42,899 nt of DNA. Origin: Komagataeibacter europaeus LMG 18890 (GTDB lineage Bacteria; Pseudomonadota; Alphaproteobacteria; Acetobacterales; Acetobacteraceae). Under the pieces are notes generated by a model, which worked only from the letters and a program-made list of their open reading frames with translations, was not told the DNA's origin and searched no databases. This document shows, piece by piece, positions 1 to 42,899 of the stretch. The stretch's first letter is position 1; each line of letters starts with the position of its first letter. The stretch lies in NCBI RefSeq assembly GCF_000285295.1, contig NZ_CADP01000011.1, forward strand, positions 17,338 to 60,236, in the 5' to 3' direction. A program made the position numbers and the translations under genes.

Positions 1-360
1 GCCGTTGCGGCGGTAACAAGCCCGAGGAAATTCCGACGCCCACCGGGTGCCGATTGTGTATCCGACGCGTTTTCCATCGGAGTGTTTTTATCGCGAACCC
101 GTTTCAAAAGAAAGGGCATACCGTATCCGGATGCGTCCTTATCCACCGGTGCAAAAAGACGCGGCCAGGGGCGGGAAAGCACCGTTCCCTGGCTGTCGTG
201 GCCCGGTCGTGCGGGGCCATGGGGCAAGGCCGTGCATGCATGGATCCGGGACATGCGTGTCATAATGATGCACGAACCGGTATCCGGGCTGTGCCGGACG
301 GCAATTCACGCTACATTGTGCCCTGTCCCGCCCGATCGGGCATGCATGTGGAGATCAATC
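1..360. other. Leading stretch without a convincing gene
   Basis: I see no supported gene here. Open frames cross the stretch, but they are only 5' extensions of the frames used by the two genes that follow, and their translations are rich in Arg, Cys and His without family features. The last bases carry the ribosome binding site of the Pmp3-like gene (GGAG at 350-353). Confidence 0.6.
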
Positions 361-549
361 ATGCGGCTTATCCTTGCCCTTCTGCTGCCGTGGCTACAGT
401 TCTTTACGATTGGCCGCCCCTTTGCCGGCATCATCTGTCTTGTTCTGCAGGTGACCGTGATCGGGTGGATACCGGCCGCGATCTGGTCGGTCTATGCGCT
501 GAGCCAGTACACCACCGATCGCAAGATCGCATCCCTGCGACGGTCCTGA
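361..549 (+). CDS. YqaE/Pmp3-like small membrane protein
   Basis: A 62-residue, very hydrophobic protein with two predicted membrane helices (about residues 2-22 and 24-46) and a short basic tail. The second helix has the VIGWIPAAIWSVYAL pattern, which matches the GWIPG-type motif of the YqaE/Pmp3 family. Members are small inner-membrane proteins linked to membrane potential and salt or cold stress; that role is family knowledge. The start is chosen because GGAG lies 7 bases upstream, although the frame is open further 5'. Glutaredoxin 2 begins 8 bases downstream on the same strand, so the two are probably co-transcribed. Confidence 0.75.
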   Translation: MRLILALLLPWLQFFTIGRPFAGIICLVLQVTVIGWIPAAIWSVYALSQYTTDRKIASLRRS

Positions 550-557
550 AAATCCGT

Positions 558-1202
558 GTGAAACTTTATATCTACGATCACTGCCCGTTCTGCGTGAAAG
601 CCCGGATCATTTTCGGGCTCAAGCACCTGCCGGTCACCGATGTGGTGCTGCTTAATGATGATGTCAGCACGCCAACCCGGATGATCGGGCGCAAGATGGT
701 GCCCATACTGGAAACCGACGGACATTTCATGGGCGAAAGCATGGATATCGTCGCCCATGTTGACGCCATGGATGGCCATCCCCTGCTGACCGGGCCAACG
801 CGCCCCGAAACAGGCCGGTGGCTACGGGACGCGCAGCAGGCCTTCATCCGCCTGGCGCTGCCCCGGTTTGCCGCAGCCCCCTTTGCGGAATTCGCAACGA
901 CAGGCGCGCGGCTGTATTTTATCGAAAACAAGGAAGCCATGATCGGCCCCTTCAGCACGTGCCTGGCTGAAAGCGCCGCCCTGCGGGCCAGCGTGAACGC
1001 TGACCTTGCCCGTCTTGCCAGGCTGATCCAGCGCCCCGATGCAGTCAACGGCACGCTGTCTACCGATGATATTCACCTGTTTGCCCACCTGCGCAGCCTG
1101 ACGATCGTGGCGGGACTCGACTGGCCCATGCCGGTGCGGGCATATTGCCAGCACATGTCCCAGGCCACCGGCATCCCCTTGCTGGATCACATGGCGGCCT
1201 GA
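558..1202 (+). CDS. grxB: Glutaredoxin 2 (GrxB), GTG start
   Basis: A 214-residue protein very close in layout to E. coli GrxB. The N-terminal thioredoxin-like domain begins with KLYIYDHCPFC, and the CPFC redox site is at residues 9-12. It continues with LLNDD, TPTRMIG, VPIL and ESMDIV motifs, and an all-helical GST-like C-terminal domain ends in PLLDHMAA. GrxB reduces disulfides and glutathione-mixed disulfides in the cytoplasm using glutathione. The GTG at 558 is chosen because the GrxB family starts exactly there and upstream residues have no counterpart. There is no strong ribosome binding site, so translation may be coupled to the Pmp3-like gene ending 8 bases before. Confidence 0.93.
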   Translation: MKLYIYDHCPFCVKARIIFGLKHLPVTDVVLLNDDVSTPTRMIGRKMVPILETDGHFMGESMDIVAHVDAMDGHPLLTGPTRPETGRWLRDAQQAFIRLALPRFAAAPFAEFATTGARLYFIENKEAMIGPFSTCLAESAALRASVNADLARLARLIQRPDAVNGTLSTDDIHLFAHLRSLTIVAGLDWPMPVRAYCQHMSQATGIPLLDHMAA

Positions 1203-1306
1203 ACGGTTGCGCATGGGTCAGGTGGGGATACGGAAATGCATGGCAACTGTCAGGCCGTCCTGACCGTTTCCCCCGCATGACACCATGGCGGACAGGGGGA
1301 CACTCC

Positions 1307-1498
1307 ATGTCAGAATTATATGAAACCGGACAGCCGTATGAACGCCGCCGTTCCACACCGTTCGAGGTCTGGATCCGACGGTCGCTGCATGCCCGTTTCG
1401 ATATGGTCTGCAGCGAGAAATTTCCTGTTGAAATCCAGGGGGAATTTGACCTGTGCTGCGCCACCTACCCCCATATGGAACATGACAGGGACGCCTGA
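1307..1498 (+). CDS. Small NepR-like protein (putative anti-sigma factor)
   Basis: A 63-residue protein preceded by a purine-rich AGGGGG sequence at a plausible distance. Its middle reads WIRRSLHARFDMVCSEKFP. I align this, from memory of the family and without gaps, with the NepR core I-G-R-x-L-R-x-x-Y-D-x-V-x-x-E-P-x-P; the Ile, Arg, Leu, aromatic, Asp, Val, Glu and Pro positions all agree in spacing. NepR binds the EcfG sigma factor and is released by PhyR in the alphaproteobacterial general stress response. No ecfG or phyR lies next to it here, which is unlike the usual arrangement. It could instead be an unrelated short protein; the assignment rests on one motif. Confidence 0.5.
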   Translation: MSELYETGQPYERRRSTPFEVWIRRSLHARFDMVCSEKFPVEIQGEFDLCCATYPHMEHDRDA

Positions 1499-1777
1499 TG
1501 GCGGGAACACATAAACAGACCGGTCAGGTGTGGATTTTTTTGACCTGACCTGTTCCGAGTCCCGCAGTCACTTGCATAAAGTGGCCGGAAAAGAAAGCGG
1601 GGGAATCGCTCTCATGGCGGAAAATAGCCATTTATTGTCTCTTTACCGCAACACGAACCTAGATTCGCAAGCCTGAATTTGTGTTGAAGGCCTGTGGATA
1701 AGTCTGTTGACGTTTTGGGACTCAGGCCATGGAAATGCAGAGTCTTCTCTTTTTCGTGATTTGTTCCTGACCTATGT
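1499..1777. other. Intergenic stretch with one inverted repeat
   Basis: No gene is seen. The two flanking genes converge on this region. It contains a perfect 8-bp inverted repeat, GGTCAGGT at 1522-1529 and ACCTGACC at 1543-1550, whose 13-base loop holds a T7 run. This could be a hairpin ending the upstream small gene, but the T run is in the loop and not after the stem, so it is not a classical intrinsic terminator. Confidence 0.4.
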
Positions 1778-2413
1778 TCAGGCAGGCAGGCGCAGGATGA
1801 CCGTATCGTGTTCCACTGCCTGCCATTCACGTTTCAGAATGGGCGCGCGGGCACCTTCAGACGCAACGGGATGATCAATCCGCCATGGATTGCCATTCAG
1901 GCGCACGGCTGTCCAGCCATCGGGCTTATCGCCATCGGGCACAAGCCCGACAAGGGTCATGTCCGTCATGGGATCATAACAGGCAAACTGCCGGGCGCAG
2001 TTCTGGAACACCAGTTGCACACAGTCATGGGACTGACGCGGGCGCATCAGGTGGACCAGCAGGGTTCCACCCCGTTTTGCCGCATCATTGAATATCAGGC
2101 TGCCGCCACCGGGCCGTATCTCCACCGGCAGGATGGTCACGGTCTCGGAAATGGCATGGTTGAAGACGATCGTCCCGCCATCAAGACCCAGAAGCCCATG
2201 GTTCCATCCATGCAGTTCAGACAGATTCATGCTTAGCCACGCACCGGGACAGGCAAGGATGGACCGCAGGTGGTCAGGGTGAGGTTGACTGCTTTCCCGA
2301 TGGGACCGGGCCAGGACCGACCGGATCGTGGCCATGTCAAAATGACCCGCGCCAAAGATTACCTGCCCCTCGCTGTATGAAACAGCTGTTGCAGAACCGT
2401 ACCGCCTGCCCAT
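1778..2413 (-). CDS. Hypothetical protein of unknown family
   Basis: A 211-residue protein that I do not recognise. It has no signal peptide or membrane helix and looks rich in beta strands (GGGSLIFNDAAKRGGTLLVHL, TVILRLPA). It contains two cysteines close together in a VFQNCARQFACYDP segment and a PHPDHLRSILACPGAWLSMN segment. The start at 2413 has an AGGGG sequence about 11 bases upstream; a later ATG at about 2335 (MATIRSVLARS) is an alternative. It stands alone between a convergent small gene and an AT-rich stretch. Codon use matches its neighbours and the frame is uninterrupted, which supports a real gene, but no function can be given. Confidence 0.6.
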   Translation of the reverse strand: MGRRYGSATAVSYSEGQVIFGAGHFDMATIRSVLARSHRESSQPHPDHLRSILACPGAWLSMNLSELHGWNHGLLGLDGGTIVFNHAISETVTILPVEIRPGGGSLIFNDAAKRGGTLLVHLMRPRQSHDCVQLVFQNCARQFACYDPMTDMTLVGLVPDGDKPDGWTAVRLNGNPWRIDHPVASEGARAPILKREWQAVEHDTVILRLPA

Positions 2414-2583
2414 GTAGTACCATCCCCTGTCACATCCGCATGTCCCCCTGCAGGAAAGATGCTGAATAATTTTTTTGCTGATCTGCTTTGTAAAAAACTC
2501 AAAATTAAAATTTCATGTGCTTCAAATGATAAGCTATCAATACAGCCTCAGAATTTTTCAGTATGTTTCGTATTGTATTTGTT
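2414..2583. other. AT-rich intergenic stretch
   Basis: This stretch is markedly AT-rich compared with its surroundings, especially 2461-2583, which carries runs of T and A. It lies upstream of the leftward unknown gene and just beyond the photolyase end. It probably holds the promoter of the unknown gene and the photolyase terminator, but I cannot fix either one. Confidence 0.35.
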
Positions 2584-4092
2584 TTACGTAATTTTTACCA
2601 AACCATAAACCAGTGCAGGCTTGAATATCCGGTACGGAAATCCCTGAACGACCTGAACATATATTAAGGTGGATGCATGGGAGCGGCCAGATGTCATAAG
2701 GCCTTCCATGCCGCAAGTGCGCGCGCGTCCGCCGGCAAGATCAACAATGGGCGCAGGGTAGCCACCCGGGGCGGATGGTCCGGCCTTCCATGGCGCATGG
2801 ATGTATTTATTGGGCAGATGGGCGATTTCCGGCACCCATTTGCGGACATAATCACCGGCGGGATCGAATTTCTCCCCCTGTGCGACGGGATTGAATACCC
2901 GGAAATAGGGGGCCGCATCCAGTCCGCACCCGGCAACCCATTGCCAGTTGAAGGGATTGCTGGCGGCATCCGCGTCCACCAGCGTATCAGCAAACCACGC
3001 CTCGCCCACACGCCAGTCTAGCAGCAGGTGCTTGGTCAGGAACGACGCCACGACCATCCGCACGCGATTATGCATCCAGCCCGTGTGCCATAACTCACGC
3101 ATGCCCGCATCAATGATGGGGTAGCCGGTTTTCCCCTTCTGCCAGGCCCGCAGGGCCACCGGATCATGCCGCCAGGGCATGTTGTCGTATTCAGGGCGCA
3201 GGTTGCCGGTACCCATGCCGGGGAAGTCAAACAGGGTCGCATGCGCGAAATCCCGCCATCCCATCTCACTCAGGAAACAGGTGCTATCCTGGTCGCCCGG
3301 TCCCAAAGTCTCCACCGCGTGCCAGACCTGCCGGGGGGATACATGGCCGAAGCGCAGATAGGGCGACAGCCCCGACGTGGCTGGCTGCGCAGGCAGTTCA
3401 CGCTGCGTGGCATAGCCGTGGACCCGTTCCGCGACGAAGGCATCCAGCCGGGCATGGGCCGCCGCCTCCCCCGGTTGCCACTGCGCACGCAGGCCCTGTG
3501 CCCAGTCCGGTCGCACCGGCAGCAGGGCAAGATCGGCAGGCTGCACCAGATGGTCCCCGATTTCAGGGGGGACCACGGCAAAAGCAGGCTGGTCGGGTGC
3601 GGGCAGTGGTGGCAGGGGTGGCCCCTTTGCCTGCACGGCACGCCACCATGGCGTGAAGACACGAAAGGGCGTGCCCTGTTTGGTCCGGACCTGCCATGGT
3701 TCATGCAGCATGTTGCCGGGGTGGCTGTGCGCATCAACGCCACGCGCCTTCAACGCCGCCTTCACGTCTGTATCCACCTGCCGGGCACGGGGGCCATAGC
3801 GCCGGTTCCACACCACCGCCCCCGCGCCCGTCCGCGCGGCCAGCCACAAGACGCTTTCATGCGTATCCCCGGCCATGATGCATAACCGGCCACCCTGCGC
3901 GCGCAGGTCATGGTCCAGCGCCGACAGCGCACCATGCAGCCACCATTTTTCAGCCCCGCCCAGGGGGAAAGCCGGATCATGGACATACAGGCACACGACC
4001 CGTCCCCGTGACGCAGCATCACACAGGGCGGGATTGTCCCCAAGACGCAGGTCGTCGCGGAACCACATGATGGTCGGGGCGGTGTCAGGCAT
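2584..4092 (-). CDS. phrB: Deoxyribodipyrimidine photolyase with a frameshifted C-terminus
   Basis: A class I CPD photolyase that repairs UV pyrimidine dimers in DNA using FAD and blue light. The N-terminal antenna domain starts MWFRDDLRLGDNPAL. The FAD-binding domain shows TSGLSPYLRFGHVSPRQVW, EMGWRDFAHATLFDFP, GYPIIDAGMRELWHTGWMHNR and NPFNWQWVAGCGLDAAPYFR. All motifs are intact up to residue 453 (PIVDLA). After that the reading frame continues into a 49-residue tail unlike any photolyase. In the next frame, from about 2730 to a stop at 2694, the DNA encodes ADARALAAWKAL, the usual ending, which would give a normal 465-residue enzyme. One extra base within 2731-2736 (GCCGGC) explains this. 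It may be a real late frameshift or a sequencing error. The enzyme core is probably functional. Confidence 0.92.
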   Translation of the reverse strand: MPDTAPTIMWFRDDLRLGDNPALCDAASRGRVVCLYVHDPAFPLGGAEKWWLHGALSALDHDLRAQGGRLCIMAGDTHESVLWLAARTGAGAVVWNRRYGPRARQVDTDVKAALKARGVDAHSHPGNMLHEPWQVRTKQGTPFRVFTPWWRAVQAKGPPLPPLPAPDQPAFAVVPPEIGDHLVQPADLALLPVRPDWAQGLRAQWQPGEAAAHARLDAFVAERVHGYATQRELPAQPATSGLSPYLRFGHVSPRQVWHAVETLGPGDQDSTCFLSEMGWRDFAHATLFDFPGMGTGNLRPEYDNMPWRHDPVALRAWQKGKTGYPIIDAGMRELWHTGWMHNRVRMVVASFLTKHLLLDWRVGEAWFADTLVDADAASNPFNWQWVAGCGLDAAPYFRVFNPVAQGEKFDPAGDYVRKWVPEIAHLPNKYIHAPWKAGPSAPGGYPAPIVDLAGGRARTCGMEGLMTSGRSHASTLIYVQVVQGFPYRIFKPALVYGLVKIT

Positions 4093-4195
4093 GGTTGGCT
4101 GTATTCCGCTCGGGTTGATGCGCAGTCATTATGACCCTGTGTGGGACACAAGTCCCCGGCCAGTCAAATACGGCGCGATCCGTGCGGGGGCGCGT

Positions 4196-4516
4196 TCAGT
4201 GCGTTGGGGCGACTTCCCGGGCCACGGCGGCATCTTCCTGCTTGTGTTCCGCGTCCTGTGCCTCGTCATCCTCGAACATGGCGCGACATTTGGGGGAAAG
4301 CTGGCTGAGCTTGCTTTCCAGGCATTCCGTCATCAGTTTTTCATTCGGAATGTCAAGAAAGCATAGCCGGAACACATCATTCTTGCACGCACTGGCCTGG
4401 TCCTCGCGCCCTGCGGCATGGGCACCGGTACTGGCCAGCACGACAGCCATGGTAAAATGGACTGTCCAGATCAGGCCGTGCGTTCCGTAACGGCGCACGG
4501 CGGGAATGCATTGCAT
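4196..4516 (-). CDS. Cys-rich secreted protein (GLG1-like repeat)
   Basis: A 106-residue exported protein. The start at 4516 is chosen because GGGAG lies 8 bases upstream; the frame is open further 5'. Residues 1-35 form a signal peptide with a hydrophobic core (LIWTVHFTMAVVLASTG) and an AHA cleavage site. The mature part has four cysteines in the pattern ACKNDVFRLC...ECLESKLSQLSPKC, which resembles one unit of the Cys-rich GLG1/FGFR-type repeat seen in small proteobacterial periplasmic proteins. The tail is acidic (EDDEAQDAEHKQEDAA). Function in bacteria is not known to me. The photolyase gene begins about 100 bases downstream on the same strand, so the two may share a transcript. Confidence 0.65.
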   Translation of the reverse strand: MQCIPAVRRYGTHGLIWTVHFTMAVVLASTGAHAAGREDQASACKNDVFRLCFLDIPNEKLMTECLESKLSQLSPKCRAMFEDDEAQDAEHKQEDAAVAREVAPTH

Positions 4517-4761
4517 CGGGCTGTCTCCCTTCAGAAATGACATGGCAATTTTTGTTATATCATCCAGCGCATTGCACTTTGCCGCCTGAGTCAAGACACA
4601 TCCACGCAGTGCAGCCATCATGACATGATGAATGGATGGCGCGGGGAAAGTTCCCGCAGTCTTTTGCGCCTGACTTCATAAATCCGTGATGGGACAAATC
4701 CCGTCCATCCTTCGTTGGCCCCAGTATCCCTGACCACTGATTGATGAAGGAGCATACCACC

Positions 4762-5118
4762 ATGGCCAATGCAGCAACGGACCAGATCGGACATGCCGCA
4801 GACAAGGTTGCAGATACGCTGACGGGGGCACGCACCGATACGTCGGGCCTCATGAGTGCGGTCATTGCCTATATGGGCGACGCTGACAGCCCCGGACGGC
4901 GCGAACTGCATGACCGGGCGCGCAAGGCGGGACTGGCGGCGCAGGTCACGCAGTGGGAAAACCACCCGACCAATACCCCGGCCGATGAAAATGTGGTGAC
5001 CCGTCTGATCCCCGCCCCGGTCATCGAGCGTTTCTCCGCCGAGACGGGATTATCCCGCAACGCCACCATCAAGGGCCTGTCCGACCTGCTGCCCCACCTG
5101 TCGCGACTGGATGGCTGA
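4762..5118 (+). CDS. YidB-like (DUF937) protein
   Basis: A 118-residue cytoplasmic protein. The start is set by GAAGGAG 9 bases upstream. The C-terminal half follows the YidB/DUF937 layout: a Gly-Leu helix (RKAGLAAQVTQW), then a polar linker (NHPTNTPADENVV), a short helix (IPAPVIERFSAETGLS), and a terminal LSDLLPHLSRLDG that matches the family's L-x-x-x-LP ending. The N-terminus replaces the usual Gln-rich start with an Ala/Asp-rich helix. The molecular role of YidB is not established. It is divergent from the Cys-rich secreted protein, with about 245 bases of shared upstream region. Confidence 0.7.
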   Translation: MANAATDQIGHAADKVADTLTGARTDTSGLMSAVIAYMGDADSPGRRELHDRARKAGLAAQVTQWENHPTNTPADENVVTRLIPAPVIERFSAETGLSRNATIKGLSDLLPHLSRLDG

Positions 5119-5221
5119 TATACGCCCATGACCTGCGGGGGGCCATGTTTCCTGTTTGCATGGCCGCCCGTGGGCTTATGATCGTCCATCTGACAATTCA
5201 GCAAGCAGGCAGGACGGGTTC

Positions 5222-5983
5222 ATGAACAGCGTCAATTCCACCCCCGCACAATCATCCGGCGTCGTGATCGTGACGGGCGGCAGCCGGGGCATCGGGCATG
5301 CCATAAGCAGCCTGCTGGCACGTGAAGGCCATGCCGTCGCCATCAATTACGCCGCCAACGCCGCCCCGGCGGAAGAACTGGCCCGCACCATCACGGCCAG
5401 TGGCGGCCGCGCGCTGGCGATCCGGGCCGATGTCTCGAAGCCCGAAGAAATCCATGCCCTGTTCGAACGCGCGACCGAACTCGGGCCGCTTGCGGGGCTG
5501 GTCAACAATGCAGGCATTACCGGCACGAAGGTGCGCATTGATGAACAGACTGCCGAAACGCTGGATACCCTGTTCAACATCAATGTCCGCGCCACCATGC
5601 TGGCGGCGGGCGAAGCCGTGCGCCGCATGTCCACCCGCCATGGCGGAAAGGGCGGGGTGATCGTGAACCTGTCATCGGTTGCCGCCCGTCTGGGCGGGCT
5701 GCCGGGGCTGGTGCCCTATGCCGCGACCAAGGCGGCGGTCGAGACCTTCACCCGTGGCCTGGCCAACGAGGTCGCGCATGAGGGCATACGCGTCAATGTG
5801 GTCGCCCCCGGCCTGACCGCGACAGACATGGTATCACCGGAAACCGCGAAGCTGGCGGAAACCGTCGTGCCCATGGGACGTGTCGGGCATGTGGATGAAA
5901 TCGCGCAGGCGGTGGCCTTTCTCCTTTCCCCCGCATCATCATATATGACAGGAAGCGTGATGACGGTGTCCGGCGGTCGCTAA
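5222..5983 (+). CDS. Short-chain dehydrogenase/reductase (FabG-like)
   Basis: A 253-residue classical SDR oxidoreductase. The Rossmann cofactor motif TGGSRGIG is at residues 18-25 and NNAG at 95-98. The catalytic Ser, Tyr and Lys are seen as NLSSVAARLGG (about residue 152) and YAATK (Y166, K170). The C-terminus SPASSYMTGSVMTVSGGR is typical of the family. A basic Arg after the glycine motif suggests NADP(H) preference, which is an inference. The start at 5222 is the natural family start; the frame extends 22 codons upstream without similarity. The next gene, an ABM-type monooxygenase, follows after 34 bases, so the two form a likely operon. The substrate cannot be told from sequence. Confidence 0.9.
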   Translation: MNSVNSTPAQSSGVVIVTGGSRGIGHAISSLLAREGHAVAINYAANAAPAEELARTITASGGRALAIRADVSKPEEIHALFERATELGPLAGLVNNAGITGTKVRIDEQTAETLDTLFNINVRATMLAAGEAVRRMSTRHGGKGGVIVNLSSVAARLGGLPGLVPYAATKAAVETFTRGLANEVAHEGIRVNVVAPGLTATDMVSPETAKLAETVVPMGRVGHVDEIAQAVAFLLSPASSYMTGSVMTVSGGR

Positions 5984-6017
5984 GGTCAGTCCGGCTACAG
6001 AACAGGAGAAGCACAGC

Positions 6018-6332
6018 ATGTACATTGCCATGAACCGTTTCCGTATCCCGCCTGAAAACGAACAGGAATTCCGTGAACGCTGGCTGGGGCGCGAAGTCCA
6101 CCTGCGCACCGTGCCAGGCTTTGTCAGTTTCCAGTTCCTCAAGGGGCCGACGCATGAGGATTACATCCTCTATGCCTCGCACACCGTGTGGGAATCGTAT
6201 GAAGCCTTTGTCGGCTGGACGCAGTCGGAACAGTTCCGCGCCGCCCATGCCCATGCGGGCAACCGCAAGCCGCTCATGGCTGGTCCCCCGGTGTTCGAGG
6301 GTTTTGAAGTCCTGCAGGACATCGAAAACTGA
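6018..6332 (+). CDS. Antibiotic biosynthesis monooxygenase (ABM) family protein
   Basis: A 104-residue single-domain protein of the dimeric alpha/beta-barrel type. The features are an opening strand MYIAMNRFRI, PENEQEFRERW, then VPGFVSFQFLKGPTHEDYILYASHTVWESYEAFVGWTQSEQF, a pattern shared by ABM-domain and heme-degrading monooxygenases such as HmoB/IsdG relatives. These proteins act on small aromatic or tetrapyrrole substrates in the cytoplasm; the substrate here is unknown. AGGAGA lies about 9 bases before the start. It follows the SDR gene closely and is followed by an intergenic repeat (6371-6464) that may end the transcript. Confidence 0.85.
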   Translation: MYIAMNRFRIPPENEQEFRERWLGREVHLRTVPGFVSFQFLKGPTHEDYILYASHTVWESYEAFVGWTQSEQFRAAHAHAGNRKPLMAGPPVFEGFEVLQDIEN

Positions 6333-6370
6333 CCTGATGGTCCCAGCCAGGAAACGAGCTGACAATAACA

Positions 6371-6464
6371 GGAAGTTTTTGGTGAAGCTTTTTTCAGAAA
6401 GCTTCTAGAAACGCCGCCTTTTTGGAAAAGGTGGCACCCAAAAACTTTTATTTGTTTTTATCAG
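6371..6464 (+). repeat. Dispersed intergenic repeat, copy A
   Basis: Reference copy of the repeat family. The outer arms GTTTTTGGTG (6375-6384) and CACCCAAAAAC are complementary with one bulge. Inside lie two hairpins, GAAGCTTT...AAAGCTTC and CCGCCTTTTT...AAAAGGTGG. It sits between the ABM gene and the gluconolactonase gene and could act as a terminator or RNA structure. A conserved flank ending in TTTTTATCAG follows. Confidence 0.8.
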
Positions 6465-6516
6465 CAGGTTATTTTGAAATAATCCTTCCATTCATAAACA
6501 GCAGAAAGACGTTTTC

Positions 6517-7731
6517 ATGCCGCCAGCCTCCCCTGCGCTCCATCCCGGCCGGCGTGCCATACTTGCCGGGGGGCTGGCCACGGGGGGCCTGTGGGCCAGC
6601 GGACTGCACGCCCGCGCGGCAACAACCGTGGAAAATCTGCCACAACCGTCCAGCGTCATCTCAAACCCGCCGCGGCAATGGGGGGCGGATGCACCGGTCA
6701 CGCCCCTGCCGGACCCGGACATACTGGTGCTGGATCCCGGCTTCGGCAATCTGGCCTATGCCAATGCCGGGCTGAAACTGGCATGGCGCGGCGGGGGATG
6801 GCTGGAGGGGCCGGCATGGAACAGCGAGGGACGCTTCCTGCTGCTGAGCGACACGATCCGCGCCCAGCAGTACCGCTATCTGTGGGAAAACGGCGCGGTT
6901 TCGGTCTTTCGCGACCATTCCTACAACAGCAACGGCAATGCCTTTGATAACGAGGGCCGTCTTGTCAGTTGCGAACACGGCATGCGCCGCGTGGTCCGGT
7001 GGGAACATGACGGGTCATGCCACGTACTGGCCGACAGTTACGGCGGCGCGCCGCTGAACTCCCCCAATGACGTGGCGATCCACCCGGATGGCAGCGTCTG
7101 GTTTACCGATCCCGGTTATGGCGACACGATCGTGGAAGGCCACCCGGATGCCCCCGGCGCACCGGCCAACCGGGGCGGTGTCGAACGCTGGACGCTGGAT
7201 GGGGAAGTCGTGACCCAGTTTGGCGGCCACAGGCGGCAGGAAGACCATGTCTTCCGCGTGGACCCGGCCACCGGCGATGTCCGCGCCGTGCTGACGCAGC
7301 AGCAGTTGCCGGACCCGAACGGGATTGCGTTCTCTCCGGATGGAAAGATCGTCTATGTCATTTGCGATGGCCCCGGGCCGGGACAGAACGGGCATGGCGG
7401 CGACCAGCATATCCATGCGGGCGACGTGGCGGGGGGCGAGGTACACAACCTGCGCCCCTTTGCCGACATGATGCTGAACGGCCACCAGATGATCCCCGAT
7501 GGCATGCGCACCGACATTTTTGGCAATCTGTGGTGTGGGGCCAACGGGCCGCTGGGGCTGTGTGGCGTGGTGGTGTACAATCCCCACGGCCACATGATCG
7601 GGCGGCTGCGCCTGCCACGCGGGGTATCGAACCTGACTTTTGGCGGCCCCAAGCGCGATGTGCTGTTCATGTGCGCGGGTGACGCGCTGTTTACCCTGCA
7701 GGTCAACACGCAGGGGGCTGCGCCTTCGTAA
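6517..7731 (+). CDS. Periplasmic gluconolactonase (SMP-30 family)
   Basis: A 404-residue lactonase of the SMP-30/gluconolaconase/LRE family, a six-bladed beta-propeller that uses a divalent metal to open sugar lactones. The N-terminus has a Tat-type signal (GRRAILAGGLATGGLWASG, cleavage near HARA), so the enzyme should fold in the cytoplasm and act in the periplasm. Candidate metal ligands are seen in WLEGPAW (E97), SPNDVAIHPDGSVWFTDPG and PNGIAFSPDGK. In acetic acid bacteria, membrane-bound glucose dehydrogenase makes gluconolactone in the periplasm, and this enzyme would hydrolyse it to gluconate; that link is established physiology plus inference. The gene stands alone between repeat copies A and B. 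Confidence 0.9.
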   Translation: MPPASPALHPGRRAILAGGLATGGLWASGLHARAATTVENLPQPSSVISNPPRQWGADAPVTPLPDPDILVLDPGFGNLAYANAGLKLAWRGGGWLEGPAWNSEGRFLLLSDTIRAQQYRYLWENGAVSVFRDHSYNSNGNAFDNEGRLVSCEHGMRRVVRWEHDGSCHVLADSYGGAPLNSPNDVAIHPDGSVWFTDPGYGDTIVEGHPDAPGAPANRGGVERWTLDGEVVTQFGGHRRQEDHVFRVDPATGDVRAVLTQQQLPDPNGIAFSPDGKIVYVICDGPGPGQNGHGGDQHIHAGDVAGGEVHNLRPFADMMLNGHQMIPDGMRTDIFGNLWCGANGPLGLCGVVVYNPHGHMIGRLRLPRGVSNLTFGGPKRDVLFMCAGDALFTLQVNTQGAAPS

Positions 7732-7743
7732 TGTCTTGTCTGG

Positions 7744-7840
7744 AAAATAAAAGGGTTTGGGTGCCGCCTTTTTTCAAGAAGGCGGCGTTTAACGAAGCTT
7801 TTTGAAAAAAGCCTCACCAAAAACCTTTGTCTGTTTTCAG
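7744..7840 (-). repeat. Dispersed intergenic repeat, copy B (reverse orientation)
   Basis: A full copy in the opposite orientation to copy A, lying exactly between the converging 3' ends of the gluconolactonase and fumarase genes. The second hairpin (GCCGCCTTTTTTC...AAGGCGGC) and first hairpin (GAAGCTTTTTG...AAAAGCCTC) are present. The outer arms differ from copy A in ways that mostly keep the pairing (AAAGG...CCCTTTT). The position suggests a bidirectional terminator. Confidence 0.8.
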
Positions 7841-7843
7841 GTA

Positions 7844-9286
7844 TCAGGCTCCCCCTACCCCCTTGCCCACCATGTCCAGCGGGCGGACAAGACGGTCGAA
7901 GGTGGCGCCATCGACAAAGCCCGAGGCAAGGGCTGCCTCGCGCAGGCTGATGTCATGTTCCATGGCCTGATGCGCGATGGCGGATGCGCGGTCGTACCCG
8001 ATCTCGGGACTCAGCGCCGTCACCAGCATGACTGAACCCGCCACGTAAGAATCAATGCGCTTGCGGTTCAGCTTCGTGCCCTCGACTGAAAAGATCCGGA
8101 AATTATGACAGCCATCGGCAAGGATGCGGATGGCATGCAGCACGTTGGCGACAATGACCGGACGGTCAAGCTGTCCCTGGCTGCCTGCAAACGCCACCGT
8201 GGCGTCATTGCCCAGCACCTGCGTGCAGATCATGACCATGGCCTCGCACTGGGTCGGATTGACCTTGCCGGGCATGATGGAGGAACCGGGTTCGTTTTCC
8301 GGCAGGTGCAATTCACCAAGGCCACAGCGCGGGCCGGACCCAAGCAGGCGCATGTCATTGGCGATCTTGAGCAGCGTGACCGCCACCCCGCGCAGGCCAG
8401 CGGACGCCCGCACCATGGCGTCCAGCCCGCCAAGGGCCGCGAATTTGTTGGGCGCGGTGACAAACGGCCTGTCGGTCAGTGCGGCAATGCGCTTTGCAAT
8501 GGCGCGGCTGAAACCCGGCGGGGCGTTCAGCCCGGTGCCCACCGCCGTACCACCCGCCGCAAGCTGCAGCAGGGCGGGACGCGCTGCCTCGACCGCTTCC
8601 AGCGCATCTTCAAGCTGCTGCGCCCAGCCAGACCATTCCTGCCCTACTGTCAGGGGTGCGGCGTCCTGCAGGTGGGTACGGCCAATCTTGACCACCTGCA
8701 TCCACTCTTCCGCCTTCGTGCGCAGGCTTTCGATCAGTTCACGCACGCGCGGCAGCAGGCGGCTGTCGATTTCCAGCAGGGTTGCGACATGCATGGCGGT
8801 GGGAAAGGAATCGTTGCTCGACTGCCCCATGTTCACGTCGTCATTGGGGTGAACCGGCGTCTTGGACCCGATGGCCCCCCCCAGAAGCTGGATCGCACGA
8901 TTGGCGATGACTTCATTCACGTTCATGTTCGTCTGGGTGCCCGATCCGGTCTGCCAGACAAATAGCGGGAATTCGGAATCCAGCCTGCCCGCAATCACTT
9001 CATCGGCGACACGGCTTATGGCGTCGGCCTTCCATTGCGGCATGTGTCCATCCGCCGCATTGACCTGTGCCGCGGCCTTTTTCACGATCCCGTAGGCATG
9101 GCATACCTCGATGGGCATATGGTCCCGCCCGATCGAGAAATGTACAAGACTGCGCTGTGTCTGCGCACCCCAGTAATGGTTGGCGGGGACATCAATTTCC
9201 CCCATCGAATCCTTTTCGCGCCGTGTGCCGGTGGCATCCAGCCCGATGGGGCAGTCCGTGATCGTGGGCGTGGTGGGTTCGGTCAT
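7844..9286 (-). CDS. fumC: Fumarate hydratase class II
   Basis: A 480-residue class II fumarase, the iron-independent enzyme that interconverts fumarate and malate in the TCA cycle. Diagnostic motifs are TRREKDSMGEIDVPANHYWGAQTQRS at the start (read in part), QTGSGTQTNMNVNEV, HPNDDVNMGQSSNDSFPTA, GRTHLQDA and the signature GSSIMPGKVNPTQ with the catalytic loop Ser. The C-terminus (MVGKGVGGA) lacks the longer MVxP ending of the E. coli enzyme but is within family variation. The length is slightly above the usual 460-465 because of an N-terminal TEPTTPTITDCPIG extension. The gene is transcribed alone, convergent with gluconolactonase. Confidence 0.96.
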   Translation of the reverse strand: MTEPTTPTITDCPIGLDATGTRREKDSMGEIDVPANHYWGAQTQRSLVHFSIGRDHMPIEVCHAYGIVKKAAAQVNAADGHMPQWKADAISRVADEVIAGRLDSEFPLFVWQTGSGTQTNMNVNEVIANRAIQLLGGAIGSKTPVHPNDDVNMGQSSNDSFPTAMHVATLLEIDSRLLPRVRELIESLRTKAEEWMQVVKIGRTHLQDAAPLTVGQEWSGWAQQLEDALEAVEAARPALLQLAAGGTAVGTGLNAPPGFSRAIAKRIAALTDRPFVTAPNKFAALGGLDAMVRASAGLRGVAVTLLKIANDMRLLGSGPRCGLGELHLPENEPGSSIMPGKVNPTQCEAMVMICTQVLGNDATVAFAGSQGQLDRPVIVANVLHAIRILADGCHNFRIFSVEGTKLNRKRIDSYVAGSVMLVTALSPEIGYDRASAIAHQAMEHDISLREAALASGFVDGATFDRLVRPLDMVGKGVGGA

Positions 9287-9380
9287 GGTGGCGCTCCTTC
9301 CCTTTGTGGTTGCAGGGAATATGGGAACGCCACCGGGCTTTCGCGCCCCCGCCCGGCATCACAAGCGGGTGCGCGGGATT

Positions 9381-9592
9381 TCAGGGCGTGTCGGTGAAGG
9401 AGGCACCGGTATCGACTGCATCGGGCAATGGTTCCGCTTCAGTGATGTCCGCCCTTTGTCCAGGCGTCAGGGACAGGGCGACCGCCCGTGCACATTCTTC
9501 CAGTCCCCGAACCGGACAGGCAGATCACGCCAGGCAATACCGGCGCGGTAACAATGCAGAACGGCTGCGACAAACAGACGCCTTGACATATC
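9381..9592 (-). pseudogene. IS5/IS1031-like transposase remnant
   Basis: Two separated pieces of an IS5-family transposase sit side by side in different frames. The first (9592-9482) reads SRRLFVAAVLHCYRAG followed by [19 protein letters not shown], which matches the N-terminal [32 protein letters not shown] region of IS1031-type enzymes. The second (9470-9381), one frame over, reads LTPGQRADITEAEPLPDA and so on to a stop, matching the LTPGQ...ADALLPAL region that normally lies after the first catalytic Asp. Everything between and after is missing, so this is an inactive internal-deletion relic. IS1031 elements are typical of Gluconacetobacter and Komagataeibacter. No terminal inverted repeats could be identified. 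Confidence 0.75.
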
Positions 9593-9604
9593 CTGCCAAC
9601 CATA

Positions 9605-9696
9605 AAGAAGTTTTTGATGAATATTTCCCAGAAAGCTTCGAAAGAACGCCACCTTTAAAAAAAAGGCAGCACCCAGAGACTTTTATTTATATCAGT
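9605..9696 (+). repeat. Dispersed intergenic repeat, copy C (diverged)
   Basis: A diverged copy: AAGTTTTTGATGAATATTTC, AGAAAGCTTCGAAAGAACGCC, then a second hairpin region ACCTTTAAAAAAAAGGCAGCACCC split over two halves, and the usual ACTTTTATTTATATCAG tail. It directly abuts the transposase remnant, so the IS may have landed next to or in the repeat. Confidence 0.7.
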
Positions 9697-9784
9697 CAGA
9701 GAGTTGTTTTCAGACAGTACCAGGCCAACAGCCACGGACGGCATCATACCCTGCAACCGCACGTACACGGCCGACCTGCGATAC

Positions 9785-10414
9785 CTATACCTGCGTCAGG
9801 AGCAGCATGGCCCCGAACCCGATAAACACGAGTCCGGTCACAAGGCAGAAAATCCGATGCACCTCCGGCGTACGCAGCCATGCGGACAGGACACGTCCAC
9901 CGCTGGCATAAACCACGTACCAGAACACTTCCACCATCGCGAATGTCATCACCAGCGTGACATATTGCGGCATGCGTGGCGCGGCCGGATTGATAAACTG
10001 CGGCAGGAAGGCCGCGGCGAACAGCAGCAGCTTGGGATTGCTGATCCCGGTCAGGAAGCCGTCACGAAACAGCGCCCGCATGGTCACAGCGGGCACGCAG
10101 CCCATATCCGCCCCGTCACTGTCCACCGCATCACGCGCACGCCATACCCGGACGCCCAGAAACACCAAGTATGCCGCCCCGATCACCCGCAGCACCATGA
10201 ACAGGCGTGGTGACGCCACCAGTATGCCCGCCATGCCCGCAAGCGAGGCGATGACCACCAGTACAATGGCCAGCATGCAGCCCGTCATGACGCCCACGCT
10301 ACGCAGCAATCCGTACCGGATGCTGGTTGACATGACGTGCATCATGTTCGGCCCCGGCATGGCGGACAATACAAAGGCAGTGGCGGCAAACAGCAGCCAT
10401 GTATGAAATGTCAT
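9785..10414 (-). CDS. LysE/RhtB family amino-acid exporter
   Basis: A 209-residue integral membrane protein with about six predicted helices. The N-terminus shows the family hallmark TAFVLSAMPGPNMMHVMSTSIRYG (quoted in part: AMPGPNMM), followed by GAAYLVFLGVRVWRA and a GFLTGISNPKLLLFAAAFLPQF segment, all typical of LysE/RhtB translocators. These export amino acids such as lysine, threonine or homoserine lactone across the inner membrane by proton exchange; the actual substrate cannot be told. The gene is divergent from the zinc-uptake operon, and its start lies about 84 bases from the Zur box, so it might share that control, though this is only possible and not shown. Confidence 0.9.
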   Translation of the reverse strand: MTFHTWLLFAATAFVLSAMPGPNMMHVMSTSIRYGLLRSVGVMTGCMLAIVLVVIASLAGMAGILVASPRLFMVLRVIGAAYLVFLGVRVWRARDAVDSDGADMGCVPAVTMRALFRDGFLTGISNPKLLLFAAAFLPQFINPAAPRMPQYVTLVMTFAMVEVFWYVVYASGGRVLSAWLRTPEVHRIFCLVTGLVFIGFGAMLLLTQV

Positions 10415-10497
10415 CCGTCCTGCCCTGCCTGTTCATGGTGTGGGGCGACACCATGCCGCCTTCCCTTGACGGTAGGCAAGGCGATGATATAAGAATA

Positions 10498-10512
10498 TGT
10501 TATATTATAACA
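10498..10512. promoter_or_regulatory. Zur operator upstream of the zinc-uptake operon
   Basis: The sequence TGTTATATTATAACA is a perfect 7-1-7 dyad and matches the proteobacterial Zur box core TGTTATAnTATAACA. Zur, loaded with zinc, represses zinc importers by binding such sites. It lies about 70 bases before the small coupled ORF and 210 bases before znuC. The palindrome itself contains TATATTATAA, so it probably overlaps the -10 region, which would allow direct occlusion of RNA polymerase. Confidence 0.85.
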
Positions 10513-10581
10513 CTTTGGGTTCCCATGCCGCTTTCCTTTCCTGTCGCCACCCCGTCCACGGACCAAGACAACCGGACAGCC

Positions 10582-10725
10582 ATGCAGCATCCCACCCCCG
10601 CTACATCGCCTGCCCCGCTGCCCATCACATGGATGGCGCGTGCATGGTGGCAGCGTCTGGCCTGCATGACCGTGCCGTGCGGCGTATTGTGGGGGCTGAT
10701 CGCGTGGGCCATCTCCATCCCATGA
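10582..10725 (+). CDS. Small membrane peptide coupled to znuC
   Basis: A 47-residue peptide beginning MQHPTPATSPAPLPITW and ending in a single hydrophobic helix (LACMTVPCGVLWGLIAWAIS). Its stop codon overlaps the znuC start as ATGA, which suggests translational coupling. It lies directly downstream of the Zur box, so it would be the first gene of the zinc operon. A longer start at 10525 (MPLSFPVATPS) is possible. It does not match a component I know from zinc transporters. It distantly resembles the short single-helix proteins grouped as DUF2474, but that is weak. It could also be a non-functional leader. Confidence 0.5.
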   Translation: MQHPTPATSPAPLPITWMARAWWQRLACMTVPCGVLWGLIAWAISIP

Positions 10726-11462
10726 CCGTCGGGACGACCACCGGCACGATCCGGCTGGAAGATGCGGGGGCCATGATGGGGGGACAGACAGTATGGCAGC
10801 ACGTGACCGGCAGTTTCCGTCCCGGCAGCATGACCGCCATTGCAGGCGCCAACGGCACGGGCAAGTCCACCCTGCTACGCGCCATCCTTGGCGAAGTGCC
10901 GCTGGCGCATGGCACGCTCACGCGCGGGGGCCTTGGCCCACGTGATTTCGGCTATCTGCCGCAGGCCCGGATCATTGACCGGGGGTTTCCCATAAGCGTT
11001 ACCGACATGGTGCTGGGTGGCGCATGGCAGCAGACGGGATTTTTTGGCGGGGCGGGGCGGGCGGTGCGCCTGCGCGCGGCCAGCGCATTGCAGCGCGTCA
11101 ACCTTGGCGGGCAGGCGCAGCGCATGATCGCCGCCCTGTCGGCCGGGCAGTTCCAGCGCCTGCTGTTCGCCCGGCTGCTGATGACCGATGCACGCGTCAT
11201 CGTGCTGGACGAACCCTTTACCGCGCTGGATGCGCCCACGACACGGGACCTGCTGGAACTGGTATGCGAATGGCATGCGCAGGGCCGCACCATCATTGCC
11301 GTGCTGCATGACATCCACCAGATCCGTACCTGCTTCCCCGATGTCGTGCTGCTGCATGGCGGACAGGCGACATGGGGCCGGACCCCGGACATCCTGACCC
11401 CTGTAATCCTGCAGCGCGCCTATGGCGGGACACGGGACAGGTGGACGGACATGCCATCATGA
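10722..11462 (+). CDS. znuC: Zinc ABC transporter, ATP-binding protein
   Basis: A 246-residue ABC ATPase that powers zinc import through ZnuB. It contains Walker A GANGTGKST, a Q-loop region YLPQAR, the signature region LSAGQFQRLLFARLL (with Gln in place of the second Gly of LSGGQ), Walker B RVIVLDEPF and a switch His in VLHDIHQI. The DIHQIRTCFPDVVLLHGG ending is typical of the manganese/zinc family. It overlaps the upstream small ORF and the downstream znuB by ATGA on both sides, so the three are translationally coupled. The Zur box upstream makes zinc the likely substrate and not manganese. Confidence 0.93.
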   Translation: MTVGTTTGTIRLEDAGAMMGGQTVWQHVTGSFRPGSMTAIAGANGTGKSTLLRAILGEVPLAHGTLTRGGLGPRDFGYLPQARIIDRGFPISVTDMVLGGAWQQTGFFGGAGRAVRLRAASALQRVNLGGQAQRMIAALSAGQFQRLLFARLLMTDARVIVLDEPFTALDAPTTRDLLELVCEWHAQGRTIIAVLHDIHQIRTCFPDVVLLHGGQATWGRTPDILTPVILQRAYGGTRDRWTDMPS

Positions 11463-12325
11463 GCATCCTGTCCGTATTATGGGATCCGTTTGCGTCCTTC
11501 GGTTTCATGCGGCGCGCGCTGGTGGCGTCCATGACGCTTGGCATGGGGGCCGGGCCGGTTGGCGTGATGCTGCAACTGCGCCGCATGAGCCTGATTGGCG
11601 ATGCGATGAGCCATGCGATCCTGCCCGGGGCCGCCATCGGTTTCCTGCTGGCGGGCGGCCTGTCGCTGACGGCCATGGGGATCGGGGGGATCGCGGCGGG
11701 GCTGGGTGTTGCGCTGCTGGCTGGCCTGGTCAGCAGGCGGACCCAGCTTGCCGAAGACGCCAGCTTCGCCAGCTTTTACCTGACGTCACTGGCGCTGGGC
11801 GTGCTAATCGTTTCCGCGCGGGGGTCGAATATCGACCTGCTGCATGTACTGTTCGGCACCATTCTGGGCATTGACGCATCGGCGCTGTGCCTGATGGGTG
11901 GCATCACGACGCTCAGCATCGTCATGCTGTCCATCATCTGGCGGCCGCTGGTCATGGAATGCGTCGATCCCGGCTTCATGCGCATGACCGGCGGGCGCGG
12001 CGGCATTTATCACATGGTGTTCCTGTTCCTCGTGGTCATCAACCTTGTGGCGGGGTTCGAGGCGCTTGGCACCCTCATGTCGGTGGGCATGATGATGGTG
12101 CCCGCCGCGACCGCGCGGCTATGGACGCGCCGGCTGCTGCCCATGATGGTGCTGTCTGCCGCAACGGGCATGGCGGCGGGACTGATCGGGCTGCTGGTGT
12201 CCTATCACTACCGGCTGGCGGCGGGACCATCGATCATCCTGACGTGCAGCGTGCTTTATATCCTTTCCCTTGTCATGTCGCCCGCGGGACTTCGCGCGGG
12301 GCGCCACATTCATGAAACATCCTGA
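11459..12325 (+). CDS. znuB: Zinc ABC transporter, permease
   Basis: A 288-residue integral membrane protein of the ABC-3 (ZnuB/MntB) family with eight or nine predicted helices. Family marks include RRMSLIGDAMSHAILPGAAIGF near residue 40, the ATPase-coupling and metal-path region DLLHVLFGTILGI, and GFEALGTLMSVGMMMVPAATARL. It starts within the znuC stop (ATGA). The stop codon TGA at 12323-12325 touches the beginning of a half-copy of the intergenic repeat, which separates it from znuA. Confidence 0.93.
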   Translation: MSILSVLWDPFASFGFMRRALVASMTLGMGAGPVGVMLQLRRMSLIGDAMSHAILPGAAIGFLLAGGLSLTAMGIGGIAAGLGVALLAGLVSRRTQLAEDASFASFYLTSLALGVLIVSARGSNIDLLHVLFGTILGIDASALCLMGGITTLSIVMLSIIWRPLVMECVDPGFMRMTGGRGGIYHMVFLFLVVINLVAGFEALGTLMSVGMMMVPAATARLWTRRLLPMMVLSAATGMAAGLIGLLVSYHYRLAAGPSIILTCSVLYILSLVMSPAGLRAGRHIHETS

Positions 12326-12384
12326 AAATTAAAAGTTTTTGGTGAAGCTTTTTCAGAAAGCCTCGAAAAAACGCCGTCTTTTTA
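12325..12384 (+). repeat. Dispersed intergenic repeat, copy D (5' half only)
   Basis: Starts at the znuB stop and carries the left outer arm AAAAGTTTTTGGTG, the first hairpin GAAGCTTTTTCAGAAAGCCTC and the start of the second (ACGCCGTCTTTTT), then ends abruptly where the znuA ribosome binding site begins. The right half is absent. It forms almost the entire gap between znuB and znuA. Confidence 0.75.
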
Positions 12385-12399
12385 ATGGAGTTCGCGCCG

Positions 12400-13299
12400 A
12401 TGCGCCGCCTGTCCTGCCTGCTGGGCCTTTGCGGGGTCCTGTCCATCATGCCTGCCCGTGCGGCCCCCCTGCCCCATACGGTCCAGGCGGTCGCAAGTTT
12501 TACCGTGCTGGCTGATGTGGTGGCGCATGTGGGGGGCACGCATGTGCATGTCACGTCACTGGTGCCCCCCGATGGCGACCCGCATGAATTCGAACCCTCC
12601 CCTGATGACGCCCGCCAGCTACGCCAGGCCGATATCGTGTTCATGAGTGGCGAGGGACTGGAAAGCTGGTTCAGCCGGCTGGCCCACGCGGCGGGTTACC
12701 ATGGCACGCCCGTCATCGTGTCCAACGGGATCAGCATCTACACCCCGCCGGGCCTGCAACAGGCGGAAACGGACCCGCATGTCTGGAACAGCGTGCCCAA
12801 TGTCATCATCTGGACCAACAACATCCGTGACGCCCTGATCGCCATAGACCCGGCGGATGCCGACAGTTTCCGCGCCTCGGCCGCCGCCTATGTCACGCAG
12901 CTTCGCGCACTTGACCGCGACATCCGCGACCGCATCGCCACCATACCGGCCGACCGCCGGCGTATCCTGACCAGCCATGACGCCTTTGGCTATTTCGGCC
13001 GGACCTATGGCCTGACCTTCATGGCGCCGCAGGGCCTTTCGACCGAGACGGAAGCATCAGCCGGGGATATCGCCGCCCTGATCCGGCAGATCCGGCAGAC
13101 GGGCGTCACCACCTATTTCATGGAAAACGCCGCCGATCCCCGCATGGTCCAGCAGGTGGCGCGGGCGACCGGCACCCGGCCCGGCGGGGAACTGTATGCC
13201 GAAGCCCTGTCCCCGCCCGGTGGTCCCGCCCCGGACTACATCGCCATGATGCGCCACAATACCGACCTCATGGTCACGGCGATGCAGGGGACGCGCTGA
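12400..13299 (+). CDS. znuA: Zinc-binding periplasmic protein
   Basis: A 299-residue cluster A-I binding protein of the ZnuA/TroA type. The start at 12400 is chosen because GGAG lies 9 bases upstream; an ATG at 12385 has no ribosome binding site. A signal peptide (residues 1-21, ending ARA) directs it to the periplasm. Metal ligands are H62 (DPHEFEPS), H127 (DPHVW) and H193 (TSHDAFGYF). The fourth position, an Asp in the usual YSDALSPP motif, is Glu (E268, YAEALSPP). There is no long His-rich loop as in many ZnuA proteins. It delivers zinc to ZnuBC. It is the last gene of the locus and overlaps the convergent ABC exporter gene by 26 bases. Confidence 0.9.
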   Translation: MRRLSCLLGLCGVLSIMPARAAPLPHTVQAVASFTVLADVVAHVGGTHVHVTSLVPPDGDPHEFEPSPDDARQLRQADIVFMSGEGLESWFSRLAHAAGYHGTPVIVSNGISIYTPPGLQQAETDPHVWNSVPNVIIWTNNIRDALIAIDPADADSFRASAAAYVTQLRALDRDIRDRIATIPADRRRILTSHDAFGYFGRTYGLTFMAPQGLSTETEASAGDIAALIRQIRQTGVTTYFMENAADPRMVQQVARATGTRPGGELYAEALSPPGGPAPDYIAMMRHNTDLMVTAMQGTR

Positions 13300-15052
13300 C
13301 GCGCCTCTCGCTGCCCTCGGGGGCGGCAACGGCAAAGGGGGACAGGTCCACACGGTTGACATGCATCGCCACCACCGATTCCCGATGCGTGATGGAGACA
13401 ACCGTCATGTCCGGACAGGCCTGACGCAGCAGCGCGTACAGCGCCGCCTCCGATGCCGCATCAAGGTTGGAGGTTGATTCGTCAAGGAACACCCAGCCCG
13501 GCCGCGCCAGTATGATACGCGCAAAGGCCAGACGCTGGAGTTCACCCGGCGAGAGGATCTGCCCCCATGCCTCCTCGCTTTCGATACGCGGCGCAAGCTG
13601 GCCCAGCCCGACCTGCTGCAGGGCCGCGATCACATCCGCTTCCGGATAGGCGTCGACCCCGGCGGGATAGGTTACCGCCCGGTGCAGCGTGCCGGTGGGC
13701 ACATAGGGCCGCTGCGGGACGAACATCATCGCCACGTCCGGCTGCCTGATGGTGCCGGTGGCGAACGGCCAGATCCCCGCCAGCACGCGGAACAGCGTGG
13801 ACTTGCCGGTACCCGACGGACCGGTCACCACCGTCATCTGCCCATGTTCCAGCGTGAAGCTGACATTACGCAGCAGCGCCGCGCCATCGGGACGGAATAC
13901 GTCCAGCCCGCTGACCTGCAGGTTCGCATTCGCGGCGGCGGGCACGACCGTAACCTTGTCACGCATGGCCTGCGCACGATCCATCACGCGCTGGAAGGTG
14001 GCCAGACGCGCGACCTCCGCATGCCATGTCGTAAGCGAGGCATAGGACGTGGACAGCCAGCCCAGCGCCCCCTGCACACGTGAAAACGCCATGACCAGCT
14101 GCATGAGCGTGCCGAACGTCATCTTGCCCGCGAAATACCGGATCGAACCGATCAGCAGCGCGAAATTGCCCGACACCACCTCCAGCCCCGTCGTCAGCAG
14201 CCCCAGCCACTTGGTCCGGCGCATGATGACAAGGAAATTGCCGTACACCTGCGAAAAGGAACGGTTGAGCCCGGCCTGTTCCTCCGCCTCGCCACGGTAC
14301 AGGGCAATCCCTTCGGCATTGTTGCGGACATGGACAAGGCTGTAGCGGAAATCGGCTTCGGCGCGCTGCTGGAAAAACTGTAGCCCCGCCAGCTTGTGCC
14401 CCGCAAGATGGGTCACCCACGTCGCCATCACGGAATAGATCAACGCGGCCCAGAAGAAATAGCCGGGTATGGAAAAGCCCAGGACCTCCAGCGGGCCGGA
14501 CAGCGCCCACAGCAGGCCGACATAACTGAACAGCGTCACGATATTGGACAGCAGGTTGATGAACTGCGTCAGCGTATCGGTGACAAAGCTGTTCAGGTCT
14601 TCCTGTATGCGCTGGTCGGGGTTGTCCGCGCCTGCTTCCAGCCCGGACGTGGTGATGGCGATGCGGAAATAGGTCTGGTTTTCCATCCACTGCCGCGTCA
14701 TGCGCTGTGTCAGCCACCGCCGCCAGCGCAGGCCCAGCATCTGCTGCAGGTAAGTGGCATAGATACTGCACAGCACCGCGGGAATGGTGATGATGAAAAA
14801 GCCCAGCACGAAGCCTTCCTGGTTATGCACATACCAGAACAGGCCGCGCAGGAAGGTCGTGGCGTCGCGCTGCTGCAGGGCCGTGTAATAGACATTGCGC
14901 GAGAACGACTGCAGCAGGTCCAGCCCCACCATGGAAAAGGTCAGGACCAGTACCGCCACCAGCAGGCCCCATGCCCATTTCTTGTCCTCGGACACAAAAT
15001 AGGGACGGGTGAGATACCAGACATCTTTCAGGAGAAGGCGCAAATGCTGCAT
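13274..15052 (-). CDS. YddA/SbmA-like ABC transporter, fused permease and ATPase
   Basis: A 592-residue fusion of an ABC_membrane_2/SbmA-BacA-type membrane domain (residues 1-330, about six helices) and an ATPase domain. Seen motifs are YLTRPYF near the start, DNPDQRIQEDL (the typical NPDQRI element of this family), Walker A GPSGTGKST, signature LSPGELQRLAFARI and Walker B GWVFLDEST. E. coli YddA is 561 residues. Relatives move peptides, vitamin B12 or acyl compounds; the substrate here is unknown. The ATG at 15052 is chosen because homology begins there and GGGA precedes it; the frame is open 107 codons further. Its 3' end overlaps the znuA 3' end by 26 bases. Confidence 0.9.
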   Translation of the reverse strand: MQHLRLLLKDVWYLTRPYFVSEDKKWAWGLLVAVLVLTFSMVGLDLLQSFSRNVYYTALQQRDATTFLRGLFWYVHNQEGFVLGFFIITIPAVLCSIYATYLQQMLGLRWRRWLTQRMTRQWMENQTYFRIAITTSGLEAGADNPDQRIQEDLNSFVTDTLTQFINLLSNIVTLFSYVGLLWALSGPLEVLGFSIPGYFFWAALIYSVMATWVTHLAGHKLAGLQFFQQRAEADFRYSLVHVRNNAEGIALYRGEAEEQAGLNRSFSQVYGNFLVIMRRTKWLGLLTTGLEVVSGNFALLIGSIRYFAGKMTFGTLMQLVMAFSRVQGALGWLSTSYASLTTWHAEVARLATFQRVMDRAQAMRDKVTVVPAAANANLQVSGLDVFRPDGAALLRNVSFTLEHGQMTVVTGPSGTGKSTLFRVLAGIWPFATGTIRQPDVAMMFVPQRPYVPTGTLHRAVTYPAGVDAYPEADVIAALQQVGLGQLAPRIESEEAWGQILSPGELQRLAFARIILARPGWVFLDESTSNLDAASEAALYALLRQACPDMTVVSITHRESVVAMHVNRVDLSPFAVAAPEGSERRVSASPASP

Positions 15053-15438
15053 GTTGATCCCGTGCACAGGGTTAGGGCCACGTATGGTCCAGCATTCCCA
15101 CGAAGTCGGGGCGGACTCAATGTCCATTGCGCCCGGATGGCGGTTTCCATGCGCCGGAAGCGCTGCGTTAAGCTTCCTCACGACTTCTTGACGAAGGATG
15201 TCTTCCACGCCCGCACCCCGCCCATGGCATGCGACAGGGGGAAATACCGCCAGACAACAGGGGTTTATGGGACGCAGGCCCGAATGGACAAGGGTACTAT
15301 ATATCGAAAAGCCGAATGCCAGACATATCAGTCGCACGGGTACCGAACTGCCACATCGTGTTATGTTTGACACACAGATTTACAAATGGCGGGGTCGGGT
15401 TCCTACCCTGCCTGCTAAACAAGGTAAGGAAAATCAAT
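15053..15438. other. Divergent intergenic region
   Basis: This 386-base stretch separates the leftward ABC transporter from the rightward DUF2501-like gene and must hold both promoters. An open frame continuing from the transporter crosses most of it but shows no family similarity. A TTGACA at 15367-15372 could be a -35 element for the rightward gene, but no good -10 follows. AAGGA at 15426-15430 is that gene's ribosome binding site. Confidence 0.4.
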
Positions 15439-15888
15439 ATGGTGTCGTTCAGTCGCGTCCTGTCTGCCGGTGCGTTCGCCACAATCATGGCAGTCGCGCC
15501 GCTTGCGGCCCATGCCGCTGAAATCTCGCCCCCGACCGGCGCAGGCGTCGCCAACCAGGTCGAAGCGATCAAGCCCGGCTCCCTGTCCGCTGAAACGGTG
15601 TACTCGGCCGTGGCCTCGGCAAAGCCCGCTGATCTGGGCGGCATCATGAACTACTGCATCCAGTCCAATTACCTGACCGCGTCCGAAGCGTGGCCCGTGC
15701 TGGCGGCGTTCAACAAGAAGACGAACGACGTGCCGTCCAACCAGAAGGGCAACATGTCCTATGCCGACGGTTCGACCGGCCTGCTGAAGGTGGGTGGCAA
15801 GGCGCCGATCTCGCTGGAAGATGCATCGGCTGACATCCGCAAGCATGCCTGTGCGAAGGTTGAAGCCCGCGCGAAATCCATGCTCTGA
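15439..15888 (+). CDS. DUF2501-like secreted protein (YjjA type)
   Basis: A 149-residue exported protein. A signal peptide occupies about residues 1-26 (SFSRVLSAGAFATIMAVAP, cleavage AHA/AEIS). The mature protein contains GGIMNYCIQSNYLTASEA, which matches the conserved GxxxYCxxNxYL core of DUF2501/YjjA proteins, plus a second Cys in KHACAKVEARAKSML near the end, so one disulfide is likely. The function of the family is unknown. AAGGA lies 8 bases before the start. Codon use is highly biased toward preferred codons and a strong terminator follows, which suggests high expression (inference). Confidence 0.75.
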   Translation: MVSFSRVLSAGAFATIMAVAPLAAHAAEISPPTGAGVANQVEAIKPGSLSAETVYSAVASAKPADLGGIMNYCIQSNYLTASEAWPVLAAFNKKTNDVPSNQKGNMSYADGSTGLLKVGGKAPISLEDASADIRKHACAKVEARAKSML

Positions 15889-15914
15889 TCCAGGGACCGT
15901 TTCCCCTGCTTATG

Positions 15915-15942
15915 CCCCGCCGGTCTCCCGGCGGGGTTTTTT
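15915..15942 (+). terminator. Intrinsic terminator of the DUF2501-like gene
   Basis: A perfect 9-bp stem, CCCCGCCGG at 15915-15923 and CCGGCGGGG at 15928-15936, with a TCTC loop and a T6 run. It begins 27 bases after the stop codon. This is the clearest intrinsic terminator in the window. Confidence 0.95.
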
Positions 15943-16010
15943 AATGCCTGCTGCCGTTCCGGGAAGCTGTCTGACAGGCCCACCCGGAACGCATCGGCGA
16001 TCATACGAAT

Positions 16011-16097
16011 GTTTCTGGTGCCGCTTTTTCAGGAAGCGTCAGGAAACATTGCCTTCCTGAAAAAGACGATACCCAAAAAACCTTTATTTTCATCAAC
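16011..16097 (+). repeat. Dispersed intergenic repeat, copy E (diverged, long hairpin)
   Basis: A diverged copy between two converging genes. It keeps GTTTCTGGTG at the left and ACCCAAAAAACCTTTATTTTCATC at the right. Inside, CTTTTTCAGGAAG (16024-16036) and CTTCCTGAAAAAG (16053-16065) are a perfect 13-bp inverted repeat, so this copy folds into one long hairpin and not two. It probably ends transcription of the leftward oligopeptide-binding protein gene. Confidence 0.7.
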
Positions 16098-16118
16098 CTG
16101 TTGATTTCAAACAATCGC

Positions 16119-17807
16119 TTATTTTACCCACACGCGCGAAAACGTCATGTGGTACAGACGCGTGGAAAAATAGTTTCCCAACCGGGGCGAGACCAGATCC
16201 ACATAGCTTATGCTGATCATGGGCGCGGCAGCGGCAAGCCGGGTGATGCGGTCATCCACCTGCTGCCACAGGCCCTGCATCACCTGCGGATCATGTTCGT
16301 GCCGGATGCGCGCCACCAGCGTCTGGACCCCTGCATCACACAGCCCCGACATGTTGATCGAACTGTCGGAACCGGGATGGAAATTGTCACAGTCAAACAG
16401 CGTATCCACGAAATTGGATGGGGATACGTAATCCGCGTACCATCCCATAAGGCTGATCTGGACATGATTGGCGCTGTTCTGGGCATAGGCCAGTTCCATG
16501 GCCGGCGAAAGCGGATGCAGGTGCGCGTGATAGCCAATATCCTGCAGCATGTCGCGCAGGTAGGTACCCATGCTGGTATCCATGGCGGTGGCCGGGACGA
16601 TCAGGGTCACGTCCTGTCCTGCTGTCCCGCTTTCACGCACAAGCTGACGTGCGCGCGCCATATCGGGACGCGTCCAGCGCGGGGCCGGATGGTCGGGGTC
16701 CGCACCTTCAGTCCATGCACACTGCCCGTCACCGGGCAGAAGGCCGGGGGGCACCATGCGGCATAGCGGGGCAGCAATGCCCGATCCACCATAAAGGATG
16801 GTCATGGCGCGCCGGTCCAGCGCGTAATTGACCGCCTGCCGGGCCCGGATATCATCAAAGGGCGGGATATTGACATTCATGGGCATGTACATGAGGCCGT
16901 ACAGCGGATAGACGTGAACCTGCGCTGTATATCGCCCGCCGATTTCCCCCAGCCGGTCCAGCGGCTTCAGTCCCGCCATCCAGTCATACTGCCCCCGTTC
17001 GACTGCCGTGACGGCATCTTCTTCCGACAGGCCATAGTCATACTGTATGGCATCGACATACCCATCGGGCTGGGCGGCCTCGCTCCATTCATGAAAATAG
17101 GGATTGCGTTCCAGCCGCATGCCCCGGTCGGGGATGGAAGACACGATGCGATATGGACCCGTCGCAGGTGCCGCGACTTCGCCCAAATCATGGGCGGGCG
17201 TGCTGGCAGGCAGGACGACCGCATGCCCGAAAGCGATCTTCTGCGGGAATTCGGAATCCGGCGCGGTCAGGTGAATGGTGATGCGCCGGGTAGCCCCATC
17301 CGTTTCCACCCCACCGGCCAGCGTGCAGTGAGCGGGATCATGCAGGCATGCATCCGCCCCCACGATCCCGCCGTAAAACGACCCCGCCGTAGGGGAGCCG
17401 ACGCGGAACAGCCGTTGCAGGGACGCCGCCACATCGGCCACGGTCAGGGGTGTGCCATCGGAAAAACGGATACCGTCGCGCAGGGTGAACACCCATGTGC
17501 GCCCGTCATCCAGCCGTTCGGGCATGGACTGCGCCAGGTCGGGCACAACCTGCGCCCCGGCCGGGCCTTCCAGCTTGGGATAGGTCAGCAGGCCATCATA
17601 CATGACGCCCATAAGCTGCATGTACTGGCTGCTGTAATTGATCTGCGGGTCCAGTGTCCCGGCTGCACTGACCGCTGTCAGCCGCAATGTGCCGCCACGG
17701 TGGGGACTGCCCTGCGTGCCATCGGCCGCACGGGCGGACAGGCCGTGCAATGCCACCCCCAGCAGGAGGAGAAGGACCGCGCCAGATGCCTGCCATGATG
17801 CCTTCAT
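16119..17807 (-). CDS. Oligopeptide ABC transporter substrate-binding protein (family 5)
   Basis: A 562-residue periplasmic binding protein of the DppA/OppA (SBP_bac_5) family. Residues 1-27 are a signal peptide (GAVLLLLLGVALHGL, cleavage ARA). The mature part shows GGTLRLTAVSAAGTLDPQINY, YDGLLTYPK, LRDGIRFSDGTPLTVADVAASLQRL, ATGPYRI and ARQAVNYALDR, all standard for the family. It would bind peptides or similar ligands. No permease or ATPase gene is adjacent, so it is an orphan here. It starts 17 bases after the SCO-like gene with AGGA as ribosome binding site and is probably the last gene of the polA cluster. Confidence 0.9.
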   Translation of the reverse strand: MKASWQASGAVLLLLLGVALHGLSARAADGTQGSPHRGGTLRLTAVSAAGTLDPQINYSSQYMQLMGVMYDGLLTYPKLEGPAGAQVVPDLAQSMPERLDDGRTWVFTLRDGIRFSDGTPLTVADVAASLQRLFRVGSPTAGSFYGGIVGADACLHDPAHCTLAGGVETDGATRRITIHLTAPDSEFPQKIAFGHAVVLPASTPAHDLGEVAAPATGPYRIVSSIPDRGMRLERNPYFHEWSEAAQPDGYVDAIQYDYGLSEEDAVTAVERGQYDWMAGLKPLDRLGEIGGRYTAQVHVYPLYGLMYMPMNVNIPPFDDIRARQAVNYALDRRAMTILYGGSGIAAPLCRMVPPGLLPGDGQCAWTEGADPDHPAPRWTRPDMARARQLVRESGTAGQDVTLIVPATAMDTSMGTYLRDMLQDIGYHAHLHPLSPAMELAYAQNSANHVQISLMGWYADYVSPSNFVDTLFDCDNFHPGSDSSINMSGLCDAGVQTLVARIRHEHDPQVMQGLWQQVDDRITRLAAAAPMISISYVDLVSPRLGNYFSTRLYHMTFSRVWVK

Positions 17808-17824
17808 GCGCGGTCCTGTTGTTT

Positions 17825-18454
17825 TCAGTGTTTGCCCGGCGCGTTCATGAGTTCCGTCATGCGCGCGGTGACATCCGCCGCCGTGGCGGTGGACGGCAGG
17901 CTGCCTGCATACCGCCCGGTGGGTGACATGATCACGATCTGGGTGGCGGGTTCCATGCTGTATTCGCCATTTTCCCCGTCATGGCGGACATAAGGGGCAT
18001 GGTATTCCTTCGCCACAGCCTGCAGCATCTTGGGCGATCCCGTCATGACCGTGACATGCGTGCCGAAGCGCAGGGCATAGGTCCGCAGCACCTCCGTCGT
18101 ATCACGCATGGGATCAAGGGAAATGAAAATGGGCACCACCAGATGCGCGCGGTCACGGCCCAGTGCCTCCACCCCGTCGGCCATCGCCTTGATGGTGGCG
18201 CCACAGACCGTATCGGGGCAATGGGTGTCACCAAAATAGATCATCATCCACCGCCCGCGGAAATCGGTATCCATCACCGACCCGTCGGCCCCGTTGATCA
18301 ACCGGAATGAACCACCAACCGGGTTGCCATAAGTGGTCAGCGGCACGGGGGCATTGCTGGAATAACGGTAGCCGAAATATCCGGCGATCGAGGAAACCGC
18401 GAGTATGACCAGCCCTACAATAACAAAGAACCGGTCCCGTTCATTTCGCATCAT
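17825..18454 (-). CDS. SCO1/SenC-like protein with non-canonical metal site
   Basis: A 209-residue membrane-anchored thioredoxin-fold protein. An N-terminal helix (FFVIVGLVILAVSSIAGYFGY) anchors it with the domain in the periplasm. The fold matches SCO proteins, which deliver copper to cytochrome oxidase: FRGRWMMIYFGDTHCPDTVC, VPIFISLDPMRDTTEVLRTY and MSPTGRYAGSLP. Two differences stand out. The usual CxxxC copper/redox motif is CPDTVC, with four residues between the cysteines. The usual distal His (DHSxxxYL) is absent, replaced by MEPATQIVI. It may therefore be a thiol-disulfide protein and not a copper chaperone. Its start (18454, or 18451) overlaps the polA stop as TGATG, so it is translationally coupled to polA. 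Confidence 0.82.
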   Translation of the reverse strand: MMRNERDRFFVIVGLVILAVSSIAGYFGYRYSSNAPVPLTTYGNPVGGSFRLINGADGSVMDTDFRGRWMMIYFGDTHCPDTVCGATIKAMADGVEALGRDRAHLVVPIFISLDPMRDTTEVLRTYALRFGTHVTVMTGSPKMLQAVAKEYHAPYVRHDGENGEYSMEPATQIVIMSPTGRYAGSLPSTATAADVTARMTELMNAPGKH

Positions 18455-21228
18455 CAGTGTGCATCCGCCCAATTCGTTCCGGTCCCGGTTTCCACGACCA
18501 GCGGCACCGAAAGGGTGGCTGCGGATTCCATGACCTGCCTGACGAGGGCTGCCAGACGATCGGCATCATCCTTGCGCACCTCGAACACAAGTTCGTCATG
18601 GACCTGAAGGAGCATGCGTCCGTCAAGCCCCGCATCCGAAAGGGCGGCAGGAATTCGTACCATGGCGCGTTTGATGATGTCAGCCGCCCCCCCCTGCAAC
18701 GGGGCGTTGATGGCCTGGCGCTCGGCATAGTTGCGGCGCACGGCGCTTTTGTCACCAATGCCCGGCACCCAGCACCGGCGGCCGAATGGCGTGGTGACAT
18801 ATCCCTTCGCCCGCGCTTCGGCCTTCACGCGCTCCATGTAATCGCGGATGCCGGGATAACGGGCGAAATAGGCGTCGATGTAGTCCCGTGCCTCCCCGGG
18901 GGGAATGCCAAGCTGGCGGCCCAGCCCGAAGGCGCTGATGCCGTAGATGATGCCGAAATTGATCGCCTTGGCGCGCCTGCGCGTCAGCGGGTCCATGCCT
19001 TCGATCGGGATACCGAACACTTCGGACGCCGTGCGGGCATGGATGTCCTGCCCCAGCGCGAATGCTTCACGCAGGGCGGGGATGTCCGCCACATCCGCCA
19101 GAAGCCGTAGTTCGATCTGGGAATAGTCGGCCGAGACCAGGACATTGCCGGGGGCTGCGACAAAGGCCCGGCGGATACGCCCGCCTTCCTCCGTGCGGAT
19201 GGGAATGTTCTGCAGGTTGGGATCATTCGATGACAGGCGGCCCGTTGTCGTCACCGCCATCTGGAACGATGTGTGCACGCGCCCCGTCGCCGGATTGATC
19301 TGGTTGAGCAGCGCATCGGCATAGGTGCTTTTCAGCTTGGCCAGCTGCCGCCATGCCAGAATCCGTGCAGGCAGGTCATGTCCCTGATCCGCCAGGTCCT
19401 GCAGCACCGATGAATCCGTGCCCCATGCCCCCGCCTTGGTGCGCTTGCCACCGGGCAGGCCCATTTCATCAAACAGGATTTCCCCCAGCTGCTTGGGGGA
19501 GCCGACATTGAAGTCACGCCCGGCCAGCTTGTGGATCTCGGCCTCGATCACGGCCATGCGCTGCGCGAATTCGGTGGACATGGCGCGCAGGTCATTGGCA
19601 TCGACCGCAATGCCCGCGCGCTCCATATCCGCCAGGATCGGTACCAGCGGGCGCTCCATTTCCTCATACAGCGCCAGCGCGTGGTTGGTGCGCAGTTGCG
19701 GCCGGAGCACCTGCCACAGCCGCAGGGTCACATCCGCGTCCTCCGCCGCGTACGGCGTGGCGCGCGCGATATCCATCTTGGAAAACACCACCCGGTTGCG
19801 GCCCGTGCCCGTCACCTCGTCATAGGGGATGGGTGTGTGGTCAAGTGTCAGGCGCGAAAGCTCATCCATGCCCTGCCCATGCTTTCCCGCCGACTGGGCA
19901 TAGGAAATCAGCATGGTGTCATCAATCGGCGCGGGCTGGACGCTGCCCGCCTGTGTCAGCACCAGCAGGTCGAATTTGGCGTTCTGGAAGACCTTGAGCA
20001 CCGACGGGTCGGCAAACAGCGGTTCAAGGATTTCCAGCGCCGTTGCCACCGGCATCTGGGGCGTGCCAAGGCTGTCCATCAGGTCCACCTGATGACTGAG
20101 CGGGATATAGCACGCGCGGCCACATTGCGGGGCAAGCGAGATGCCGACCAGCGGCGCGGTCAACGGGTCAAGCCCGTCGGTTTCCGTATCCACCGCGCAG
20201 ACCCCGCTGGCGCGGGCCTGTTCCACCCATTTCCGCAGCACTTCGGGATCGGTCACCGTTTCATACGGGCCATAGGGTTCGGGCGGGATGGGGGGCAGTT
20301 CCCCCGCAGGCTGACTGAGCCCGGCCGGTGTGACATGGGCGGAAATGCGCGGACGCGGCTTCGCCTTGAGCCCCATGCGCTGCAGCAGTGACGAAAAACC
20401 CATGTCCGACAGCCATGCGCCCAGACGTTCCATGTCCACATCGCAGCAGGCAAGGTCGGACAGGGGCTCGGGGCATGGCGCGTCTTCACGCAGCGTCACC
20501 AGTTGCAGCGACAGGCGCGCCATGTCGGCATGGGCCAGCAGGTTATCGCGCCGCTTGGACGCCTTCATGCTTTCAGCGCCTGCCAGTATGGCGTCCAGCG
20601 ACCCGTATTCCGCCATCAGCGCCGATGCGGTCTTGGGACCGATGCCCGGCACGCCGGGCACGTTGTCCACCGGATCGCCAATCAGGGCCTGCACCTGCGC
20701 CACCCGGTCGGGCGCAACGCCGAATTTGGCCTCGACCTCCTTCACGCCGATCGGGCGGTTCCTGATCGGGTCCATCATCATCACGCCGGGACGGACAAGC
20801 TGCATCAGGTCCTTGTCGGATGAATAGATGGTGCACTGCCCGCCCGCATCGGTCGCCTTGCGGGCATAGGCCGCGATCAGGTCATCGGCTTCCCAGCCCG
20901 CTTCCTCCAGCGCCGGCACGCCGAAGGCGGCTGTCGCATCGCGCACAAGGCTGAACTGCGGGCGCAGTTCCTCCGGCGGTTCGGGGCGGTGGGCCTTGTA
21001 TTCACCATACAGGTCATTGCGGAAGGTATGGCGTCCCGCATCGAATATGACCGCCAGATGGGTACCTGCATGTTCGCGCAGCAGGCGCGACAGCATGTTC
21101 GAAAAACCATACACCGCATTGACGGGCGTACCGTCGGGGCTGGTCATGGGGGGTAGTGCGTGGAAGGCGCGGAAAATGAAGCCCGAACCATCCACCAGGA
21201 TCAGGTGAACCTGCTTGTCGCTGGACAT
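18454..21228 (-). CDS. polA: DNA polymerase I
   Basis: A 924-residue family A DNA polymerase that fills repair gaps and removes Okazaki primers. The 5' nuclease domain (about 1-290) has LILVDGSGFIFRAFHALPP and GDPVDNVPGVPGIGPKTA. The 3'-5' exonuclease domain (about 325-520) keeps its acidic residues in VDTETDGLDP, NAKFDLLVL and AEDADVTLRL, so proofreading should be active. The polymerase domain has DPNLQNIP, motif A SADYSQIELRLLA, the O-helix RRRAKAINFGIIYGIS and motif C QVHDELVFEV. It follows the zinc-finger gene by 14 bases and overlaps the SCO-like gene. The ribosome binding site is weak, which fits coupling to the upstream gene. Confidence 0.98.
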   Translation of the reverse strand: MSSDKQVHLILVDGSGFIFRAFHALPPMTSPDGTPVNAVYGFSNMLSRLLREHAGTHLAVIFDAGRHTFRNDLYGEYKAHRPEPPEELRPQFSLVRDATAAFGVPALEEAGWEADDLIAAYARKATDAGGQCTIYSSDKDLMQLVRPGVMMMDPIRNRPIGVKEVEAKFGVAPDRVAQVQALIGDPVDNVPGVPGIGPKTASALMAEYGSLDAILAGAESMKASKRRDNLLAHADMARLSLQLVTLREDAPCPEPLSDLACCDVDMERLGAWLSDMGFSSLLQRMGLKAKPRPRISAHVTPAGLSQPAGELPPIPPEPYGPYETVTDPEVLRKWVEQARASGVCAVDTETDGLDPLTAPLVGISLAPQCGRACYIPLSHQVDLMDSLGTPQMPVATALEILEPLFADPSVLKVFQNAKFDLLVLTQAGSVQPAPIDDTMLISYAQSAGKHGQGMDELSRLTLDHTPIPYDEVTGTGRNRVVFSKMDIARATPYAAEDADVTLRLWQVLRPQLRTNHALALYEEMERPLVPILADMERAGIAVDANDLRAMSTEFAQRMAVIEAEIHKLAGRDFNVGSPKQLGEILFDEMGLPGGKRTKAGAWGTDSSVLQDLADQGHDLPARILAWRQLAKLKSTYADALLNQINPATGRVHTSFQMAVTTTGRLSSNDPNLQNIPIRTEEGGRIRRAFVAAPGNVLVSADYSQIELRLLADVADIPALREAFALGQDIHARTASEVFGIPIEGMDPLTRRRAKAINFGIIYGISAFGLGRQLGIPPGEARDYIDAYFARYPGIRDYMERVKAEARAKGYVTTPFGRRCWVPGIGDKSAVRRNYAERQAINAPLQGGAADIIKRAMVRIPAALSDAGLDGRMLLQVHDELVFEVRKDDADRLAALVRQVMESAATLSVPLVVETGTGTNWADAH

Positions 21229-21242
21229 GTATCAGGATGCGA

Positions 21243-21458
21243 TCAGTGACCGGCGTCCGCCGGCGCATCGGGGCTGAGCACGAACAGCCGCGAGCAGTAG
21301 GGACAGAATGTCTGGTGATGGCCGATACGCAGGAAAACCCGCGGATGTCCCAGCGCGCCAAGCCCCCCGTCACAGGACAGGGTACGCGAATCGACAACGA
21401 TGGTTTCAATCGTACCCAGACGGGGGTGCGGGACGGGATCGTGGGACAGGGCTTGCAT
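21243..21458 (-). CDS. Zinc-finger CHCC domain protein
   Basis: A 71-residue protein with the zf-CHCC fold seen in NDUFS6-like small proteins: SCDGGLGALGHPRVFLRIG followed by TFCPYCSRLFVL. The Cys, His, Cys, Cys zinc ligands are all present. In alphaproteobacteria such proteins are usually free-standing relatives of a mitochondrial complex I accessory subunit; their role is not settled. The start at 21458 is chosen because the frame upstream has no similarity and GAGG precedes the ATG by about 9 bases. It is the first gene of the polA cluster and is divergent from the lipoprotein hydrolase. Confidence 0.88.
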   Translation of the reverse strand: MQALSHDPVPHPRLGTIETIVVDSRTLSCDGGLGALGHPRVFLRIGHHQTFCPYCSRLFVLSPDAPADAGH

Positions 21459-21494
21459 TTTGACGGGCCTCGGGTTGTTGTCCGGCTTTGGTTT

Positions 21495-21521
21495 GCATGC
21501 CCGCCCGCGGGCGGGCCATGC
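21495..21521. promoter_or_regulatory. 27-bp GC-rich dyad between divergent genes
   Basis: GCATGCCCGCCCGC and GCGGGCGGGCCATGC form an almost perfect palindrome with a single extra base. It lies 37 bases upstream of the zinc-finger gene and covers the likely start codon of the hydrolase gene. It may be an operator or may form an RNA hairpin limiting hydrolase translation. Confidence 0.4.
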
Positions 21522-22615
21522 GCTTGTCCATGATGATACGCAGGATTGCCGTGCTTTCAAACATTCGCCTGTCACGCCTGCTTTATCCAGTGCTTTTTGT
21601 GATGCTGGCAGCCTGCACCACGCGTGAAGCCCCACCCCCGGCGGCACCGGCCCGTCACCCGGATCTTGCCCGCCTGATTCCTGCGGACCGGACGGTCACG
21701 ATTGCAGGCGTGGGCACGGTGCCGCTGCGGATCTGGCCTGCACGGGGGGCGGAACGCGCCGTCATCCTTGCACTGCATGGCTTCAATGACAGCCGCGATG
21801 CATGGGAACATCCTGCCCCCGCGCTGAATGCGGCAGGCATGACCGTCATTGCCCCCGACCTGCCCGGTTTTGGCCAGACGGCGCAGCGTGGCGGATGGGC
21901 GGGAACGGACGTCCTGCTGCGCACCGCATCCAGCCTTCTGGCCACGATCGGGCGCGAACATCCCGGCGTACCCGTATATGTCATGGGGGAAAGCATGGGC
22001 GGTGGGCTGGCCATCGTGCTGGCGTCACAGGCCGACACGCCACCCGTGGCGGGCTACATCCTGCTCGCCCCCGCGGTATGGGATCTGGATACCGGTACGC
22101 GCACGACCACGCACCTGATCGCCGCACTGGCGCCCCGGTGGCGGCTGAGCGGGCGCGAACTGCCTGTCCATGTCACGGCAGCCGATGACATGCTGGCCCT
22201 GGCGCGCCTGTATTATGACCCCCTGACCCTGCGGGACACCAGCACGGTGGCGCTGTCCGGGCTGACAGACCTCATGCATCGCGCGGCGCAGGCGGATGCA
22301 CACATGCACGGGCGCGTGCTGGTGATCTATGGCGGCCATGACCAGATCATTCCCGCCCCGGCCATGGCACGGGCCTGGCGGCGCATGCCACGGGACACGC
22401 GGCATGACTACATCCCCGGCGGCTACCATCTGCTGCTGCGCAGCCGTGACGCCGGTCGGGTCACGGCGGACATGACCAGCTGGATCGTCAGTCCCGACAG
22501 CTTCCTGCCTTCGGGCGGGGACATGGCGGCGGCCGCATGGATGGCCGACCAGAAAGGACGCGCGGCCCCCCTGCCTGTCCTGCCGGGATGGATGGACTGG
22601 GTCGCGCCGCAATGA
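21518..22615 (+). CDS. Lipoprotein alpha/beta hydrolase
   Basis: A 365-residue alpha/beta-hydrolase with a lipoprotein signal (LLYPVLFVMLAAC, lipobox Cys at residue 33), so it is probably anchored to a periplasmic membrane face. The catalytic machinery is visible: oxyanion region LALHGFNDSRDAWEHP, nucleophile elbow GESMGGG, acid in YGGHDQIIP and His in GGYHLLLR. It resembles monoacylglycerol-lipase or lysophospholipase types, so a lipid ester is a plausible substrate. Starts at 21530 or 21533 are also possible, and no strong ribosome binding site is seen. It is divergent from the zinc-finger/polA cluster and followed after 57 bases by a tRNA gene. Confidence 0.88.
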   Translation: MRLSMMIRRIAVLSNIRLSRLLYPVLFVMLAACTTREAPPPAAPARHPDLARLIPADRTVTIAGVGTVPLRIWPARGAERAVILALHGFNDSRDAWEHPAPALNAAGMTVIAPDLPGFGQTAQRGGWAGTDVLLRTASSLLATIGREHPGVPVYVMGESMGGGLAIVLASQADTPPVAGYILLAPAVWDLDTGTRTTTHLIAALAPRWRLSGRELPVHVTAADDMLALARLYYDPLTLRDTSTVALSGLTDLMHRAAQADAHMHGRVLVIYGGHDQIIPAPAMARAWRRMPRDTRHDYIPGGYHLLLRSRDAGRVTADMTSWIVSPDSFLPSGGDMAAAAWMADQKGRAAPLPVLPGWMDWVAPQ

Positions 22616-22672
22616 ATTTTCCTGATTTCAGGGGTGGCATTCAGCCTGATCCCGATGTATGCAGGCGGGAGT

Positions 22673-22749
22673 GGACTCGTAGCTCAGCTGGATAGAGCGT
22701 CGCCCTCCGAAGGCGAAGGTCGAAGGTTCGAATCCTTTCGAGTCCGCCA
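22673..22749 (+). tRNA. tRNA-Arg (CCG)
   Basis: A 77-base tRNA with encoded CCA end. The acceptor stem pairs GGACTCG (22673-22679) with CGAGTCC, followed by discriminator G and CCA. The D-arm contains AGCTCAGCTGGATAGAGC, the anticodon stem is TCGCC/GGCGA with loop CTCCGAA, giving anticodon CCG at 22707-22709, and the T-loop is GGTTCGAATCC. It reads Arg CGG codons. A T6 run follows directly and may end transcription. Confidence 0.97.
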
Positions 22750-23164
22750 CATATTTTTTCAAAAGGCGCCATCCGGCCTGTCCTTTTGTGCATCCCCTGA
22801 AATCATCGGCAAGCCGAATCTGGCGACAGAAATAATACATCTGTTGTTTTTGCTATACTTTATTCATTTTTAAACAAATTTATCAATGAATATAATAAAT
22901 CCAGAATTTTTATTTTAAACAGGGCCGTTTTTACGCCCATGACTGTACTATTTATCCAATATATTCCTTTCCATCCCCCGGCAGGTCGTGATCCTTACGC
23001 ATGTTTCAGTATTTCCAGGGAAATATAACAGCACTCATCTCGTTAACGATGGAAGCATGGCTGTGCCCTGTGGTGACGGGTAACACGTCATCCCATGCTA
23101 TGGCACGGTTGCACACATGGCGGTTGCAGCCGTCATGACCGGTTCACGAACACGGAGCGTATTC
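22750..23164. other. Intergenic stretch after the tRNA, partly AT-rich
   Basis: No gene is seen. The part 22830-22960 is strongly AT-rich with T and A runs; the rest is of normal composition. The region must carry the promoter of the aldo/keto reductase gene, whose ribosome binding site (GGAG, spacing 7) is at its end. tRNA 3' ends are common integration sites, but I see no integrase or duplicated tRNA end. Confidence 0.4.
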
Positions 23165-24163
23165 ATGACTCAGGCATCTGTTACGGAAACCACGACAATC
23201 CGGGGGCTGAAACATCCCGTCTCGCGTATTGCGCTTGGCACATGGGCCATTGGGGGATGGATGTGGGGCGGCCCGGACGACCGCAACGCCATTGCCACCA
23301 TTCAGGAAGCTGTTGATCTGGGCATAACACTGGTTGATACGGCACCTGTCTATGGCTTTGGCCATTCGGAGGAAATTGTGGGGCAGGCCCTTGCCGGGCG
23401 GCGGGACAAGGTGGCGATCGCAACCAAGGTCGGGCTGGACTGGAAGGACGATCACAAGCCGTTCCGCAATACCTCGCCGGCCCGTATCCGCAAGGAAATC
23501 GAGGATTCACTACGCCGCCTGCGCACCGATTACATCGACCTGTATCAGGTCCACTGGCCTGATTCCGCCGTGCCGATGGATGAAACCGCCCGTACGCTGG
23601 AAGATCTGGTCAAGGAGGGCAAGGTACTGGCGCTGGGCGTAAGCAACTTCACCATCGCCGAGATGGATGCCTTCCGCGCGGTCGCCCCGCTGGCTGCGGT
23701 GCAGCCGCCTTACAACCTGTTTGAGCGTGGCATGGAACATGACATCCTGCCATATGCGCGCCAGCATGACCTGACCATCCTTGCCTATGGTCCGCTCTGT
23801 CGTGGCCTGCTGTCGGGCAAGATGACGGCACAGACGAAATTCGGTCCCGATGACCTGCGCAGCGCGGACCCCAAGTTCCAGCCACCCCGCTTTGCCCAGT
23901 ATCTGGAAGCCGTGCGGCAGTTGCAGGATTTCGCGCGTGAGAAACATGACAAGTCGCTTCTGGCGCTGGCCATTCGCTGGGTACTCGATCAGGGACCGAC
24001 GATTGCCCTGTGGGGCGCGCGCCGCCCGGACCAGATCGCAGCAGTGGCCGATGCGATCGGCTGGCACCTGAGCGCCGATGACCTGCGCGAGATCGACACA
24101 ATCCTCAAGACCTGCATCAAGGATCCGGTCGGGCCGGAATTCATGGCGCCCCCGGGTCGCTGA
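23165..24163 (+). CDS. Aldo/keto reductase
   Basis: A 332-residue NADPH-dependent oxidoreductase of the aldo/keto reductase superfamily (TIM barrel). The catalytic tetrad is visible: Asp and Tyr in LVDTAPVYGFGHSEEIVG, Lys in IATKVGLDW and His in LYQVHWPD. Cofactor-binding features LGVSNF, ILAYGPLCRGLLSGK and the C-terminal WGARRPDQI are typical of the YghZ/YakC-like bacterial branch. It may reduce aldehydes or sugars; the substrate is unknown. The start has GGAG 7 bases upstream. It appears to be a single-gene transcript. Confidence 0.94.
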   Translation: MTQASVTETTTIRGLKHPVSRIALGTWAIGGWMWGGPDDRNAIATIQEAVDLGITLVDTAPVYGFGHSEEIVGQALAGRRDKVAIATKVGLDWKDDHKPFRNTSPARIRKEIEDSLRRLRTDYIDLYQVHWPDSAVPMDETARTLEDLVKEGKVLALGVSNFTIAEMDAFRAVAPLAAVQPPYNLFERGMEHDILPYARQHDLTILAYGPLCRGLLSGKMTAQTKFGPDDLRSADPKFQPPRFAQYLEAVRQLQDFAREKHDKSLLALAIRWVLDQGPTIALWGARRPDQIAAVADAIGWHLSADDLREIDTILKTCIKDPVGPEFMAPPGR

Positions 24164-24782
24164 CAGCGTTTTGAGATCTGACATGCGCCCGCCTGTCATG
24201 TTGTCCGCAAAGGCGACTCCATGACAGAAGGCAGGCTGCCCCGCCACCATGTCTTAGCCCATGAACATGCTCAGGATGACACATGCAAAAGTGGTGCATG
24301 GGGCAGGATGCAGAAAATCCTGCCGCGGGTCATTGATGCTGGACTGCACCTGCACGAAAAACAGTGCGCGGAATCATGACCCTGCGGGCGCATTACGGAT
24401 CGGGCACATGCGGCAAATCATCCCGGCCGCATCACCTTCACATTCATGCCGGATAAAACAGTCAAACCCACCACAACAACCAGATGAGGCGTGGAACAGG
24501 CCCGCGTATGGGATGATTGCGACCATGCTGGAAACACCTGACCATGACAGGCCAGGTCATCCCGAATGAAAATGGACCGCACGCGGGACGGCGGAATAGC
24601 CAGAAGACCCACCCGGACCGGTCTGGCGCCATGCAATCGCCACCTGCCTGCGAAATGGCGCCCTCATCGCGTTTGCATTCATATTGACTGAACGGGTATG
24701 TCCCGCAAAATCAGCATGAACAGAACATCAGCCATGCTGATCGCAGCGATTCCCGACCCGGACGGGGCAAATGGAGCGACCG
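24164..24782. other. Long intergenic stretch without a supported gene
   Basis: Short frames occur on both strands, but none has a credible ribosome binding site together with normal amino-acid composition; all look like chance frames rich in His, Cys, Arg and Pro. A TTGACT at 24683-24688 could be a -35 element for the secreted-protein gene. I see no RNA gene or repeat here. Confidence 0.45.
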
Positions 24783-25334
24783 ATGACATCCTTTCCCCTG
24801 CGGGGCATGCTTGTGGGCAGCGCCTGTGCGCTTGGCTTCTTCCACCTGCCCGGCACCCTGCGTCCGGCCCATGCGCAGCAGGCGGAAGAACATCACGGCC
24901 CCACGGCGGAACAGCGCGCGGAAATCCAGCGCGCGGTGCATGAGGCAATCCAGCAGGACATACGCAAGGTGGCGCAGTACAAGCTGCCCAAGGATTTTTT
25001 CGCCCGTATGCTGCCCCTGATCCGGCAGATCAGGCGGGCCAACATCACCCCCCCGACCCAGACCACCAACATGACGCTGGCCACCACCATCCGGCGCACG
25101 CAGGCCATGCCGCAGCTTCAGGAAATCCTGCAGGAACATGGGATGTCGGCGGAAGATTTTGTCATGAGCCTGACCACGTTCGAAATGACAAACGCCATGA
25201 TCCAGGCACCCCCGCAAAAGACAAAAGACACGCCAAAGCTTGATAAGGATAACGTCAGACTGATCCAGTCCCATCAGGCACTGGCGCAGGCGCTGGTGCA
25301 CGACATGGACAGCGAAAGCGAACATCTGCAATAG
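24783..25334 (+). CDS. Secreted helical protein of unknown function
   Basis: A 183-residue exported protein. The start at 24783 is chosen because GGAG lies 6 bases upstream; an ATG at 24771 is in the same frame. The signal peptide covers about residues 1-31 (GMLVGSACALGFFHLPG, cleavage AHA/QQAEE). The mature part is predicted almost all helical, rich in Gln, Met, Thr and His, with no Cys, for example RAEIQRAVHEAIQQDIRKVAQY and ATTIRRTQAMPQLQEILQEHG. A small periplasmic chaperone-like or stress protein would fit the composition, but I do not recognise the family. It stands alone and is followed by repeat copy F. Confidence 0.65.
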   Translation: MTSFPLRGMLVGSACALGFFHLPGTLRPAHAQQAEEHHGPTAEQRAEIQRAVHEAIQQDIRKVAQYKLPKDFFARMLPLIRQIRRANITPPTQTTNMTLATTIRRTQAMPQLQEILQEHGMSAEDFVMSLTTFEMTNAMIQAPPQKTKDTPKLDKDNVRLIQSHQALAQALVHDMDSESEHLQ

Positions 25335-25343
25335 CGGACCATC

Positions 25344-25452
25344 GAAAGTTTTTCGCAAAAATTTCTGGCGAATCTTTTCTCAAAAAAACTTCAGGAAACG
25401 CCGAATTTCTGAAATAAATATAGTACCAAAAGAAATTATTACTTTTTATCAG
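25344..25452 (+). repeat. Dispersed intergenic repeat, copy F (strongly diverged)
   Basis: The order of elements is kept (GAAAGTTTTTCGC, AATCTTTTCTCAAAAAAACTTC, GGAAACGCCGAATTTC, GTACCAAAAGAAATTATTAC, TTTTTATCAG) but both hairpins are weakened and a short insertion follows the left arm. It lies between the secreted-protein gene and the SulP transporter gene. Confidence 0.6.
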
Positions 25453-25633
25453 TAATTCATTTTTCGCCTCTTTCTCCAGCACAATGCCGTCGTGACAGGC
25501 GTGCCAGCATGGCAGATGTCAGGGTCCTGCCCTTGCCAGTTGCGCGATCTTTGCCGGATATGACCGGCACTACTGAACACATGCCGTTGTAAAGGCTGGC
25601 GCGTTGCCGGTCCGGTCGTGTGGATGATGGACG

Positions 25634-27364
25634 GTGTTGGTCATGCAGACCGGAACAGGCAGATCGGACTCTGGAACAACGGCAGGCAGCGTACCCGCCC
25701 ACAATGGGCTGCGTGCCCGGCTGCATGATATCCTGGCCGGCCTGTCGCTTGCCTCCATGAACATTCCGCAGGTTCTGGGCTACACGCGCATTGCCGCCAT
25801 GCCTGCGGTAACGGGACTGTACACGGTACTGCTGCCACTGGTGGCATTCGCGTGTTTCGGGGCATCGAAACATCTGGTTGTCGCAGCCGATTCCGCCACC
25901 GCCGCCATTTTTTCCAGTGCGGTCGGTCGCATGGCGACACCGGGCAGCACGCATTACATGGCGCTGGTCAGCATGGTTGCCCTGCTCAGCGCGGGCTTCC
26001 TGCTGGTCGCACGCCTGTTCCGCCTGGGCTTTCTGGCGGATTTCCTTTCGCGCACCGTGCTTGTGGGATTCCTTGCCGGGGTGGGGGTGCAGGTCGCACT
26101 GGCCATGACGCGCGACATGCTGGGCATTACCACCACGGCGCACAACCCGTTACTACAGCTGTTCCAGACACTGGCGCAGCTTTCGCATGTCAATATCCCG
26201 ACCCTGCTGCTGTCCGCCGGCATCGTGGCCATCATCATGACGGGGGACCGGCTGACGCCACGTGCGCCACTGGCGCTGGTGACCGTGGTGGGCACGATCA
26301 TGGTCAGCATGACCTTTGGCCTGTCCCGGTTCGGAATAGAGACGATCGGCCCGATCGTGGGCGGCCTGCCCCGCCTGTCCATACCCGATGTGTCATGGAA
26401 TGACATGCTGGCGCTGCTGCCTGCCACGACATCATGCGTTTTCGTCATCATTGCGCAGAGTGCCGCGACATCACGCGCCTTTGCCCTGCGCTTCCATGAT
26501 CCGGTGGATGACAACGCGGACATACTGGGCCTGTGCGCCGCCAACGCGGCGGCGGGGCTGAGCGGGACATTCACCGTCAACGGCAGCCCGACCCAGACCG
26601 CGATGGCCGTGCGGGCAGGCGCGCGCAGCCAGCTTGCACAGCTGACATTTGCCATCGTCACGATGCTTGTACTGGTGTTTCTGACCGCGCCGCTGCAGTA
26701 CCTGCCGCGCTGCGTGCTGGCATCCATCGTCTTTACCGTGGCGCTGGGCATGATCGACCTGCAGGCGATGGTCGCCATCCGGCGCGAAAGCCCCGGTGAA
26801 TTCGGGCTGGCGCTGATGACCGCCGCCGCTGTCGTGGGCATCGGGGTGGAACAGGGCATCTTCCTGGCCATCGCGCTGTCGCTGTTCCGCCATGTGCGAC
26901 ACAGCTACGAACCCCATACGATGATCCTGCGCCGGGACGGGCAGTCCGGCCTGCTGGAACCCTATGACGTAAGACCCGGACAGCAGACCGCGCCGGGACT
27001 GATTGTCTATCGCTTCTGTGCCGACCTGTTCTATGCCAACGCCACGCGGTTCGCGCATGACGTGCAAGTGCTGGTTGACAATGCCCCGACCCCCGTCCGG
27101 TGTCTTGTAATCGATGCCAGCGCCATCACGGATATCGACTTTTCCGCCGCAAGCGACCTGCGTGACCTGTTCACGACCCTGCGGGCGCGGCATGTAACCG
27201 TGATATTTGGCCGCGTCACCCCCTACCTGCGGGCCGACATGGACCGCCATCGCATCACCCCGGTCATCAGCGCCGTCAACATCCACGCGCAGCTTCATAC
27301 CGCCATCGCGGCGGCGCGAAAGGTAATGACCGACAGCGAGATATCCAAGCCCACGATACATTAG
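25634..27364 (+). CDS. SulP family anion transporter with STAS domain
   Basis: A 576-residue transporter. The membrane domain (about residues 25-410) shows the SulP opening DILAGLSLASMNIPQVLGYTRIAAMPAVTGLY, the PTQTAMAVRAGARSQLAQL segment, and LPRCVLASIVFTVALGMIDL. The C-terminal cytoplasmic STAS domain (about 460-560) has PVRCLVIDASAITDIDFSAASDL. SulP proteins move sulfate, bicarbonate or dicarboxylates. Sulfate is tempting given the sulfur locus further right, but that cannot be decided from sequence. The given start is a GTG; an ATG at 25643 is an equal candidate, and the ribosome binding site is unclear. Confidence 0.9.
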   Translation: MLVMQTGTGRSDSGTTAGSVPAHNGLRARLHDILAGLSLASMNIPQVLGYTRIAAMPAVTGLYTVLLPLVAFACFGASKHLVVAADSATAAIFSSAVGRMATPGSTHYMALVSMVALLSAGFLLVARLFRLGFLADFLSRTVLVGFLAGVGVQVALAMTRDMLGITTTAHNPLLQLFQTLAQLSHVNIPTLLLSAGIVAIIMTGDRLTPRAPLALVTVVGTIMVSMTFGLSRFGIETIGPIVGGLPRLSIPDVSWNDMLALLPATTSCVFVIIAQSAATSRAFALRFHDPVDDNADILGLCAANAAAGLSGTFTVNGSPTQTAMAVRAGARSQLAQLTFAIVTMLVLVFLTAPLQYLPRCVLASIVFTVALGMIDLQAMVAIRRESPGEFGLALMTAAAVVGIGVEQGIFLAIALSLFRHVRHSYEPHTMILRRDGQSGLLEPYDVRPGQQTAPGLIVYRFCADLFYANATRFAHDVQVLVDNAPTPVRCLVIDASAITDIDFSAASDLRDLFTTLRARHVTVIFGRVTPYLRADMDRHRITPVISAVNIHAQLHTAIAAARKVMTDSEISKPTIH

Positions 27365-27365
27365 G

Positions 27366-27440
27366 GACAGCTTGAGACAGCCTTCCCCCGGAGGCAGCGT
27401 TCCCGATGCTTTTTGGGAAACAGCTTCTTCATGACCCCCG
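27366..27440 (-). repeat. Possible strongly diverged copy of the intergenic repeat
   Basis: Read on the minus strand, GAAGCTGTTTCCCAAAAAGCATC, GGAACGCTGCCTCC and GGAAGGCTG follow the same order as the two hairpins of the family, but the outer arms are missing. It lies between the SulP and cardiolipin synthase genes. The match may be chance. Confidence 0.3.
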
Positions 27441-27566
27441 GGCGTCCGAAACGGTTTCCACGGGCCACCCGCGACAGGTACCCCCGCCGGTCATGACCGC
27501 CATCGGTTGTCCATGCCCAGCCAAGGCGATACGATACCGGCTGTCATACATCAATTTCCGGACAGG

Positions 27567-29027
27567 ATGGGAAAACAGGTCATGCAATGGGGTTGGATCA
27601 GTGCGGCAACCACCATCAGTTTCCAGATCCTGTTCATCATCCGCGTCCTGCTCCGCCCCCACCGGCAGCCCGCGTCACGCGTGGCATGGGTGGCCATTAT
27701 CGGTTCCCTGCCCATCCTTGGCATGATTGCCTACCTGCTGCTGGGCGAGACCCACCTGAACGAGCGTATCCTCCAGCGTATCCGTGAGGCCATCAGGCGG
27801 CTGCCCATCCCCGGCAAGACCAGCAATGCGCTGATCGATGCCGAACGTGATTTCGGGCTGCATCCGCGCCTTGCCCCGCTGTTCCGCGTCGGGCAGTCCA
27901 TTAGTGGTTATCCCCCCATGGGGGGCAACAGCGCAGCCCTCATGCCGGATTCAGATGCCGCCATCACGGCCATGGTGCGTGATATCGATGCGGCGCGGGA
28001 ACATGTGCATATCAGTTTCTATATCTGGCTGTCCGACAATAATGGGATGAAGGTGGTCGAGGCCCTGAAACGCGCGGCAGGACGCGGTGTGACATGCCGC
28101 GTCATGGCGGATGACCTGGGATCACGGCGCCTGATCCACAGCCACCACTGGCGGGACATGCAGGCGGCGGGCGTGCGGCTTGTGCGTGCGCTACCCATCG
28201 GCAACCTGCTGCAACGCCCCTTTCGCGGGCGGTTTGACATGCGCAACCACCGCAAGGTTGTCGTCATTGACAACCGTGTAACCTATTGCGGCAGCCAGAA
28301 CTGCGCCGACGCCGCATTCCGGGTTAAGCCCCGCTTTGCCCCTTGGGTTGACCTGGTCACACGGTTTGAAGGCCCTGTGGTGCTGCAGAACCAGCACCTG
28401 TTTGCAACAGACTGGTTCGGCCATACCGATGAAGACCTGACCGAACTGCTGGCCACGGCAGCCATACCGGCAGGAGACGGCTTCGTGGCCCAGGTCATCG
28501 GGACAAGCGCCGCCGTGCGCTATGCCGCGATGCCGGAAGTGTTTGTGTCACTGATGAATGCGGCGGCACGGGACCTGACGGTTACGACACCCTATTATGT
28601 TCCTGACGAACCCATACAGGCCGCCCTGTGCGCAGCCGCCCGGCGCGGCGTGAACACGACGCTTACGGTTCCCACCCGCAATGATTCATGGATCGTCGCC
28701 GGTGCCAGCCGCAGTTATTACCGTGAACTGCTGGAAGCGGGGGTCAAGCTGTATGAATACCCGCACGGCCTGCTGCATACCAAAGCGCTGACAGTGGACG
28801 GGAAAATGACCATGATCGGATCAGCCAACCTGGACCGGCGCAGCTTTGACCTCAATTTTGAAAACAATATCCTGTTCGTGGACCCCGCGTTCACGGCTGA
28901 CATCCACGCACGCCAGAAGACCTATACCAATGCCGCCACCCCCGTGACACTGGACATGGTCATGAACTGGCCGAAATACCGTGTCCTGTGGAACAATGTC
29001 CTGGCGATGGTTGGCCCCGTTTTGTGA
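27567..29027 (+). CDS. cls: Cardiolipin synthase
   Basis: A 486-residue phospholipase D superfamily enzyme that makes cardiolipin from phosphatidylglycerol at the inner membrane. Two N-terminal membrane helices (TTISFQILFIIRVLL and VAIIGSLPILGMIAYLLLG) precede two HKD catalytic motifs: HRKVVVIDNRVTYCGSQN and HTKALTVDGKMTMIGSANLDRRS, the second followed by the typical SFDLNFENN. The length agrees with the ClsA type. The exact start is uncertain: 27567 and 27582 are both possible and upstream in-frame codons lack similarity. The small membrane protein gene follows after 118 bases. Confidence 0.93.
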   Translation: MGKQVMQWGWISAATTISFQILFIIRVLLRPHRQPASRVAWVAIIGSLPILGMIAYLLLGETHLNERILQRIREAIRRLPIPGKTSNALIDAERDFGLHPRLAPLFRVGQSISGYPPMGGNSAALMPDSDAAITAMVRDIDAAREHVHISFYIWLSDNNGMKVVEALKRAAGRGVTCRVMADDLGSRRLIHSHHWRDMQAAGVRLVRALPIGNLLQRPFRGRFDMRNHRKVVVIDNRVTYCGSQNCADAAFRVKPRFAPWVDLVTRFEGPVVLQNQHLFATDWFGHTDEDLTELLATAAIPAGDGFVAQVIGTSAAVRYAAMPEVFVSLMNAAARDLTVTTPYYVPDEPIQAALCAAARRGVNTTLTVPTRNDSWIVAGASRSYYRELLEAGVKLYEYPHGLLHTKALTVDGKMTMIGSANLDRRSFDLNFENNILFVDPAFTADIHARQKTYTNAATPVTLDMVMNWPKYRVLWNNVLAMVGPVL

Positions 29028-29145
29028 ATAAGCGAGATATAATATCGGCTCTTGAAAACGCTCCCGCCGGACCCGACATCTGGGGAGAGAGCCCGGCCAA
29101 TCGTACGGGCAACCTGCATCGAATGGCAACAGGAGAAACCGGATC

Positions 29146-29397
29146 ATGAGTACCGCTGAAAACCTTCGCAAGCTCAGCCCTGAAGACATTCAGGAAATCA
29201 CGAAGCATTTTGAAAAGTCCCTGCACCAGCACAAATCCGAACTGCACAAGCAGATCGCGGATCATCTTGCCGGCCTGAAGGGGGAAGTCCGCCTGCATGA
29301 AAACAGGATCCCGACCTATTGCAAGGTGTTCGGGTTCCTGATTCTGGCGGCGGCATCAGTGGTCAGCTATGCCTTCGGTCGCAAGTCCGCGGAATAA
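29146..29397 (+). CDS. Small tail-anchored membrane protein
   Basis: An 83-residue protein with a helical, charged first part (RKLSPEDIQEITKHFEKSL and onward, rich in His, Lys and Glu, possibly a coiled coil) and one C-terminal membrane helix (VFGFLILAAASVVSYAFG) ending in RKSAE. AGGAG lies upstream of the ATG at a good distance, and composition and codon use look like a true gene. I do not recognise the family; it somewhat resembles short DUF883/ElaB-like membrane proteins in architecture only. It follows cardiolipin synthase on the same strand. Confidence 0.7.
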   Translation: MSTAENLRKLSPEDIQEITKHFEKSLHQHKSELHKQIADHLAGLKGEVRLHENRIPTYCKVFGFLILAAASVVSYAFGRKSAE

Positions 29398-29452
29398 ACA
29401 GCCTGTCCGGGCCGCCGCATATCCACGCGGCGGCACGGGAACGCGGCACCGA

Positions 29453-30070
29453 TCATTTGACAGTCGCGGCGTTCGTGGCCGGGACTGTTACCTGCGTCGC
29501 TTGTACCTGCGTTGCTTCCTCGGGCACAGGGGGCGTTCTGGGGGAATGGAACGCGGAAATCGGTCCCAGCGGGCCGCGTCTGACATGTCGCATTGACGCG
29601 ACCGGCTTGCGCACGCATCCCCGTGTCACAATTGAACAGACCCCATCGGATCCGATGATTTCGTCATCATCGCCGCTGTAATGCAGATCCACCACCTTAT
29701 CATCCTCGATACGGATATCCGCGACGCAGGTCTTGCCCGCGCCGCCCACGGCTGTTTCCGTCAGGTTGACCAGGGTCTGTAGCGGAAAAAGCGTTGAATC
29801 ATTCGTGGACGGGATATTCAGCGTGCGTGAATATTCAAATATCTGCACGTGATCGTCTATTTTCTTGATCTTGTCGGGAATGCCCACGCATGACTGCACA
29901 TCCGTGCTGTTCATGCCGATCATGGCAAGCTGCGCACGGTGCGCAGTACGGGAGTCCGTATAACCACACCCCGCAAGGCCACCGACAGGCAACAGGACGA
30001 TACATACACCACCGATACGCGACAGGAAGGTGTGGAACAGGTGATTGCTGCGGTGGGTCTCAACTGTCAT
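29453..30070 (-). CDS. SmpA/OmlA-like lipoprotein
   Basis: A 205-residue lipoprotein: basic start, hydrophobic core FLSRIGGVCIVLLPVGG, lipobox LAGC. The following part, RAQLAMIGMNSTDVQSCVGIPDKIKK and HVQIFEYSRT, has the G-M-x-x-x-x-V-x-x-x-x-G-x-P pattern of SmpA/OmlA (BamE-like) domains. A low-complexity Pro/Thr/Gln/Val tail ends the protein. BamE-type domains are found in outer-membrane assembly factors, but this one is longer and carries extra Cys residues (SCVG, TCVA, VCSI, GCVR), so its role is open. The start is uncertain: the frame is open 27 codons upstream and the GGAG is 12 bases from the ATG used. Confidence 0.65.
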   Translation of the reverse strand: MTVETHRSNHLFHTFLSRIGGVCIVLLPVGGLAGCGYTDSRTAHRAQLAMIGMNSTDVQSCVGIPDKIKKIDDHVQIFEYSRTLNIPSTNDSTLFPLQTLVNLTETAVGGAGKTCVADIRIEDDKVVDLHYSGDDDEIIGSDGVCSIVTRGCVRKPVASMRHVRRGPLGPISAFHSPRTPPVPEEATQVQATQVTVPATNAATVK

Positions 30071-30338
30071 GCGGCTGTGTTGCTCCGAAATGGGGATGGT
30101 CGTTCTGACAAGGCGGATTCTGGTACGGCCTTCATCAATCATCTTTCGCATATACGAAACAGGAATTCATGAAGGAAATCCTGTTTTCCTGCACTGCGGC
30201 CATCCAGCCACACCGGGTGTTTACCAGCCCGGCATCTGCTGATGCGGTTTTTTATGTAAACTGTCCGGATCCGTTTTTCATGTCCGGTCGATGAATCCGG
30301 TGCGCAATGCCGGTCCAGTCGCACCCTGAAGATGTTTC

Positions 30339-31103
30339 TTATACAAAATCGAAAGCGGACCGGCGCGGCAGGGATGGCGATGTCATATCCGCCAGGCGGG
30401 ACAAATGATTATGCCTGACACTGGCAATCAGGTCGTAATCCTGACGATAGATCTGGCGTATGCGCGTAATTTGGTCGGCACTGGGCATTTCGTCCGCGCC
30501 GCCACCTGCATTGGCATGACCGATGGGGTTGGACGTATAATTCCGGACAAAATCCTGTATGCGGCGCATATAATCCATCAGGAACAGGCGATCCACCGCA
30601 ACCTGCCCATGCTCATCGGTCAGGTACCACGACTGGGGACGGAAGATGTGATCCATGTCGTAGCATGAATGGACATGGGCGATATGATCCAGCGCGTCGT
30701 CAATCCCGTTGAAAGCCATATAGGCCGGACGGAATCCCTGCGCCACATGCCGCGCCTCGCTGCCACCCGCACGGGCATAGTGATAGGCGGACATGAAACG
30801 CTGCACCGGGTCACGCAGGATGGCAAAGGAAGGAAAACCCACCAGGTCAGGGATGCGACGCCGAAAATACCGGATGGTTTCGTGTCCTATGTCCATTCCG
30901 TACAGGGCACGCGCCACGGATGTCCCGGCATTCTTGGGCACATGGATAAACAGCACGCCGCGCGCACGCACCATATCCGCACGTTTAAGCCGCTTGGGAC
31001 CAGGGGGATAGGGAATGCGTAGTGACGCCAGGCGTTCATGCACATCACTGGACATTCTGACCCGCAGGATAGGTTGCAGCAGCGTTTGCATGGACGCGTT
31101 CAT
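30339..31103 (-). CDS. Sulfotransferase family 2-like protein
   Basis: A protein of about 254 residues with the two PAPS-binding motifs of the sulfotransferase family 2 type: the 5'-phosphosulfate loop LFIHVPKNAGTSVARALYG and the 3'-phosphate element FAILRDPVQRFMSAYHYA. It also has WYLTDEHGQVAVDRLFLMDYM, as in relatives that sulfate carbohydrates. Cytoplasmic action on a surface or capsular sugar is possible. No glycosyltransferase or polysaccharide genes are near, so the acceptor is unknown. The start is unsure: a TTG at 31124 and ATGs at 31103, 31091 and 31055 are all in frame, none with an ideal ribosome binding site. Confidence 0.8.
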   Translation of the reverse strand: MNASMQTLLQPILRVRMSSDVHERLASLRIPYPPGPKRLKRADMVRARGVLFIHVPKNAGTSVARALYGMDIGHETIRYFRRRIPDLVGFPSFAILRDPVQRFMSAYHYARAGGSEARHVAQGFRPAYMAFNGIDDALDHIAHVHSCYDMDHIFRPQSWYLTDEHGQVAVDRLFLMDYMRRIQDFVRNYTSNPIGHANAGGGADEMPSADQITRIRQIYRQDYDLIASVRHNHLSRLADMTSPSLPRRSAFDFV

Positions 31104-31471
31104 TCCACATGGTACGACCGACAACGATCAGTACAATATTATGCGCCTGTAGCCTTACGGTGCATGAATAAAGGAAACGAAATGAAACGATCGCGCGAAT
31201 TCCACGGGGCATGCGGGCGATCCATATACGGAAATGCACCTTTGCCCGGCAGGAATGGACCTGTGCGAAGGGGCTCCTGACGCCTGTCCACAAGACCCGT
31301 ACGGTTGCCTGTTATCGTAGCATGCCATGTTTCATGGCCGGATGCTGGCATATTGGCTGGTCTGCTCATGCATATGCCGTGACGCATCAGCCTGCCATAT
31401 TCATCCCCGCCCGGAACGGCTGACCTGTCGCGGCATGGAAAAACCGGGCGCCACTTTCCCGCGCATCCCCA
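31104..31471. other. Intergenic stretch without a supported gene
   Basis: Only short chance frames are seen. It lies upstream of the sulfotransferase gene and beyond the end of the MFS gene, so it probably contains the sulfotransferase promoter. An 8-bp inverted repeat, GCATCCCC (31463-31470) and GGGGATGC (31480-31487), spans the MFS stop codon but has no T run after it. Confidence 0.4.
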
Positions 31472-32821
31472 TCACGCGTGGGGATGCAGGGTCTGTTCCG
31501 GTTTCGCCACCACGGCGTGGGTGGCGCTGGTCAGGGGGTGCGGCACGACTTCACGGGGCTTTTTCGCCTGTCGCCGGACATAATATTCCGCCAGTCCCAC
31601 CAGCCCGAACCCGATAAAGGCAAAACACGAGGACAGGACCGGCAGCCCGCCATAGGACCAGTGGGTATCCACGATATGACTGCCCGCCCACGCACCGACC
31701 GCGTTGCCAAAATTGAAGGAACTCTGGTTCATGACGGCGGCAATGTTGGGCGCGGACCCGGCACAGGCGACCACGTATGTCTGCAGCGGAGCCATGGGCG
31801 CATAGATGAACACCCCCCACAGGAACAGCAGCACGAGGCAGATCCATGGATGCAGGCTGCCGGGCACCAGAAGCACCTGCACGATCGCCACGGCGGCCAT
31901 AAGCCCGGCGCACGATGGCAGCATCTTCCAGTCCGCCAGTTTCCCACCCAGCAGGTTGCCCAGACACAGCCCGCCCCCGATCATGAGCAGGATGACGTCA
32001 ATCGCATGCGTGCTGAAGCCGGACCGGGTCTGCAGGAACGGGGTGATATAGGTAAACAGGGTAAACATGCTCGACGACGTGCACATTGAAACCAGCATCA
32101 TGGTCACGACCAGCGGGTGCAGCATGGCCCTGAACTGCGCCGATAGCGGGATGGCGGGACCACTGGCCCGGTCCTGTGGAATCCACAGCCACATGGTGGT
32201 CCATGCCAGCACGCCCACGGCACAGATCAGCCAGAACGCCATGCGCCACGATGTCATCTGCGCCACGACCGTGCCCATGGGCACGCCAAGGATCATGGCC
32301 AGCGTCAGCCCGATATAGACCAGCGACAGGGCTTCCGCCCGCCTGGCCGGGGGCACGACCTGGGCCGCCATGATGGACGCCGCGCCATAGAATGTCCCGT
32401 GTGAAAATGATGTCAGCACGCGCGCCAGCATGAGACTGGTGTAAGTAGGGGCCAGGGCGCTGCACGCATTGCCCGCGATGAAGATTGCCATTGTCAGCAG
32501 CAGCGTCGCACGGCGTGACAGGCTGTTGGTCAGGATCGCCACCAGCGGCGATGCAATGGTCACCCCGATGGCATAGCCCGACACCAGCAGTCCCGCCTGC
32601 GCGATGGAGACATGCAACCCGGCCGAAAGCTGGGGCAGCAGCCCCATGACGATGGTTTCCGTCGTGCCAAGGCCAAACGCCCCGATAGCAAGGGCCAGCA
32701 ACGCAACAGGCAAGATACGCGTCCTTGAATTTACGGTAGCGGCCCATGCCGCCACGCCGGGAGAAGGGTCGGACGCACCGGGAAACGGATGCGCACCTTC
32801 CCATCCGCAACCGCAGGTCAT
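31472..32821 (-). CDS. MFS efflux transporter (AraJ/DHA1 type)
   Basis: A major facilitator superfamily exporter of about 449 residues with twelve predicted helices. Signs of the DHA1/AraJ branch are ALAIGAFGLGTTETIVMGLLPQLS (typical of the AraJ/SotB group), GYAIGVTIASPLVAILTNSLSRRATLL for the loop 2-3 motif, and LARVLTSFSHGTFYGAAS. Members export sugars, sugar analogues or drugs. The start used (32821) leaves a cytoplasmic N-terminus of about 30 residues; the frame is open to 32935, and the true start may differ. It appears to be a single gene between the sulfotransferase and a lipoprotein gene. Confidence 0.87.
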   Translation of the reverse strand: MTCGCGWEGAHPFPGASDPSPGVAAWAATVNSRTRILPVALLALAIGAFGLGTTETIVMGLLPQLSAGLHVSIAQAGLLVSGYAIGVTIASPLVAILTNSLSRRATLLLTMAIFIAGNACSALAPTYTSLMLARVLTSFSHGTFYGAASIMAAQVVPPARRAEALSLVYIGLTLAMILGVPMGTVVAQMTSWRMAFWLICAVGVLAWTTMWLWIPQDRASGPAIPLSAQFRAMLHPLVVTMMLVSMCTSSSMFTLFTYITPFLQTRSGFSTHAIDVILLMIGGGLCLGNLLGGKLADWKMLPSCAGLMAAVAIVQVLLVPGSLHPWICLVLLFLWGVFIYAPMAPLQTYVVACAGSAPNIAAVMNQSSFNFGNAVGAWAGSHIVDTHWSYGGLPVLSSCFAFIGFGLVGLAEYYVRRQAKKPREVVPHPLTSATHAVVAKPEQTLHPHA

Positions 32822-32967
32822 GGCGGTCTGTCCGTCAGGGTGGGAAAGGGCGGCTGTACCAGATTTCTCTGTTCCTGACCGCAGGGAAATGCAGGTAATT
32901 TGGAAATATATTTTATGCAGGGACCTGATACGCATGCAGGAACGTAAAATTAATACATATCTCTTAT

Positions 32968-33633
32968 TTAATGTTTTCTGTCCATGTTACCATGTCCATA
33001 TGTGCCGGGATCAGGTCTGCGGCCCCGCCGCAGGCTGACAAATGGCGTCACCGGCGCGATGGCCGTGCAACGCGTGGCGTCCCATGCATGGATCAGGACA
33101 CGGATGGACTGGCGCAACGTGTCGCGATCCACCATCAGGCGCTTTGCCTCATCCTGTCGCACGCGATCATTCTGCCCGAACAGGACTGCTTCATATCCCA
33201 TCTGCCGCCCCATTTCGACATCGGGCAATGATGACAGCGGCGCATAGGATAGCGACAGGCTGACCTGCTGGCTGTTGGTGCGGCTGGCATCGGTGGCAAG
33301 GCCAAGGGTCGGGGCGGTCGTGAGCGCCCCCACACTGAATTCGCCGCCACGGGTAAAACTACCGGCAAGCTGCAGCGTCACGTCCCCCGCAATCGTGCCC
33401 ACCACGGGGTCCGCTGTCTGTTGTGCGCACTGCGCGGCCCGTACCGCCTGGCCGAAACGTGCATCCTGCTGCGTGGTCCAGTCGCCCGCATGTGAAACGG
33501 GTACCGCCCCCGCCCGTACCAGCGTGGACTGTATGCCCGCCATGGCGGCCGGGATCGTGGTCTGTACGGCGTGGCCATGCGCACAGCCGGACAGGCATGC
33601 GGCAACGGCCAGCATGGGCATAAGGATTTTCAT
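32968..33633 (-). CDS. Hypothetical lipoprotein
   Basis: A 221-residue predicted lipoprotein. The start at 33633 has AGGA 5 bases upstream, and the signal is MKILMPMLAVAACLSGC with the lipobox Cys at 17. The mature part includes FGQAVRAAQCAQQTADPVVGTIAGDVTLQLAGSF (read in part), QQVSLSLSYAPLSSLPDVEMG and a C-terminal CTAIAPVTPFVSLRRGRRPDPG. I do not recognise the family. It follows the papain-like protein gene after 34 bases on the same strand, so the two probably form an operon and may work together. A small role in the envelope is the only inference possible. Confidence 0.65.
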   Translation of the reverse strand: MKILMPMLAVAACLSGCAHGHAVQTTIPAAMAGIQSTLVRAGAVPVSHAGDWTTQQDARFGQAVRAAQCAQQTADPVVGTIAGDVTLQLAGSFTRGGEFSVGALTTAPTLGLATDASRTNSQQVSLSLSYAPLSSLPDVEMGRQMGYEAVLFGQNDRVRQDEAKRLMVDRDTLRQSIRVLIHAWDATRCTAIAPVTPFVSLRRGRRPDPGTYGHGNMDRKH

Positions 33634-33667
33634 GATCATCCTGCAAGCGAGAGCGTTGGTGGCGATT

Positions 33668-34528
33668 TCAGCGGGCGGTGGTGGACGACACGCCGGCAAG
33701 ATAGGCTTCGTTACTGGCGACAAGGGCATCCCAGTCCTGCCCCGTGGGGGCGAGCATCCCGTTGGGCAGCAACTGCCGCCATGCCAGGCCATGGGCTTCC
33801 ATCAGGCGACTGCGCAGCCACCGCCACGTCGCTTTCTGAAGGGCGCCCCATGTCAGCAGCGTGACAAGGTCGGTATCCGCCGTGCCGTCATAATCCCATA
33901 ACAGCAGGCAGTGGCCACCCGCGCTGCCCGGTGTCGGGTCACCATGGCTGGCGGGCGTGACGGTGTCCCATACCGGGGCAAGGCTGCCCGCGGCATCTTC
34001 CCACATATCCGCCTGCGCAAGCCGTACCCCGAGATAGGCGGCGGACAGCCCCGCCGTGATGTTGCGGATGCCATTCAGGTCGCCAGCATCCACGCTGCCC
34101 CATAACGGAAACAGCGTCTGGTCAGCCAGGACGTATCCTGCCCGCAGCGCGGTGACCAGGACATCCACTTCCACCCCACCCTGATCCGTCTGTGGATTAC
34201 CCGGCACATACCCGGTTGAACAGGCATAAAAACGCACCGCATCGTCCGTATCCACCGCAATCTGGTAACCCGCCAGCGCCGCCGTGGCACGGATATGATT
34301 ACCGATTCCCGCTGCCGTGCAGTCCCCCAGCACGTCATTGCCCAGCATGCGTGGCGCGGGATCGATCCGTTCGCGCGCCAGTCGCGGCGGGGCCTTGCGG
34401 GCCATGAAATTACGCATGCCCGATAGCAGGGGCTGGCGCGCCTGTACCCGGGCGGGAAGGCAGCCAAGTTTACGCAGCGTCATTGCCTGTATCCATGTCT
34501 GACCGGACGGGCACAAAATCCCATCCAT
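33668..34528 (-). CDS. Papain-like-fold protein, putative cysteine peptidase
   Basis: A 286-residue protein without a signal peptide. The start at 34528 has GGGA 8 bases upstream. The segment MLGNDVLGDCTAAGIGNHIRA places a Cys (C70) after a Gly-Asp pair at the head of a helix, as at a papain-type active site. A later GGHCLLLWDYDG (H206), followed by LLTWG in place of the papain NSWG, supports a C1/C39-like catalytic Cys-His arrangement. A family with N-D-x-x-G-D-C-T motifs is known to me from phages and actinobacteria as C1-peptidase-like, but its substrates are not. It heads a two-gene unit with a lipoprotein and is preceded by repeat copy G. Confidence 0.6.
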   Translation of the reverse strand: MDGILCPSGQTWIQAMTLRKLGCLPARVQARQPLLSGMRNFMARKAPPRLARERIDPAPRMLGNDVLGDCTAAGIGNHIRATAALAGYQIAVDTDDAVRFYACSTGYVPGNPQTDQGGVEVDVLVTALRAGYVLADQTLFPLWGSVDAGDLNGIRNITAGLSAAYLGVRLAQADMWEDAAGSLAPVWDTVTPASHGDPTPGSAGGHCLLLWDYDGTADTDLVTLLTWGALQKATWRWLRSRLMEAHGLAWRQLLPNGMLAPTGQDWDALVASNEAYLAGVSSTTAR

Positions 34529-34540
34529 TTGGTACATCCC

Positions 34541-34609
34541 GAAAATTAAAGAATTTTTTTACTGAATATTTTTTTTAAAAAGGCGGTAGCCGAAACCTTT
34601 TATTACTCA
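34541..34609 (+). repeat. Dispersed intergenic repeat, copy G (shortened)
   Basis: A shortened copy beginning with the same GAAAATTAAA flank as copy D, then GAATTTTTTTACTGAATATTT, AAAAAGGCGGTAGCCGAAACC and TTTTATTACTC. The first hairpin and the left arm of the second are deleted or merged. It lies just upstream of the papain-like protein gene, reading away from it. Confidence 0.6.
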
Positions 34610-34979
34610 AGAAGACTATTTTTACGGTCTCGCAACAGGAGGAAATATAAATACGAGGGATGCAGGCAGCAAACGCAACGACACGGTCCTGCTCAACACG
34701 GCATGCTGGCAGGGCCAACCCGCGATCATCTGCAAAAATTGCCGGGACAGGATCTACACATTCCTTTTCATGACAGAAAAAAAATGTAAAAACAGTGGAT
34801 TATGAGAAGAAAATGGCATTCCCTGTGCCATGCGCCATCGCAGCATGGTTGAGGAAAGAATGGAATAACCCATTTTACTGATTGACAGGAAAGTGTGTTA
34901 TTTTTAAGGCGATGTTATCGTTTTACGGTCAAGACCTGAATTGTGTTGCGTCATATTTCAGCAAAAGGTTTTCTGGATC
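34610..34979. other. Intergenic stretch between divergent genes
   Basis: No gene is supported. A 70-codon frame starting at 34882 overlaps the next small gene in another frame and has no family likeness. The stretch 34770-34960 is relatively AT-rich and may carry the promoter of the small membrane protein gene. Confidence 0.4.
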
Positions 34980-35141
34980 ATGTCACTTGAAAGCATTGCC
35001 CTGTCACAGACAGGCCAGCACCATGACGATCGTCCCGCCAGCAAACCGGCAGGATACCGCCACACGCCAATCCGGGGCATCATCTTTGGCCTGATGTTCA
35101 GCGTGCCATTATGGGCGCTGGTATTCTTCCTGCTTCGGTAA
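34980..35141 (+). CDS. Small single-helix membrane protein
   Basis: A 53-residue peptide: a polar, His-containing first half (SLESIALSQTGQHHDDRPA) and a C-terminal membrane helix (GIIFGLMFSVPLWALVFFLLR). AAGG lies about 11 bases before the ATG, which is far but acceptable. The frame is open 13 codons upstream. Such short membrane proteins are common in this group and usually unnamed. I cannot assign a function, and it may not be translated. Confidence 0.5.
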   Translation: MSLESIALSQTGQHHDDRPASKPAGYRHTPIRGIIFGLMFSVPLWALVFFLLR

Positions 35142-35154
35142 GGAACTGCTTTTG

Positions 35155-35222
35155 AAACAACCTGTTGATAAAAAATCAGCAGGATTTCAAGGATGCTGCT
35201 TTTCCTGAAGCTTTTTCATGAT
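35155..35222 (-). repeat. Possible rearranged copy of the intergenic repeat
   Basis: Read on the minus strand it contains ATGAAAAAGCTTCAGGAAAAGCAGC and TTTTTTATCAACAGGTTGTTTC, like the first hairpin and the 3' flank (TTTTTATCAGCAGGTTATTTTG) of copy A, in a shortened order. It sits between the small membrane protein and the TonB receptor gene. Confidence 0.3.
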
Positions 35223-35384
35223 TTGCAGGCGGGATGTGGCCGGCGTATCGCGCTGCGGGGCCATTTACGGCCCCGGCCTGCAATCCGGATCCGACGGGGT
35301 GTCCGGGCAGAAGGCTGGATGATATCCCCCTGCCCTGTCATGCGCCCTGTTTTTTTGCTGGCAGGTCCGGACCGCCGCCCGTGA

Positions 35385-37703
35385 TCAATTGAACCCGATG
35401 GACACACCCGCAAAAATGCCGAACCCGTCACCCGACAGCATGGCGGCAGGCTGCTGTCCGTTGCTGGTGGAATAGACCGGCACCACACCCGTTGCGTAAT
35501 GTTTGTTGGCAAGGTTGTGCAGGCTCAGGAACACCTGTCGGTGCTTGTTTGGCCAGAGGTAACCGATATCAAAATTATAGATATGATAGGGCGCGGCCTT
35601 GTACTGGTTGTCATACGAAGCCAGCACCGAAGACGAGACTTCCACATCGAATGAAGTATAAAATCCGTTCTTCATATCAAGGTGCAATTCTCCCTGATAG
35701 AAATGACGCGGAATACCGGGAATGTAGTTGTGTCCCCATGTTGCGTCATGGTTGAAGCGGAAGCTCTGGAATGTATAGGCCTGGCGAAGCGAAATGATGT
35801 TGCCCTGCCATTTGTACAACGTTGAATGAAAGGACGTTTCAACCCCCTGATGCGTTGTGGGCGATGCATTGCCGTAAGTGGAGTTGTTGTACAGGATGGA
35901 ATTAGGGGTCGCGACCGCCAATAATTCGTTATGAACGGCGGAGTGGTAGTAGGTGACACTCCATTCCGTACCGGCAAAATGGCCGCTGGTGCCCACTTCA
36001 AATGTCGTGGCCGTCTGGGGACGCAGGTTGGCCCAGTCTTTTGTCAGGCCCGTGGCGATCCCCGATGTATAATTGGCGCCCGAAAGGTACTGCCAGTCCT
36101 GCGGACTCTGCACGCTGCGGCTGACATTGCTGTACACCTCGACATTGGGGGTGATGACATAACGGAACCCCGCGCGCGGTGCGAAATACAGCGCATTCTG
36201 GCTGAAGGAACTTGTCTGCGGGTATGTCTGTGATCCCGAACGCGGGGTGTAGCTTAACGCGCCGGCCGCGGTCAGCCAGAAGTTGTGAAAAAGTTCGGTA
36301 TTGTTGCGCACATGGAAAACCGTATCACTTCCCCCCAGGTGCGAACGGGTCACAAGGGTGCCAAGCGCATAACCGGGATAGGCCGCCTGCCGACGCACCC
36401 GGTTGTCAATGGTGGCGTCAAGGTCATGCGATGTATAGATACCGATATCCGTATCACTGGCATGCCCCAGCAGCTTGTCCTGACGTGTGTAATTCACCAT
36501 GCCCGTGGCGTAGTCGATATTGTACAGTGACGAGGTATTACCCAGTTCATGGTCCATCGGCGCGTTCAGGTAGGCGAAGCCAACGGTCAGCCTGGACTGG
36601 TCATCAATACGGATCCTCAGCCGGTCGGCAGCATATTTGGTGCCGGGTTCAATGGTCTTTGTGCCCCATGTCGCATATTCGGGCTGCATCTGGCGCGGAT
36701 TGTCACGGATCTGGTCACGCGTCAGATAATAGGGGTTGCCTTCCCATGTCTGGCGATAGCGGAAGAAAAAACGGTTATCGACATTGTCGCTGAATTTGTA
36801 ACCGTAATTGAAATTCACACCAAAATTCGTGGTCTTGGTATTGTCCTGGTAGCCCCCGCGATAGGAATTGGTAACACTGAGATAATAGTCGGATTTGCCG
36901 ATGACAGTGCCCGAACTCAGCTGTTCCTTCACGTAGCCGAAACTGCCTGCTTCCACACGAGCCTGATAACGCTGTGAATTATATCCCGTCTGCGTGACGT
37001 AATTGATCGCGCCACCCAACTGGGTGGAACCGAAATCGATGCCATTCCCGCCGCGCATGATCTCGGTATACCGGATGCCCAATGGTTCCTGCAGTTCATT
37101 GACCGTGCCAATGGGCGTGGTCAGCGGAATATCGTCAAACAGGAACATAATGCCCGCACGCGTGGCGTTCAGTCCTGTCTGGATGCCCGAACCACGAATG
37201 GAAATACGCAGGTCATCCGATCCGCAGGGGGCCTGGGCAAATACGCCCGCCTGATACTTGAATGCATCCGCATTGGTGGCGTTCCGTCCCTTCAGCACGG
37301 TGGCCGCGTCAATGACGCTGGTGCCGCCGGGAATGGTTTTCAGGTACACCTCCGCCTGATGCGTTGCCGCACTGTGATGATGCACGGCAATATGTTCGAC
37401 CGTGCTGGCATCCAGCCCGTTACCATCCGCATGACCATCATGATGGCTGGCTGCGTCATGTCCCCCTGCGGCATGCCGGACAGGGGTGCGGTGGGGGATA
37501 CGATGCGTGGTCGTTTCATCCGGCGCGACAGATACGGCAGCCAGGGCGTGATGGGATGCAAACAGAACGCCAAACAGACCACTGGCGAGGACAAAGGTGC
37601 GTTTGCCCTGTGCCTCCCCGGCAGGGATCCGGCCACGATACAGCTGGGGATGGAGATGGGGAGGTAATACGGTGGAGGGCCGGAATAATTCACTTTTTAA
37701 CAT
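35385..37703 (-). CDS. TonB-dependent outer-membrane receptor with His-rich N-terminus
   Basis: A 772-residue TonB-dependent receptor. A long N-region ends in a signal segment (TFVLASGLFGVLFASHHALA, about residues 37-56). Residues 67-115 contain 12 His, including HH and HHH, before the plug. The plug (about 118-250) shows IPGGTSVIDAATVLKGRNATNADAF, DDLRISIRGSGIQ and EIMRGGNGIDFGSTQLGGAINYVT. The rest is a 22-strand-type barrel ending in FAGVSIGFN with a terminal aromatic-like pattern. It actively imports a ligand through the outer membrane. Its neighbours suggest an organosulfur compound; the His-rich segment could instead suggest a metal chelate. GGAAA precedes the start by 9 bases. Confidence 0.93.
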   Translation of the reverse strand: MLKSELFRPSTVLPPHLHPQLYRGRIPAGEAQGKRTFVLASGLFGVLFASHHALAAVSVAPDETTTHRIPHRTPVRHAAGGHDAASHHDGHADGNGLDASTVEHIAVHHHSAATHQAEVYLKTIPGGTSVIDAATVLKGRNATNADAFKYQAGVFAQAPCGSDDLRISIRGSGIQTGLNATRAGIMFLFDDIPLTTPIGTVNELQEPLGIRYTEIMRGGNGIDFGSTQLGGAINYVTQTGYNSQRYQARVEAGSFGYVKEQLSSGTVIGKSDYYLSVTNSYRGGYQDNTKTTNFGVNFNYGYKFSDNVDNRFFFRYRQTWEGNPYYLTRDQIRDNPRQMQPEYATWGTKTIEPGTKYAADRLRIRIDDQSRLTVGFAYLNAPMDHELGNTSSLYNIDYATGMVNYTRQDKLLGHASDTDIGIYTSHDLDATIDNRVRRQAAYPGYALGTLVTRSHLGGSDTVFHVRNNTELFHNFWLTAAGALSYTPRSGSQTYPQTSSFSQNALYFAPRAGFRYVITPNVEVYSNVSRSVQSPQDWQYLSGANYTSGIATGLTKDWANLRPQTATTFEVGTSGHFAGTEWSVTYYHSAVHNELLAVATPNSILYNNSTYGNASPTTHQGVETSFHSTLYKWQGNIISLRQAYTFQSFRFNHDATWGHNYIPGIPRHFYQGELHLDMKNGFYTSFDVEVSSSVLASYDNQYKAAPYHIYNFDIGYLWPNKHRQVFLSLHNLANKHYATGVVPVYSTSNGQQPAAMLSGDGFGIFAGVSIGFN

Positions 37704-38094
37704 TGTAGTTTTTCCATTATGACCGCAAGGAACGCATTAATTTGTTAGCGGCCAGAATGGACTTTTCATACAGGCATGAAGGTCTGGAATTCCAAAAATA
37801 CGGAACAGTTGTACCAAAACAACATATACACATATATAATAGTTAATTATAGGCAGCCCATGCAGCCACGCGACCCGGATGTCCATGAAATTTTAAAAAA
37901 TTATTGTTTTTTATCATATAATTAAACAAAATTATGATCGGTATGATTCCATAATCAGAAACGACAGCAATCATACCGAAAGCAGAAATTTTCTTCCCAT
38001 CAACGCAACGGATTGCATATCCGACAGGAAGTTGCCCTCTGTTTGGCCTACATTATTATACAGTTTTTATTTGTTATTTATGCACCCTCCTGCC
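37704..38094. other. AT-rich intergenic region upstream of the TonB receptor
   Basis: About 390 bases, strongly AT-rich between 37780 and 37960, between the end of the first monooxygenase gene and the receptor start. No gene is seen. It holds an 11-bp inverted repeat (listed separately) and must carry the receptor promoter unless transcription reads through from upstream. Confidence 0.5.
37938..37979. promoter_or_regulatory. 11-bp inverted repeat upstream of the TonB receptor
   Basis: TCGGTATGATT (37938-37948) and AATCATACCGA (37969-37979) are perfect reverse complements separated by 20 bases, two helical turns. This layout suits a dimeric regulator. On the minus strand only a weak T-rich run follows, so a terminator for the upstream gene is less likely but possible. 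Confidence 0.5.
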
Positions 38095-39345
38095 CTAGCT
38101 CCATGCATGTAACGGTGGCAGGGCATGGTTCAGGTAGTAATTTCCCACAATCGCATATTTCCAGCGTACCGGATCATGCAGCGTGTGCGTACGCGCGTTA
38201 CGCCACAGGTAATCAAGGTTCAGCTTCCGGTCCGTGGCGGATGCGCCAGCCAGTTCGAACAGTCTGTTTGTCGCCTCCATGGCGCTTTCGGTCGTCAGAA
38301 CCTTGGCCTGCGCTGTCTCGATCTGAGCGGTAGCGACACTTTGCGCACTTGGGGTTGAAACGGCGTAATCAATGGCATCACCTGCCCTGTCCAGCAGGGC
38401 CAGTCCAGCATTCAGGCGTATTTTCAACGCCCCGACCATCTGGATTGTATAAGGATCGTCCGATGCCTTTTCCTGTCCACTGTCGATCCACGCGCGGGCG
38501 CGGGTATGGACCAGATCGATTGTCGCATCGATTGCCGCGTCGGCCAGGCCCGCGTCGATGGCCGCCTGTATGAACTGCGATATGGCGCTGTCGGCAAATG
38601 GCGCGTCAGGCCTGTAGGCCTTCCAGACCGGGATGACACGGTTGCGTGGCACCTGCACGTCCGTCAGTTGCACGGTGCCGCTTGCCGTTCCTTTCTGTCC
38701 AAATGCAGACCAGTCATTGATGACATTCAGGCCGGGCGCATGACGCTCCGCAATGGCAAGATGGCTGTGCCCGTCTTCATCCAGTGCCACGATCTGCACC
38801 AGATGTGCCGACAGCGCCCCCGTGCAGTAATGCTTGATGCCATTCAGGGTAACGGTGTCGCCCGTTATCTGAAAACGTGTTTTCAGCGCCCCGACATGCC
38901 TGATGCCACGTTCTGAAAATGCATTGCCAAACCTGTATCCTTTCAGCACCAGCGCAAACAGGTCGCGCGCCTGTTCTGGACTGGCGCAGGAGACGAGGCT
39001 GGCGATCGTGGCGAAGTGATTCTGGCTGAGTTGCGCCACCGCTGAATCCGCTTTTGCAATCAGCCGGATCACCTGTCCCAACGTGCGGTAGGACACAGCG
39101 GCCCCGCCATAGGCGCGTGGCACGGTAATACCCCACAGCCCGGAACCGGAAAAGATGTCCAGTTCACGCGCGGGAAAGCGGTTTTCATGGTCGCGTTGTG
39201 CGGCCCCTGGCGCGATCTGCCGGGCGACTTCGGCTGCAATGCGCAATGCCGCGTCATCATTCGCGATGACGGGCACGCCAGCAGGCGGCAGGGGAAACGG
39301 GGGGACATCCGTCTCACCCGTGCCGACAAATTCCGTATGGGTCAT
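38095..39345 (-). CDS. SfnB-family sulfur-acquisition monooxygenase
   Basis: A 416-residue acyl-CoA-dehydrogenase-fold flavoprotein of the SfnB/DszC type. Diagnostic segments are LDIFSGSGLWGITVPRAYGGAAVS, IAKADSAVAQLSQNHFA, GNAFSERG, LNGIKHYCTGALSAHLVQIVALDEDG, and the ending NYYLNHALPPLHAWS, which matches the LNG-x-x-PP-x-H-x-W ending of DszC and SfnB. Such enzymes use reduced flavin and oxygen to oxidise sulfur compounds (sulfones, thiophenes) during sulfur starvation; no acyl-CoA is involved. It follows the second monooxygenase gene by 39 bases in a leftward operon. A flavin reductase would be needed but is not seen in the window. Confidence 0.88.
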   Translation of the reverse strand: MTHTEFVGTGETDVPPFPLPPAGVPVIANDDAALRIAAEVARQIAPGAAQRDHENRFPARELDIFSGSGLWGITVPRAYGGAAVSYRTLGQVIRLIAKADSAVAQLSQNHFATIASLVSCASPEQARDLFALVLKGYRFGNAFSERGIRHVGALKTRFQITGDTVTLNGIKHYCTGALSAHLVQIVALDEDGHSHLAIAERHAPGLNVINDWSAFGQKGTASGTVQLTDVQVPRNRVIPVWKAYRPDAPFADSAISQFIQAAIDAGLADAAIDATIDLVHTRARAWIDSGQEKASDDPYTIQMVGALKIRLNAGLALLDRAGDAIDYAVSTPSAQSVATAQIETAQAKVLTTESAMEATNRLFELAGASATDRKLNLDYLWRNARTHTLHDPVRWKYAIVGNYYLNHALPPLHAWS

Positions 39346-39384
39346 GGTAGGTCCAGTCTGGATGGAATCAGGGATGATCGGGAT

Positions 39385-40536
39385 TCATGACAGCGCCCGC
39401 TGGCCCGCGATCCGGCGCAGCAATTCGCCATGGGGTGCATGGATGCGGCCACACAGCGCGTCACGATGGGCGCGTTCCAGCGGGTTATGGGCAGACAGCC
39501 CAGCATTGCCCGCAAGACCCAGCAGGGCGGATGTAAAATCGGCCGCCGCATCGACCACGCGGGATTTGATCACCGCCGCATGCGCATTCAGTTCGGGCAG
39601 GGGGCGTGCGGCCGTGACATCCGCGGCATAAAGCCGCAGCAGCATGGCGTTCATGTGCAGCGTAATGGCGAAGCCCCCCACGGCGTCGCGCATGGCGGGC
39701 AGGGTCGCAAGCGGTGCGCCCAGATTGGATGGCACGCGATTTTTCAGAAATTCGCCAAACCATGTCAGCGCGGACGTGGCGATGCCATTATACAAGGCGC
39801 CCAGCAGGCCCGTATTCCATAACATGAGGATATTGCGTCCTGCCGGGGGCGTATCGGGCGCGTGCAGGCCCAGCGCCGCATCGGGCGGAAGCACGACCTG
39901 CGTGAAGGTGACTTCATGGCTGTTGCTGGCGCGCATGCCGATATGGTCCCAGTTTTCAATGACATGAATACCCTCCGCCGTGGCCGGGACCATGAATGTG
40001 CCCACCCGCACCGGGTCTTCGTCCGTGCGGGCGCGCACCAGCAGCCATGACAGGCCGGGAATGCCGGTGACATAGGCCTTGCGTCCATCCAGCACCCATC
40101 CCCCGGCCGTGCGGGTCGCCACCGTGCCGGGCAGGCCGCCGCGCGATGCGGAGCCAAGATCGGGTTCCGCCAGCAGGATATTGGTCAGCCGGTCATGCTG
40201 TTCCTCTTCCATCCAGCGCACGAAAACACCGGAGCCGAATTCGTGGTGCGCAATCGCGGCGCGTACCATGTAATGGTTGACCATGACCAGCGCGGTAGAA
40301 GCATCGCCCTGTGCAATCCGGCCCACGATGTCCTGCACCACGCCAAGGGTAAACGGCATGGGCCGTTCGGGGGTGGAAATACGCAGCGACAGCAGTCCCG
40401 CCCGGCGCAGGTCATCAATATTCTCCTGTGCAAAAATCCCGGTGCGGTCATGGTGCGCCGCACGGGTGGCAAAGCGCGCCTGCAGGTGCGTTGCCGCATC
40501 AATGGCGTCATGTGCGGTATATCGTGTCAGAACCAT
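39385..40536 (-). CDS. Acyl-CoA-dehydrogenase-like monooxygenase of the sulfur locus
   Basis: A 383-residue flavoprotein of the same fold as its neighbour but clearly a different branch. Visible segments are FAQENIDDLRRAGLLSLRI, IAQGDASTALVMVNHYMV, ATRTAGGWVLDGRKAYVTGIPG and ENWDHIGMRASNSHEVTF, the flavin- and substrate-binding parts of acyl-CoA dehydrogenases and flavin-dependent monooxygenases. The start at 40536 lies 4 bases after the stop of the SsuA-like gene, so they are coupled; an upstream start at 40569 would overlap that gene. It probably oxidises an organosulfur substrate or intermediate imported by this locus. Confidence 0.85.
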   Translation of the reverse strand: MVLTRYTAHDAIDAATHLQARFATRAAHHDRTGIFAQENIDDLRRAGLLSLRISTPERPMPFTLGVVQDIVGRIAQGDASTALVMVNHYMVRAAIAHHEFGSGVFVRWMEEEQHDRLTNILLAEPDLGSASRGGLPGTVATRTAGGWVLDGRKAYVTGIPGLSWLLVRARTDEDPVRVGTFMVPATAEGIHVIENWDHIGMRASNSHEVTFTQVVLPPDAALGLHAPDTPPAGRNILMLWNTGLLGALYNGIATSALTWFGEFLKNRVPSNLGAPLATLPAMRDAVGGFAITLHMNAMLLRLYAADVTAARPLPELNAHAAVIKSRVVDAAADFTSALLGLAGNAGLSAHNPLERAHRDALCGRIHAPHGELLRRIAGQRALS

Positions 40537-40540
40537 GGTC

Positions 40541-41500
40541 TCATGCCCCCCGCACAATGGCCCGGACATCCGGCACGGTCGGGATCAGATGCGCATGGAA
40601 CAGGGTTGCTGCAATATCCTGCTGTTCCGTCACGACGGCCGGGTCCAGCGGTGCGGGTTGCAACGCCAGTTGCGCCAGTGCACGGGTAATGACGGGACGG
40701 GACAGGCCGGTACCGGCGGCAATGTCCGTGGTCAGCGTATCGGCATGATCCGCCGCCCATTGCACGCAGTCCTGTCGCACCTGCGCCAGCAGGGTGAAGA
40801 AGTCACCCGGATTGCGGTCCGCAAACGGCCTGCTGGCGATCAGGAACTGCCGGTTGGTCGTCACACCCTGCGCATCCACCAGCAGGCGGCCTTGCGTATC
40901 CACCAGGGCCGCACTCAGATACGGATCCCATATTGCCCATGCATCCACGCGCCCGGTCTCGAACGCGGCACGACCGGCGGCGGGCGGCAGATAGACAGGG
41001 TGGATATCCGTCCATGCAATCCCCGCACGCTGCAGTAGTACCAGCAGCAGGTAATGTACGTTGGACCCACGGTTCAGGGCAATCCTGCGTCCCTTCGGAT
41101 CAGCCGGGGTCTGTATGGGACTGCCGGCGGGCACCAGCACGCCTTCGCCATGCGGGGCGGGGGCGGAACAGCCGATACAGGCCAGCCCATCAGGCCATGC
41201 GGCCTGCGCCATGACCGGGGGGGCATTCCCGGTTTCGCCAATGTCGATGGCATCCGCCGCAAGCGCCTGCAGCAGCTGGGGACCGGCAATGAATTCGGAC
41301 CACTGCACATGCATCCCACGCGGGACAAGGGCGCGTTCCAGCAACCCGCTATGTTTCAGCACCACCAGCGTGCCGTACTGCTGGTAGCCCACGCGGACCG
41401 TGACATCCCGTGCCGCATGCGCCCGGCGCGGCATCCACGCGAGGCATGACAGCGCCATGCCAAGACCGGTCAGGAACGTGCGACGTGAATACCGTTTCAT
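40541..41500 (-). CDS. Tat-exported SsuA-like aliphatic sulfonate-binding protein
   Basis: A 319-residue periplasmic binding protein of the SsuA/TauA (NMT1-like) family. The signal KRYSRRTFLTGLGMALSCLA carries the twin-arginine SRRTFL motif, so export in folded form by Tat is predicted. The mature part shows VRVGYQQYGTLVVLKHSGLLER, FIAGPQLLQALAADAIDIGETGNAPP and GSNVHYLLLVLL, VDAWAIWDPYLSAAL, all standard for sulfonate-binding proteins. It would capture sulfonates or related sulfur compounds. The partner permease and ATPase genes (ssuC, ssuB) are absent nearby. It is the first gene of the leftward unit, with the promoter region at 41501-42030. Confidence 0.9.
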   Translation of the reverse strand: MKRYSRRTFLTGLGMALSCLAWMPRRAHAARDVTVRVGYQQYGTLVVLKHSGLLERALVPRGMHVQWSEFIAGPQLLQALAADAIDIGETGNAPPVMAQAAWPDGLACIGCSAPAPHGEGVLVPAGSPIQTPADPKGRRIALNRGSNVHYLLLVLLQRAGIAWTDIHPVYLPPAAGRAAFETGRVDAWAIWDPYLSAALVDTQGRLLVDAQGVTTNRQFLIASRPFADRNPGDFFTLLAQVRQDCVQWAADHADTLTTDIAAGTGLSRPVITRALAQLALQPAPLDPAVVTEQQDIAATLFHAHLIPTVPDVRAIVRGA

Positions 41501-41621
41501 TGCAGGCTTACCTGTAACAGGGGTGGGACATATGCCGTCCGACAGATCCCTGCCGGTTGCTGAATCGGGCCAGGGATGGAGGATATATTTAACAATATAA
41601 AACCGTTAATATGTATTTATG

Positions 41622-41649
41622 ACATTATAAACGTAAATTCATATGTCAA
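41622..41649 (-). promoter_or_regulatory. Predicted sigma-70 promoter of the ssuA-like unit
   Basis: On the minus strand TTGACA (41649-41644) is followed after 16 bases by TAATGT (41627-41622); an overlapping TATAAT has a spacing of 14. It lies about 120 bases upstream of the ssuA-like start and points toward it. Confidence 0.4.
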
Positions 41650-41944
41650 CGGGATAATTTCCCTCTGTCCGGGTTTTCAACACGATCATGCCGTGTAGAC
41701 CATGCGCCGATTCAAGGGCTGTGCCGTCCGGGCATTATATAACGATAAAATTTGTATAATTTAACGGAAGTGTGCCTGCTCCATATAATACGATTCAATC
41801 GTGTTATATTTTTATAAAAAATATCTTTTGAAAACAGATTATTAATAAAATCGTAACACTCATTTTAAACCATATTCCAGTGAAATTTGTCAGATTTCCT
41901 CCTCGATCCCTCATATAAAATCATACGGAATAGTTGTTATTTTA

Positions 41945-41972
41945 TTGACTCGAATATCTTAGTTGTTAATGT
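41945..41972 (+). promoter_or_regulatory. Predicted sigma-70 promoter of the third monooxygenase gene
   Basis: TTGACT (41945-41950) and TAATGT (41967-41972) with a 16-base spacer. It is nearly the same -35/-10 pair and spacing as the opposite promoter of the region and lies about 60 bases before the gene start. Confidence 0.4.
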
Positions 41973-42030
41973 GTGTGAAATGTAAATGCGCATACGACAT
42001 AGTTAAAATATGCACGCAATCGAGGTCGCC

Positions 42031-42492
42031 ATGACAGATCCGGTACATCTCCCACACGGCTTTTCCCCACGGATTGATGCGCTTGCGCACAGGCTGCGCC
42101 CGGTTTTCGCGCGCATTGCCGATGGCGCCATTGATCGCGAAGAAAATCGTATCCTGGCCCATGATGCGGTACGGTGGCTGCTTGATGCCGGTTTTGGCGC
42201 GCTGCGCGTGCCGGTGCGTCATGGGGGCAGCGGGGCCAGCCTGCCGGAAACCTTCGCGTTGCTGGCCGAACTGGCCGAAGCGGATTCAAACCTGCCGCAG
42301 ATCTTCCGCGCCCATTTCGCCTTTGTCGAAGGGCGTCTGCATGAAGGCGACAGCGCGCGCGCCGCATACTGGCTGGAACAGGTTGCACAGGGCGCCCTGT
42401 TCGGCGCCGCCATGGCTGAACTGACGGACAGTACCGGCACCACCACCCTTGCAGTTACCCACAAATCTGCTGTTCTTGAATTTTGTGCTTGA
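42031..42492 (+). pseudogene. Third SfnB-like monooxygenase gene, cut off by an insertion element
   Basis: The N-terminal third of an acyl-CoA-dehydrogenase-fold monooxygenase related to SfnB/DszC. The start at 42031 has GAGG 4-5 bases upstream; an ATG at 42010 is in frame. Family segments are REENRILAHDAVRWLLDAGFGALRVPVRHGGSG, LAELAEADSNLPQIFRAHFAFVE and FGAAMAELTDSTGTTT. After about residue 140 (near 42450) similarity stops and a 13-residue unrelated tail leads to a stop at 42492, just before a transposase gene. A full enzyme would be about 400 residues, so the gene has been interrupted by the IS and is inactive unless the other part lies beyond the element. Confidence 0.8.
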
Positions 42493-42899
42493 TGCAGATG
42501 AATCTGTTGTGATTCCTTTTCTGTCACCTTTATGCAGGCGGGGTGTGAGAATGGTACAGGATTGGGTCATACAGGAAATATCCGGATCTGACCTTGGCGA
42601 CGAGCGCCTGAACAGGCGTCTGGGCACGATGCTCGCGGCACTTGCTGAACGACCGGGCAAGTCTCTCCCGACGGCATTTCAGGATTGGTCTGCGACCAAG
42701 GCAGCATATAGATTTTTTGCAAATGCAAATGTAAGCGAAGACAAAATCCTTGAAGGGCATTTTTCTGCTACCGCCCAGCGTTTCGATGCGACTGCAGGGC
42801 CAGTCCTGATCCTGCAGGATACAACGGAGTTTTCCTTCACCCGAGCATCTCCCGAAAAGATCGGGTTTACCAAGGTCTCTACGGGAGGCAGGGAAAAAA
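42450..42899 (+). mobile_element. IS4-family (Tn5-like) insertion element, left part
   Basis: The element begins somewhere near 42440-42465, where the monooxygenase reading frame loses similarity, and continues beyond the window end. It carries a rightward transposase gene from 42551. I could not define the terminal inverted repeat or the target duplication because only one end is present. Confidence 0.7.
42551..42899 (+). CDS. IS4-family transposase, N-terminal part
   Basis: The first 116 codons of a transposase open to the end of the window. It starts MVQDWVIQEISGSDLGDERL and shows LGTMLAALAERPGKSLPTAF, SATKAAYRFFANANVS and VLILQDTTEFSF. These match the Tn5-type transposase layout: a DNA-binding N-terminal domain with LGDxRRxxRL, GKSI, AYRFIRNPNVS, then the first catalytic Asp in the LxIEDTTxLSY strand (here ILQDTTEF). 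It would cut and paste its own element. No ribosome binding site is obvious, as is common for transposase genes. Confidence 0.85.
   Translation, partial: MVQDWVIQEISGSDLGDERLNRRLGTMLAALAERPGKSLPTAFQDWSATKAAYRFFANANVSEDKILEGHFSATAQRFDATAGPVLILQDTTEFSFTRASPEKIGFTKVSTGGREK

Follow-up and report, generated by a model that had tools for sequence, protein, structure and literature searches.

A probable TonB-linked organosulfur scavenging locus in Komagataeibacter europaeus, interrupted by an insertion sequence at a contig end

How can a bacterial locus combine an outer-membrane receptor, a periplasmic sulfonate-binding protein and flavin-dependent enzymes, and yet lack the permease, ATPase and flavin reductase that would connect them? 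This question is raised by the right-hand end of a 42,899-bp stretch of DNA of K. europaeus LMG 18890 (hereafter the window, i.e., the whole stretch that was analyzed). A reading based on the sequence alone had described a compact organosulfur acquisition locus here. The protein families and their recurring gene context support this designation, and we consider that the locus probably serves TonB-linked organosulfur scavenging. It likely constitutes one half of an organosulfur island, in which two divergent operons are arranged around one control region. The features are as follows.

35385..37703, minus strand: TonB1, TonB-dependent outer-membrane receptor of the sulfur-linked clade, 772 aa (Pfam Plug and barrel over cut-offs)
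37704..38094: AT-rich gap, GC 0.368, possibly a separate TonB1 promoter region
38095..39345, minus strand: SfnB-family flavin monooxygenase, 416 aa (TIGR04022 over its equivalog cut-off)
39385..40569, minus strand: ACD2, flavoprotein of acyl-CoA-dehydrogenase fold, 394 aa (Pfam), with no exact reaction assigned
40541..41500, minus strand: SsuA-family periplasmic sulfonate-binding protein, 319 aa (TIGR01728), without adjoining ssuBC
41501..42009: divergent AT-rich region between the operons, probable control region
42010..42447, plus strand: N-terminal fragment of ACD3, 146 codons, first gene of the plus-strand operon
42439..42447: 9-bp target-site duplication, with a copy on contig C236 after the other end of the insertion sequence (IS)
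42448..42899, plus strand: left end of an IS4-family element with the transposase start, running off the contig
Contig C236, 10023-10886: remainder of ACD3
Order of the minus-strand operon: SsuA, ACD2, SfnB, TonB1
Order of the plus-strand operon: ACD3, NtaA/DmoA enzyme, SsuD, FAD protein, MFS transporter, flavin reductase, TonB2, second NtaA/DmoA enzyme

The TonB receptor and the SsuA-like binding protein were correctly recognized at the outset. SsuA passes the TIGR01728 subfamily cut-off (188.4 versus 163.5), stays under that of the PRK11553 model (237.6 of 299) and matches E. coli SsuA (2x26) at E = 3.9e-55. Its N-terminus carries the motif SRRTFLT, which we take by consensus to be a Tat-like, putative export signal. 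SfnB scores 539 bits against the curated equivalog cut-off of 430.9 for TIGR04022 and is, judged by its PDB matches, related to DszC (3x0x) and methanesulfinate monooxygenase (6u76). The DszC model itself (NF043015, equivalog cut-off 850) is reached neither by SfnB (192.8) nor by ACD2 (54.3) or the ACD3 of K. diospyri (114.6). ACD2, the first 29 bp of which are shared with the 3' end of ssuA, has 5gj7 as its best PDB match and passed no NCBIfam cut-off in the profile search. From the pair of SfnB/DszC-like monooxygenases initially proposed, SfnB is retained, while the label was a guess in the case of ACD2.

Within 41501-42009, GC content falls to the minimum that any 500-bp stretch of the window reaches (0.36-0.37 versus 0.602 overall), in line with the AT-rich control region originally noted, but this region is not the only one, as the gap at 37704-38094 is AT-rich, too. 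Conserved blocks occur in 41501-42009 across four genomes. Seven of these were compared between 41501-42009, the gap between TonB1 and sfnB, the sequences upstream of TonB2 and of ssuC, and one other gap; none recurred with fewer than three mismatches in these other presumed control regions.

On the plus strand, the first gene is broken by the IS, which starts at 42448 with the repeat CTTGCAGTTACCCA and encodes Tnp_DNA_bind and IS4_FS_Nterm domains over cut-off within 42448..42899. The 9-bp duplication sits within an ACC run, so the exact borders are ambiguous. What had been called a third monooxygenase at 42010-42492 does have its gene start here, but only the 146-codon N-terminal fragment belongs to it, the later codons being IS sequence. 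The window terminates within the IS, at the end of contig C311. Contig C236 carries the other half of ACD3, together with the C-terminal part of a transposase, an inverse terminal repeat and a copy of the 9-bp duplication. When the flanks are joined over 88 bases, 79 of 87 aligned positions match K. diospyri without gaps, which points to C236 as the continuation of C311.

Beyond the IS, where the sequence-only reading had suggested extending the sequence, the operon runs on along this contig and includes the flavin reductase that it had suggested searching for, as well as an MFS transporter. SsuD exceeds the TIGR03565 equivalog cut-off (619.1 versus 518.2), both NtaA/DmoA enzymes are over their cut-offs, Flavin_Reduct is over its Pfam cut-off, and so are both the Plug and the beta-barrel of TonB2. 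The MFS protein passes no NCBIfam cut-off, and the cut-off of the SfnG model is reached by none of the C236 proteins. The reported absence of a permease, ATPase and flavin reductase is thus true only of coordinates 35385-42492. That a single class of compound is processed has become doubtful: two receptors, three enzymes of acyl-CoA-dehydrogenase fold and three luciferase-fold monooxygenases suggest that several compounds are handled. The genome holds 13 full-length copies of the 452-bp IS end; identical copies elsewhere could conceal a rearrangement between C311 and C236. A plasmid origin of the island was considered and rejected, as none of the plasmid records matches 80% of the query at a single location; with a DNA polymerase I gene also present in the window, we take the island to be chromosomal.

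Permease and ATPase genes are absent beside ssuA, as initially described. The genome search for ssuBC found ssuCB on contig C279, where SsuA has no match. C279 SsuB and SsuC are both 48% identical to their E. coli counterparts; SsuB and SsuC are their best NCBIfam families, yet they remain under the equivalog cut-offs (226 of 395 bits and 249 of 347, respectively). The two options left by the sequence-only reading, i.e., that the missing parts lie beyond the IS or are borrowed, are therefore both supported, by the MFS transporter and flavin reductase on C236 and by ssuCB on C279. The ABC core seemed to be missing due to the contig end and to a separation of ssuA and ssuCB that is shared with three relatives. 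More generally, where a contig breaks off in an IS, the core of a system can seem to be lacking.

The joined island was found in four genomes (that of the window and three relatives). In all of them, ssuCB occurs without ssuA and adjoins pst-phoU-glcD-like genes, while ssuA adjoins ssuCB in five other genomes of the genus. SsuC and SsuA co-occur in the same nine of 19 genus genomes (Fisher p = 1.1e-5, uncorrected for kinship). We infer that SsuA uses the C279 pair. Other SsuABC-like genes, located on C321 (under the cut-offs considered) and, of the nitrate type, on C222, might serve as partner as well; C222 was discarded since its permease and ATPase are over nitrate-type cut-offs. An isolated ssuA is not special to the organosulfur island, as 12 other loci of the 80 fetched (seven of them full 20-kb stretches) also have an ssuA that lacks the pair of ssuB and ssuC in its vicinity.

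A possible second solution for the inner-membrane step emerges from the 20 genomes with the plus-strand module. In G158, whose module is truncated at a contig end, SsuD, FAD protein and reductase alone were the basis of the count. Nineteen have the module MFS (split in two of these), or genomic SsuA and SsuC, or both, MFS presence being judged within the fetched module stretches and not genome-wide. The enzymes of G066 are accompanied neither by a module MFS nor by SsuA/SsuC orthologues. The MFS gene occurs without SsuA/C in seven genomes and is split in two of them (G298 and G040); the other five, with SsuD and an intact MFS gene but no SsuA/SsuC orthologues, point to the MFS protein as an alternative importer.

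In K. diospyri, the gene order is that of the joined island and the IS is absent. Two further relatives (G010 and G014) keep this order, likewise without the IS, except for a broken sfnB in G010; their last NtaA/DmoA gene is incomplete near both contig ends. Such damage could mean that the minus-strand genes are a remnant, in which ssuA lost its ssuBC neighbours, the IS hit the plus-strand operon and the island is decaying and inactive in the isolate. This explanation is unlikely. It accounts for the IS inside ACD3, the broken sfnB and, in G040 and G298, the genes that are split or present as fragments, but TonB1, SfnB, ACD2 and SsuA have their full length and share 88-95% identity with their K. 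diospyri counterparts, the control region retains its conserved blocks and ssuCB is retained in the same genomes.

The receptors provide a further indication for a role in organosulfur uptake. Across 299 Acetobacteraceae genomes, with at most three candidates scored per genome, sulfur genes lie near 24 out of 24 receptors with at least 47% identity to TonB1 (the window locus judged by its profile matches and the other 23 by the context search, in which L160, the left-hand part of the locus in G013, gave no match and is counted together with L161). They lie near none of six receptors at 27-30% identity, which are among the best-scoring weaker matches and no random sample. Both counts leave out a weak receptor of 34% identity that adjoins the plus-strand module in G233. 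In the tree, the sulfur-linked group splits off at 100/100; in G134, the module occurs but no receptor of the clade does. Receptors of at least 47% identity with sulfur genes nearby occur in at least 18 of 299 genomes and nine of 102 genera. Hence, the presumption that such a system is unusual for an acetic acid bacterium is correct in that only a minority carries it, but it is recurrent among genera.

Iron compounds are the cargo of most TonB receptors, and the PDB search gave the PQQ transporter and YncD as the only matches at E <= 1e-5. Both would fit an import of metals, PQQ or siderophores, with sulfur genes adjoining by chance. We judge this improbable given the 24 out of 24 association, scores far under the equivalog cut-off of 1200 of the PqqU model NF041535 (94.8 for TonB1, 103.8 for TonB2) and a more remote receptor (35%) on a methanotroph plasmid, which has sfnG and an acyl-CoA-dehydrogenase gene as neighbours. 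TonB1 also stays below the BtuB equivalog cut-off. Finally, it is very unlikely that the enzymes serve carbon use or detoxification with the MFS protein as an exporter, because, even though NtaA/DmoA and acyl-CoA-dehydrogenase folds also span carbon and nitrogen catabolism and MFS proteins (here without an NCBIfam assignment) are often exporters, SfnB and SsuD exceed the curated cut-offs of sulfur-related families, and SsuA and the TonB receptors are uptake parts.

In the organosulfur scavenging that we favour, TonB1 and TonB2 would draw dilute compounds (sulfonates, sulfones or related) across the outer membrane. Sulfonates would be bound by SsuA in the periplasm and handed to the SsuBC pair encoded far off on C279, while the MFS transporter may offer an independent inner-membrane route for the same or other compounds. 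With reduced flavin from the flavin reductase, the SfnB, NtaA/DmoA and SsuD enzymes would oxidise the compound and release sulfite, presumably upon induction by sulfur shortage. In the isolate, the break in ACD3 may silence the downstream genes and the island is perhaps impaired.

More tentatively, the gene context raises the possibility that the TonB1/TonB2 clade is dedicated to organosulfur compounds from Acetobacteraceae to a gammaproteobacterial methanotroph, with the MFS transporter replacing SsuABC in some bacteria. If true, a TonB-MFS-SsuD route for sulfonates would need neither an ABC transporter nor a binding protein. Porins are the usual presumed entry of small sulfonates; a receptor clade tied to C-S cleaving enzymes would imply that some bacteria spend energy on organic sulfur uptake across the outer membrane. 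A literature search with coverage of few subscription journals retrieved no report in which a TonB receptor acts together with SsuD or SfnB.

The island is a variant of an already known kind of system; the kind itself is not new. It shares an SsuA-family binding protein, SsuD, genomic ssuCB and a flavin reductase with the alkanesulfonate system ssuEADCB of E. coli, but its ssuCB is located elsewhere in the genome, its reductase is of the Flavin_Reduct (RutF/HpaC-like) type, and TonB receptors, MFS, SfnB and NtaA/DmoA enzymes are added. SftP-type proteins, the TonB receptors of sulfate-ester utilisation, are similar by description in linking a TonB receptor to organic sulfur, whereas the island receptors are tied to C-S cleaving monooxygenases. 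The sfn-msu sulfone and sulfonate pathway of Pseudomonas and Acinetobacter, whose sfn and msu genes are reported to be upregulated upon sulfur starvation, likewise relies on SfnB/MsuC-type and SsuD-type flavin monooxygenases (PMC13352529, PMC12581299). In contrast to that pathway as portrayed there, the island has no C236 protein at the SfnG cut-off, and its operon includes outer-membrane receptors and an MFS transporter; TonB is absent from the main text of PMC13352529. An annotated parallel to the plus-strand module is found in K. saccharivorans (NZ_CP023037.1). Unlike the window island, this module lies on a plasmid, is annotated without the second NtaA/DmoA gene, and shows no annotated SfnB, ACD2, SsuA or second receptor in the 26-kb stretch considered, but it has the same order of acyl-CoA dehydrogenase, LLM enzyme, ssuD, FAD protein, MFS, flavin reductase and TonB receptor.

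Five genes surround the control region at the right-hand end of the window.

Genes of the probable organosulfur locus in the window
40541-41500, minus strand: SsuA, nearest the control region, over the subfamily cut-off
39385-40569, minus strand: ACD2, sharing the acyl-CoA-dehydrogenase fold, over no cut-off
38095-39345, minus strand: SfnB, over the curated cut-off
35385-37703, minus strand: TonB receptor (TonB1), separated from sfnB by an AT-rich gap
42010, broken after 42447, plus strand: ACD3, right of the control region

ssuA overlaps ACD2 by 29 bp, a spacer of 39 bp separates ACD2 from sfnB, and all four minus-strand genes remain full-length in the isolate. A SulP-type sulfate permease with a STAS domain (25634-27364, plus strand) is encoded some 8 kb away from the organosulfur genes.

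The window ends where its contig, C311, ends, within an IS4-family element whose left end makes up the final 452 bases. This IS end occurs in 13 full-length copies across the assembly, at least nine of which start at the first base of a contig or stop at its known last base. The other IS end was found on contig C236: the transposase C-terminus (partial, under the cut-off), the inverse terminal repeat and a 9-bp duplication, followed by the remainder of ACD3. Searching the whole genome with the SfnB model located a stretch on C236 that begins at model position 130; in the window, the fragment reaches position 128. By coordinates, the 146 codons in the window and 284 further ones give 430 residues, the length of the K. 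diospyri protein, and the joined flanks align gap-free to the K. diospyri gene, with 79 of 87 positions matching.

Behind the rest of ACD3, C236 carries in a single direction an enzyme of the NtaA/DmoA family (485 bits; cut-off 279.7), SsuD (619 bits; cut-off 518.2), a FAD-NAD(P)-binding protein, an MFS transporter and a flavin reductase; neighbouring reading frames overlap or are no more than 2 bp apart. After a spacer of 214 bp come another TonB receptor and another NtaA/DmoA enzyme (557.7 bits, also over its cut-off), the latter reaching the contig end. As the IS lies in the first gene of this operon, the plus-strand genes downstream of it may be poorly expressed in the isolate. Both divergent operons are present and IS-free in K. 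diospyri MSKU 9, and the relative G001 has their complete gene set. G014 keeps the gene order, as does G010, where sfnB is broken; the final NtaA/DmoA gene, near the contig end in each of the two genomes, is incomplete. The sfnB fragments of G010 (locus L150, 9196-9850) have neighbours ACD2, SsuA and TonB1 close to full length. An integrase-core protein, probably a transposase, adjoins the far end of the G001 module (L183, 170-1177), which suggests past mobility, and in K. saccharivorans CV1 the plus-strand module is located on a 217-kb plasmid (L228).

The sequence-only reading had described the locus as lacking its core parts. That is true of the window coordinates only: C311 ends inside the IS, the MFS transporter and flavin reductase are on C236, and ssuCB is on contig C279. 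What looks like an absence comes from the break in the assembly together with a genuine separation of ssuA from ssuCB. SsuC and SsuB of C279 each share 48% identity with their E. coli counterparts; pst-phoU-glcD-like genes adjoin them, with no SsuA-family match nearby, and this arrangement is shared by all three relatives that carry the joined island. An SsuC orthologue (at least 68% identity) and a strong SsuA match (E <= 5.1e-33) co-occur in the same nine of 19 genus genomes, G016 with an SsuA match of only 1.5e-6 being scored as SsuA-less. In the five of these nine other than the isolate and the three relatives, ssuA adjoins ssuCB. The SsuA beside ssuCB in G013 and G002 is only 35% identical to that of the window. 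This co-occurrence, drawn from related genomes, is the strongest sign that SsuA of the window may work with the distant SsuBC, and is not proof. Among the best 80 loci of the 584 SsuA relatives found in named genomes, 67 have both SsuB/NrtC-like and SsuC/NrtB-like genes in the stretch. The other 13 include K. diospyri and seven full stretches of more than 20 kb; therefore, separation of ssuA from ssuBC also occurs outside this island. Elsewhere in the assembly, contig C222 (L097) carries in a row nitrate-type ABC transporter genes, a binding protein, a rubredoxin/reductase-like gene and a weak acyl-CoA-dehydrogenase-like gene, and C321 (L100, 5414-6679) encodes another SfnB/DszC-like protein, whose TIGR04022 score of 227.7 bits is below the cut-off.

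The MFS transporter is a candidate alternative route across the inner membrane, and its distribution was compared in 20 genomes carrying the plus-strand module.

Module MFS and SsuA/SsuC in 20 genomes (without: no SsuC of at least 60% identity and no SsuA-family match over the cut-off)
Intact MFS, without SsuA/SsuC orthologues: G102, G165, G272, G196, G134 (n = 5)
Split MFS, without SsuA/SsuC orthologues: G298, G040 (n = 2)
MFS, SsuA and SsuC: G000, G001, G010, G014, G009, G207, G242, G233, G240 (n = 9)
No module MFS, SsuA and SsuC present: G190, G290, G158 (n = 3)
Neither: G066 (n = 1)

G134 and G066 have distant permease matches and sub-cut-off binding-protein matches, and ABC-ATPase-like genes adjoin the module of G066. 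In G040 (L219), an SsuA fragment (residues 24-106) lies beside the module with the split MFS, and the island seems to be decaying. The distribution, covering few lineages, fits two interchangeable inner-membrane routes, for which it is suggestive only.

A TonB1 search of 299 Acetobacteraceae genomes gave a match of any strength in 158. With at most three candidates scored per genome, identities of at least 47% were found for at least 24 receptors in at least 18 genomes and nine genera. Each of the 24 lies in a stretch of up to 20 kb that also encodes homologues of SfnB, ACD, NtaA or SsuD (E <= 1e-20 for the 23 non-window receptors), the weakest context being an NtaA homologue at 31% in G013. 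None of six receptors with 27-30% identity has such homologues within 20-kb stretches. In a midpoint-rooted tree of 38 receptors, with long branches including the Methylocalor receptor and a second G233 receptor (34%), the sulfur-linked receptors and the Methylocalor plasmid receptor (35% identity to TonB1) split from seven others at 100/100. The second receptor of G233 (L164, 5328-7346; 34-35%) is very divergent, lies beside the module and has the longest branch. In G134, no receptor of the sulfur-linked clade was found among the up to three candidates scored. On the Candidatus Methylocalor cossyra plasmid (L229), the receptor gene precedes an acyl-CoA-dehydrogenase gene, sfnG and a tonB-exbB-exbD set of its own, and transposase genes flank the locus on both sides.

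Overall, the locus probably serves an ordinary purpose, sulfur scavenging, and has an uncommon construction. Of its parts, the clade of receptors and the alternative MFS route merit testing. In PMC13352529, SfnG, MsuC and MsuD/SsuD are described as working in series on dimethyl sulfone, with no significant growth defect upon msuC deletion. Sulfur starvation strongly induces sfnG, msuD and msuE according to PMC12581299. The findings of these two sources support the roles of the enzymes only. PMC12405394 mentions alkanesulfonate genes of Novacetimonas hansenii.
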